A DNA stretch of 64,000 bases from Streptomyces spectabilis (GTDB lineage Bacteria > Actinomycetota > Actinomycetes > Streptomycetales > Streptomycetaceae). This document shows positions 1 to 64,000 of this stretch, piece after piece. How positions within the stretch are numbered: position 1 is the first letter of the stretch; each line of letters starts with the position of its first letter. The DNA lies in the NCBI RefSeq assembly GCF_008704795.1, contig NZ_CP023690.1, forward strand, positions 8,132,501 through 8,196,500, given 5' to 3'. The translations under genes and the position numbers were made by a program. The notes beneath the pieces are model-generated. The model had not been told where the DNA came from, did not search any database, and saw only the letters and a list, made by a program, of their open reading frames with translations.

Positions 1-3000
1 ACGCGCATGTGATCGTGGAGCAGGCGCCGGTCGAGGAGCCCGCCGAGCGTGTGGAGCCGGTGGTGCCGGTCACGGCGGTGCCGTGGCTGGTCTCTGCCCG
101 GAGTGCGGAGGCGCTGCGGGCGCAGGCCGAGCGGCTGCGGGAGCATGTTGCGGCTGGCGCCGGGCTGGATCCGGTGGACGTGGGCTGGTCGCTTCTGTCG
201 GGGCGGGCCGTGCATGAGCATCGGGCGGTGGTCTTCGGCCGGGAGCAGGAGGAGTTCCTGACCGGGCTTGAAACGTTCGCCTCGGGTTCGGTGGTCGAGG
301 GCCGTCTTGCCGTCCTGTTCACGGGCCAGGGCAGTCAGCGGGTCGGCATGGGCCGGGAGCTGTATGAGGCCTTCCCGGTCTTCGCGGATGCGCTGGACGA
401 GGTGTGTGCTCATATCGATCCGTGGATAGAACGTTCGCTCCAGAGCGTGATGTTCGGTACGGACGCGGACCTCCTTGAACAGACGGGTTATGCGCAGCCC
501 GCGCTGTTCGCGATCGAGGTGGCGCTGTTCCGACTTGCGGAGTCCTTCGGCGTACGCCCCGAGATCGTGGGCGGTCACTCGATCGGTGAGCTGGCGGCCG
601 CGTATGTGGCCGGGCTGTGGTCACTGGAGGATGCGGCGCAACTGGTGGCCGCGCGGGGCCGGTTGATGCAGGCGCTGCCCGAGGGTGGGGCGATGCTCGC
701 TGTCCAGGCTGCGGAGGTCGACGTCCTGCCGTTGCTGGCGGATGTGTCGGACCGTGTGGGTGTGGCGGCTGTGAACGGCCCGGCGCAGGTCGTGCTCTCC
801 GGTGAGCGCTCCACCCTCGAAACTCTGGAGCAGACCCTGCGGGGCGAGGGCCGGAAGGTCAAGTGGCTGAAGGTGTCGCACGCCTTCCACTCGCCGCTGA
901 TGGACCCTGCTCTGGACGAGTTCCGGCGCGTGGCACGGCAGTTGACGTATCAGGATGTGTCGCTTCCGGTGGTCTCCAATCTCACCGGTGAACTGGCCGA
1001 TCCAGCTGCCCTGAAGGATCCCGAGTACTGGGTCCGGCACATCCGTGAAGCGGTCCGCTTCCACGACGGCCTGAACGCCCTCACCGGCCAGGGTGTGTCG
1101 ACGCTCCTGGAGCTGGGCCCGGACGCCGTCCTGACGGCGATGGCGCATGACACCCTCACGGACCCGGCTGCGCAGGCGGGCCTGGTCGCCGCTGTCCGCA
1201 AGGACCGCCCGGAGCCGGACACCTTCCTGGCCGCCCTCGCGCAGCTGCACGTACGCGGCACCGACGTCGACTGGACACCGCTCTACACCCCGGTCGAGTC
1301 CCGGCGCCGCGTCGACCTGCCCACCTACGCCTTCCAGCACCAGAGCTACTGGCTCCGGCAGACCGCCGGTGTCGCCGACGTCGAGTCCGCGGGGCTCGTG
1401 CCGGCGGGGCACCCGTTGCTGGGCGCGGGGATGCCGCTGGCGGACGCCGACGGCTACCTCTTCACCGGGCGGCTCTCGCTGGCCACGCATCCGTGGCTGG
1501 CGGACCACGCGGTGGCCGGGCGCGTCCTGTTGCCGGGCACGGCCTTCGTGGAGCTGGCCACGTACGCGGGCGGGCAGATCGGTTACGGCGTACTCGACGA
1601 GCTGACCCTCGGCGCGCCGCTCGTGCTGCCCGAGCGCGGCAGCATCCAGGTGCAGCTGCGGGTCGAGGCTCCCGACGGTGCCGGGCGCAGGCCCCTCAGC
1701 CTGCACTCGCGCCCGGAGCCGGGCGACGGAACCGAGGGCCTGTCGGCCGACGCCTGGACCAAGAACGCCACCGGCACCCTGACCGAGTCCGTGCCGGACG
1801 CGCCCGCCGCGTCCGACGATCTGAGGTCGTGGCCGCCCCGCGACGCGGAGCCCCTCGTGGTCGACGGGCTCTACGAGGAACTGTCCACGGCGGGCTACGA
1901 CTACGGGCCGGTGTTCCAGGGGCTGCGTGCCGCCTGGCGGCGCGGCGACGAGGTGTTCGCCGAGGTGGCGCTGCCGGAGGGCGAGCACACGCAGGCCGGT
2001 TCCTTCGGCCTGCACCCGGCGATCCTCGACGCCTCCCTCCACGCCCGGGCCATCGGTGCTGCCGGGGATGCGGCGGTCGACACGGAACCGGCCACCGGTG
2101 GACTGCCGTTCACCTGGACCGGAGTCACCGTGCACGCCGCGGGCGCCGCCACCGTGCGCGTCCGCCTGGCGCCGAACGGCGCGGACGGCGTCTCCCTGGA
2201 GGTCGCGGACACCACGGGCACGCCGGTCGCATCGGTCGACGCACTCGTCTTCCGGCCCATGTCGAAGGACCTCATCGAGCGGATGAGCGGCGGGCACCCG
2301 CACGCGGACTCCGTCTTCCACGTGGAGTGGACGCCCCAGGCCCTGGCGTCGTCGTCCGCCGAGTCGGCCTCGTACGTCTCGTACGAGGAGCTGGACGCCG
2401 GAGGGGACGTTCCGGCGGCGGTGGTGTGGGAGGCCGGTGGGTCCGGTGGCGAGCTGCGGCCCGAGGTCGTGTCGGCGCGGTTGGCCGAGGCGCTGGGTGT
2501 CGTACAGGGCTGGCTGAAGGACGAGCGGTCGGAGTCCTCGTGCCTCGTCGTCGTGACGCGGGGCGCGGTCGCTGTCGGCGACGCGGCGCCGGATCCGGTG
2601 GGCGCCGCCGTGTGGGGCCTGGTGCGCTCGGCCCGCTCGGAGCACCCGGGCCGCTTCCTCCTCGTGGATGTGGACGCGGACGCGGACATGGACGCGGGCA
2701 TCGACGTGTCGGTGCTCGGCACCGTGCTGGCGTCGGGCGAGCCGGAGGCAGCCGTGCGGGGCGACTCGCTCTGGGTGCCCAGGCTCTCCCGGGTCACGGC
2801 CGCGTCCGCCGACGGCGACGACACCCCATGGGGCCAGGGCACGGTCCTGGTGACGGGCGCGTTCGGCGGCCTGGGGCGCGTCGTGGCGCGGCACTTGGCC
2901 GAGCGTCACGGCGTACGGGACCTGCTTCTTGTCTCGCGCCGAGGCCTGGACGCCACAGGGGCGACCGCACTGCGCGACGAACTCCGGGCGCTGGGCATGA

Positions 3001-4292
3001 AGGTGACGGTGGCCGCGTGCGACATGGCCGACCGGGGCGCCGTGGCGGCGCTCCTGGACGAGCGTGGCGCGGAGCTTTCGGCGATCGTGCATGTGGCGGG
3101 GGTCTTGGATGACGGTGTGGTCTCCTCGCTGACTCCGGAGCGTGTGGAGGCGGTGCTGCGGCCGAAGGTGGACGCGGCGCTGCACCTGCACGAGCTGACC
3201 GCGGGCCTCGACCTGTCGGCGTTCGTCCTGTTCTCCTCGGCGTCCGGCGTCTTCGGCGGTCCGGGGCAGGCCAACTACGCGGCGGCCAACAGCTTCGTGG
3301 ACGCGCTCGCGGCCACCCGCCGCGCCCAGGGGCTCCCGGCGACCGCCCTTGCGTGGGGCCTGTGGGCCCAGGACAGCGACATGACGGGCGGCCTCGCCGA
3401 CGCCGACCTCCAGCGCATGGCGCGCGGCGGCATCCTCGCGCTCGGCACGGACGAGGCACTGGCCCTGCTCGACCTCGCCCCGGAGAGCGAGCACCCGGCG
3501 CTCGTCCCGATCCGCATCGACACCGCGGCGCTGCGCACCCAGCCGCAGGAGACGCTGTCCGCGCTCTTCCGGGGCCTGGTCAGGCCCGCCGTCCGGCGCG
3601 CCCGCAGCGCGGGCCCGGACACCACGGCCGCGAGCGCCGCACGCACGGACTCCCTGGTGGAGCGCCTGGCGGGCCGCTCCGGCGCCGAGCGCGACCGGAT
3701 CCTGCTCGACCTGGTCCGTACGCACGTGGCGGGCGTGCTCGGTTACGCGTCGCCGAACGCCGTCGAGCTGAGCCGGGGCTTCCTGGAGCTCGGCTTCGAC
3801 TCCCTGACGGCCGTGGAGCTGCGCAACCGCCTCAACGCCGAGACCGCACTGCGGCTGCCCAGCACACTGATCTTCGACTACCCGAACCCGGCCGCCCTGG
3901 CCGAGTACCTGTCGGAGGAACTGCCCGCCACGGCCGTGACCCCGGTCGCCCCCGGCGACCTGGACACGGAGCTCGACCGCCTGGAGAGCGTCCTCAAGGC
4001 CGTCGGCGGCGACACCGACGGCACCGAACGGGACCGCGTCGCGGGTCGGCTGCGGTCGCTGCTCACCGCCTGGGACACCACGCGCGACACCGCCGCCCCG
4101 GTCACGGAGCGGCGGCAGGAGCTCGAGGACATCGAAGGCGCCACCGCCGACGAACTCTTCGACCTGCTTGACGACGAACTCTGCACTCCCGCAGAGACAA
4201 GCCCGAACACCGGCTCAGACACCGGCTCAGACATCAGCTCAGACACAGGCTCGGACACGGACCGGCCCGACCGCTTCGAGGAGGCGCTGTAA
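1..4292 (+). CDS. Modular type I PKS, 3' part: (KS end)-AT-DH-KR-ACP
   Basis: Partial gene; the window opens inside the last residues of a ketosynthase (frame begins at base 3, residues AHVIVEQ). The domains are AT at about 310-1200, DH at 1400-2260, KR at 2836-3390 and ACP with GFDSL serine at 3792-3806. The AT has GHSIGE (572-589) and HAFH, the malonyl-CoA signature. The DH keeps the [10 protein letters not shown] active-site motif. The KR has LDD and NYAAAN, a B1-type pattern. The module therefore adds an acetate unit and leaves a double bond. A C-terminal helical docking region (about 3950-4292) ends in a low-complexity GSDTGSD stretch. The TAA stop abuts the ATG of the next PKS gene, which suggests translational coupling and hand-over of the chain to that protein. 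Loading and early modules must lie to the left of the window. Confidence 0.95.
4202..4260 (+). repeat. Degenerate 12-bp tandem repeat in the C-terminal linker of the first PKS gene
   Basis: Near-identical copies of a 12-base unit (core CGGCTCAGACAC) encode a Gly-Ser-Asp-Thr repeat just before the stop. It lies after the docking helix and is probably a flexible, slippage-prone tail with no catalytic role. Confidence 0.6.
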
Positions 4293-14477
<10,185 letters not shown>

Positions 14478-14479
14478 CA

Positions 14480-14529
14480 TGCCCGAAGACGTACCCGAAG
14501 ACGTGCCCGAAGCAGCCGAAAGACCCGAA
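14480..14529 (+). repeat. Short tandem repeats (12-bp CCCGAAGACGT-type unit) between PKS genes
   Basis: Directly after the stop of the bimodular PKS gene lie two nearly exact copies of GCCCGAAGACGT, followed by two decayed copies with the CCCGAAG core. They sit in the 115-bp gap before the next PKS gene. No hairpin or promoter is evident there; GAGGAG at 14577-14582 and ACGAGAG nearer the ATG serve as ribosome-binding signals. Confidence 0.55.
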
Positions 14530-14592
14530 GTGAACCGTACGACCGGCGCGCTGAGCGCGGCCTTCATCACCACCACGAGGAGCTGACGAGAG

Positions 14593-17500
14593 ATGTCGAA
14601 CGAGGCGAAGCTTCGGGACTACCTCAAGCGGACGACATCCGACCTGCGTCAAGCTCGTCGCCGTCTGCGCGAGGTGGAGGAGCGGGACCAGGAGCCCATC
14701 GCGATCGTCGCGATGAGCTGCCGCTACCCCGGCGGCGTCCGCACCCCCGAGGAGCTGTGGCGGCTCGTCTCCCAGGGCACCGACGCCCTGACGCCGTTCC
14801 CCACCAACCGCGGCTGGGACGCCGACGCGCTCCACGACCCGGATCCCGACAACTCCGGTACGTCCTACGCCCGCGAGGGCGGCTTCCTGCACGATGCCGA
14901 CGAGTTCGACGCCTCGTTCTTCGGGATATCGCCGCGCGAGGCGCTGGCCACCGACCCGCAGCAGCGGCTCCTCCTGGAGACCTCGTGGGAGGTGTTCGAG
15001 CGGGCGGGCATCGACCCGGCCTCGCTGCGCGGCAGCCGCACCGGCGTCTTCGCGGGCGTCATGTACCACGACTACGCCTCGCGCCTGCACTCCGTGCCCG
15101 AGGACGTCGAGGGCTACCTCGGCACCGGCGCGTCCAGCAGCATCGTCTCCGGCCGGGTCGCCTACACCTTCGGTCTGGAAGGCCCCGCCGTCACCATCGA
15201 CACGGCGTGCTCCTCGTCGCTCGTCGCCCTGCACCTCGCCGTCCAGGCGCTGCGCCAGGGCGAGTGCTCACTGGCCCTCGCGGGCGGCGTGACCGTGATG
15301 TTCACGCCGGGCACCTTCGTCGACTTCAGCAAGCAGCGCGGTCTCGCGGGCGACGGCCGCTGCAAGCCGTACGCCGACGCCGCCGACGGTACCGGCTGGG
15401 GCGAGGGAGCGGGTCTGCTGCTCCTGGAGCGCCTCTCCGACGCCCGCCGCAACGGTCATGAAGTCCTCGCGGTCGTACGGGGCTCCGCCGTGAACCAGGA
15501 CGGCGCGAGCAACGGCCTCACCGCCCCCAACGGCCCGTCCCAGCAGCGCGTCATCCTTCAGGCCCTCGCCAACGCCCACCTCGCGCCCGAGCAGATCGAC
15601 GCCGTGGAGGGCCACGGCACCGGCACCACGTTGGGCGACCCCATCGAGGCGCAGGCCCTGCTTGCCACGTACGGCCAGGAGCGTCCCGGTGACCGGCCGC
15701 TGTGGCTGGGCTCCATCAAGTCCAACATCGGGCACACGCAGGCCGCGGCCGGAGTCGCGGGCGTCATGAAGATGGTCATGGCGATGCGCGAGGGCGTGCT
15801 CCCGCAGTCCCTGCACGTGGACCGGCCGAGCACGCACGTCGACTGGTCCGCCGGCGCGGTGGAACTGCTCACCGAGTCGCGGCCGTGGGACGAGCGCGAG
15901 GACGGCGCGCCGCGCCGCGCCGGTGTCTCGTCCTTCGGCGTGAGCGGTACGAACGCGCACGTGATCGTGGAGCAGGCGCCGGTCGAGGAGTCTGCCGAGC
16001 GTGTGGAGCCGGTGGCTCCGGTCACGGCGGTGCCGTGGCTGGTGTCCGGCCGTAGCGAGGAGGCGCTGCGGGCGCAGGCCGAGCGGCTGCGCGAGCACGT
16101 CACGGCCGACACCGGCCTGGACACCGTCGAGGTCGGCTGGTCACTGCTGTCCAGCCGTGCCCTGCACGAACACCGGGCGGTCGTCGTCGGCCGCACCCGC
16201 GAAGAGTTCCTGACCGGCCTGGAGTCGCTGACCACCGGCGGCAGCGGCCAGAACGTCGTGTCGGGCGCGGTCGCCGAGGGCCGCCTGGGCGTCCTCTTCA
16301 CTGGTCAGGGCAGCCAGCGGGCCGGGATGGGCCGGGAGTTGTACGAGGCCTTCCCCGTCTTCGCGGATGCGTTGGACGAGGTGTGTGCTCATATTGATCC
16401 GTGGATAGAACGTTCGCTCCAGAGCGTGATGTTCGGTACGGACGCGGGGCTGCTTGAGCAGACGGGATACGCGCAGCCCGCGCTGTTCGCCATGGAAGTC
16501 GCCCTGTTCCGCCTTGCGGAGTCCTTTGGCGTACGTCCGGAGGTGGTGGGCGGTCACTCGATCGGCGAGCTGACTGCTGCGTATGTGGCCGGGCTGTGGT
16601 CGTTGGAGGATGCGGCGCAACTGGTTGCGGCCCGGGGTCGGTTGATGCAGGCGTTGCCCGAGGGTGGTGCGATGCTCGCTGTCCAGGCTGCGGAGGTCGA
16701 CGTCCTGCGGCTGCTGGCGGACGTGTCGGACCGCGTGGGCGTAGCGGCTGTGAACGGCCCGGAGCAGATCGTGCTCTCCGGCGACCGTGCGGCGTTGGAG
16801 GGTCTGGAGCAGACGCTGCGCGGCGACGGCCGGAAGGTGAAGTGGCTGAAGGTGTCGCACGCCTTCCACTCGCCGCTGATGGGCCCGGCCCTGGACGACT
16901 TCCGGGAGGTCGCGGCCAAGCTGACGTACCAGGACCCGACGCTTCCGGTCGTCTCCAACCTCACCGGTGAACTGGCGCGACCCGCCGAGTTGAAGGACCC
17001 CGAGTACTGGGTGCGGCACATCCGCGAAGCGGTCCGTTTCCACGACGGCCTGAACGCCCTCACCGAGTTCGGCGTCTCGACGCTCCTGGAGCTGGGCCCG
17101 GACTCCGTGCTCACGGCGATGGCCCATGACACGCTCACCGAGCCTGAGAGCCAGTCCGGGCTCGTCGCGGCCACCCGCAAGGACCGCCCGGAGGGCGATG
17201 CCTTCCTCGCGGCCCTCGCCAAGCTGCACGTACGCGGCATCACCATCGACTGGAAGCCGCTGTACGCCCCGGTCGAGTCCCGGCGCCGCGTCGGCCTGCC
17301 CACCTACGCCTTCCAGCGGCAGAGCTACTGGCTGCACGCCCCGGCGCTCACCGGCGATGTGACGTCGGCCGGACTCGCCGCGGCCGACCACCCGCTGCTC
17401 GGCGCGGCCGTCGAGGTCGCGGGGAGCGAGGCGCGCCTGTTCACGAGCCTGCTGTCGGTGGACGCGCACCCCTGGCTCGGCGACCACGCCGTCGCCGGTC

Positions 17501-20500
17501 GGACGCTGCTGCCCGGCACGGCCTTCGTCGAGCTGGCCGTGCGGGCAGGTGACGAGGTCGGCTGCGACCTGCTCGAAGAGCTGATCCTGGAGGCCCCGCT
17601 CGTCCTGCCCGAGGACGGCGGCGTACAGCTCCAGCTGTGGGTGGAGGAGCCGGACGAGTCCGGACGCCGCACCTTCACCCTGCACTCCCGGCGCCAGAAC
17701 GACGTGCCGGACGAGCCGTGGATCCGGCACGCGGCGGGCGTTCTCGCCGTCGCCGACTCCGGCCGCGCCGCGCGGCAGGACGCCGACCTCGCGCAGTGGC
17801 CCCCGGCCGGCGCCACCGCCGTCGACACCGGGGAGCTCTACGCGGGTTTCGCCGCCGCGGGCCTCGGCTACGGTCCGGCCTTCCAGGGCGTACGAGCGGC
17901 CTGGCGGCGCGGCGACGAGGTCTTCGCGGAGGTCGCCCTGCCGGAGGGCGAGAGCGACGAGGCCGCCGGGTACGGCCTGCACCCGGCGCTGCTCGACGCC
18001 GGGCTCCACGGACTCGCCCTCACCGCTGTGGGTGCCGACGGGGCGGGAGCGCGGCTCCCCTTCTCCTGGACCGGCGTCTCGCTGTACGCGAGCGGTGCCG
18101 CGGCGCTGCGCGTCCGCCTCACGCCCGCCGAGTCCGGCGCGGTGACCCTGGCCGCCGCGGACGAGACCGGCCAGCCGGTCGCCGCTGTGGACTCCCTCGT
18201 CCTGCGCGCCCTGGCGGCGGGCGAACTGGACGCCGTGTCCGGCACTGACGACGACGCGCTGTTCCGGGTGGACTGGAGTGTGGTGTCCGCGCCTGCTGTC
18301 ACGGCGGGGGCTGCGTACGCGGTGCTTGGCTCCGATGAGTTGGGGCTGTTTGGTGCCCTTGAGGGCGCTGGTGCGGCGGTGGCGGCGTACGCGGATGTGG
18401 CGGCCCTTGCCGAGGCGGTCGAGGGCGGTGCTCCTGTACCGGAGTCCGTCTTCGTAACGTGTGTCGGTGGGGAGCGTGACGGCGGTACGGCCGCTTCGGT
18501 GCGTGCGTCCTTGAACAGCGTCCTCAGCGTGGTGGGGGAGTGGCTGTCCTACAGCGGTGGTGAGGACTCCCGTCTGGTCGTGGTGACCTCTGGCGCGGTG
18601 GGTGTGGGTGCCGGTGATGTGGTGTCGACGGCCGGTCTGGTGGATGCCCCGGTGTGGGGTCTGCTGCGCTCGGCGCAGTCGGAGAACCCGGGGCGCCTCG
18701 TCCTCGCCGACGTCGACGGCACGGAAGCCTCCCTCACGCTGCTGCCCGGCGCCCTGGACCTCGACGAGCCGCAGGTCGCCGTACGCGGGGACGTGGTGTG
18801 GGCCCCGCGCCTGACGCGTGCCGCCGCCGACGTCGCGACTCTCGCCGTCCCGGCAGGGGAGTCCTGGCAGCTGGGCGTGACGGACCGGGGCACGCTGGAG
18901 AACCTCGCCCTGCTGCCCGTCGCCGAGGACGCCCCGGAGTGGGCCGGTCGGCCGCTGGGCGCCGGTGAGGTGCGCGTGGAGGTGCGTGCGGCGGGTGTCA
19001 ACTTCCGTGACGCACTGATCGCCCTGGGCATGTACCCGGGCGACGCGGTGATGGGCACCGAGGGTGCCGGTGTCGTCGTCGAGGCGGGCTCCGAGGTGAG
19101 CGGCCTCGAAGTCGGCGACCGCGTCCTCGGCCTCATCGACGGCGGCTTCGGCCCGCTGGCCGTGGCCGACGCGCGCATGGTGGCGCCGATTCCGGAGGGC
19201 TGGTCCTTCGCCCGGGCCGCGTCGGTGCCGACGGTGTTCCTCACGGCGTACTACGCGCTGCGGGACCTGGCCGACCTCAAGGAGGGCCAGTCCCTTCTGG
19301 TGCACGCGGCCGCCGGTGGTGTGGGCATGGCCGCGGTGCAGCTGGCCCGGCACTTCGGCGCCGAGGTGTACGGCACCGCGAGCACCGGGAAGTGGGACGT
19401 TCTGCGGGGCCTCGGCGTCGACGATTCCCGCATCGCCTCCTCCCGCACCCTGGACTTCGAGGCGGCCGTGCTCGCGGCCAGCGACGGCCAGGGCGTGGAC
19501 GTGGTCCTCAACTCCCTGGCGAGGGAATTCGTGGACGCCTCGCTGCGGCTGCTGCCGCGTGGCGGGCGCTTCGTGGAGATGGGCAAGACCGACCTCCGCG
19601 ACCCCGAGGCCGTGGCCACCGCCCATCCCGGCGTCGCCTACCAGAGTTTCGACCTCGCGGAGATGTCGCCCGACCGCATCCAGGAAATGCTGACCGAGGT
19701 GCTCTCGCTGTTCGAGCGGGGTGTGCTGGAGCCGCTGCCGGTCAGGGCGTGGGACATGCGGCGGGCGCCGGAGGCGTTCCGGTATCTGAGCCAGGCGAAG
19801 CACGTCGGTAAGGTCGTGCTGACCCTGCCGCCCCGCTTCGAGCCCGAGGGCACGGTCCTGGTGACGGGTGCTCTGGGTGGTCTGGGCCGGGTCGTGGCGC
19901 GGCATCTGGCGGGTGCGCATGGCGTACGGGATCTGCTGCTGGTCTCGCGGCGTGGGGCCGAGACCCCGGGTGCGGAGGAGGTCCGTGCGGAGCTGGAGGA
20001 GTGGGGCGCGCGGGTGCGGATCGCCGCGTGCGATGTCGCCGACCGGGACGCGCTGGCGGGCCTGTTGGGCGAGGTGCGTGGCGAGCTGAGTGCCGTCGTG
20101 CATGTGGCGGGTGTCGTCGACGACGGCATCCTGACCTCGCTCACTCCGGAACGACTTGACACGGTGCTGCGGCCGAAGGTGGACGCGGCCGCGAACCTGC
20201 ATGAACTGACGGCCGACTTGGACCTGTCGGCGTTTGTGCTGTTCTCTTCCGCCGCCGGGGTGCTCGGCAGCGCGGGGCAGGCCAACTATGCGGCCGCCAA
20301 TGCCTTCCTGGACGCCTTGGCCCAGCACCGGCGTGCGCTCGGTCTGCCGGGCACCTCGCTGGCGTGGGGCCTGTGGGCCGACCAGGGCGGCATGGCCGGA
20401 GCCCTCGCCGACGGTGACATCGACCGCATGAACCGGGCCGGTGTGGCGGCCCTGTCCGCCGACGAGGGCCTCGCCCTGTTCGACGCGGCCCTGGCGCGGC

Positions 20501-23500
20501 CCGACGCGGCCCTCGTGCCGGTGAAGCTGCGCACCGACGTCCTGCGGCAGCAGTTCGGCGGCGACGTGCCGCCGCTGTTCCGCGGCCTCGTCCGCGGGGG
20601 AGCCAGGACCCGGCGCGTCGTCGAGGCCGGGCCCGCGGCGGCCGGCACCTCGCTCGCCGACCAACTGGCCGCGCTGGAGCCGGAGAACCGCGAGCGCGCC
20701 CTGCTCGACCTCGTCCGCGCCCAGGTGGCCGCCGTCCTCGGCTACGCCTCCGGTGAGGACGTCGCGCCCACGAAGGCGTTCAAGGAGCTGGGCTTCGACT
20801 CGCTGACCTCCGTCGAGCTGCGCAACCGCCTCAACGGCGCCACCGCGCTCCGCCTGCCCGCCGGCCTCGTCTTCGACTACCCCACGCCCAAGGTCCTCGC
20901 CCAGTACCTGGGCGGCGAACTCCTCGGCGGCCTCGCGGAGTCCGCGGCGGCGGGCGCGGCGGCACCCCTGACCGTGGCGGCGGCCCAGGACGAGCCGATC
21001 GCCATCGTCGGCATGAGCTGCCGCTTCCCCGGCGGCGTGGGCAGCCCCGAGGACCTGTGGCGGCTGCTCACCGACGGCGAGGAGGCCATCACCGAGTTCC
21101 CGGAGGGCCGAGGCTGGGACACCGCGTCCCTGTACGACCCCGACCCCGACCAGGTCGGCACCACATACGCCCGCGAGGGCGGCTTCCTGCACGACGCGGG
21201 TGACTTCGACGCGGCGTTCTTCGGTATCTCGCCGCGCGAGGCCCTCGCCATGGACCCGCAGCAGCGGCTGCTCCTCGAGGCCTCGTGGGAGGCGTTCGAG
21301 CGCGCGGGCATCGACCCGGCGACGCTGCACGGCAGCCCGACGGGCGTCTTCGCCGGACTCATCTACCACGAGTACGGCTCCCAGCTCAGCAGCGTCCCCG
21401 AGGACCTCGGCGGCTACCTCGGCACCGGCAGCTCCGGTGCCATCGCCTCCGGCCGCATCTCGTACTCCTTCGGCCTCGAAGGTCCGGCCGTGACGGTCGA
21501 CACGGCCTGCTCCTCCTCGCTCGTGGCGCTGCACCTGGCGGCGCAGGCGCTGCGCCAGGGCGAGTGCACGATGGCCCTCGCGGGCGGCGTGACGGTGATG
21601 CCCACGGCGGGCACCTTCCTGGAGTTCAGCCGCCAGCGCGGCCTGGCCCCCGACGGCCGCTGCAAGCCCTTCGCGGCCGCCGCGGACGGCACGAGCTGGG
21701 GCGAGGGCGTCGGCATGCTCGTCCTGGAGCGGCTCTCCGACGCCCGTCGCAACGGCCACCCGGTCCTCGCGGTCGTACGGGGCTCCGCCGTCAACCAGGA
21801 CGGCGCCAGCAACGGCCTGACCGCCCCCAACGGCCCCTCCCAGCAGCGCGTCATCATGCAGGCCCTCGCCAACGCCCGCCTGACGACCGCCGATGTGGAC
21901 GCGGTCGAGGCCCACGGCACCGGCACGCCCCTGGGCGACCCGATCGAGGCGCAGGCGCTGCTCGCCACGTACGGCAAGGAGCGCCCCGCCGAGCGGCCGC
22001 TGCTCCTCGGCTCGGTGAAGTCCAACATCGGCCACACCCAGGCCGCCGCCGGTGTCGCCGGTGTCATCAAGATGGTCATGGCCATGCGCCACGGCGTCCT
22101 GCCGCGGACCTTGAACTTCGACGCGCCGACCCCCGAGGTGGACTGGTCGTCCGGGTCCGTGGAGCTCCTCGCGGAAGTCCGTACCTGGCCCGACCGGGAC
22201 GGCTCGCCGCGCCGTGCGGGCGTCTCCTCGTTCGGCGTCAGCGGCACCAACGCACACGTGATCATCGAGGAGGCGGAGCAGGCCGAGCGCCCCGCGTCCG
22301 ACGAGGTCCCCGCCCCGACGGTGGTCACCGGAGTGATCCCGCTGGCCCTGTCGGGCAAGACGCCCGAGGCCCTGCGGGCCCAGGCCGGACGGCTGCGCGA
22401 GCACCTGCTCGCCCACCCCGGCCTCGCGCCCGCGGACGTGGCCTGGTCGCTCACCGCCGCCCGTTCCCGCTTCGAGCACCGGGGCGTCGCCCTCGGCCGC
22501 GACCGCGAGGAGCTGCTCGCCGCCCTGGAGGGCCTGGAGCGGGACGACGCGGCCGCGCGGGGCGTGGCCGTGGGCCGTGCCCAGGGCGACACCGTCCGTC
22601 CGGTGTTCGTGTTCCCGGGGCAGGGTTCGCAGTGGGCCGGGATGGCGGTCGAACTCCTGGAGTCCAGCCCGGTGTTCGCGGAGCGGATGGGGGAGTGCGC
22701 GGAGGCCCTGTCGGAGTTTGTGGACTGGGATCTGCTGGAGGAGTTGGGCGGGGACAACTTCGACCATGTCGATGTCGTCCAGCCCGTTCTCTTCGCGGTG
22801 ATGGTGTCGCTGGCGGCTGTCTGGCAGGCGGCCGGGGTGAAGCCTGCCGCCGTGGTGGGCCATAGCCAGGGTGAGATCGCCGCCGCGTGCGTCGCGGGTG
22901 TGCTGTCCCTGCGGGATGCCGCCCGGGTGGTGGCCCTGCGCAGCCTCGCCATCCGTGAACTGTCCGGCAAGGGCGGCATGGTGTCCGTGCCGTTGCCCGA
23001 GCAGGAGGTCCGTGAGTTGATCGCCGCGTGGGGCGAGCGCATCTCGGTCGCCGCCGTCAATGGCCCGGCCCAGGTGGTGGTGTCGGGTGAGCCGGAGGCG
23101 CTGGAGGAGCTGGTCGCCCACTGCACCGGCCAGGACGTCCGCGCCCGCACCATTCCGGTGGACTACGCCTCGCACTCGTCGTACGTGGAGCAGATCGAGG
23201 CCCAGATCGACGAAGCCCTGGCGGAGGTGAGCCCGCAGGCGGCCGAGATCCCGCTGTACTCGACCCTGACCGGCACCTGGCTCGACATCCCCATGGACGC
23301 GGGCTACTGGTACCGCAACCTGCGCCAGACGGTCCTGTTCGAGCACGCGACCCGAGGCCTCCTGGCGGAAGGCCACGGCTTGTTCCTGGAGATGAGCCCC
23401 CACCCGGTCCTCACCGTCCCCGTCCAGGCCACCATCGAGGCCGCAGGACGCGAAGGCGCGGCCGTGGCCCTGGGCTCGCTGCGCCGTGACGAAGGCGGCG

Positions 23501-26500
23501 CCGACCGGCTCATGGCCTCCGTCGGCGAGGCCTACGCGCAGGGCGCGGATCTCGATTGGCGGGCCCTCGTCCCCGGCACCCTCGTCGACCTGCCGACGTA
23601 CGCGTTCCAGCACCAGCACTACTGGCTGGTGTCCCCGGAGGCCGAGCCGGGCGCCGAGTCCGCCCCCGTCGTGGACGAGGTCGAGGCACGCTTCTGGGAG
23701 GCCGTGGAGCGTGAGGACCTGGAGCAGTTGGCGGCCGAGCTGGAGGTGGCGGACGGCTCCGCCGCCGAGCTCGGTGCCGTCCTGCCGGTGCTGTCGTCGT
23801 GGCGGCGGCAGCGGCGCGAGCGGTCCACGATCGACAGCTGGCGCTACACCGTCACCTGGAAGCCCCTCGCGGGCAGCCTCCCGGGGCCGGTCCTCACGGG
23901 CCGGTGGCTGGTCGTCGTACCCGAGGAGGCGGCCACGCACCCGTGGACCGCGGGTGTCGTGGAGGCGCTGACGCACGCCGGTGCCGAGGCAGTCGAACTC
24001 CCCGTATCCGGCGCGGAGTTGACGCGTGAGACGCTGACCGAGCGGCTGCGCGACGGCGTCGCGGACGCCGCCGGGCTCGCCGGTGTCGTCTCCCTGCTCG
24101 CTCTCGCCGAAGAGCCGCACCCGGCGCACCCCGTGCTGCCCGCGGGGCTCGCCGGTACCGTCGCGCTGGTACAGGCCCTCGGTGACGCGGGCGTCGCGGC
24201 CCGCCTGTGGGCCGTCTCCAGCGGCGCCGTGTCCACCGGCCGGGACGACCGGGTGGAGAGCCCCGCCCAGGCGCAGACCTGGGGCCTCGGCCGCGTCGTG
24301 GCCCTGGAGCACCCCGACCGCTGGGGCGGACTCGTCGACCTGCCGGGGAGCGTCGACAGCCGGGCTGGGGCCCGCCTCGCCGGGATCCTGTCGGGCGTCG
24401 GCGACGAGGACCAGCTCGCCGTGCGCGGCTCCGGCGTCTTCGTGCGCCGCCTCGTCCGGGCCGAGCCCGCCGCCTCCGCCCCTGACCCTGCCCCCGTCCG
24501 GGAGAACGGTTCGGCGTGGACGCCGCGCGGCACCGTCCTGGTCACCGGCGGCACCGGCGCCCTCGGCCCGCACATCGCCCGCTGGCTGGCCCGGGAAGGC
24601 GCCGAGCACCTGGTGCTCACCAGCCGCCGCGGCCCGGACGCCCCCGGCGCGGCGGAACTCCAGGCAGAGCTGGAGGAGATGGGCGTCCAGGTGACCATCG
24701 CCTCCTGCGACGTCGCCGACCGCGACGCCGTCGCGGCGCTCCTGGGCCGTCTCGCCGCCGACGGGCACACCCTGCGCGCCGTCGTCCACGCCGCCGCGCT
24801 CATCGAACTGGCGCCGATCGCCACCACCACCCTGGCGGAGTTCGCCGACATCGTCGCGGCGAAGGTCGCGGGCGCCGTCGTCCTGGACGAACTCCTGGAC
24901 GGCGAGGCGGCCGCGGAGCTCGACGCCTTCGTGCTGTTCTCCTCCATCGCGGGCGTGTGGGGCAGCGGCGAGCACGCCGCCTACGCGGCCGCCAACGCCC
25001 ACCTCGACGCGCTCGCCGAGCACCGCAGGGCCCGCGGCCTGACCGCCACCTCGATCGCCTGGGGCGTGTGGAACGTCGTCAACCCGCATCTGAGCGGCAG
25101 CGCGCCTGTCGACGTCGACCCGGAGCAACTGCGCCGCCAGGGCCTGCCGTTCCTCGACCCGGGCCTGGCCTTCGCGGGGATGCGGCAGATCCTGGACGAC
25201 GACGAGACGTTCCTGGCCCTCGCCGACGTGGACTGGGACCAGTTCGTGCCCGTGTTCACCTCGCGCCGGGCCCGCCCGCTGCTCGCGGATCTGCCCGACG
25301 CGCAGCGCGTCCTCGCCGCCCAGGGCGGAACCGAGGGCGGCGACACCGACACCGTGACCTCGTCCAAGGCGTCCGCGCTGCGCGAGCGCCTGACCGGCCT
25401 CGCCGCGCCCGAGCAGGACCGCGCCCTGGTCGACCTCGTGCTGACGCACGCCGCCGCGGTCCTCGGTTACGAGTCCGCGGGGGCCCTCGACCCCGAGCGG
25501 GCCTTCCGCGAGTTCGGCTTCGACTCGCTCACCGCCGTCGACCTGCGCAACCGGCTCGGCACCGCCACCGGTCTGAAGCTGCCCACCACGGTCGTCTTCG
25601 ACCACCCCAACGGCACCGCCCTGGCCGCCTATCTGCGCACTCAGGTCCTCGGCACCGGCGCGGCCGCCGCTCCCGCCGCCGTCGCGCCCGTCGCGGCGGC
25701 CACCGACGAGCCGATCGCCATCGTCGCCATGAGCTGCCGCTACCCCGGCGGCATCAGCAGCCCCGAGCAGATGTGGCAGGTCCTCCAGGACCGCGCCGAC
25801 GTCGTCGGCGGCTACCCGGCGGGCCGCGGCTGGGACATCGCCCACCTCTACGACCCGGACCCGGAGACCCCCGGCACCACCACGACCAGGGGAGGCGGCT
25901 TCCTCCACGACGCGGGCGCCTTCGACCCGGCCTTCTTCGGCATCTCGCCGCGCGAGGCCACGGCCATGGACCCGCAGCAGCGGCTCCTCCTCGAAACCTC
26001 CTGGGAGGCGTTCGAACGCGCCGGGATCGACCCCAAGGCCGTACGCGGCGAGACCGCCGGCGTGTTCGTCGGCACCAACTACCAGGACTACGGCACCGCC
26101 CCCGGCCAGGTGTCCGCGGGCGCCGAGGGCCACATCCTCACCGGCAGCGCGCCCAGCGTCGTCTCCGGCCGCATCTCGTACACCTTCGGCCTCGAAGGCC
26201 CGGCGGTCACCGTCGACACGGCGTGCTCGTCGTCGCTCGTCGCGATGCACCTGGCCGCGCAGGCGCTGCGCCAGGGCGAGTGCTCGCTGGCCCTCGCGGG
26301 CGGCGTCGCCGTGATGTCCTCGCCCGGCGCGCTGATCGCCTTCAGCCAACAGCGCGGCCTCGCCGACGACGGCCGCTGCAAGGCCTTCGCGGCCGCCGCA
26401 GACGGCATGGGCATGGCTGAGGGCGTCGGCATGGTGCTCCTGGAGCGTCTGTCGGACGCCCGTCGCAACGGCCACAAGGTCCTCGCCGTCGTACGGGGCT

Positions 26501-29500
26501 CCGCCGTCAACCAGGACGGCGCCAGCAACGGCCTGACCGCCCCCAATGGCCCGTCCCAGCAGCGCGTCATCCGCGCCGCCCTCGCCAACGCCCGCCTGAC
26601 GGCCGCCGATGTCGACGCGGTCGAGGCGCACGGCACCGGCACCACCCTCGGCGACCCCATCGAGGCCCAGGCGCTGCTCGCCACGTACGGACAGGAGCGC
26701 CCCGCGAGCGGGGAGCCCCTGTGGCTGGGGTCCATCAAGTCCAACATCGGGCACAGCCAGGCCGCTTCCGGCGTGGCGGGCGTGATGAAGATGGTCCTCG
26801 CCATGCAGCACGGCGTCCTGCCGCAGACCCTGCACATCGACGAGCCGACGCCCGAGGTCGACTGGACCGAAGGCGCCGTGGAGCTGCTCACCGAGGCCCG
26901 TGACTGGCCCGAGCGCGCGGACGCGCCCCGGCGCGCGGGCGTCTCCTCCTTCGGCATGAGCGGCACCAACGCCCATGTGATCCTGGAGCAGCCGCCCCTG
27001 GCCGACGAGCCCACCGCCGACGAGGACACCGAGGCCCCGGCGCCCGTCGTCGCCGGAGGGATCCCGCTGGCCCTCTCCGCGAAGGGCGAGACCGCCCTGC
27101 GAGCCCAGGCGGCACGGCTGCGCGAGCACCTGCTCGCCCGTCCCGACCTCGAACCGGCCGACGTCGCCTGGTCCCTCGCCGCCGCCCGGTCCCGCTTCGA
27201 GCACCGGGGTGTCGTCCTCGGGCGGAACCGTGAGGAGCTGCTCGCCGGGCTTGAGAGCCTCGCTGCGGGTGCTGCCATCACGGGGCGTGCGGTGACTGGT
27301 GCGGGGCGTGCGGTGTTCGTGTTCCCGGGTCAGGGTTCGCAGTGGGCCGGGATGGCGGTCGAACTCCTTGAGTCGAGCCCGGTGTTCGCGGAGCGGATGG
27401 GGGAGTGCGCGGATGCCCTGTCGGAGTTTGTGGACTGGGATCTGCTGGAGGAGTTGGGCGGGGACAACTTTGACCGGGTGGACGTGGTCCAGCCCGTTCT
27501 CTTCGCGGTGATGGTGTCGCTGGCGGCTGTCTGGCAGGCGGCTGGCGTGAAGCCCGCCGCCGTGGTCGGCCATAGCCAGGGTGAGATTGCGGCCGCGTGC
27601 GTGGCGGGGGCCCTCTCGCTGCGGGATGCCGCCCGGGTGGTGGCGCTGCGCAGCCTGGCGATCCGTGAGCTGTCGGGCAAGGGCGGCATGGTCTCGGTGC
27701 CGCTGCCCGAGGCGGAGGTGCGGGAGCTGGTCGCGGGCTGGGAGGGCCGCATCGAGGTCGCGGCCGTCAATGGCCCGGCCCAGGTGGTGGTGTCGGGTGA
27801 GCCGGAGGCGCTGGAGGAGCTGGTCGCGCAGTGCGTGGCCCAGGATGTCCGGGCCCGGACGATCCCGGTGAACTACGCCTCGCATTCCTCGTACGTAGAG
27901 CAGATCGAGGCCCAGATCGACGAAGCCCTGGCGGAGGTGAGCCCGCAGGCCGCCGAGATCCCGCTGTACTCGACCCTGACCGGCACCTGGCTGGACATCC
28001 CCATGGACGCGGGCTACTGGTACCGCAACCTGCGCCAGACGGTCCTGTTCGAGCACGCCACCCGCGGTCTCCTGGCCGAGGGCCACGGCCTGTTCGTGGA
28101 GATGAGCCCGCACCCGGTCCTGACGGTCCCGGTGCAGGCGACGATCGACGCCACGGACAGTCCGGCGGCCACGCTCGGCTCCCTGCGCCGCGACGAGGGC
28201 GGTGCCGATCGCCTCACGGCCTCGCTCGCCGAAGCGCACACGTACGGCGCGGAGTTGGACTGGAAGGCCCTCGTCCCCGGCAAGCGCGCCCTCGTCGACC
28301 TGCCCACCTACGCCTTCCAGCGTGACCACTACTGGATGCTGGCCCCCGACCAGGACGCGGATGGCGAGTCCGTAATGGTCACGGACGAGGTCGAGTCCCG
28401 GTTCTGGGACGCGGTGGAGCGCGAGGACCTGGAGCAGCTGGCCGTCGAGCTCGCGGTGGAGGACTCCTCCGCCGCCGGCCTCGGTGCCGTGCTCCCGGCG
28501 CTGTCGTCCTGGCGGCGGCAGCGGCGCGAGCGGTCGACCGTCGACAGCTGGCGCTACCAGGTGGACTGGCAGCCCCTCGCGGGCGCCCTTCCGGCCATCG
28601 GCCTCCCGGGCCGCTGGCTGGTCGTCGTGCCCGAGGCGACGGAAGCCACGGAGGTCGTCGCGGCCCTCGCGCAAGCCGGGGCCCAGGTCGACGAACTCCG
28701 TGTCCCCGCAGGGGAGATGACCCGCGAGTCGCTGACCGTGCGGCTGTACGAGCACGCCGCGACGGCGGACGGGGAGCCGAACGGCGTGCTCAGCCTCCTC
28801 GCCCTCGACGAGTCCGCCCTGGCCGACCACCCGGGCGTCTCCACCGGACTCGCGGGCACCGTCGCACTGGTGCAGGCCCTCGGTGACGCCGGGATCGGCG
28901 CACGCCTGTGGGCCGTGACGCGCGGCGCCGTCGCCACCGGCCGCGCCGACGCCCCGGCTCGGCCCGGTCAGGCGCAGGCGTGGGGCCTCGGCCGGGTCGC
29001 GGCCCTGGAGCACCCCGACCGCTGGGGCGGACTCGTCGACCTGCCGGAGACCGTCGACGGCCGGGCCGCGGCCCAGCTCGCCGCGGTCCTCGCGGGCGCC
29101 GGTGACGAGGACCAGCTCGCGGTGCGCCGGGCGGGCGTGCTCGTACGCCGTTTCGTACGGGCTCCGCTCGACGGCCCGGCGGCGGAGTGGGCGCCGCGCG
29201 GCACCGCCCTGATCACCGGTGGTACGGGCGCCATCGGCGGGCACGTGGCGCGCTGGCTGGCCCGCGAGGGCGCCGAGCACCTGGTGCTGACCAGCCGTCG
29301 CGGCCCGGACGCGCCCGGCGCCGAGGAACTCCGGGCCGAACTGGAGGAGTTGGGTGCCAAGGTGACCATCGCGGCCTGTGACGTGGCCGACCGCGAGGCC
29401 GTCGCCGGACTGCTCGACCGGCTCACCGAGGACGGGCACACGCTGCGCTCGGTGTTCCACGCCGCGGGCGTCGGCCAGGGCCAGCCCCTGGCAGAGATGT

Positions 29501-30540
29501 CCGCCGCCGACATCGCCGCCGTCCTGGAGGCGAAGGTCGCGGGCGCCGCGCACCTCGACGACCTCCTGGCCACGTCGGCCCTTGACGCCTTCGTGCTCTT
29601 CTCGTCCAACGCGGGCGTCTGGGGCAGCGGCAGCCAGGGCGCCTACGCGGCCGCCAACGCCCACCTCGACGCGCTCGCCGAGCAGCGCCGCGCCCGCGGC
29701 CTGACCGCGACCTCCGTCGCCTGGGGCCTGTGGGCCGGGGGCGGCATGGCCGGGGACGACGGCGAGGAGCAGTTCCGCCGCCGCGGTCTGCGGCCGATGG
29801 CGCCGGACCTCGCGGTCACGGCCCTGGCCCAGGCGGTCGCGCACGACGAGACCTTCCTCGCCGTCGCCGACCTGGACTGGGAGCGGTTCGCGCCCGCCTT
29901 CACATCGGCCCGGACCAGCCCGTTCATCGGTGACATCCCCGAGGTGCGCCGCTACGCGCGGTCCGTGGCGGCCGAGACGGTCGCGGAGGCCGACACCGGC
30001 GACGACGCGGCGGCCGAGCTGCGCCGCCGTCTGACGCCGCTCACCGAGCCCGAGCGCGAGGTCATCCTGCTCGACCTGGTGCGCACGCACGCGGCCGCCG
30101 TGCTCGGCTACGGCGACGCGGAGGCCGTGGACGCCCACCTGGCCTTCCGCGAGCTGGGCTTCGACTCACTGACCGCCGTGGAGGTCCGCAACCGCCTCAA
30201 CAAGGCCACTGGGCTCCGGCTGCCCGCCACCCTCGTGTTCGACCACCCGACGTCCGCCGTCCTGGCCCAGTACCTGCGCGGGGAACTGCTCCAGGACGAC
30301 GCCGACGGCGTGGACTCCACACTGCGCGAGCTGGACCGCCTGGAGGCGGGCCTCGGCACCATCGCGCCGGACGACGGCGACCGCATGCGCATCACGATGC
30401 GGCTCGAAGCGCTGATGGCGAAGTGGAAGGGCACGGACGCCGAGGCGCCCGCCGACGGCGAGAAGGTCTCCTCGCAGCTGGAGTCGGCCTCCGCCGACGA
30501 GGTCTTCGACTTCATCGACAAGGAGTTCGGCGTGTCCTGA
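14593..30540 (+). CDS. Trimodular type I PKS: KS-AT-DH-ER-KR-ACP, then two KS-AT-KR-ACP modules
   Basis: This is a 5,315-residue protein with an N-terminal docking helix. Module 1 has KS (35-460), AT (565-870, GHSIGE/HAFH, malonyl), DH (930-1215, [10 protein letters not shown]), ER (1425-1750, NADPH motif [11 protein letters not shown]), KR (1753-1935, VDD variant of LDD, B1) and ACP serine near 2068: a full reduction to CH2-CH2. Module 2 has KS (2135-2560), AT (2670-2970, GHSQGE/YASH, methylmalonyl), KR (3310-3495) and ACP near 3645. This KR has Trp eight and His three residues before the catalytic Tyr, the A2 pattern. Module 3 has KS (3705-4130), methylmalonyl AT (4240-4540), KR (4870-5050, Trp and Gln, A1 pattern) and ACP near 5190. 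The product segment is CH2CH2 followed by two methyl/hydroxyl units that should differ at the methyl centre. The C-terminal docking region covers residues 5240-5315. Confidence 0.97.
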
Positions 30541-30548
30541 CCGAAACC

Positions 30549-30582
30549 GGCCGACCGGGCCGGGGCACCGGCCCGGTCGGCC
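30549..30582 (+). terminator. Strong hairpin between the third and fourth PKS genes
   Basis: A perfect 15-bp GC-rich stem (30549-30563 with 30568-30582) and a GGCA loop sit 8 bases after the stop codon. No long U-tract follows, which is normal for Streptomyces terminators. It suggests that transcription is at least attenuated before the last PKS gene. Confidence 0.7.
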
Positions 30583-30664
30583 CCCCTCAGCGCGGTTCTT
30601 CCGTTACTGCGCGCATTCGTTGCTGCGCGATTTTTCTGTGACTACGCGAACAGGTGAGTTTCCG
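30583..30664 (+). promoter_or_regulatory. Leader of the last PKS gene, with the ribosome-binding site that sets its start
   Basis: This 82-bp stretch lies between the hairpin and the ATG. AGGTGAG at 30652-30658 is six bases before the ATG at 30665. An in-frame TTG at 30620 would add 15 residues with no match to the docking helices of sister proteins, so 30665 is preferred. A separate promoter would have to sit here or inside the hairpin region; no clear -35/-10 pair is visible. Confidence 0.5.
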
Positions 30665-33600
30665 ATGGCGGACCAGCAAAAGCTCCTCGACTACCTCAAG
30701 CGGGTGACCGCCGACCTCCACGAGACGCGCCAGCGGCTGCGCGAAGTGGAGGCGGAGGAGCCCGAGCCCATCGCCATCGTCGGAATGAGCTGCCGCTACC
30801 CCGGCGGCGTACGCGGTCCCGAGGACCTGTGGCAGCTCGTCGCCGACGGGCGGGACGCGCTCTCGGCCTTCCCCACCGACCGGGGCTGGGACGTCGACGC
30901 GCTCGCCGGGCGCACCGGCGACGGCACGCCCGAGGGCCCGGAGCGCGGCGGCGGCTTCGTCCACGACGCGGGCGACTTCGACGCCGCCTTCTTCGGGATC
31001 TCCCCGCGCGAGGCCATGGCCATGGACCCGCAGCAGCGGCTCCTCCTGGAAGCCACCTGGGAGACCTTCGAGCGGGCCGGGATCCCCCCGGCCTCGCTGC
31101 GCGGCAGCCGCACCGGCGTGTTCGTCGGCGCCACCGCCCAGGGCTACGGCCCCGCCCTCATGGCGTCCCCGGACAGCGTCGACGGCTATCTGCTCACCGG
31201 CGACGTCTCCAGCGTCATCTCCGGCCGCCTGTCGTACGTGTTCGGCCTCGAAGGCCCCGCGGTGACGGTCGACACCGCCTGCTCGTCGTCCCTCGTGGCG
31301 CTGCACCTGGCCGCGCAGGCCCTGCGGCAGGGCGAGTGCGACCTCGCGCTCGCCGGTGGCGTCGCGGTCATGGTGACCTCCGGAGCGTTCGCGGAGTTCA
31401 GCCGCCAGGGCGGTCTCGCGGGTGACGGCCGCTGCAAGCCGTACGCCGACGCCGCCGACGGCACCGGCTGGGGCGAGGGCGTCGGCGTCCTCGCCCTGGA
31501 GCGCCTGTCCGACGCCCGTCGCAACGGTCACGAGGTCCTCGCGGTCGTACGGGGCTCCGCCGTCAACCAGGACGGCGCCAGCAACGGCCTCACCGCTCCC
31601 AACGGCCCCTCCCAGCAGCTCGTCATCCGCCAGGCCCTCGCCGCCGCCCGCCTCGCCACCGGCGACATCGACGCCGTCGAGGGCCACGGCACCGGCACGG
31701 TCCTCGGCGACCCCATCGAGGCGCAGGCCCTGCTTGCCACGTACGGCCAGGACCGGCCCGCCGAGCGGCCCCTCATGCTCGGCTCGGTGAAGTCCAACAT
31801 CGGCCACACCCAGGCCGCTTCGGGCGTCGCCGGCGTCATCAAGATGGTCATGGCCATGCGCCACGGCGTCCTGCCCGAGAACCTGCACACGGACCGCCCG
31901 AGCACCCACGTCGACTGGTCCGCCGGAGCCGTCGAACTCCTTACGGAGTCCCGTACGTGGGCCGCGCGCGAGGACGGCGGCCCGCGCCGCGCGGGCGTCT
32001 CGTCCTTCGGCGTGAGTGGCACGAACGCGCACGTGATCGTGGAGCAGGCGCCGGTCGAGGAGTCTGCCGAGCGTGTGGAGCCGGTGGCTCCGGTCACGGC
32101 GGTGCCGTGGCTGGTGTCCGGCCGTAGCGAGGAGGCGCTGCGGGCGCAGGCCGAGCGGCTGCGCGAGCACGTCACGGCCGACACCGGCCTGGACAGCGTG
32201 GACGTGGGCTGGTCGCTCCTCTCGGGCCGGTCGCCGCTCGAACACCGCGCGGTCGTGTTCGGAGACGACCGCGCCGACTTCCTCGCGGGCCTGGAGACGA
32301 TCGCCTCCGGCGGCAGCGGCCAGAACGTCGTGTCGGGCGCGGTCGCCGAGGGCCGCTTGGCCGTCCTGTTCACCGGTCAGGGCAGTCAGCGGATCGGGAT
32401 GGGCCGGGAGTTGTACGAGACGTTCCCGGTCTTCGCGGATGCGCTGGACGAGGTGTGTGCTCATATTGATCCGTGGATAGAACGTTCGCTCCAGAGCGTG
32501 ATGTTCGGTACGGATGCGGGGCTGCTTGAGCAGACGGGATACGCGCAGCCCGCGCTGTTCGCGATGGAAGTCGCCCTGTTCCGTCTCGTCGAGTCCGTCG
32601 GCGTACGCCCGGAGGTCGTGGGCGGTCACTCCATTGGTGAGCTGGCTGCTGCGTATGTGGCCGGGCTGTGGTCGTTGGAGGATGCGGCGCAACTGGTCGC
32701 GGCCCGGGGCCGGTTGATGCAGGCGCTGCCTGAAGGTGGCGCGATGCTGGCCGTGCAGATCGCGGAGGCCGACGTCCTGCCGCTGCTGGCGGACGTGTCG
32801 GACCGCGTAGGCGTGGCGGCCGTGAACGGCCCGGAGCAGATCGTGCTCTCCGGCGACCGTGTGGTGCTGGAGGGTCTGGAGCAGACCCTGCGGGGCGAGG
32901 GCCGGAAGGTGAAGTGGCTGAAGGTGTCGCACGCCTTCCACTCCCCGCTCATGGACCCCGCCCTGCACGACTTCCGTAAGGTCGCCGAAGGCCTGACGTA
33001 CCAGGACCCGACGCTCCCGGTCGTCTCCAACCTCACCGGTGAACTGGCGCGGCCCACCGAGCTGAAGGACCCCGAGTACTGGGTGCGGCACATCCGCGAA
33101 GCCGTCCGCTTCCACGACGGCCTGAACGCCCTCACCGAGTTCGGCGTCTCGACGCTCCTGGAGCTGGGCCCGGACTCCGTGCTCACGGCGATGGCCCACG
33201 ACACGCTCACCGACCCCGCCGCACAGGCGGGCCTGGTCGGAGCGCTGCGCAAGGACCGCCCCGAGGCCGACACGTTCCTCACGGCCCTCGCCAAGGCACA
33301 CGTACGCGGCGCCACCGTCGACTGGGCGCCGCTGTACGCCCCGGTCGAGTCCCGGCGCCGCGTCGAGCTGCCGACGTACGCCTTCCAGCACCAGCGGTAC
33401 TGGCCGCGTCCCGCCGTCGGCGGCGTCGGCGACGCGCGCGCCACCGGTCTGAACCCGGCGGACCACCCGCTGTTCGGCGCCGCCGTCGCCCTCGCCGACA
33501 TGGACGGCTACCTCTTCACCGGCAGGCTGTCGCTCGCCACCCACCCGTGGCTCGCGGGCCACGCCCTCGCGGGCACCGTCCTGCTACCCGCCACGGCCTA

Positions 33601-36600
33601 CGTCGAACTCGCCCTGCACGCCGGACACCGCGTCGGCTGCGCGCACCTGGAGGAGCTGACGCTCCAGGCGCCCCTCGTCCTGCCCGAGCGCGGCGGCGTG
33701 CAGATACAGCTCGCCGTGGGCGCCGCCGACGCCTTCGGCCGCCGCCCGGTGAACCTCTACTCGCGGCCCCAGCACGTGTCCGCCGACGACCTGTGGTCCG
33801 ACGAGCCCTGGCTGTGCCACGCCACCGGCACGCTCGCCCCCGCCCCCGCGGCCCGCCCCGCCGACGCCGACCTCGCCCAGTGGCCGCCCGCCGACGCCGA
33901 GCGGGCCGACACCGAGGAGCTGTACGAGAGCCTGGTCGCCGCCGGGTTCCGCTACGGCTCGGCCTTCCTGGGCCTGCGGTCCGTCTGGCGGCGCGACGAC
34001 GCGCTCTTCGCGGAGGTCGCGCTGCCGGAGGCGGACCGGGAGGAGGCCGGTGCGTACGGCCTGCACCCGGCGCTCCTCGATGCCGCGCTGCACCCGCTGG
34101 GCCTCGGCACGTTCGTGTCCGACACCGAGCAGGGCCGCATGCCCTTCTCCTGGACCGGTGTGTCCCTGCACGCGACCGGCGCCTCCGCGCTGCGCGTCCG
34201 CCTGACCGCCGCCGGAACGGACGGCGTGGCCATGACCGTCGCCGACACCGCGGGGCAGCCGGTCGCCGCCGTGGACTCCCTCGTCCTGCGGCCCATCGCC
34301 GCGCCCGACGCGGGCGCCGTACAGGGCGGCCGCGACGACTCCCTGTTCCGGGTCGACTGGAGTGTGGTACCCGCGTCCTCCGTGACGGCCGGTGGCGTGT
34401 ACGCCGTCCTGGGCGCGGACGAGTTGGGTCTGCGGGGCGCTCTGGAGGGCATCGGCGCGACGGTGGCGGCCTACGCGGATGTCGCGGCCCTCGCCGCGGC
34501 GGTCGAGGGCGGGACTCCCGTACCGGAGTCCGTCTTCGTCACGTGCGTCGGCGGGGAACGCGCGGGCGGTACGGCCGTATCGGTGCGCGCCTCCCTGAAC
34601 AGCACGCTCGGCGTCGTGGGGGAGTGGCTGGCCTTCGAGGGCGGGGAGGACTCCCGTCTGGTCGTGGTGACGTCCGGTGCCGTGGGTGTGGGCGCGGGTG
34701 ACGTGGTGTCGACCGCGGGTCTGGTGGACGCCCCGGTGTGGGGTCTGCTGCGGTCCGCGCAGTCGGAGAACCCGGGCCGCCTCGCCCTCGTCGACGTCGA
34801 CGGCTCGGCGGCGTCGCTGACTCAGGTGCCGGCCCTCCTCGCGCTCGACGAGCCGCAGGTCGCCGTACGCGGGGACGTGGTGTGGGCCCCGCGCCTGACG
34901 CGCGCTGGCGGCGGCGCGCTCGTGGCTCCCGCCGGTGAGAACTGGCAGCTCGGCGTGACCGGGAAGGGCACCCTGGAGAACCTGGCGCTGCTGCCCGTCG
35001 CCGAGGACGCCGACGTGTCCGGAGGCAGGCCGCTGGGCCCCGGTGAGGTGCGCGTGGAGGTGCGTGCTGCGGGTGTCAACTTCCGTGACCCGCTGATCGC
35101 CCTGGGCATGTACCCGGGCGACGCGGTGATGGGCACCGAGGGTGCCGGTGTCGTCGTCGAGGTCGGCTCGGAGGTGAGCGGCCTCGAAGTCGGCGACCGG
35201 GTCCTCGGTCTCCTGGAGGGGGCCTTCGGCCCGCTGTCGGTCGCGGACGCGCGCATGCTGGCGCGGATCCCCGAGGGCTGGTCCTTCGCCCGGGCCGCGT
35301 CGGTGCCGACGGTGTTCCTCACGGCGTACTACGCGCTGCGGGACCTGGCCGGTCTGGAAGCGGGCGAGTCGGTCCTCGTGCACGCGGCCGCCGGTGGTGT
35401 GGGCATGGCCGCGGTGCAGCTGGCCCGGCACTTCGGCGCCGAGGTGTACGGCACCGCGAGCGCCGGGAAGTGGGACGTCCTGCGGGGCCTCGGCATCGAC
35501 GATTCCCGCATCGCCTCCTCCCGCACGCTCGACTTCGAGGCCTCGGTCGTCGAAGGCACTGAGGGCCGGGGCGTGGACGTGGTCCTCAACTCCCTGGCGA
35601 GGGAGTTCGTGGACGCTTCACTGCGGCTGCTGCCGCGTGGCGGGCGCTTCGTGGAGATGGGCAAGACCGACCTCCGCGACCCCGAGGCCATCGCCGCGGA
35701 ACACGCCGGAGTCACGTACCGCAGCTTCGACCTGATCGACGCCGGACACGACCGCATCCGCGAGATGCTGGCGGACATCCTGTCCCTGTTCGAGCGGGGG
35801 GTGCTGGAGCCGTTGCCGGTGACGGCGTGGGATGTGCGGCGGGCGCCGGAGGCGTTCCGGTATCTGAGCCAGGCGAAGCACGTCGGTAAGGTCGTGCTGA
35901 CCCTGCCGCCCCGTCTCGCGTCCGAGGGCACGGTCCTGGTGACGGGTGCTCTGGGTGGTCTGGGCCGGGTCGTGGCGCGGCACCTGGCCGGTGTGCACGG
36001 CGTACGGGATCTGCTGCTGGTCTCGCGACGCGGTGAGGCCGCGCCCGGCGCGGGCGAGGTCCGTGCGGAGCTGGAGGAGTTGGGCGCGCGCGTACGCATC
36101 GCCGCGTGCGATGTCGCCGACCGGGACGCGCTGGCCGCGCTCCTGGACGAGGTGCGTGGCGAGCTGAGCGCGGTCGTGCACGTGGCGGGTGTCGTGGACG
36201 ACGGCATCCTGACGTCGCTCACGCCGGAGCGTCTGGACACGGTGCTGCGGCCGAAGGTGGACGCGGCCGCGAACCTGCATGAGCTGACGGCCGACTTGGA
36301 CCTGTCGGCGTTCGTGCTGTTCTCTTCCGCCGCCGGTGTCCTGGGGAGCGCGGGGCAGGCCAACTACGCGGCCGCCAATGCCTTCCTGGATGCTCTGGCC
36401 CAGCACCGGCGTGCGCTGGGGTTGCCCGCGACCTCGCTGGCGTGGGGCCTGTGGGCCGACCAGGGAGGCATGGCCGGAGCCCTCGCCGACGGTGACATCG
36501 ACCGCATGAACCGTGCGGGCGTGGCGGCCCTGTCCGCTGACGAGGGCCTCGCCCTGTTCGACGCGGCGCTGGCCCAGGCCGACGGCGCCCTCGTGCCGAT

Positions 36601-39600
36601 GAAGCTGGAACTCGACGTCCTGCGGCAGCAGTTCGGCGCGGACGTGCCACCGCTGTTCCGCGGCCTCGTGCGGGCCCAGGTCCGCAGGGCCGCCGCCCAG
36701 GTGGGCACGGCCGGGGCCGGACAGGAGTCGCTGGCCGAGCGCCTCGCCGGGCTCGGGGCGCAGGAGCGCGAGCAGGCCCTGGTGGACGTCGTCCGGGACA
36801 ACGTCGCCGCCGTCCTCGGCTACCCGTCGCTCGAATCGGTGGACGCCGCCAAGGCGTTCAAGGAGCTGGGCTTCGACTCGCTGACCTCCGTCGAGCTGCG
36901 CAACCGCCTCAACGGCGCCACCGCGCTCCGCCTGCCCGCCAGCCTCGTCTTCGACTACCCCACGCCGGTCGCCCTCGCCGCCCACCTGGGCGGCGAACTC
37001 CTCGGCTCGCTCCCGGAACCCGCCGCCCCGGCCGCCGCGGCTGTCAACGGCGTCGGCGTCGGCGACGAGCCCGTGGCCATCGTCGCCATGAGCTGCCGCT
37101 ATCCGGGCGGCGTACGCTCGCCCGAGGACCTGTGGCGCATGGTGTTCGCGGGCGAGGACGGCCTCACCGGCTTCCCCGTGAACCGCGGCTGGGACGTCGC
37201 CGCCTCGGCCGACCTCGACGGAGCCGACGGCGACGAGGGGCTCACCTACGTCACCACCGGCGCCTTCCTCCACGACGCCGACGAGTTCGACTCCGAGTTC
37301 TTCGGCATCAACCCGCGCGAAGCCCTCGCCATGGACCCGCAGCAGCGGCTCCTCCTGGAAACGTCCTGGGAGGCCTTCGAGCGCGCGGGCATCGTCCCCG
37401 CCACCGTGCGCGGCAGCGACACGGGCGTGTTCGTCGGCCTGTCGACCCAGGGCTACTCGACCACGCTGCACGGCGCCGAAGGCGTCGAGGGCTACGTCAT
37501 GACCGGCGACGCGGCCAGCGTCGCCTCCGGCCGCCTCTCGTACTCCTTCGGCTTCGAGGGCCCGGCCGTGACCGTCGACACCGCCTGCTCCTCCTCGCTC
37601 GTCGCGCTGCACCTGGCCGTGCGCGCGCTGCGGCAGGGCGAGTGCGCGATGGCGCTCGCGGGCGGCGCGGCCGTCATGCCGACGCCCACCTCGTTCGCGG
37701 AGTTCAGCCGCCAGCGCGGCCTGGCCCCCGACGGCCGCTGCAAGTCGTTCGCCGCGGCGGCCGACGGCACCGGCTGGGGCGAGGGCGTCGGCATGCTCGT
37801 CCTGGAGCGCTTGTCGGACGCGCGCCGCAACGGCCACCCCGTCCTCGCGGTCGTGCGGGGCTCCTCCGTGAACCAGGACGGTGCCAGCAACGGCCTGACC
37901 GCGCCCAACGGCCCGTCCCAGCAGCGCGTCATCCGCGCCGCGCTCACCGACGCCCGCCTGACCGCGGCCGACGTGGACGCCGTCGAGGCGCACGGCACCG
38001 GCACCACCCTCGGCGACCCCATCGAGGCACAGGCCCTCATCGCCACCTACGGCAAGGAGCACTCGGCCGACCGGCCGCTGTGGCTTGGCTCGCTGAAGTC
38101 GAACATCGCCCACACCCAGGCCGCCGCCGGAGTCGGCGGCGTCATCAAGACGGTCCTCGCGATGCGCCGCGGTGTGCTGCCGAAGACCCTGTACGTGGAC
38201 GCCCCCACCCCCGAAGTCGCCTGGTCCGGCGGGGGAGTGGAGCTGCTCACCGAGAGCCGGGACTGGCCCGGCCGCGCGGACGGCGCGCCGCGCCGCGCGG
38301 GCGTCTCCTCCTTCGGCATCAGCGGCACCAACGCGCACGTCATCCTCGAAGAGGCACCGGAGGCCGCCGCCCCGGCCGCCGCGCCCGAGACCGCCGAAGC
38401 GCCGCAGGTCGTCCCCGGCCTGGTGCCCCTCGCCCTGTCCGGCAAGACCCCGCAGGCGCTGCGGGCCCAGGCGCGACAGCTGCGGGAGCACCTGCTCGCG
38501 CACCCGGACGCCGACCTCGCCGACGTGGGCCTGTCCCTGGCCGTGGCGCGCTCGCGGTTCGAGCACCGCGGCGTGGTGCGGGGGCGCGGGCGCCCGGAAC
38601 TCCTCGCCGCCCTGGACCGGTTGGCGCAGGGCGACACGGAGGGCCGTGACGTCGTCGTGGGCCGCGCCCCCGGCGGCACGGTCCGCCCGGTGTTCGTCTT
38701 CCCCGGCCAGGGCGCGCAGTGGGCGGGCATGGCCCGCGAACTCCTGGACGCCAGCCCGGTGTTCGCCGCGCGGATGCGGGAGTGCGCCGACGCCCTGTCC
38801 GCGTTCGTGGACTGGGACCTCACCGAGGAGCTGGGCGGCGAGAACTTCGACCGCGTCGATGTGGTCCAGCCCGTCCTGTTCGCCGTGATGGTGTCGCTGG
38901 CTGCGGTGTGGCAGGCGGCCGGGGTGAAGCCCGCCGCCGTCGTCGGCCACAGCCAGGGCGAGATCGCCGCCGCGTGCGTCGCGGGCGTGCTCTCCCTGCC
39001 GGACGCCGCCCGCGTCGTCGCCCTGCGCAGCCGGGCGATCCGCGAACTGTCCGGCCAGGGAGGCATGGTCTCCCTCGTCCTGCCGAAGGCCGAGGCCGAG
39101 ACGCTCCTCGCGGACTGGGCGGGCCGCGTGGAGATCGCCGTCGTCAACGGCCCGTCCCAGGTCGTCGTCGCGGGCGACCCCGAAGCCCTCGAAGAGCTGG
39201 TCGCCCGCTGCGCCGAACAGGGCGTCCGGGCGCGCACCGTCCCGGTGGACTACGCCTCGCACTCCTCGTACGTGGAGCAGATCGAGGCCGGGATCGGCGA
39301 GGCCCTGGCGGAGGTGACCCCGAAGGCGGCCGAGATTCCGCTGTACTCGACGCTGACCGGCACCTGGCTGGACGTCCCCATGGACGCCGGGTACTGGTAC
39401 CGCAACCTGCGCCACACCGTCCTCTTCGAGCAGGCCACGCGCGGTCTGCTCGGCGAAGGGCACGGCCTGTTCCTGGAGATGAGCCCCCACCCGGTGCTCA
39501 CCGTCCCGGTGCAGGAGACCATCGACGCCGCCGCGCACACCAGCGCCGTCGCGCTCGGCTCCCTGCGCCGCGACGAGGGCGGCCCCGAGCGGCTGCTCGC

Positions 39601-42600
39601 CGCCCTCGCCGCGGCCCACGTCCACGGCGCCGAACTCGACTGGGCGGCGCTCCTGCCCGGCGCCCGCACCACCCTCGACCTGCCCACGTACGCGTTCCAG
39701 CGCGAGCGCTACTGGCCCGAGCCCGCCGCCGCGGGAGCGGGCGACGTGGCCTCCGTCGGCATCGAGGCGGCGGGGCACCCGCTGCTCGGCGCCCGGATGG
39801 AGCTCGCCGACGCCGACCAGTACGTCCTCACCGGACGGCTCTCCCGGCGCACCCACCCCTGGCTCGCCGACCACGCCGTCGGCCGGACCGTGCTCCTGCC
39901 GGGCACCGCGTACGTGGAGATGGCGCTGCGCGCGGGCGACGAGGTCGGCTGCGGGCTCGTCGAGGAACTCACCCTCCAGGCGCCGCTGGTCGTCGACGGC
40001 GACGACACCGTCACGCTCCAGGTCCTGGTCGGCGCCCCCGACACCGACGGGCGCCGCCCGCTGACCGTCTCCTCCCGGGCCCAGGGCGCCACCGACGCCC
40101 CGTGGACCCGGCACGCCACCGGCACCCTCGCCGGCACCGCGTACGAGGAGACGGACCCGGCCCTGGCCGTGTGGCCGCCCGAGGGCGCCGAAGCCGTGCC
40201 CCTCGACGGGTTCTACGAGGGCCTCGCCGAGGGCGGGCTCGCCTACGGCCCGGCGTTCCAGGGGCTGCGCGCCGCCTGGCGGGACTCGGCGGACGACGCC
40301 GTCTACGCCGAGGTGCGGCTGCCCGAGAGCGCCCACCGCGACGCCCGCTCCTTCGGCGTGCACCCCGCGCTCCTCGACGCCGCCCTGCACGCCGTGGCCC
40401 TCGCCCCCTTCGCGGAGACGGACGGGGTGCGCCTTCCGTTCGCCTGGACCGGTGTCTCCCTGGCCGCGCGGGGTGCGACCGTGCTGCGGGTCCGGGTGTG
40501 CCCCGCCGCGTCCGGCGGCGTGGCCCTGCTGTTCGCCGACGACACCGGCGCGCCGGTCGCCCGCGCCGACTCCCTGGAACTGCGCCCGGTCGCCCCCGAG
40601 CAGCTGCGCGCGGCCTCCGGCGGTGGGCGGCGCGAGGCGCTGTTCGGCGTCGAATGGACGCCGCTGCCCTCGGGCCCGGCCGACGCCACGGCCCTGACCT
40701 GGGCCACCGTCGGCCCCGACGACCTGAAGGCGGGCGCCGAACTCACCGCGTCCGGCGCCCGCGTGGACGCCTACGCCGACGTCGACGCGCTCGGCGCGGC
40801 CCTCGCCGCCGGTGCGGCAGCGCCCGACGCGGTGCTCGTCACCTTCGCGCCGGGACCCGACCCGGACGCGGCCGCCGAAGCCACCGCGGCCCGGGCCCGC
40901 GCCGCCCTGCACCGGGCGCTCGGCCTGCTCCAGACCTGGCAGACCGAGCCGCGCCTCGGCGCCACCCGCCTGGTCCTGGTGACCCGGGGCGCGGTGGCCA
41001 CCGACGGCGGTGACGTGCCCGACCTGGCGCACGCCGCGGTCTGGGGCCTGGCCCGCTCCGCCCGGTCGGAGCAGGCGGGCGGCCCGGACGGCGCGGGCTG
41101 TGTGCTGCTCGACCTGGGCAGCACCGACGACCGGGCCGACGGCAGGACGGCCGCCGCCCTGCTCGCCCACGGCCTGGCCCTGGACGAGCCGCAGCTGGCC
41201 GTGCGCGACGGGGCGCTGCTCGCGCCGCGCCTGGTGCCCGCGACGGCCCCGCGAGCCGGGGAGCCGCAGGAAGCCCGTACCCCCGACCCCGAGGGCACGG
41301 TCCTGATCACCGGCGCCACCGGCACCCTCGGCGCCCTCGTCGCCCGCCACCTGGTGGCCGAGCACGGCGCCCGCCGGCTGCTCCTGACCAGCCGCCGGGG
41401 CCCGGACGCGCCGGGCGCCGCCGCCCTCGTGGCACAGCTCGAAGCCCTCGGCGCCGAGGCCCGCGTGGTCGCCTGCGACGCGGCGGACCGCGACGCCCTG
41501 GCAGCGACCCTCGCCACGGTCCCGGCGGCGCACCCGCTGACCGCCGTCGTGCACACCGCGGGAGTCCTGGACGACGCCCTGGTGACGTCCCTGACGCCGG
41601 AGCGCGTGGACGCCGTCCTGCGGCCCAAGCTCGACGCGGCCCTGCACCTCGCCGAGCTGACGGCCGGGCAGGACCTGGCGGAGTTCGTCCTGTTCTCCTC
41701 CGCGGCCGCCACCTTCGGCAGCCCGGGCCAGGGCAACTACGCGGCGGCCAACGCCTTCCTGGACGCCCTCGCACACCACCTGCGCGCCCGGGGCGTGCCC
41801 GCCACCTCGCTCGCCTGGGGCCTGTGGGCCGAGAGCAGCGAGATGACCGGCCACCTCGACGAGGCCCGCCGCACCCGCATCTCGCGCGGCGGCGTCCTGC
41901 CGCTGTCGTCCACGGAGGGCGTCGAACTCCTCGACGCCGCCCGCCGCTTCGGCGCGCCGCTGCTGCTGCCCGTCCGCCTGGACACGGCGGCCCTGCGGGC
42001 GGGCGCGCACCGGGGCGACGCCGTGCCGCCGCTGCTGCGGCGCCTGGTGCGGGTGCCCGCCCGACGCACCGCCGCAGGGGCCGCCGCGTCCGAGGCGGAG
42101 GCGTTCGCACGCCGCCTCGCGGCGGCCTCCGGCGCCCAGCGCGCCGAACTGCTCGGGGCGCTGGTACGGGACCAGGCCGCGGCCGTCCTCGGCCACGCCT
42201 CCGCCGACCGCGTCGAGGACGAACGGGGCTTCCTGGAGCTCGGCTTCGACTCCCTCACCGGCGTCGAGCTGCGCAACCGCCTCACGGCCGCCACCGGCCT
42301 GCGGCTGCCCGCGACCCTGGTCTTCCAGAACCGCACCCCGAGGGCCCTCGCCGAGCGCCTCGCGCAGGAGCTGGAGCAGGCCCTGCCCCCGGCGGACCGG
42401 CCCGGGAGCGAGGCCGCGCGCGCGGCGCGGCGTCCGCTGCCGGTCCGGCAGGAGCCCGCGCCGGCCGCGGCCCCGGCCGCGCCCCGGCCCGCGACCGGCC
42501 TCGCCGAGCTGTACGACGAGGCCGCGCGGCAGGGCCGGGCCGACGACCTGATCCCGCTGCTGCGCACCATGGCGCGGTTCCGCGCCTCGTTCACCGACGA

Positions 42601-43321
42601 GGCCGAACTCGGCGCCCCGCGCGCCCCGTTCACCCTCGCGCGCGCCGCGGCAGGGGTGGAGGAGACCGCCCTGGTCCTGTTCACCTCGTACGTCGGCCGC
42701 TCCAGCGCCTACGACTACGCCCGCTTCGGCGCGTACTTCCGCGACCGGCGCGACGTCAGCGTCATCACGCACCCCGGCTTCCTGGAGGGCGAGCTGCTGC
42801 CCGCCGACAAGGAGGCGCTGGTGCGGCTGCACGCCGACACCGTGCGGCGGCACGTCGGCGACAAGCCGTACGTCCTGTCCGGGCACTCCTCCGGCGGTCT
42901 CGTCGCGCACGCCGTGGCGCGGGAGCTGGAGCGCAGGGGCGCCGGGCCAGCCGGTGTGGTGCTCGTCGACACCTACGTCGACGAGAAGGCGCTCGGCGAC
43001 ATGGCGGCCGCGATGGGCGAACAGCTCAGCGACCGCTACGACTCGGTGCCCGGCGCGGACGACAACGACTGGGGCGACGCCTGGGTGACCGCCATGGCCC
43101 GCTACATGTTCCTCGGCCTGCTGCCCGAGGAGGTCGCGGCGCCCACGCTCCTGGTCCGGGCGGGCGAGCCGCTCATGGAGTGGACGAAGGACTACGACTG
43201 GCGCCCGTCCTGGAAGCTGGAGCACTCCACCGTGGACGTGCCCGGCACCCACTTCACGGTGATGGAGGAGCACTCCCGCAGCACGGCGCGCGCCGTGGAG
43301 GAGTGGCTGGAACGGCTCTGA
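30665..43321 (+). CDS. Final bimodular type I PKS: KS-AT-DH-ER-KR-ACP-KS-AT-DH-KR-ACP-TE
   Basis: This is a 4,218-residue terminal PKS. Module 1 has KS (35-457), malonyl AT (565-870, GHSIGE/HAFH), DH (930-1210, [10 protein letters not shown]), ER (1425-1750), KR (1755-1940, VDD, B1) and ACP near 2070. Module 2 has KS (2135-2560), methylmalonyl AT (2675-2975, GHSQGE/YASH), DH (3033-3312), KR (3543-3725, LDD) and ACP near 3860. The thioesterase follows (3990-4218) with GHSSGG near 4072, LVDTYV, and a C-terminal GTHF histidine. It should release the chain as a macrolactone with a 2-methyl-2-enoyl end. Oddities: the last DH reads [10 protein letters not shown], with Arg at the conserved Gly of HxxxGxxxxP, and the last KS has NIAH in place of NIGH. 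The N-terminal docking helix pairs this protein with the preceding one. The missing C-terminal docking helix and the TE mark it as the end of the assembly line. Confidence 0.97.
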
Positions 43322-43333
43322 GCGGTCCAGCAC

Positions 43334-43373
43334 GACGGCCCCGCCCCCACCGGCCGGTGGGGGCGGGGCCGTC
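43334..43373 (+). terminator. Bidirectional terminator, perfect 20-bp palindrome
   Basis: The half-sites 43334-43353 and 43354-43373 are exact reverse complements. The hairpin lies between the convergent stop codons of the terminal PKS gene and the membrane glycosyltransferase, so it probably ends transcription in both directions. Confidence 0.8.
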
Positions 43374-43398
43374 CGCGTGAGAGGCGCCGCAGGCGCGG

Positions 43399-44994
43399 TC
43401 AGGACAGGTGGCCGTAGTCCTTCCAGATCTCGGACCACGGCTTGGTGCGGCCGTCGAGCACCCACACCGGAACCCCGTCGACGAAGCTCTCGCCGGGGCC
43501 GCCCGCCGCCTTCGCGGCCTTCTTCACCGTCTTGAAGTACGGCTTGAGCTTCGCGACGTCCGAGCCCACGTACAGGACAGGGCCCGAGGAGTCCGAGGGC
43601 GCGCCGAAGTACCAGTAGCCGCGGTGGCCGCTGTAGGCGGACGGCAGGCCGCGGCCGGCGCCCAGGTGGTCGACGGCACCCGCCTCCTCGTAGTACTGCG
43701 TGACCACGACGGCCCGCTCGCGCCCGTCGGCGGGCAGCGTCCGGTACGCCTTCTCGACGGCGTCGATCAGGTGCGGCCAGCGCAGCGTCTCGGCGGTCAT
43801 CGGGTTGTTGTCGGGCTGCTCGGTCTTCGTCACCTGCGACACCGGATACACCGGAAGGGACAGCGCCACGCACACCAGGGCCGTGAGCGCGACTACCGGC
43901 CAGGCGGCCAGCCACCGCCACCAGCGGGCGCCCTCGCCGCGGCCGAGCGCGACCGCGCCCGCCGCCCACAGCGGCGCGAACGCGCCCACCACGTACGCGG
44001 GACGGCCGCCGGTCACCAGGAACACGGCCGTCAGACCGAGGAACGTCCAGGCCAGGAACCGGTACGGCGCGAGCTCGGGGGAGCGCAGGAGCCGCACCAG
44101 GCCGTAGCCCAGGACGACGGTGAACACGCCGCCGGACAGGACCACCAGATACGGCAGGAAGCCCGCGCGGCCGCCCAGGATGCCCTCGTCGGCGAGGACC
44201 TGGGACATCTCCAGCTGCGGCCAGTCGTGCCGCGCCTGCCAGACGAGCCCCGGCAGCGACGTGACGACGGAGACGGCCGCGCCGATCCACAGCTCCTTGC
44301 GGCGCAGCAGCTCGCGCGGGCCGACGGCGAACACGGCGACCGCGACGACGAGCCAGTAGCCGACGATCAGATACTTGCCCTGCAGCGCGAGCGCCGTCGC
44401 CAGGCCCGCCCACAGCAGCAGCCGGTCCTCGCGGGTGCGCACCCAGCGGACCAGGAGCCAGTTCACCAGCGTCCACAGGAACAGGTCGACCGCCATCGTC
44501 GACAGGGCGTGCCCGCTGATCAGGACGGCGGGCGCGAAGCCGTAGGCGGCCGCCGTGAGCAGCTGTGCCCGCCGGGCGCCGCCGAACTCGCGCGCGATGA
44601 GGGCCGCGACGAGCACCCCCGCCACGGTGAGCAGCGCGGGCAGCAGCCGCAGCGCGAACAACGAGCCGCCGGACAGCGCGTCGACGGCACGCGCCAGCAG
44701 CGGCAGGAGCACCGGCTGGTCCGCGTACCCCCAGTCCAGGTGCTGCCCGGCGCCGAGGAAGTACAGCTCGTCGCCCTGGTAGCCGTACCGCGTGCTGACG
44801 AGCAGCAGAGCGAGCCCGGACGCGCCCGCGACCGCGCCCGCCCAGCGGCCGGCGAACTCCGGCACGCCCGCGGAATTCCGCCGCGCTGCCCCTTCCTTTC
44901 CTTCCTCTTCCTCCGGCAGGATCGCGGATGTCTCCTGCCGTTCTTTATCCTGGTCCTCGACCGGTCCCTGACCGGCCTTCGTCCGAACTCCCAC
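43399..44994 (-). CDS. Membrane glycosyltransferase, GT39/PMT-like (candidate polyprenyl-phosphate-mannose transferase)
   Basis: This is a 531-residue multispanning protein. The GTG start at 44994 is preceded by GGAGG with 5-base spacing. After a charged cytoplasmic N-terminus (about 45 residues) come roughly 10-12 hydrophobic segments, then a soluble C-terminal domain of about 140 residues. The first extracytoplasmic loop carries GDELYFLGAGQHLDWGYADQ, the Asp-Glu and G-Y-x-x-Q-P pattern of the GT39/ArnT/PMT superfamily. Those enzymes use polyprenyl-phosphate sugars, with the active site outside the membrane. Its position between the terminal PKS gene and the starter genes suggests that it glycosylates the macrolactone. 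Mannose is the best guess because known amino-terminated marginolactones of the desertomycin type are mannosylated. A housekeeping role in cell-surface glycosylation cannot be excluded from sequence alone. Confidence 0.8.
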   Translation of the reverse strand: MGVRTKAGQGPVEDQDKERQETSAILPEEEEGKEGAARRNSAGVPEFAGRWAGAVAGASGLALLLVSTRYGYQGDELYFLGAGQHLDWGYADQPVLLPLLARAVDALSGGSLFALRLLPALLTVAGVLVAALIAREFGGARRAQLLTAAAYGFAPAVLISGHALSTMAVDLFLWTLVNWLLVRWVRTREDRLLLWAGLATALALQGKYLIVGYWLVVAVAVFAVGPRELLRRKELWIGAAVSVVTSLPGLVWQARHDWPQLEMSQVLADEGILGGRAGFLPYLVVLSGGVFTVVLGYGLVRLLRSPELAPYRFLAWTFLGLTAVFLVTGGRPAYVVGAFAPLWAAGAVALGRGEGARWWRWLAAWPVVALTALVCVALSLPVYPVSQVTKTEQPDNNPMTAETLRWPHLIDAVEKAYRTLPADGRERAVVVTQYYEEAGAVDHLGAGRGLPSAYSGHRGYWYFGAPSDSSGPVLYVGSDVAKLKPYFKTVKKAAKAAGGPGESFVDGVPVWVLDGRTKPWSEIWKDYGHLS

Positions 44995-45263
44995 CGGGGC
45001 CTCCGCGGCTAATGAAGTAGATGGCCTGAAACACGGTCGAAGGTAGCGGCTCGCACGGCCCGTCAGCTTGCCCCTGTGAGCGGCAAGTTGCCTGCTCAGG
45101 GGGTGCTAGGGGGAGGATAGGGGTTCTCTGGCGCCCGGGTTCCGCCTAGCTTTTACGCTAGCTCCCCGGCGACTGGACCGGGGCGGGAGAATTGCTCGAC
45201 CTTTTCGTGCCCGTTGATTCTCAGAACCGGGAAATCTCAGAACCGGGAAAGGGGGCGGCTTTG
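44995..45263. promoter_or_regulatory. Divergent intergenic control region with candidate operators
   Basis: This 269-bp region separates the glycosyltransferase from the starter-unit genes and must hold both promoters. Visible symmetry: CTTGCC at 45067-45072 can pair with GGCAAG at 45082-45087, while GGCAA-G-TTGCC (45082-45092) is itself an overlapping inverted repeat, so two alternative pairings are possible. CTAGC-N6-GCTAG lies at 45146-45161. A G-rich stretch near 45098-45125 carries TAGGGG-like direct repeats. These are candidate regulator sites; none matches a named operator well enough to assign. Confidence 0.5.
45219..45250 (+). repeat. Perfect 16-bp tandem duplication in the leader of the acyl-CoA ligase gene
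   Basis: TCTCAGAACCGGGAAA occurs twice without a gap (45219-45234 and 45235-45250). The second copy runs straight into the purine-rich ribosome-binding stretch AAAGGGGG. It may be a duplicated operator or a translational control element. Confidence 0.8.
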
Positions 45264-46703
45264 ATGACACCGAACATCTTCACGGGAGATTCGGCGCGTA
45301 CCTTCGCTGAATTCGAGCAGGACACCTTGCGGGTCGCGATGGTCCTGCGCGCGGAAGGCGTCGGGCCGGGCGACCGGGTGCTGCTCAAGGCCGGCAACTC
45401 GGCGGCCTGGCTGAACGCGTTCTTCGCGCTGATGCACGTCGGCGCCTCCGTCGTCCTCGTCGACCAGCAGGAGCACGCCCGCGAGACCGCGCGCATCGTC
45501 GAGCGCACGCGCGCCCGCCTGTGCCTGTACGACGACGACGCTCCCATGCCCGCCGAGACGCGCGACGCCGTCTATCTGTACAAGCTCCTCGTCGAGGCCT
45601 CGGGCCTGGTCCCGACCGAGCCGGCGCTCGACTTCGACGCGTGGTGCGCCCTGCCGGACGGCCTGATCATGTGGTCCTCCGGCTCCACCGGCACCCCCAA
45701 GGGCGTGGTCAAGAACGGCGGCCGGTTCCTGGAGAACCTGCGCCGCAACGCCGACCACATGGGCCACGGCCCCGGCGACGTCCTCCTGCCGCTGCTGCCC
45801 TTCGCGCACCAGTACGGCCTGTCGATGGTGCTCATCGCCTGGCTCGCCGAGTGCTCCCTCATCGTCGCGCCGCACCGGCGGCTCGACCGGTCGCTCCTCA
45901 TGGGCGGCCAGTGCGGGGTGACCGTCGTCGACGCCACCCCCGCCACCTACCGCAGCATGCTCAACCTCGCCCGGCGCCAGGCCGACGTGCGCGCCGCCCT
46001 CGGCCGCGTCCGGATGTTCTGCAGCGGCGCCGCCCCGCTCGACCCGGCGCTCTCCGACGCGTACGTCGACGACTTCGGCCGGCCGCTGCTCGACAGCTAC
46101 GGCAGCACCGAGCTGGGCAACATCGCCTTCGCGACCACCGACAACCCCGTCGCCTGCGGCCAGGTCATGAAGGGCCTTGAGCTGACCGTCCAGGACGACG
46201 AGGGCAACGTCCTCGCCGCCGGGGAGATGGGCGAGCTCGTCGTCAACACCCCGGACATGATGGCCGGTTACCTCGCCGAGGACGGCACCCTCGCCCCCGT
46301 CGCCCAGGGCTGGTACCGCACCGGAGACCTCGGCCACCTCGACGAGGGCGGCAACGTGTTCGTGGCGGGCCGCAAACTCGCCGTGCACCGCATGGGGTAC
46401 ACGCTCTACCCGGAGATCATCGAGCGGAGGGCCGCCGCCGCGGGCTGCACAGTCAAGGTGATCGCCCTGCCGGACGACGCGCGCGGCGCCGAGCTGGTCT
46501 TCTTCGTCGAGGACCCCACGGGCCGGGACGTCGCCGAGTGGCGGAGCCGCATCAAGGACGCGCTGCCGTCGTACGAACACCCCAACAGGGTCGTCGTCAT
46601 CGACAGCTTCCCGCTCAACCGCAACGGCAAGCCCGACCGGCGGGCCCTCGAACAGCGGGCGGCCGAGCGGGCCACGGCGGAACTCGCCGCCTCCTCCGGC
46701 TGA
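45264..46703 (+). CDS. Acyl-CoA ligase / AMP-binding enzyme, candidate 4-guanidinobutyrate:CoA ligase
   Basis: This is a 479-residue member of the adenylate-forming (ANL) superfamily. The ATG at 45264 is chosen because AAAGGGGG lies 8 bases upstream; an in-frame TTG at 45192 would translate the 16-bp tandem repeat and adds no family-like sequence. Motifs: SSGSTGTPKGVVK (ATP/phosphate loop, about residues 137-149), YGSTELGN, WYRTGDLG, and the C-terminal NRNGKPDRRAL with the catalytic lysine. Its place directly before a free-standing acyltransferase and near a ureohydrolase suggests that it activates the PKS starter acid. In marginolactone pathways this is 4-guanidinobutyrate derived from arginine, which makes the substrate an inference. 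It starts a run of five plus-strand genes. Confidence 0.85.
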   Translation: MTPNIFTGDSARTFAEFEQDTLRVAMVLRAEGVGPGDRVLLKAGNSAAWLNAFFALMHVGASVVLVDQQEHARETARIVERTRARLCLYDDDAPMPAETRDAVYLYKLLVEASGLVPTEPALDFDAWCALPDGLIMWSSGSTGTPKGVVKNGGRFLENLRRNADHMGHGPGDVLLPLLPFAHQYGLSMVLIAWLAECSLIVAPHRRLDRSLLMGGQCGVTVVDATPATYRSMLNLARRQADVRAALGRVRMFCSGAAPLDPALSDAYVDDFGRPLLDSYGSTELGNIAFATTDNPVACGQVMKGLELTVQDDEGNVLAAGEMGELVVNTPDMMAGYLAEDGTLAPVAQGWYRTGDLGHLDEGGNVFVAGRKLAVHRMGYTLYPEIIERRAAAAGCTVKVIALPDDARGAELVFFVEDPTGRDVAEWRSRIKDALPSYEHPNRVVVIDSFPLNRNGKPDRRALEQRAAERATAELAASSG

Positions 46704-46765
46704 GCCGCCCAGGCCCGGCACCCGTACAGACCGCACGACCAGCACAGACAGACAGAGCGGACACG

Positions 46766-47716
46766 ATGACGACCGACCAGGCACGCAGCGCCGTGGTGTT
46801 TCCGGGCATGGGGCCCTCGCGCTTCACCGACGTGGGCAAGTTCATGATGATCGACCCCTTCGTGCGGGGGCGCCTCGCCGCCGCCGACGAGGCGCTCGGC
46901 CGGTCGGTCCTCGACGGCTTCCGCACCCAGGCGGTGGACTTCGGGGAGTTCGCCCAGGTCGCCTTCTTCATCAACTCGGTGGCCCTCGCGGACCGGGCCG
47001 TCGAGACCCAGGGCCTCAGCCCTGACCTCTGCGTCGGCTTCAGCTTCGGCCAGAAGGCCGCGACGGCGTTCAGCGGTGCCCTGCCGTTCGCCGAAGCCAC
47101 CCGCCTGACCTATGAACTCGCCCTGTGCGAGCAGCGGTTCTTCGAGCAGGAGCACCAGGACCTGGTGACCCTCACCCTCACCCGCGTGCCGGAGGCGGCG
47201 CTCGCCGAGGTCCTCGGCGAGCTGACCGAGCGCGGCGAGTTCCACGAGGTCTCCGGCCATCTCGACGAGGGCATGCACATGGTCACCATGCGCGAGCAGA
47301 TCCTCGAATCCTTCCAGCGGCGCATCAGCGCCGTCGGCGGCTACTCCCTGTACTCGATGAAGCCGCCCGCGCACTGCCGGATCCTGACGGGTCTGCGCGC
47401 CCGCGTCGAGGAGGAGGTCCTCGCCAGGTTCGACCTCGCCGACCCCTCGCTCCCGGTGGTCGCCGACCACGACGGCTCCCTGGTGACGAGCGCCGAGCAG
47501 ATGCGCACCCTGCTCCTCGACACCTTCGACCACCCGGTCCGCTGGCACCCCGTCGTGGACACCCTGCGCGCCCAGGGCGTGGGAGCGGTCAGCGTCACCG
47601 GGCCCGACCGGCTCATCCACCGGCTCGACGTCACCACCCGCCACTTCGACGTGGTGGCCCTCGGCCCCGAGCAGGCCCTCAGGCCCACCCGGACCGCCCC
47701 GCGCAAGGAGCAGTGA
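46766..47716 (+). CDS. Free-standing acyltransferase of the malonyl-transferase (FabD) fold, candidate starter-unit transferase
   Basis: This is a 316-residue protein resembling ACP S-malonyltransferases, starting VVFPGMGPS where FabD proteins have FPGQGS. The nucleophile elbow reads GFSFGQ in place of GHSxGE/Q, so the serine is kept but the flanking His is Phe. The usual Gln of the oxyanion loop is Met. Such changes are expected of an enzyme that handles something other than a malonyl group, because the carboxylate-binding features are lost. With the ligase gene 62 bp upstream and the P450 start overlapping its stop, it is best read as the enzyme moving the 4-guanidinobutyryl starter from CoA to the loading ACP. 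An editing role is a weaker alternative. The leader has only a weak ribosome-binding sequence (AGAGCGG). Confidence 0.78.
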   Translation: MTTDQARSAVVFPGMGPSRFTDVGKFMMIDPFVRGRLAAADEALGRSVLDGFRTQAVDFGEFAQVAFFINSVALADRAVETQGLSPDLCVGFSFGQKAATAFSGALPFAEATRLTYELALCEQRFFEQEHQDLVTLTLTRVPEAALAEVLGELTERGEFHEVSGHLDEGMHMVTMREQILESFQRRISAVGGYSLYSMKPPAHCRILTGLRARVEEEVLARFDLADPSLPVVADHDGSLVTSAEQMRTLLLDTFDHPVRWHPVVDTLRAQGVGAVSVTGPDRLIHRLDVTTRHFDVVALGPEQALRPTRTAPRKEQ

Positions 47717-48987
47717 TGACCACGCTCATGGACAGCAAGTCGGCCGGGTTCAAGTTCAGCGCCAAGCTCGGCGTGACCCGCGCGATCCTGCGCGCCTTCG
47801 GACTCTTCGGCGACCCCTTCACCCATCTGCTCCAGGGCAAGGAGGACCCGTACCCGCTCTATGCGAAGGTCCGCCGGCGCGGCCCCATCCACCGCAGCCA
47901 CCTGGGCAGTTGGGTCACCGGCAGCCATGAGCTCGGCAGCAGGATCCTGCGCGACCGCACGCTGTTCCTGAACCGTGAGGAAGGCGGCGTACCCGGGCAC
48001 GAGATGATGGCCGACATCCCCTGGAACAGCTCCATCCTCGGCCTCGACCCGCCCGACCACACCCGGCTCCGCAGGCTCGCCCAGCCCGCCTTCGGACCCA
48101 AGATGATCAGCAAGTACCGGATCCAGGTGGAGAAGCTCTGCCACGGCCTGCTCGACGAGGCCGCCGGACGCGACGGCTTCGACCTCATCGAGGACTTCGC
48201 CGGGCCCCTGCCGCTGCTCGTGATCGGCGAGCTGCTCGGCGTGCCCGAGCAGTACCACGAGCGGTTCGTCCGGGCCGGACGCAAGGTCGGCCCCGTCATC
48301 GACGGCGTCAAGTCCCTGAAGATGGCACGGGAGTTCCGCGCCGCCGTCGACGACCTCGACCAGGTCTTCAGCGAACTGATCGAGCTGCGCGCGAAGGACC
48401 CCGGCGACGACCTCATCAGCCGTCTCACCACGGCCCACGGCGACGGCAAGCTCACCACCGAGGAACTCCTCGCCTTCTGCACCGTCCTCGCCGTCACCGG
48501 CTTCGAGACCACCACCAACCTCATCGGCAACGCCGTCCTCGCGCTGACCGGCGACCGCGCCCAGTGGAACCTCCTCAAGGACGACCCGGACCTCGCGCCG
48601 CGCGCCGTCGAGGAGACCCTGCGCTACGACTCGCCCGCCCTCCAGGCCCAGCGCGTCCCGCACCAGGACATCGCCCTCGCGGGCCACCACATCCGGGCCG
48701 ACAGCTCCGTCGTCGTCCTCATCGGCGCCGCCAACCGCGACCCCGCGGCGTACGACGAGCCGGACCGCTTCGACCTCACCCGCGAGAACCCCGCCGAGCA
48801 CCTGTCGTTCTCCGGCGGCATCCACTACTGCATCGGCGCCCCGCTGGCCCGTATGGAGGGCGAGACGGCGCTGCGCGTCCTGGTGGAACGCCTGCCCGAG
48901 CTGCGCGTCGCCGGCCGCGTCCAGCGCCGCAGCTCGCCCGTGATCAGCGGCTGCACCCGGCTGCCCGTCAGCGGCACGGCCCGATAG
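47716..48987 (+). CDS. Cytochrome P450, candidate macrolactone oxidase
   Basis: This is a 423-residue bacterial class P450. The ATG overlaps the preceding stop by one base (TGATG), with AAGGAG six bases upstream, so it is translationally coupled to the acyltransferase gene. Motifs: I-helix VTGFETTT (Thr replaces the usual Ala before Gly), K-helix ETLR, and heme loop FSGGIHYCIGAPLA with the Cys ligand. It has no signal peptide or fused reductase, and no ferredoxin gene is visible nearby, so electrons must come from partners elsewhere. As the only oxygenase in this part of the cluster, it likely installs a hydroxyl on the finished or nearly finished polyketide; the position cannot be read from sequence. 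Confidence 0.93.
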   Translation: MTTLMDSKSAGFKFSAKLGVTRAILRAFGLFGDPFTHLLQGKEDPYPLYAKVRRRGPIHRSHLGSWVTGSHELGSRILRDRTLFLNREEGGVPGHEMMADIPWNSSILGLDPPDHTRLRRLAQPAFGPKMISKYRIQVEKLCHGLLDEAAGRDGFDLIEDFAGPLPLLVIGELLGVPEQYHERFVRAGRKVGPVIDGVKSLKMAREFRAAVDDLDQVFSELIELRAKDPGDDLISRLTTAHGDGKLTTEELLAFCTVLAVTGFETTTNLIGNAVLALTGDRAQWNLLKDDPDLAPRAVEETLRYDSPALQAQRVPHQDIALAGHHIRADSSVVVLIGAANRDPAAYDEPDRFDLTRENPAEHLSFSGGIHYCIGAPLARMEGETALRVLVERLPELRVAGRVQRRSSPVISGCTRLPVSGTAR

Positions 48988-49067
48988 CACCGCGCCCCCT
49001 CGGCGGCCCGCGCCCCCCCGTCGGGGCGCGGCGCCGTCGCGTACCACCCCCGTATCCGAGGAGAGAG

Positions 49068-50186
49068 ATGAGCGAGACACCCGAGTCCGAGGCCTGGCGG
49101 CGGGAGGTCGATCGCTCCACCTTCCCGCGGCGCGAGCCCGGCCCCATCGACCTGCGCCGCTACTACGTCCAGCCGTCCTACTCGGGCGTGCCCACCTTCA
49201 TGGGCGTCCCCCTCGCCCTCACCCAGGAGGACCTGCGGGCGGGCGAGGTGGACGTGGCCGTGGTCGGCTGCCCCGTGGACGTGTCCAGCGGGCACCGCGG
49301 CGCCGCCTACGGTCCGCGTGCCATCCGCGCCGACGAGCGCTATCTGTACGCCACCCCCGAGGGGTTCGTGCACTCCGCGACCCGGGTCAACCCGTTCAAC
49401 ATCCTGAAGGTCGTCGACTACGGCGACGCGGCCGTCGACCCCTTCGACATCAGCCGTTCCATGGAGCCCATCCGCGGCCTCGTACGCGAGATCGCCGAGG
49501 TCGGGGCCCGGCCCGTCGTCCTCGGCGGCGACCACTCGCTGCTGTGGCCGAGCGTGGGCGCCCTGTCGGAGGTGCACGGGCGCGGCTCCATCGCCGTCAT
49601 CCACTTCGACGCGCACCCGGACTGCCACGAGGAGCTGTTCGGGCACCGCGCCACCCACACCACGCCCATCCGGCGCCTCATCGACGAGGAGATGGTGCCG
49701 GGCCCGAACGTCATCCAGGTCGGCATCCGCACCATCTCGGGCCCCGACGACCAGCTGTTCAACTGGATGCGCCGGGCCGGGATGCGCTCGCACTTCATGG
49801 CCGAGATCGAGCGGATCGGCTTCGCCGCGGTCATCGACAAGGTCATCGAGGAGGCCCGCGCGGTCGCCGACCACGTGTACCTGTCCCTCGACATCGACGT
49901 CCTGGACCCGGCCTTCGCGCCCGGCACCGGCACCCCCGAGCCCGCCGGGCTCACCACCCGCGAGCTGTTCACCGCGCTGCGCCGCATCGCGCACGAGACG
50001 AACCTGGTCGGCATGGACGTGGTCGAGGTCGCCCCGCACCTGGACGCGGGCTACTCCACCGCCATGAACGCCCGCAGGGCCGTCTTCGAGGCGCTGACAG
50101 GCCTCGCCCTGAACCGCATCAAGATCTCCAGCAAGAACTACGCGAACCCGATCGTGGCCGGAGAAGTCCGCTTCCCGCTCAAGTGA
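49068..50186 (+). CDS. Agmatinase-type ureohydrolase, candidate macrolactone amidinohydrolase
   Basis: This is a 372-residue arginase/agmatinase-family enzyme. ATG at 49068 follows GAGGAGAGAG (49058-49067). All binuclear Mn motifs are present: GGDHS, HFDAHPDCHE and SLDIDVLDPAFAPGTGTPEP. Family members hydrolyse a guanidino group to an amine plus urea. In the clethramycin/mediomycin system such an enzyme acts late and converts the terminal guanidino group of the polyketide to an amine, the guanidinium serving as a mask during assembly. The same role is inferred here. It lies 80 bp after the P450 gene in the same direction. A simpler role in agmatine or guanidinobutyrate catabolism is possible but fits the neighbours less well. 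Confidence 0.9.
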   Translation: MSETPESEAWRREVDRSTFPRREPGPIDLRRYYVQPSYSGVPTFMGVPLALTQEDLRAGEVDVAVVGCPVDVSSGHRGAAYGPRAIRADERYLYATPEGFVHSATRVNPFNILKVVDYGDAAVDPFDISRSMEPIRGLVREIAEVGARPVVLGGDHSLLWPSVGALSEVHGRGSIAVIHFDAHPDCHEELFGHRATHTTPIRRLIDEEMVPGPNVIQVGIRTISGPDDQLFNWMRRAGMRSHFMAEIERIGFAAVIDKVIEEARAVADHVYLSLDIDVLDPAFAPGTGTPEPAGLTTRELFTALRRIAHETNLVGMDVVEVAPHLDAGYSTAMNARRAVFEALTGLALNRIKISSKNYANPIVAGEVRFPLK

Positions 50187-50241
50187 GTTGGGGTGCATGC
50201 TGTTCCCGTGCGTACGGAATCGCCTGTGCGCACGCCGTCGG

Positions 50242-50261
50242 AGGCGGGCTGAGGCCCGCCT
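50242..50261 (+). terminator. Short hairpin between the ureohydrolase and type II thioesterase genes
   Basis: An 8-bp stem (AGGCGGGC with GCCCGCCT) and a four-base TGAG loop are followed by a T-containing stretch. It is weaker than the other hairpins in the window and may be an attenuator. Confidence 0.5.
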
Positions 50262-50325
50262 TCGGTCTGTTCGCCGCCCTTTCGACCCGTACCGACGCCA
50301 CCGACCACCTTGGATGGAAACCGTC

Positions 50326-51072
50326 ATGACGACAGCCGCCTCCGCCGACCTGTGGGTCCGCAGCTACCACCCCGCTCCCGCCGCACGCCGCCGTCTTGTC
50401 TGCTTCCCGCACGCGGGCGGCTCCGCCAGCTTCTACTTCCCGGTGTCGGCCGCCCTGAGCGAGGTCGCCGACGTGATCGCGCTGCAGTACCCGGGGCGCC
50501 AGGACCGCCACACGGAGCGGGGCATCGAGACCATAGGCGAGATGGCTGACCGGATCGCCGAAGCGCTGCGCGGCCACACGACGCTGCCGCTGACCTTCTT
50601 CGGGCACAGCATGGGCGCCGTCCTCGCCTTCGAGGTGGCCCGGCGCCTGGAGAAGGACGGGCAGGCGCCCGTGCACGTCTTCGCCTCCGGCCGCCGCGCG
50701 CCCTCCCGGTTCCGGCCCGAGAACGTCCACCAGCGCGACGACGGCGGCATCATCGCCGAAATGCGCAAGCTCAGCGGCACGGACCCGCGGGTGCTCGGCG
50801 ACGAGGAGCTGCTGCGCATGGTCCTGCCGGCGATCCGCAGCGACTACACCGCCATCGAGACCTACCGCCCCGAGGCCGGCGCGCAGATCGGCAGCCCCAT
50901 CACCGTCCTCGTCGGGGACGACGATCCGCGCACCACCCTCGACGAGGCGCGCGCGTGGGAGCCGCACACCCTGGGCTCCTTCGACATGAAGGTGTTCCCC
51001 GGCGGCCACTTCTACCTCACTGACCACGCCCAGGACGTGATCGCCGTCCTGAAGGAGCACCTCACGTCGTAG
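50326..51072 (+). CDS. Type II thioesterase
   Basis: This is a 248-residue alpha/beta hydrolase of the type II thioesterase (GrsT/TesA) family. Motifs: CFPHAGGSA near the N-terminus, nucleophile elbow GHSMGA, Asp in VGDDDPRT and catalytic His in FPGGHFYL. Such enzymes clear wrongly primed or stalled acyl chains from PKS carrier proteins. The ATG at 50326 is preferred because the protein then begins a few residues before the conserved N-terminal block; ATG 50314 is an in-frame alternative adding four residues. Longer upstream extensions translate into Arg-rich sequence unlike the family. It is the last gene of the starter/tailoring run and is closed by a strong hairpin. Confidence 0.93.
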   Translation: MTTAASADLWVRSYHPAPAARRRLVCFPHAGGSASFYFPVSAALSEVADVIALQYPGRQDRHTERGIETIGEMADRIAEALRGHTTLPLTFFGHSMGAVLAFEVARRLEKDGQAPVHVFASGRRAPSRFRPENVHQRDDGGIIAEMRKLSGTDPRVLGDEELLRMVLPAIRSDYTAIETYRPEAGAQIGSPITVLVGDDDPRTTLDEARAWEPHTLGSFDMKVFPGGHFYLTDHAQDVIAVLKEHLTS

Positions 51073-51078
51073 CACGGC

Positions 51079-51130
51079 AATCGGCGGGGCGGTCACCACA
51101 GGACTTGACGTGGTGACCGCCCCGCCGATT
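51079..51130. terminator. Bidirectional terminator, perfect 21-bp stem
   Basis: Arms 51079-51099 and 51110-51130 are exact reverse complements around a 10-base loop. It lies six bases after the thioesterase stop and downstream of the convergent small membrane-protein gene, and marks the right edge of the starter/tailoring operon. Confidence 0.85.
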
Positions 51131-51198
51131 CGTGAGCGGCCAAGAATGACCCGGTGGCCAGTTACGGGGGAGAACCGGCCACCGGGAGTCTATGGAAT

Positions 51199-51399
51199 TC
51201 AGCTGTGCACGGACTTGCGGGATCGTGAACTCACGCAGAACGCGAGGATGAGCAGGCCGACAATTCCGATCGCCAGGCTCACCCATGAGGGAGTGTCTTC
51301 CGGCAGCAATGCCGTGACACCGAATTTTGTGTCCCAGATGCGCTCAGTCAGGAATGAACCGATTCCCTGAACCGCCAGGACGATGCCGACCCACAGCAT
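51199..51399 (-). CDS. Small two-helix membrane protein of unknown function
   Basis: This is a 66-residue protein whose ATG at 51399 is preceded by GAGGAG (complement of 51404-51409). The first hydrophobic segment covers about residues 2-18 (MLWVGIVLAVQGIGSF), followed by a polar loop with IWDTKFGVTALLPED. A second segment (WVSLAIGIVGLLILAFCV) and a basic tail (SRSRKS) follow. This looks like a hairpin in the membrane with short cytoplasmic ends. I do not recognise a named family. It is convergent with the thioesterase gene and divergent from the histidine kinase gene, so it is probably its own unit. Confidence 0.7.
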   Translation of the reverse strand: MLWVGIVLAVQGIGSFLTERIWDTKFGVTALLPEDTPSWVSLAIGIVGLLILAFCVSSRSRKSVHS

Positions 51400-51749
51400 G
51401 CCGCTCCTCAAATGTTCTGTACGGGGTGAGCACTCTCGTGCTTCTCGTTCCGCTTCCCGGTGTTCCCACCGGCTCGCCGACAACACTTATTCAATCGCTC
51501 CGGGCATCCGGCGGGGCAGGGGGAAACGTTGGTACCGCTACCGACGAAAGTTGTGACCGGATGACGCGTTCCCCCTCTCGTGGACCTGGCGTGCTCCGGG
51601 CCCGGGGTGCACGGTGCTGTCGGCGCGCGTACCGTGCGGAAGCCCCCAAAGACGTTAAGAAGGCGTCAAAGCCGCAGGTCAGGGCGGTGGATGCGGTCTG
51701 CAGGCAGCACGCATTAAGCTCTCCACGACCCACACAGCGCGAAGCCGAC
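51400..51749. other. Intergenic region between the small membrane protein and first histidine kinase genes
   Basis: This 350-bp divergent region must contain both promoters. It is less GC-rich than its neighbours around 51520-51560 and 51640-51720. The short symmetry GGTACCGCTACC lies near 51530. I see no convincing gene, RNA or named operator in it. Confidence 0.45.
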
Positions 51750-53018
51750 ATGTACGGGGGTGGGCTTGTCGTGCCGCACGTCAAGACGGCCGGATCACAG
51801 CGGACCAGGACGTTCCGTCCCGTGGCGTCCGACCTCCTTCTTCTCACCGCCCTGATCGTGGCCAACGTTCTGGTCGCCATCGGCAATGTGGACAACGGCC
51901 ATCCGCGGTTTGGGCCGTGGGCGGGGTTGGGGTTGCAGGTGGTTGTGGTGGTGGTGTTGGTGGTGCGGCGGGTGTGGCCGTTGTGGGTGTTGGGTGTGGC
52001 GACGGTGTCGGCGGTGTTGATGTCGTTGTCGGTGTGGTGGGTGCCGGGGTTGTTGGTGACGTCGGTGGATGGGTCGGGGGTGTGGGTGCCGTTGGCGGCG
52101 CCGTTTGCTGCGTATTCGGCGGTGGTGTATTCGTCGCGGCCGCGGGGTGCGTGGGTGTTGACGGGTGTGTTGACTGTGGTGGCGACGCGGTTGTGGGAGT
52201 TGTCGTTCGCGGTGGCGGCGTCGGGGGTGTTGTTGACGGCGGTGCCGGCGTTGTTGGGGATGTATGTGGCGGCGCGGCGGGGGTTGATCGCGGCGTTGAC
52301 GGAGCGGGCGGAGCGGGCGGAGCGGGAGCAGTTTTTGTTGGCGGAGCGGGCGCGGGCGGAGGAGCGGGTGCGGCTTGCGGGGGAGATGCATGATGTGGTG
52401 ACGCATCGGGTGTCGTTGATGGTGTTGCAGGCGGGGGCGTTGCGGGTGGTGTCGTCGGATGAGCGGGTGCGGGCGGAGGCGGAGGGGTTGCGGGCTGCGG
52501 GGTGTCAGGCGTTGGAGGAGCTGCGGGATTTGGTGGGGGTGTTGAGGTCGCCGGAGAGTGCGGCGGGTGTGGTGGGGGCGGTGGGTGATGGGGGTGGTGT
52601 GTCGGGTGGTGTGGGGGTGGGTGATTTGGGGTTGTCGGTGTTGGTGGAGGAGTCGCGGGCGGTGGGGGTTGAGGTGGAGTTGAGTGAGGTGGGGGATCGT
52701 TCGGTGTCGTCGCCGGTGGTGGCGCGGACGGCGTATCGGATTGTGCAGGAGGGGTTGACGAATGTGCGGAAACACGCGCCGGGGTGTGGGGTGTGGGTGG
52801 AGGTGCGGTATGAGGCGGACCGGGTGCGGTTGCGGGTGCGGAATACGGCGCCGACGGGGTTGGTGGACCGGGAGTTGGCGTCGAGTGGGTCGGGCAGTGG
52901 TTTGAAGGGGTTGCGGCAGCGGGTCGAGCTGGTGGGCGGCACGTTCGAGTTCGGGCCCCGCCCCGACGGCGGCTTCCACATCGAATCCGTACTGCCTCTG
53001 GAAGCGAGCCATGGATAG
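51750..53018 (+). CDS. Sensor histidine kinase, HPK7 (NarX/DesK-like), copy 1
   Basis: This is a membrane kinase of about 422 residues. Several hydrophobic segments occupy the first 170 residues, then a coiled coil rich in Ala, Glu and Arg (LTERAERAEREQF). The dimerisation/phosphoacceptor block follows (GEMHDVVTHRVSLM, His in MHDV), then the ATPase N-box RIVQEGLTNVRKHA and G-box SGSGLKGLRQR. It should phosphorylate the response regulator encoded 9 bp downstream. The start is uncertain: ATG 51750 or GTG 51771, the latter having a better purine-rich leader. Residues from HPRFGPWAG to HIES are identical to the second kinase; the N-terminal membrane segment and the end (VLPLEASHG) differ. Leu is mostly TTG and Val mostly GTG through the repeat, unlike neighbouring genes, which use CTG/CTC and GTC. 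Confidence 0.93.
   Translation: MYGGGLVVPHVKTAGSQRTRTFRPVASDLLLLTALIVANVLVAIGNVDNGHPRFGPWAGLGLQVVVVVVLVVRRVWPLWVLGVATVSAVLMSLSVWWVPGLLVTSVDGSGVWVPLAAPFAAYSAVVYSSRPRGAWVLTGVLTVVATRLWELSFAVAASGVLLTAVPALLGMYVAARRGLIAALTERAERAEREQFLLAERARAEERVRLAGEMHDVVTHRVSLMVLQAGALRVVSSDERVRAEAEGLRAAGCQALEELRDLVGVLRSPESAAGVVGAVGDGGGVSGGVGVGDLGLSVLVEESRAVGVEVELSEVGDRSVSSPVVARTAYRIVQEGLTNVRKHAPGCGVWVEVRYEADRVRLRVRNTAPTGLVDRELASSGSGSGLKGLRQRVELVGGTFEFGPRPDGGFHIESVLPLEASHG
51903..52989 (+). repeat. Inverted repeat, left arm (1,087 bp, inside kinase copy 1)
   Basis: This arm matches the reverse complement of 54038-55124 with equal length and no indel. The encoded residues are identical, and the stretches compared base by base, including both ends, showed no mismatch. 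Outside it the sequences diverge at once; the preceding His codon is CAT in one copy and CAC in the other. Confidence 0.92.
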
Positions 53019-53027
53019 ACTGTCCGC

Positions 53028-53690
53028 ATGGGGCATGAAGTCGTAAAGGTGCTGGTCGTCGATGACGAACCCATGGTCTGCGCACATTTGAGAACGATTC
53101 TGGGTTCGGCCGAGGATATTGACGTCGTCGACGCCGCCCACGACGGAGCCGCGGCGGTGGAGGCCGTGATGCGGCATCGCCCCGATCTCGTCCTCATGGA
53201 TTTGCGGATGCCGGGTGTGGATGGCCTCACCGCCATCGAATGCATCATGAAACTGGACCAGCCGCCGAAAGTGGTGGCGCTCACCACCTTTGACGCCGAT
53301 CAGTATGTGATGCGGGCACTGCGCAGCGGCGCCAGTGGATTTCTGGTGAAGTCGACGCCGCCCGAGGATCTGATCGGCCTGGTCCGGGTGGCCGCCGACG
53401 GGCACACGGTGCTCTCGCCCGTGGCGATGCGCCGCATCGTGGCCGCCTCGTCCGACGAGGACGCGGCGCGCGAGCGGGCCAAGGCCCTCGTCGGCAAGCT
53501 CACCGAGCGCGAGACGGACGTGCTCACCTGCCTCGGCGAGGGCCTGTCGAACGCGCAGATCGCCACGAAGCTGTTCCTGAGCGAAGCGACCGTCAAGGGC
53601 TATGTCTCCCGCATGCTCGTCAAGCTGGAGTGCACCAACAGGACCCAGGCGGGCCTGCTCGCCTACGACGCGGGCCTCGTCAGCCGCTGA
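53028..53690 (+). CDS. Response regulator, NarL/FixJ family
   Basis: This 220-residue protein has an N-terminal receiver domain (residues 6-122) with the acidic pair VVDDE, phosphoacceptor Asp in VLMDLRMPG, Thr in ALTTFD and Lys in FLVKST. The C-terminal LuxR-type helix-turn-helix covers about 150-212 (LTERETDVLTCLGEGLSN, then SEATVKGYVSRM). It is a DNA-binding transcription factor paired with an HPK7 kinase. The ATG is 9 bp after the stop of kinase copy 1, so the two are co-transcribed. On its other side the second kinase gene converges on it. The gene sits wholly inside the 1,048-bp spacer of the inverted repeat. Targets are unknown; the nearby polyketide genes are a possibility only because of proximity. 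Confidence 0.95.
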   Translation: MGHEVVKVLVVDDEPMVCAHLRTILGSAEDIDVVDAAHDGAAAVEAVMRHRPDLVLMDLRMPGVDGLTAIECIMKLDQPPKVVALTTFDADQYVMRALRSGASGFLVKSTPPEDLIGLVRVAADGHTVLSPVAMRRIVAASSDEDAARERAKALVGKLTERETDVLTCLGEGLSNAQIATKLFLSEATVKGYVSRMLVKLECTNRTQAGLLAYDAGLVSR

Positions 53691-54037
53691 CCGCATCGCC
53701 GGCCCGCCCCGACGGGCCCGGCCGGCCGGCAGCGCGGTTTCGGCGGGGGAGCAGCGGTCGAGCCCCGTCCGTCGCTGTTCGGGTCGCTCTGTGGCGGGGC
53801 GGCCGAGGTCCCGGCCGGGTGGCCGCTATACGGCTGAGGGTTTCTCGTCGGGCTTGCCCGAGCGCGTGGGCGCCGCCGTCGGGCCCAGCCCCTCGCTGCC
53901 CGGCCCCGTCGCAGACAGGTCCTGGCCCCGTCAGCCGGGGCGATCGAGCGGTTGCTGTGCGGGTCAGCCCTGCCCGTGTACGCGTGGGCGCCGTGGGCGG
54001 ATCCAGCTGCGCGTCGTGGGGACGTAGATCGGGAGCT
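53691..54037. other. Spacer between the response regulator and the right repeat arm
   Basis: This 347-bp stretch holds the last residues of kinase copy 2 (from 53964 on, minus strand). A modest hairpin GGCCCG/CGGGCC (53701-53718) just after the regulator stop may be a weak terminator. I see no transposase, invertase gene or attachment site in it. Confidence 0.5.
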
Positions 54038-55244
54038 CGGATTCGATGTGGAAGCCGCCGTCGGGGCGGGGCCCGAACTCGAACGTGCCGCCCACCAGCT
54101 CGACCCGCTGCCGCAACCCCTTCAAACCACTGCCCGACCCACTCGACGCCAACTCCCGGTCCACCAACCCCGTCGGCGCCGTATTCCGCACCCGCAACCG
54201 CACCCGGTCCGCCTCATACCGCACCTCCACCCACACCCCACACCCCGGCGCGTGTTTCCGCACATTCGTCAACCCCTCCTGCACAATCCGATACGCCGTC
54301 CGCGCCACCACCGGCGACGACACCGAACGATCCCCCACCTCACTCAACTCCACCTCAACCCCCACCGCCCGCGACTCCTCCACCAACACCGACAACCCCA
54401 AATCACCCACCCCCACACCACCCGACACACCACCCCCATCACCCACCGCCCCCACCACACCCGCCGCACTCTCCGGCGACCTCAACACCCCCACCAAATC
54501 CCGCAGCTCCTCCAACGCCTGACACCCCGCAGCCCGCAACCCCTCCGCCTCCGCCCGCACCCGCTCATCCGACGACACCACCCGCAACGCCCCCGCCTGC
54601 AACACCATCAACGACACCCGATGCGTCACCACATCATGCATCTCCCCCGCAAGCCGCACCCGCTCCTCCGCCCGCGCCCGCTCCGCCAACAAAAACTGCT
54701 CCCGCTCCGCCCGCTCCGCCCGCTCCGTCAACGCCGCGATCAACCCCCGCCGCGCCGCCACATACATCCCCAACAACGCCGGCACCGCCGTCAACAACAC
54801 CCCCGACGCCGCCACCGCGAACGACAACTCCCACAACCGCGTCGCCACCACAGTCAACACACCCGTCAACACCCACGCACCCCGCGGCCGCGACGAATAC
54901 ACCACCGCCGAATACGCAGCAAACGGCGCCGCCAACGGCACCCACACCCCCGACCCATCCACCGACGTCACCAACAACCCCGGCACCCACCACACCGACA
55001 ACGACATCAACACCGCCGACACCGTCGCCACACCCAACACCCACAACGGCCACACCCGCCGCACCACCAACACCACCACCACAACCACCTGCAACCCCAA
55101 CCCCGCCCACGGCCCAAACCGCGGGTGATCCTCTCGGGGAAAGCCGCTCCAGAAGGCGACGAAGACGTTGAGTGCGATGAGTGCGGCGACGAGGATGGTG
55201 TCCTGAACGGCGCTGCGGCCCAACCATCGAATCGGCCCTATCAC
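53964..55244 (-). CDS. Sensor histidine kinase, HPK7 (NarX/DesK-like), copy 2
   Basis: This is a 426-residue membrane kinase starting at GTG 55244, with AGGGTGA upstream. From HPRFGPWAG to HIES it is identical to copy 1, so it has the same coiled coil, phosphoacceptor block (GEMHDVVTHR), N-box and G-box. Its own N-terminus (MIGPIRWLGRSAVQD, first membrane segment ILVAALIALNVFVAF) is related to but clearly different from that of copy 1. Its C-terminus ends with an extra basic tail (YVPTTRSWIRPRRPRVHGQG). No regulator gene lies downstream on its strand; the only regulator is convergent. It is either a second input to that regulator or the silent partner of an invertible pair. Confidence 0.92.
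   Translation of the reverse strand: MIGPIRWLGRSAVQDTILVAALIALNVFVAFWSGFPREDHPRFGPWAGLGLQVVVVVVLVVRRVWPLWVLGVATVSAVLMSLSVWWVPGLLVTSVDGSGVWVPLAAPFAAYSAVVYSSRPRGAWVLTGVLTVVATRLWELSFAVAASGVLLTAVPALLGMYVAARRGLIAALTERAERAEREQFLLAERARAEERVRLAGEMHDVVTHRVSLMVLQAGALRVVSSDERVRAEAEGLRAAGCQALEELRDLVGVLRSPESAAGVVGAVGDGGGVSGGVGVGDLGLSVLVEESRAVGVEVELSEVGDRSVSSPVVARTAYRIVQEGLTNVRKHAPGCGVWVEVRYEADRVRLRVRNTAPTGLVDRELASSGSGSGLKGLRQRVELVGGTFEFGPRPDGGFHIESELPIYVPTTRSWIRPRRPRVHGQG
54038..55124 (-). repeat. Inverted repeat, right arm (1,087 bp, inside kinase copy 2)
   Basis: This is the reverse complement of 51903-52989. With the 1,048-bp spacer the whole palindromic structure spans 3.2 kb. The coding strand is strongly G-rich across most of the arm; codon use returns to the genome pattern over the last 75 bases of the shared segment. 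Confidence 0.92.
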
Positions 55245-55440
55245 GCGGTCACCCTAACGGCGCCCCCGCGCCGCACACGCACATGTGGTCCATAGGACAC
55301 AGGGGAGCGTACGAAAGTGGGTAGCGCGCCGCCGAAGTTGCAACCTTGGTCGCTTCCACTGCACACGAACCGCTCTGCCTGCTCCGCCGCCCCGCTTGTT
55401 TGGCTGGTGTCACGCAGCAGGCCGAAGGGGCGGAGGAGCA
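55245..55440. promoter_or_regulatory. Divergent intergenic region, kinase copy 2 / bPH2 gene
   Basis: This 196-bp region must hold the promoters for kinase copy 2 (minus) and the bPH2 membrane-protein pair (plus). GGAGGAG at 55432-55438 sets the GTG start at 55441. No clear operator is seen. Confidence 0.45.
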
Positions 55441-55971
55441 GTGCCACACGAGACGCGGCAGCGGCCGGTGCCGGAGCCGGTGCCGGACGCGCTGGGCGCG
55501 CCGCGCCCTGCCCGGCGCCTGGACCGCCGCGCCGTCTACTGGTGGACGACGCAGAACGTGCTGGTCGTCGCGCCGGTCCTCGCCGCCCTCGCGGCCCTGG
55601 CGCCGCTCCCCGACGCGCCGTCGTGGCTGTGGCCCGTCTTCGCGGTCCTGTGCCCCCTCGGCGTCGGCTACGCGCTGCTCACCCCCTGGTACCGCTACCG
55701 CGTGCACCGCTGGGAGGCCGGTGACGCCGCGGTGTGCGCCGTCTCGGGCTGGTTCGTCCGGGAGTGGCGCGTCGTGCCGTTCACCCGCATCCAGACCCTG
55801 GACACCAAGCGGGGCCCGCTCATGCAGCTGTTCGGCCTGTCCGCGGTGACCGTGACGACCGCGTCGGCGGCGGGCCCGGTCACCATCGCGGGCCTGGACG
55901 ACACGCTCGCGACCGAGATGGTCCGCGACCTCACCGAGCGCGTCCGCGCCCTGCGCGAGGACGGCACGTGA
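55441..55971 (+). CDS. Membrane protein with one bacterial PH domain (bPH2, YdbS-like)
   Basis: This is a 176-residue protein. The GTG is chosen because GGAGGAG is directly upstream; the open frame continues to 55285 but that part is Arg/Cys-rich and unlike a gene. Two hydrophobic segments (about residues 32-75) are followed by the bPH2 domain, which has WYRYRVHRWE, the strand pattern GWFVREWRVVPFTRIQTLD and RGPLMQLFGLSAVTV. Proteins of this kind usually form a pair with a larger multi-bPH2 membrane protein, as here, where the next start overlaps this stop by four bases. The role of the family is poorly known; membrane stress or protection against membrane-active compounds has been suggested for related Bacillus proteins. 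Confidence 0.85.
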   Translation: MPHETRQRPVPEPVPDALGAPRPARRLDRRAVYWWTTQNVLVVAPVLAALAALAPLPDAPSWLWPVFAVLCPLGVGYALLTPWYRYRVHRWEAGDAAVCAVSGWFVREWRVVPFTRIQTLDTKRGPLMQLFGLSAVTVTTASAAGPVTIAGLDDTLATEMVRDLTERVRALREDGT

Positions 55972-57548
55972 CGACGGCGACGAAGGGCCCCGACGTGCCG
56001 AGCCCGCCCCGCGCCCCCGCGCCCCCCGTGGCCGGGGAGCCCTGGCAGCGGCTGCACCCGCGCATGGTCGTCGTGAGCGTCAGCTGGCTCGCGGGCCCGG
56101 CCGCCGCCCTGCTCGCCACCATGTTCCTGGCCCGTGACCTGCTCAACACCCACGGCTGGATCGTGCTCGGCTCCTACATCGTGGTGGCCGCCGTGCAGGC
56201 CGGGCACGAGTGGGTGCGCTACCGCACCACCCGCTTCCGGATCACCGACGGCGAGCTGGAGCTGCGCTCCGGCCTGCTGTTCCGTACCGACAAGTCGATA
56301 CCGCGCGACCGCGTCCGCAGCGCCGACCTCACGGCCAACCCCGTACACCGGCTCTTCGGCCTGGCGGCCGTCAAGGTCGGCACGGGCGAGCGCACCGGCA
56401 AGAGCGAGGACGACGAACTGGTCCTGGACGGCATCTCGCGCGCCCAGGCGGTGCGGTTCCGGGCGCTGCTCCTGCACCGCGGCGGGCCGGACGGCGCCGA
56501 CGCGGCCCCCGCTCTGCCGGTGCCGCTCGCACGCCTTCGCTGGTCCTGGGCCCGGTACGCGCCGCTGACCGTCACCAGCCTGGCCGGCGTCCTGGCCGTG
56601 GTCACCGGCGGTTCCAAGCTCCTGGACACCCTCGGGCTCGACCTCACCGAAAGCCGCGTCGCGCGGGACGCATGGGACCGTCTCGACGCGCTGCCGATCG
56701 CGGTGGCCGTCGCCGCCGTGGCGGCCGTGCTCCTCGCCATCGGGGTCGCGGGCTCCCTCGTGTCCTTCGCCGAGGCCTGGTACGGGCACCGCATCGAGCG
56801 GGAGCCGGAAGGCGCCCTGCACCTCACGCGCGGCCTGCTCACCTCCCGTTCGGTGTCCGTGGCCGAACGGCGCGTCTGCGGCGTCGAGCTGAGCCGGCCG
56901 CTGCCGCTGCGCGCGGTCGCCGCCGCCCGGCTCACCCTCCTGGCCACGGGCCTCGGCGGAGCCGCGGGCCGCTTCTCGCACCCGGCGCAGCTCCTGCCGC
57001 CCGCGCCCCTGAACGCCGCGCACCGGGTGACGGCCGACGTCCTGAACGAGGCGTCGTCGCCGATCGAACGCGTGGCGCTGCGCGGTCACCCCCGGGCCGC
57101 GCTGCGCCGCCGCCTGGTGCGCGGCTGTCTGCTGGCCCCGGCCGCGGCGGCCGCGCTCACCGGGGCCGGGGCGGCGGCCGGGCTCCTGCCGTGGTGGACC
57201 GCCGCGGCGGCCGCGCCGTTCACCGCGGGCTGCGGCTACGCGCTTGCCCGGGACGCCTACCGCGGCCTCGGCCACGCGCTCAGCGGCGACTACATCGTCG
57301 TACGGCACGGCACGTTCGTGCGCCGCACGGTGGCGCTGCGACGCGGCGCGATCGTCGGCTTCACCGGCAGACAGTCGTACGCCCAGCGCAGAGCCGGACT
57401 GTTCACGCTGACCGCCACGACGGCCGCCGGGAAGGGCGCCGTCCGGATCCGCGACGTGGACGTCGCCGAAGGGCTGCGCTTCGCGGAGGCGGCGCTGCCC
57501 GGCCTCGTCGCACCGTTCCGCGCCCCCGAGCCGTCGCCCGCCGAGTAA
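55968..57548 (+). CDS. Large membrane protein with several bPH2 domains (YdbT-like)
   Basis: This is a 526-residue protein starting at GTG 55968 within a GTGA overlap with the preceding stop, so translation is coupled. Three blocks of paired hydrophobic segments each lead into a bPH2-type module: RFRITDGELELRSGLLFRTD (about residues 88-107), EGALHLTRGLLTSRSVSVAE (about 280-299), and DYIVVRHGTFVRRTVALRRG (about 442-461). The order (two membrane helices, then a PH-like sheet) repeated three times matches the YdbT family. It works with the smaller partner upstream, probably as one membrane complex. The MMPL gene 68 bp downstream may be in the same operon. Confidence 0.88.
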   Translation: MTTATKGPDVPSPPRAPAPPVAGEPWQRLHPRMVVVSVSWLAGPAAALLATMFLARDLLNTHGWIVLGSYIVVAAVQAGHEWVRYRTTRFRITDGELELRSGLLFRTDKSIPRDRVRSADLTANPVHRLFGLAAVKVGTGERTGKSEDDELVLDGISRAQAVRFRALLLHRGGPDGADAAPALPVPLARLRWSWARYAPLTVTSLAGVLAVVTGGSKLLDTLGLDLTESRVARDAWDRLDALPIAVAVAAVAAVLLAIGVAGSLVSFAEAWYGHRIEREPEGALHLTRGLLTSRSVSVAERRVCGVELSRPLPLRAVAAARLTLLATGLGGAAGRFSHPAQLLPPAPLNAAHRVTADVLNEASSPIERVALRGHPRAALRRRLVRGCLLAPAAAAALTGAGAAAGLLPWWTAAAAAPFTAGCGYALARDAYRGLGHALSGDYIVVRHGTFVRRTVALRRGAIVGFTGRQSYAQRRAGLFTLTATTAAGKGAVRIRDVDVAEGLRFAEAALPGLVAPFRAPEPSPAE

Positions 57549-57616
57549 CTCCCAAGCCCGTCGAAAGAGCAGAAGACCGAGTACTCCGGAGCGGATCCGG
57601 AGTGGAGGAAGGAACC

Positions 57617-59812
57617 GTGTTCAAAGCCCTAGGACGTTTCGTCGTCGGCCACCGGTGGCTGGTGATCATCACCTGGCTCATCGCCGGGGCGGCCGTGATC
57701 GGCTTCGCGCCGTCGCTGACCACCACAACCGACCAAGCAGAGTTCCTTCCCAAGCACTACGAGTCCATCCAGGCCCAGAAGATCCAGGAGAAGGCGTTCC
57801 CCAAGGGCTTCAGCCCTTCGGCGATCGTGGTGTTCACGCGCGAGGACGGCAAGGCCCTGAACGCCGCCGACTCCGCGAAGGTCGACAAGGTCGGCAAGGC
57901 GCTGAAGGCCAAGAAGTACGAGAAGGTGGAGCAGGTCATCACCGCGCCGCCGTCGCCGCACAAGAAGGTGCAGACGGTGATGGTGTCGATGGCCGACGTG
58001 AAGGCGGGTGACAAGGGCCAGCAGCACGCGGTCGAGGACATGCGGGACGATCTGGAGCCGCTGGTCGCCGACTCGGGACTGAAGGCGGGCGTCACCGGTG
58101 ACGCGGCCACCCAGCTGGACAACGAGGAAGCCTCCAAGGAAGCCGACTCGCTGATCTTCCTCGGCACCATCGGCCTGATCATCGTCCTGATGACGATCAT
58201 CTTCCGCAGCCCGACGATCACCGTCCTCACCATCGTCGGGATCACGCTGGTCTCGCAGATCGCCAACGGCCTGATCGCCACCTGCGCCAAGGTGTTCCAC
58301 CTCAAGGCCGACAGTTCGGTGTCGTCACTGCTGATCGTGGTGCTCTTCGGCGTCGGCACCGACTACATCCTCTTCCTGATGTTCCGCTACCGGGAGCGGC
58401 TGCGGCTCGGCGAGGACCCGAAGACCGCCATGGTCTCGGCCGTCGGCCGCGTCGGCGAGGCCATCGCGTCGGCCGCCGGAGCCGTCATCGTCTGCTTCCT
58501 CGCGCTGCTGCTCTCCTCGCTCAGCTTCCTCGTCTCGATGGGCCCGGCGCTCGCCATCGCCATCGGCGTGACCCTGATCGCCTGTCTCACGCTGATCCCG
58601 GCGATCATCTCCCTCATGGGCACCAAGGTGTTCTGGCCGTCCAAGTCCTGGCAGCGGGAGCCGCGCGCGGCCCGGTTCGGCGCCCTCGGCCGGTCCGTGG
58701 CCCGCCACCCCGGCCGGTTCGTGGTCGGCTCCGGGCTCCTCATGATCGTCCTCGCCCTCGGCGCCCTCGGCTACAAGCCGACGTTCGCCAGCCAGGAGGA
58801 CGAGAACTCCAAGAAGGAGTCGCAGGTCGCCCTGCACGCCATGAGCCAGGACCTGCCCGCGGGCAGCACCAACCCCAGCACCGTCCTGATGCGCTCCACG
58901 AACGGCGAGAAGCTCCACGAGGCCGACATGAAGGCCTTCGTCGCCGAGCTCAAGCAGGTCAAGGGCGTCGGTGACGCCTCCCGCGCCCAGCTCAGCAAGG
59001 ACGGCAGGACCGCCGAGTTCAACGCCGTCCTGACGATGGACCCCAACGGCCGCGAGGCCATGGACATCGTGCGCGGCCCGCTGCGCACCACGGCCCACGA
59101 GCAGGCCCCGCCCGGCACGGAGACCAAGGTGGGCGGCGTCACCTCGGTGTTCGTCGACATCAACAAGGCCGTCAACCGGGACTTCTCCGTGGTCTTCCCG
59201 ACGGCGGCCGCGCTCATCATGCTCATCCTCGGCCTGCTGCTGCGCAGCGTCGTCGCGCCCGTCTATCTGATGGTCTCGGTCGCGCTCGGCTTCGGCGCCA
59301 CGCTCGGCGCGAGCGTGATCCTCTTCCAGCAGATCGAGGGCCAGTCGGGCCTGACCTTCTTCCTGCCGGTCATCATGTACTTGTTCGTGGTCGCCATCGG
59401 CACCGACTACAACATCCTGATGGTCGCGCGCCTGCGGGAAGAGGCGAAGGAAGGGCTCGGCCCGCGGGAGGCCACCGCCAAGAGCATCCAGCACGCGGGT
59501 CCGACGGTGGCCGCCGCCGGTGTGATCCTCGCGGGCACGTTCGCCTCGATGCTGCTCGCCAGCGACGTCTCGCTCGCCCAGATCGGGTTCGCCGTCGCCT
59601 TCGGCATCATGATCTCGGCCTTCGTGATGGCGATGTTCTTCACTCCCGCCCTCACCGCCCTGTTCGGCCGGGCCGCGTGGTGGCCGCGCCGGATCACACC
59701 GGACGCCCCGAACCGGGGCGTGCCGCCGCACGACGGCTACCAGCGGCCGGTGCCCGCGCAGAGCGGTTCGCCGTACGCGCAGTACCCGCCCCAGGGCGGT
59801 CGGCGCGACTGA
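57617..59812 (+). CDS. MMPL-family (RND superfamily) membrane transporter
   Basis: This is a 731-residue protein starting at GTG 57617 after a strong GGAGGAAGGAA leader. It has the duplicated RND layout: a single N-terminal helix, an extracytoplasmic domain (about residues 40-170), a helix cluster with GVGTDYILFL, a second extracytoplasmic domain (about 380-520), then a helix cluster with AIGTDYNILM. The two Asp-Tyr pairs are the proton-relay residues of the MmpL family. The C-terminal tail is short, Pro- and Gln-rich and cytoplasmic. MMPL proteins export lipids or hydrophobic metabolites using the proton gradient. Export of the polyketide is possible but unproven, because the kinase locus lies between. 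Confidence 0.93.
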   Translation: MFKALGRFVVGHRWLVIITWLIAGAAVIGFAPSLTTTTDQAEFLPKHYESIQAQKIQEKAFPKGFSPSAIVVFTREDGKALNAADSAKVDKVGKALKAKKYEKVEQVITAPPSPHKKVQTVMVSMADVKAGDKGQQHAVEDMRDDLEPLVADSGLKAGVTGDAATQLDNEEASKEADSLIFLGTIGLIIVLMTIIFRSPTITVLTIVGITLVSQIANGLIATCAKVFHLKADSSVSSLLIVVLFGVGTDYILFLMFRYRERLRLGEDPKTAMVSAVGRVGEAIASAAGAVIVCFLALLLSSLSFLVSMGPALAIAIGVTLIACLTLIPAIISLMGTKVFWPSKSWQREPRAARFGALGRSVARHPGRFVVGSGLLMIVLALGALGYKPTFASQEDENSKKESQVALHAMSQDLPAGSTNPSTVLMRSTNGEKLHEADMKAFVAELKQVKGVGDASRAQLSKDGRTAEFNAVLTMDPNGREAMDIVRGPLRTTAHEQAPPGTETKVGGVTSVFVDINKAVNRDFSVVFPTAAALIMLILGLLLRSVVAPVYLMVSVALGFGATLGASVILFQQIEGQSGLTFFLPVIMYLFVVAIGTDYNILMVARLREEAKEGLGPREATAKSIQHAGPTVAAAGVILAGTFASMLLASDVSLAQIGFAVAFGIMISAFVMAMFFTPALTALFGRAAWWPRRITPDAPNRGVPPHDGYQRPVPAQSGSPYAQYPPQGGRRD

Positions 59813-59820
59813 CCGGTACG

Positions 59821-59874
59821 CCCCACGGAAATCGCGCCCCACCGCCGCAGCGGTGGGGCGCGATTTCCGTGGGG
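59821..59874 (+). terminator. Very strong terminator, perfect 25-bp stem
   Basis: Arms 59821-59845 and 59850-59874 are exact reverse complements with a CGCA loop, eight bases after the MMPL stop. The stem faces the convergent minus-strand genes at 59928-61090, so it may serve both sides. Confidence 0.88.
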
Positions 59875-59895
59875 GATCGAAGTGGGGGATCGAAG
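59870..59895 (+). repeat. 13-bp tandem duplication next to the terminator
   Basis: TGGGGGATCGAAG occurs twice in a row (59870-59882 and 59883-59895). The first copy overlaps the end of the hairpin arm. Confidence 0.75.
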
Positions 59896-59927
59896 GGGCA
59901 TGCAAGGGGGCCGGGCGAGCCCCCGGA

Positions 59928-60209
59928 CTACTCGGCTATCTTCGTGCGGCCCACCCATCGCAGTTTCAGCGGGTCGGAACCCCCGTCATGTGCCGGGGAA
60001 TTCGTGCGGGCCCCGCCCACCCCGCCCTGAGCGTCAATGAACTCGTAGTGTTCATAGCCGTTTCCGTGCCGAATCTTGATCTTCTCCGCGGAGCAGATCA
60101 CGTCATTCAGCTCGGCGAGGACGACGGTTCCGGAAAGGGTGCTCGGGCCGCCTTCGAGGTGGACGGAGTTCAATGTGATGGCGGAGATGCTGGGGTCGAT
60201 TCCTCGCAT
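59928..60209 (-). CDS. Small DUF5988-like protein
   Basis: This is a 93-residue protein. ATG at 60209 is preceded by GAGAGGTGA. Features seen: LEGGPSTLSGT, then IKIRHGNGYEHYEF and a C-terminal LRWVGRTKIAE. The EGGP, GYEHF/Y and W-x-x-RTxIAE pattern is what I recall for the DUF5988 family of short actinobacterial proteins, whose function is unknown. There is no signal peptide or membrane segment. It is probably co-transcribed with the 248-residue gene 134 bp upstream. The family assignment is from memory of the pattern, so confidence in the name is moderate while confidence in the gene is higher. Confidence 0.7.
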   Translation of the reverse strand: MRGIDPSISAITLNSVHLEGGPSTLSGTVVLAELNDVICSAEKIKIRHGNGYEHYEFIDAQGGVGGARTNSPAHDGGSDPLKLRWVGRTKIAE

Positions 60210-60343
60210 GGGTCACCTCTCGTCTTGGCACCTCGGACTCGGAGTGATTGTTCTGCGGCCGCACGGACTTCGGAAAGCCCTCCGACACCCCTCAATGACC
60301 CCTATGCGCCTGCGGCGTTCGGCCTCGAAGCGGTCTCAAGAGT

Positions 60344-61090
60344 TCACGAACGCACAGTGGCGGGGACCGGGTCCGGGTGCCGCTGCCGCCCGTTCAGCTC
60401 CGGCAGGGGCGGCTGCTCGGCTTCGGCGGGGGCGGCGCCGAGCGCGCTGAACTTCTCGCCGAGCGGCCGGATGAGGTTCTTCTCGACCTCGTAGTAGCTG
60501 GTGAGCGCCGACAGGGGCACCCGGCGCAGGTGCCAGCGGCCCGTGAGGTTGCAGCCCACCGCAGGATCGGGCGTGAAGTGGCCGGTCAGCCAGCCCTCGT
60601 GCGCGCCGTCGAGGGTGTGCTCCAGGCGGAAGTGGTTGAACAGGCTCTGCGCCGTGGCGCGGACCGTCTCGTGCGGGTCCTGCGGCCTGGGGTCCGCCAC
60701 GCCGAACCAGCACTCGGGCTCCTCGGCGTCCTTCACATAGGCGTCGTTGAAGCCCAGCCACGGCCAGACGAAGGCGATGTGGCGCGCGTGCGCGGTGCTC
60801 ACGTCGTCGGCGCGCAGGCCGTCCGCGATCCGGTCGGCGTCGATGTAGAAGCGCCCCAGCCAACTCGGCAGCCACAGGTAGTACGGGTAGGAGCTGTCGT
60901 CGGAGAGCAGATAGCTGTTGGCGTTCGAGAACAGTTCGTTCCCGGCTACGGGCCGCAGCCGCACACCGTACTCGGGCAGGTTGAAACGCACGCTCAGGAC
61001 TTCGAAGAACGACCGTACGTCCTGGAAGTAGGCGGCCAACGTGCCATAGGCGTCCGCGGTTTCGGCGGCGATTTCTTTACGGAAGATCAT
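60344..61090 (-). CDS. Unrecognised 248-residue soluble protein
   Basis: The ATG at 61090 has GGGAGAGG six bases upstream; GTG 61105 is an in-frame alternative. The protein is rich in aromatic residues and Asp, e.g. YYLWLPSWLGRFYIDADRI and HIAFVWPWLGFNDAYVKDAE, and has no membrane segment or signal peptide. The C-terminal 30 residues are Pro- and Glu-rich and probably disordered. I cannot place it in a family. It sits head to head (79 bp) with the FAD amine oxidase gene and upstream of the DUF5988-like gene. The three may form one small functional group, with this protein acting on the oxidase product or as a partner; that is inference from position only. Confidence 0.72.
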   Translation of the reverse strand: MIFRKEIAAETADAYGTLAAYFQDVRSFFEVLSVRFNLPEYGVRLRPVAGNELFSNANSYLLSDDSSYPYYLWLPSWLGRFYIDADRIADGLRADDVSTAHARHIAFVWPWLGFNDAYVKDAEEPECWFGVADPRPQDPHETVRATAQSLFNHFRLEHTLDGAHEGWLTGHFTPDPAVGCNLTGRWHLRRVPLSALTSYYEVEKNLIRPLGEKFSALGAAPAEAEQPPLPELNGRQRHPDPVPATVRS

Positions 61091-61169
61091 GGGTACCTCT
61101 CCCACGCGCTGAGGCGGTGCTTCCGGGTTCTCACATCGGCAGGGAACCCGAATGTGCTAAGACGTCTGC

Positions 61170-62879
61170 GTGAGCGCGACTGTAGATCACCAGCAGAGTG
61201 CGGTAAACCATGCAAGGGCAAACACGGTGACGCACACTCAAGAACCACCACCCGCCCTCGCGTTACTCGACACGGCGATAGTCGGAGCCGGAATCGGAGG
61301 CTGTTTCCTGGCCGAACAGCTCGCCCGTGAGCGGGAATCCGCCGGACATCCCCGGGGCGGCCGTGTGGCCCTCTTCGAGCGCACGCACCGGGTGGGCGGA
61401 CGGCTGTGGACGGTGCGCATGGGGCAGGGGCCGGACGCCCCGGTCGCCGACCTCGGCGCGATGCGGCTGCACCGCGGACTGCGGCGGGTCCTGGACGCCG
61501 TGGCCCGGGCCGGACTCACGGGCGACCTCGTGCCCTTCGACTTCGGGCGCCCCGAGAACCTCGTCCACGTCCGCGGAGTGACCCTGCGCCAACGCGAGTT
61601 GACCGACCCCGCGAGGATTCCGTACGACCTGGCGGAGCAGGAGCGCGGCCTGGCACCAGAAGACCTCGTGCGGCGCGCGGCCGACGCCCTCGTGCCCGGC
61701 TTCACCGAGCTGCGCCGGACCCACCACACAGCCGTCGAACAGGGTGACGCGCACCGGGCCGCGCGCACGGCCGCGGCGTTCCGCGCGCACCGGGACCGGG
61801 CGGCCGTCGGCGGACTCCCGCTGTGGCGGACGACCTACGCCGACGCCCTGCGGGCGGTCCTCGGCGCACAGGCCGTGGCCCTCCTGCACGACACCGGTGG
61901 CTACGACGTGGCCACCAGCGGCGAGAACGCCGCCGAACAGCTCGGCCTGCTCTTCCGCACCCCGCCCGACGCCGAGTACGTGACGCTCCGGCACGGCATG
62001 CAGAGCCTGCCCCTCGCCCTGTGCGACCGCTTCACGGCGGCGGGCGGGGGCCTGCGCCTCGGCCACCGGCTCCTGCGGATCGACCGCGCGGAGCCGGGCG
62101 CGGCCCGAACCGCGGCGGAACGCGGCGAGCCCCCGCCCCGCTATCTGCTGACCTTCGCCCTGGAGGACCCGCGGGGCCGCGCCACCGGAGAGCATCTGCG
62201 CGTCCACGCGCGCACGGTCCTGCTCGCCCTGCCGCCGGGGCCGCTGCGCCGGCTCGCCCAGGACGGGCTGCCTTTCACCCCCCGGCTCCGCGCGGACCTC
62301 GCGGCCCTCGACGCCGTGCCCGCGCACAAGCTCTTCCTGCTGTACGAGACGGCGTGGTGGCGCCGCCTGGGCCTGACGCGCGGCCGCGCCACGACGGACC
62401 TGCCGCTGCGCCAGCTCTGGTACGGCGGCACCTGCCCGCCGCCCGCCGCCGCCCGCGGTGAAGGACCGGCGCTGCTGCTCGCCGCGTACCCGAGCGGACC
62501 CGCCACCGAGGCGTGGCACGCCGTCGAGCCGCCGCACCCCTCCGCGCGCGAGCCCGACGCGGCCGCCGTCGAGCGGGCCCACCGCCTCGTCGCCCGCATG
62601 CACGGGCTGCCCGGCCTCGCGGCCCCGCTGCTCGCCCGCCGACAGGACTGGAACCGGCCACCGCACGACGGGGCCTGGCACGTGTGGCGGCCCGGCCACG
62701 ACCCCGAGGCGGTGGCGCCCCGCGTGCGCCGCCCCCTGCCCGGCGAGGCGGTGCACCTCGTCAGCGACTGCTGGACGCCCGACCCCGGCTCGATCGAAGG
62801 GGTCGTCTCCTGCGCGGAGGCGGTGCTGAGCGAGCTCGCGAGGGAACGGGGCGACCACGGGGGACACCGGGCACGGTAG
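61170..62879 (+). CDS. FAD-dependent amine oxidase / amino-acid oxidase family protein
   Basis: This is a 569-residue flavoprotein. Rossmann motif VGAGIGGCFLAEQL lies at residues 39-52, then ALFERTHRVGGRLWT and ADLGAMRLHRG. The Gly-Ala-Met-Arg block is typical of L-amino-acid oxidases and tryptophan-2-monooxygenase-like enzymes. The C-terminal FAD segment reads WTPDPGSIEGVVSCAEAVL. The GTG start gives a 37-residue leader; no strong ribosome-binding sequence is seen. Residue 32 is encoded by TTA (61263-61265), which in Streptomyces needs the bldA tRNA, so the gene is probably under developmental control. It could oxidise an amino acid for the two divergent genes, or be the arginine oxygenase needed for a 4-guanidinobutyrate starter; the 10-kb distance from the starter genes makes the second idea weak. 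Confidence 0.85.
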   Translation: MSATVDHQQSAVNHARANTVTHTQEPPPALALLDTAIVGAGIGGCFLAEQLARERESAGHPRGGRVALFERTHRVGGRLWTVRMGQGPDAPVADLGAMRLHRGLRRVLDAVARAGLTGDLVPFDFGRPENLVHVRGVTLRQRELTDPARIPYDLAEQERGLAPEDLVRRAADALVPGFTELRRTHHTAVEQGDAHRAARTAAAFRAHRDRAAVGGLPLWRTTYADALRAVLGAQAVALLHDTGGYDVATSGENAAEQLGLLFRTPPDAEYVTLRHGMQSLPLALCDRFTAAGGGLRLGHRLLRIDRAEPGAARTAAERGEPPPRYLLTFALEDPRGRATGEHLRVHARTVLLALPPGPLRRLAQDGLPFTPRLRADLAALDAVPAHKLFLLYETAWWRRLGLTRGRATTDLPLRQLWYGGTCPPPAAARGEGPALLLAAYPSGPATEAWHAVEPPHPSAREPDAAAVERAHRLVARMHGLPGLAAPLLARRQDWNRPPHDGAWHVWRPGHDPEAVAPRVRRPLPGEAVHLVSDCWTPDPGSIEGVVSCAEAVLSELARERGDHGGHRAR

Positions 62880-62925
62880 GGCGGCACAGAGGCGCCCTGG
62901 GCGGCGGGACACCGGGCACGGTAGG
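62861..62925 (+). repeat. 20-bp direct repeat over the end of the amine oxidase gene
   Basis: The 20 bases at 62861-62880 recur exactly at 62906-62925. The first copy contains the TAG stop of the oxidase gene. It may be the trace of a small duplication or slippage event; no hairpin is formed. Confidence 0.75.
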
Positions 62926-63004
62926 TTCTCCGTAAAGATTCGGTCATCGGTGGGGCCCGCACAGGGCGGTTCCTCACCGTGCGGTTGTGGCGAGGTGTGG
63001 TGGC

Positions 63005-63430
63005 ATGGGTGTGCTGACGGTGGGGAAGGTCCTGCGGTTCGACGAGGTCCGCGGCTACGGGTTCATCGCTCCCGAGACGGGCGACGAGGACGTGTTCATG
63101 CACGCGAACGACCTCGTGGGCGAGAAGTACCTCTACCAAGAGGGCAGCGTGGTCGAGTTCTTCCTGGAGATGGGGGACAAGGGGCCCAAGGCGTCGAACA
63201 TCCGCCTGGTCCATCAGTCCACCTCCCACCAGCTGCCGCGCGGCGGCCTCGCGGCCCGGTCCGCCGCCCCCGCGGCCGGTGACGGGGAGGTCTCCCCGGC
63301 CGACGAGTTCGCCCAGGAGCTGACGGAGGCCCTGCTCGACTCCGTCGGCTCCCTGACCGGCGACCAGATCAAGCGCGTGCGGGCCTGTGTGCTCGAACTG
63401 GCGCGGGAGCACGGCTGGGTCGCCTCCTGA
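63005..63430 (+). CDS. Cold-shock-domain protein with C-terminal extension
   Basis: This is a 141-residue protein; ATG 63005 is preceded by GAGGTG seven bases away. Residues 4-68 form a cold-shock domain with the RNA-binding motifs RGYGFI and DVFMH. It differs from classic 67-residue CspA in having a second part of about 75 residues. This includes a Pro/Ala-rich linker and a helical segment (DEFAQELTEALLDSVGSL and GDQIKRVRACVLELAREHG). Stand-alone actinobacterial proteins of this form are common. It probably binds single-stranded RNA or DNA as a general regulator. It is transcribed on its own, ended by a convergent terminator. Confidence 0.9.
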   Translation: MGVLTVGKVLRFDEVRGYGFIAPETGDEDVFMHANDLVGEKYLYQEGSVVEFFLEMGDKGPKASNIRLVHQSTSHQLPRGGLAARSAAPAAGDGEVSPADEFAQELTEALLDSVGSLTGDQIKRVRACVLELAREHGWVAS

Positions 63431-63455
63431 CGCCGGTTCGCGCGGAGCCGACGAA

Positions 63456-63485
63456 GGGCGGTGGGGTGCGCGCACCCCACCGCCC
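63456..63485. terminator. Bidirectional terminator, perfect 15-bp palindrome
   Basis: Half-sites 63456-63470 and 63471-63485 are exact reverse complements, lying between the convergent cold-shock-domain and chitin-binding-protein genes. Confidence 0.8.
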
Positions 63486-63538
63486 CCGTCCGTCACCGAA
63501 GTCCCCCGCAGGGACCGCCGGTCGTCACTCCTGACGTG

Positions 63539-64000
63539 CTAGACGGGCTGCCACAGGGCGGGGACGTTCGGCGGCTCCCAGCCCGGGTAGGCGGTGTGGC
63601 CCTGGACGCAGCGGTAGCGGACGCCCTCGTACGTCACGACGTCCCCGGCCGTGTAGGTGGCACCCAGCTGCCAGGTGGTCTCGCCGCCGCCCGGCACGGT
63701 GAGGGTGTAGGTGGTGCTGTGGCTGACCTGCCCGGCGCCCGTGAAGGTCAGTGTGTACGTACCGCCGACCGTGCCCGCGGCGACCTCGACGGTGGCGGTG
63801 GAGGACTCACCCGAGGTGACCGACTCCGGGCTGAAGGTGACACTCACCCCTGCCGGGGCGCCCGACGCCGAGAGCTTCACCTGTTGTGCGTTGCCGCTGG
63901 TCGTGGCCGTGGCGACGGTGACCTTCGCGGAGGAACCCGGCTCGACGGTGCCCGTGGCCGGGTCCGCCGAGATCGAGAAGTCGTCGGTGGGGGCGGGTTC
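63539..64000 (-). CDS. C-terminal part of a secreted chitin-binding protein (partial)
   Basis: The minus-strand frame stays open to the window edge, so the N-terminus and any catalytic domain are missing. The visible 153 residues start with an Ig-like, Thr/Ser/Gly-rich module (FSISADPATGTVEPGSSAKV, then LSASGAPAGVSVTFSPESV). They end with a carbohydrate-binding module of the CBM5/12 chitin-binding type: WQLGATYTAGDVVTYEGVRY and WEPPNVPALWQPV, with conserved Trp and Tyr positions. This pair of modules is found at the C-terminus of Streptomyces chitinases, lytic polysaccharide monooxygenases and secreted proteases. Which catalytic domain precedes it cannot be told from this window. Confidence 0.88.
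   Translation of the reverse strand, partial: EPAPTDDFSISADPATGTVEPGSSAKVTVATATTSGNAQQVKLSASGAPAGVSVTFSPESVTSGESSTATVEVAAGTVGGTYTLTFTGAGQVSHSTTYTLTVPGGGETTWQLGATYTAGDVVTYEGVRYRCVQGHTAYPGWEPPNVPALWQPV

Follow-up and report, generated by a model that had tools for sequence, protein, structure and literature searches.

Two sensor histidine kinase genes that face each other around a single response regulator gene, and that share most of their length as an exact repeat, raise the question of how such identity is maintained and whether the one regulator might be coupled alternately to two sensors. The locus lies in the window, that is, the whole stretch of 64,000 nucleotides of Streptomyces spectabilis DNA that was analysed.

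Architecture of the locus

The features considered are given below as coordinates, strand, description and basis or conservation.

51487..51749, + strand: P1, region upstream of HK1; 87% identity in genome G375, 73% in locus L030
51544..51553, + strand: ACGAAAGTTG, motif common to P1 and P2; match to ACGAAAGTKG
51750..53018, + strand: HK1, sensor histidine kinase, 422 aa; Pfam HisKA_3 and HATPase_c
51903..52989, + strand: left arm, exact 1,087 bp, with GRINS-like skew; exact repeat search and skew
52990..54037, no strand: spacer, 1,048 bp (HK1 tail, RR, intergenic region, HK2 tail), which would flip on inversion
53028..53690, + strand: RR, LuxR/NarL-type response regulator, 220 aa; Pfam Response_reg and GerE
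53964..55244, - strand: HK2, sensor histidine kinase, 426 aa; Pfam HisKA_3 and HATPase_c
54038..55124, - strand: right arm, exact inverted copy of the left arm; exact repeat search
55245..55445, - strand: P2, region upstream of HK2; 95% identity in G375, 84% in WC-3618 contig L164
55311..55320, + strand: ACGAAAGTGG, second motif copy; match to ACGAAAGTKG

The convergent genes HK1 and HK2 enclose the single RR gene, whose start follows the HK1 stop after 9 bases, as a preliminary description of this DNA had noted. The inverted arms were also found exactly as described there, with neither a mismatch nor an indel over 1,087 bp on the two sides of a 1,048-bp spacer (a mismatch-tolerant repeat listing puts them at 1,097 bp), and chance identity is ruled out by the 1,087 exact bases. 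The domain composition, HisKA_3 and HATPase_c in the kinases together with Response_reg and GerE in the regulator, places the system in the NarL/DesK-type two-component family, and among solved structures HK1 matches VraS and DesK best. A search of the organism's own genome (9,807,160 bases, one contig) returned 12 DNA matches, two of them full-length at 100% and ten short at 67-85%.

The two kinases had been described as differing at their ends, and they do so in promoter, C-terminal tail and N-terminal start; the description is refined here in that, among the membrane-like segments, the first alone falls outside the arms (residues 29-47 in HK1 and 17-35 in HK2, by a simple hydropathy scan). 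The N-terminal part outside the arms comprises 51 residues in HK1 and 40 in HK2, and the C-terminal tail is short in HK1 (VLPLEASHG) and long in HK2 (ELPIYVPTTRSWIR...). The remaining membrane-like segments, HisKA_3 and almost the entire HATPase_c are located inside the arms; what sets the kinases apart is thus the promoter, the tail and the first membrane segment along with its loop, and not a whole sensor.

Repeats of this length and exactness are notoriously hard to assemble, and one of the arms might thus be an assembly artefact, which the preliminary description had named as a finding that would overturn its proposal. Against this stand two copies with different ends in the window (on one contig), in G375, where the locus lies inside a 10.13-Mb contig of a two-contig genome, and among the proteins of S. 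flavofungini. Moreover, the two copies have separate upstream regions, each of them conserved. We therefore give an artefactual arm next to no credence.

The motif ACGAAAGTKG in P1 and P2, which was picked after viewing both regions, has two matches in the window compared to 0.07 expected, and at least two matches were found in 0 of 100 shuffles. It may be an operator. The left neighbours of the locus encode, by Pfam, an AMP-binding enzyme, an acyltransferase, a P450 and a thioesterase, the right neighbours two bPH_2 proteins and one MMPL protein, while the small gene adjoining P1 has no Pfam match. The gene at 49068-50186 may be agmatinase-like, and the cluster is perhaps of the aminopolyol type, a guess that rests on this name. 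In the available main text of papers on desertomycin and related compounds, the terms 'kinase' and 'two-component' are absent (PMC4737276, PMC9600172).

Concerted evolution of the arms

The arms of G375 are identical to each other over 1,090 bp exact. Compared to those of the window they differ at 34 of 1,087 sites, and every one of the 34 differences is common to both arms, none being copy-specific; the changed codons are silent in 22 cases and residue-changing in 9. Identity between window and G375 is 95.4% for the HK1 start, 95.8% for the HK2 start, 96.8% (nucleotide) for RR and 34.8% for the RR-HK2 intergenic region. The S. flavofungini kinases P0122 and P0130, each listed on a 9,114,702-base contig, show no difference over 352 residues of the arm. 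Contigs of 953-1,149 bases, a length that would suit a collapsed arm, carry seven partial kinases (P0137-P0141, P0146, P0151).

Copies that are equal within each genome yet drift between species imply recombination between the arms. Evolution of the arms in concert, and hence their homogenisation, is well supported by the DNA-level comparison of two genomes, and recombination between them is strongly implied by the concerted pattern in window and G375. A very recent inverted duplication, its copies identical for want of time, would account for the 0 differences over 1,087 bp; however, the same pair is present in G375 with 34 concerted differences, and remnants of P1 and P2 in relatives (see below) suggest an old pair. 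Arms that are concerted across species rule out this reading for all practical purposes. The constantly homogenised duplication, put forward in the preliminary description as the simpler alternative to a switch, fits best.

Searches with RR covered overlapping draws of 61, 392 (protein), 393, 394, 391 and 294 genomes, in which copies of at least 83% DNA or 85% protein identity were found in four genomes including the window's own (G000, G375, G187, G263). The related loci examined are the best 80 of 491, and near relatives may be missed.

Partnerless loci and the history of the pair

The drafts of S. sporangiiformans and Streptomyces sp. G44 contain two loci each, on separate contigs: a type I locus, in which HK1 precedes RR without HK2, and a type II locus, in which RR faces HK2 without HK1. 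A remnant of P2 starts 81 bases past the stop codon of RR in the type I locus L144 (83% over 104 bp, E 7e-25) and 28 bases from it in the type I locus L032 (76% over 113 bp, E 1e-16). Conversely, the P1 core is found upstream of RR in the type II loci L031 (77% over 78 bp, E 1e-9) and L056 (73% over 79 bp, E 5e-7). When, as a control, 66 loci were scanned for P1 and P2 at an E cutoff of 0.01, P1 had a match in 8 and P2 in 4, the best of them, apart from L056 (itself type II), being 3e-5 over 40 bp.

Each derivative keeps the promoter remnant of the kinase that it is missing, and the paired layout thus looks ancestral. The simplest history suggested by these remnants would be a paired ancestor that was duplicated and then underwent complementary losses. 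Origin of the window locus by fusion of two unlinked loci was considered and dropped, since the P1 and P2 remnants indicate deletions from a paired ancestor. In the RR tree, the window groups with the type I regulators at a support of 94/92, just below the mark set for a firm fork.

Nucleotide skew

According to the available text of two papers, the GRINS of polyketide synthases are coding repeats of about 1 kb, often more than 90% identical, with GC and TA skew above 25%, and they are proposed to work via gene conversion (PMC10394414, PMC9899208). For the arm, read on the coding strand, GC skew is 0.53 and TA skew 0.48, rising to 0.86 and 0.80 at third codon positions; on the + strand, the two arms are at 0.54/0.49 and -0.52/-0.47 (GC/TA), beyond the 25% level of GRINS. 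Skew is near nil in RR (GC 0.04, TA -0.01), and the HK1 and HK2 starts are without the skew of the arm. Thresholds adapted from the available text of PMC9899208 (>80% identity, at least 500 bp, mean skew >0.15; applied with blastn, not the published script) were passed by the two arms alone among 19 duplicated regions of the window, with 34411-34950 as the nearest miss (GC 0.14, TA 0.30). With 0 of the 17 other duplicated regions passing, a skew common to the local cluster as a whole is not supported.

As a control, 82 distinct stretches of unpaired kinases with no more than 65% identity to the query (87 before removal of three duplicates and of two further kinases from type I loci) gave a mean GC skew of 0.020 (sd 0.047, maximum 0.13) and a mean TA skew of 0.069 (maximum 0.21). 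The four kinases of loci without partner have a GC skew of 0.16-0.24; for TA, the type II kinases are elevated (0.28, 0.25) and those of type I fall within the unpaired range (0.07, 0.11). Paired copies are thus strongly skewed, partnerless ones weakly (clearly for GC, with a mixed picture for TA) and unpaired ones hardly, which makes the proposed link between skew and recombination testable. A decay of GC skew after loss of the partner fits these values; the reverse order, with skew established before pairing, could apply as well.

Orientation of the spacer and exchanged kinase ends

The preliminary description had proposed that inversion of the spacer swaps the sensor in front of the regulator, and had called for relatives to be compared for either orientation. 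Among kinases of relatives, 16 were typed by eye at both ends (N1 or N2, T1 or T2): 12 have the pairing of the window and 4 are swapped, with P0124 and P0127 as N2-T1 and P0128 and P0134 as N1-T2. Set aside beforehand from a total of 35 kinase proteins were 9 without an end, 8 that are type I/II-like and 2 untypable ones (P0144, P0147). P0123 represents P0121 in a shorter form, the start of P0129 is shortened, and P0134, its tail frameshifted, was typed from DNA. Of the original proposal, recombination between the arms is strongly implied by their concerted evolution, and exchanged ends do occur in 4 of 16 kinases; both states in one culture, regulated flipping and a phenotype found no support, and one arrangement is common to the window, G375 and six kinase clusters on contigs >4 Mb.

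A selected invertible switch would mean that the spacer flips and RR is served from either the P1/HK1 or the P2/HK2 start in a mixed population. The long and perfect arms are in keeping with it, as are the retention in G375 of both kinase starts and P2 at the identities given above, the presence of both predicted swapped products (N2-T1 and N1-T2) and two pairs of a swapped and an unswapped kinase with identical arms over 352 residues (P0124 and P0131; P0128 and P0121). Several observations speak against it. The six unswapped clusters (P0121, P0122, P0123, P0126, P0130, P0131), whose longest contigs measure 4.85-9.62 Mb in four distinct sizes, agree with window and G375, and the eight type I/II-like kinases conform to N1-T1 and N2-T2 when likewise typed by eye; the present orientation thus looks like the long-term default. 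The locus name SMD44 of P0123 suggests S. alboflavus MDJK44, which the available part of its description gives as a PacBio assembly (PMC6145153). The two kinases share almost the whole catalytic part, and inversion may therefore change little; furthermore, a recombinase domain was found by Pfam in 0 of 8 neighbouring proteins scanned. We consider such a switch possible but unlikely, and judge in the same way its fuller version, in which inversion of GRINS-like arms would hand a single RR reversibly between promoters and sensor starts as bet-hedging at the edge of an antibiotic-type cluster.

The longest contigs of the four swapped kinases are 904,015 (P0124), 16,413, 2,972 and 1,553 bases. As all are below 1 Mb, the assembler may have gone astray in a collapsed repeat, and the inversion may be an artefact. 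L030, alone among the swapped cases in being readable as DNA, carries tandem duplications of 46 bp and 63 bp, one near each arm end, of the sort that forced joins would produce; at its left end stands a 99-base stub that recurs in the arm, and C491, the contig with the other flank, opens with 99 bases from the opposite end of the arm. Due to these duplications and contig-end stubs, L030 was rejected as proof of the inverted state. The locus might accordingly be homogenised while the swapped kinases in the database are assembly chimaeras and inversion never became established in nature. Against this, a crossover between inverted repeats necessarily inverts the segment between them, and the P0124 contig extends over 904 kb. 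We regard the chimaera reading as possible, if doubtful; it overlaps with the explanation preferred below in all but the inversion.

Proposed explanation

We consider it probable that this is a homogenised twin-kinase locus, in which inversion is a likely by-product and the present orientation is the common one. The locus would be an old arrangement, P1-HK1 and RR facing HK2-P2, beside genes of the polyketide-cluster type. Homologous recombination between the kinase genes would keep 1.09 kb identical where homology allows, as two genomes suggest, and the exchanged kinase DNA bears an intense GC/TA skew resembling that of GRINS. With catalytic and dimerisation parts that are almost alike, the two kinases may address the same partner, the one RR, which would be fed from two promoters, two first membrane segments and two tails. 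A crossover between the inverted arms would invert the spacer and exchange the kinase starts. Inversion of the spacer in nature probably occurs as such a by-product, the swapped kinase sequences of relatives being a hint of it. If it proves common, it would represent an unusual bacterial route to the rewiring of a sensor system.

Comparison with known systems

A comparable twin-kinase locus was not found in the literature searched at the level of title and abstract. The single-kinase NarL/DesK-type loci of actinomycetes (82 distinct stretches) have kinase and regulator families as found here, and in most of those fetched the kinase directly precedes the regulator; they differ in being without an inverted partner and without strong skew. 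Type I restriction-modification loci have duplicated, invertible hsdS genes, for which switching is reported in the available text (PMC7394358, PMC4948785). The likeness lies in inverted paralogues with a common repeat and distinct, exchangeable ends, so that inversion shuffles parts, and the locus described here shares this design. It differs from hsdS in being a two-component system whose repeat spans most of the gene; switching is reported for hsdS only, and the swapped end combinations seen here appear across assemblies.

With GRINS, the arms share the character of the repeat (1,087 bp at 100%) and, through the 34 of 34 concerted differences, an association with gene conversion, whereby conversion and crossover are indistinguishable here. 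Published GRINS copies lie within one polyketide synthase, whereas the present ones occupy two histidine kinase genes in inverted orientation; the repeats are for that reason termed GRINS-like, and not GRINS as published. Skewed repeats of this kind, described so far, in the available text of the papers cited above, for polyketide synthases, are thereby extended to a two-copy signalling locus.

Upstream motif and neighbouring genes

The motif ACGAAAGTKG, chosen after both kinase upstream regions had been seen, has two matches in the window compared to 0.07 expected, one in each region:

51544-51553, copy upstream of HK1 (P1)
55311-55320, copy upstream of HK2 (P2)

A close form is contained in the P2 remnants that type I loci (HK1 and regulator without HK2) keep after the regulator gene. 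ACGAAAGTKG is a possible site for the regulator.

Adjoining P1 is a small gene without match in a Pfam scan, with identity of 97% in G375 (a relative with the same paired layout) and 87% in L030 (a relative's locus with a swapped kinase). Two L030 insertions, judged by eye, sit one between kinase tail and regulator, the other between small gene and thioesterase:

51199-51405, small membrane-protein-like gene
L030:150-1480, transposase-like insertion
L030:4400-5460, transposase-like insertion

Type I loci have an additional kinase gene, flanked by acyltransferase and P450 genes, of ∼51-52% identity to HK1 and ordinary strand bias in base composition (GC skew 0.07 in L142, 0.05 in L144):

L142:13356-14438, additional kinase
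L144:10657-11787, additional kinase
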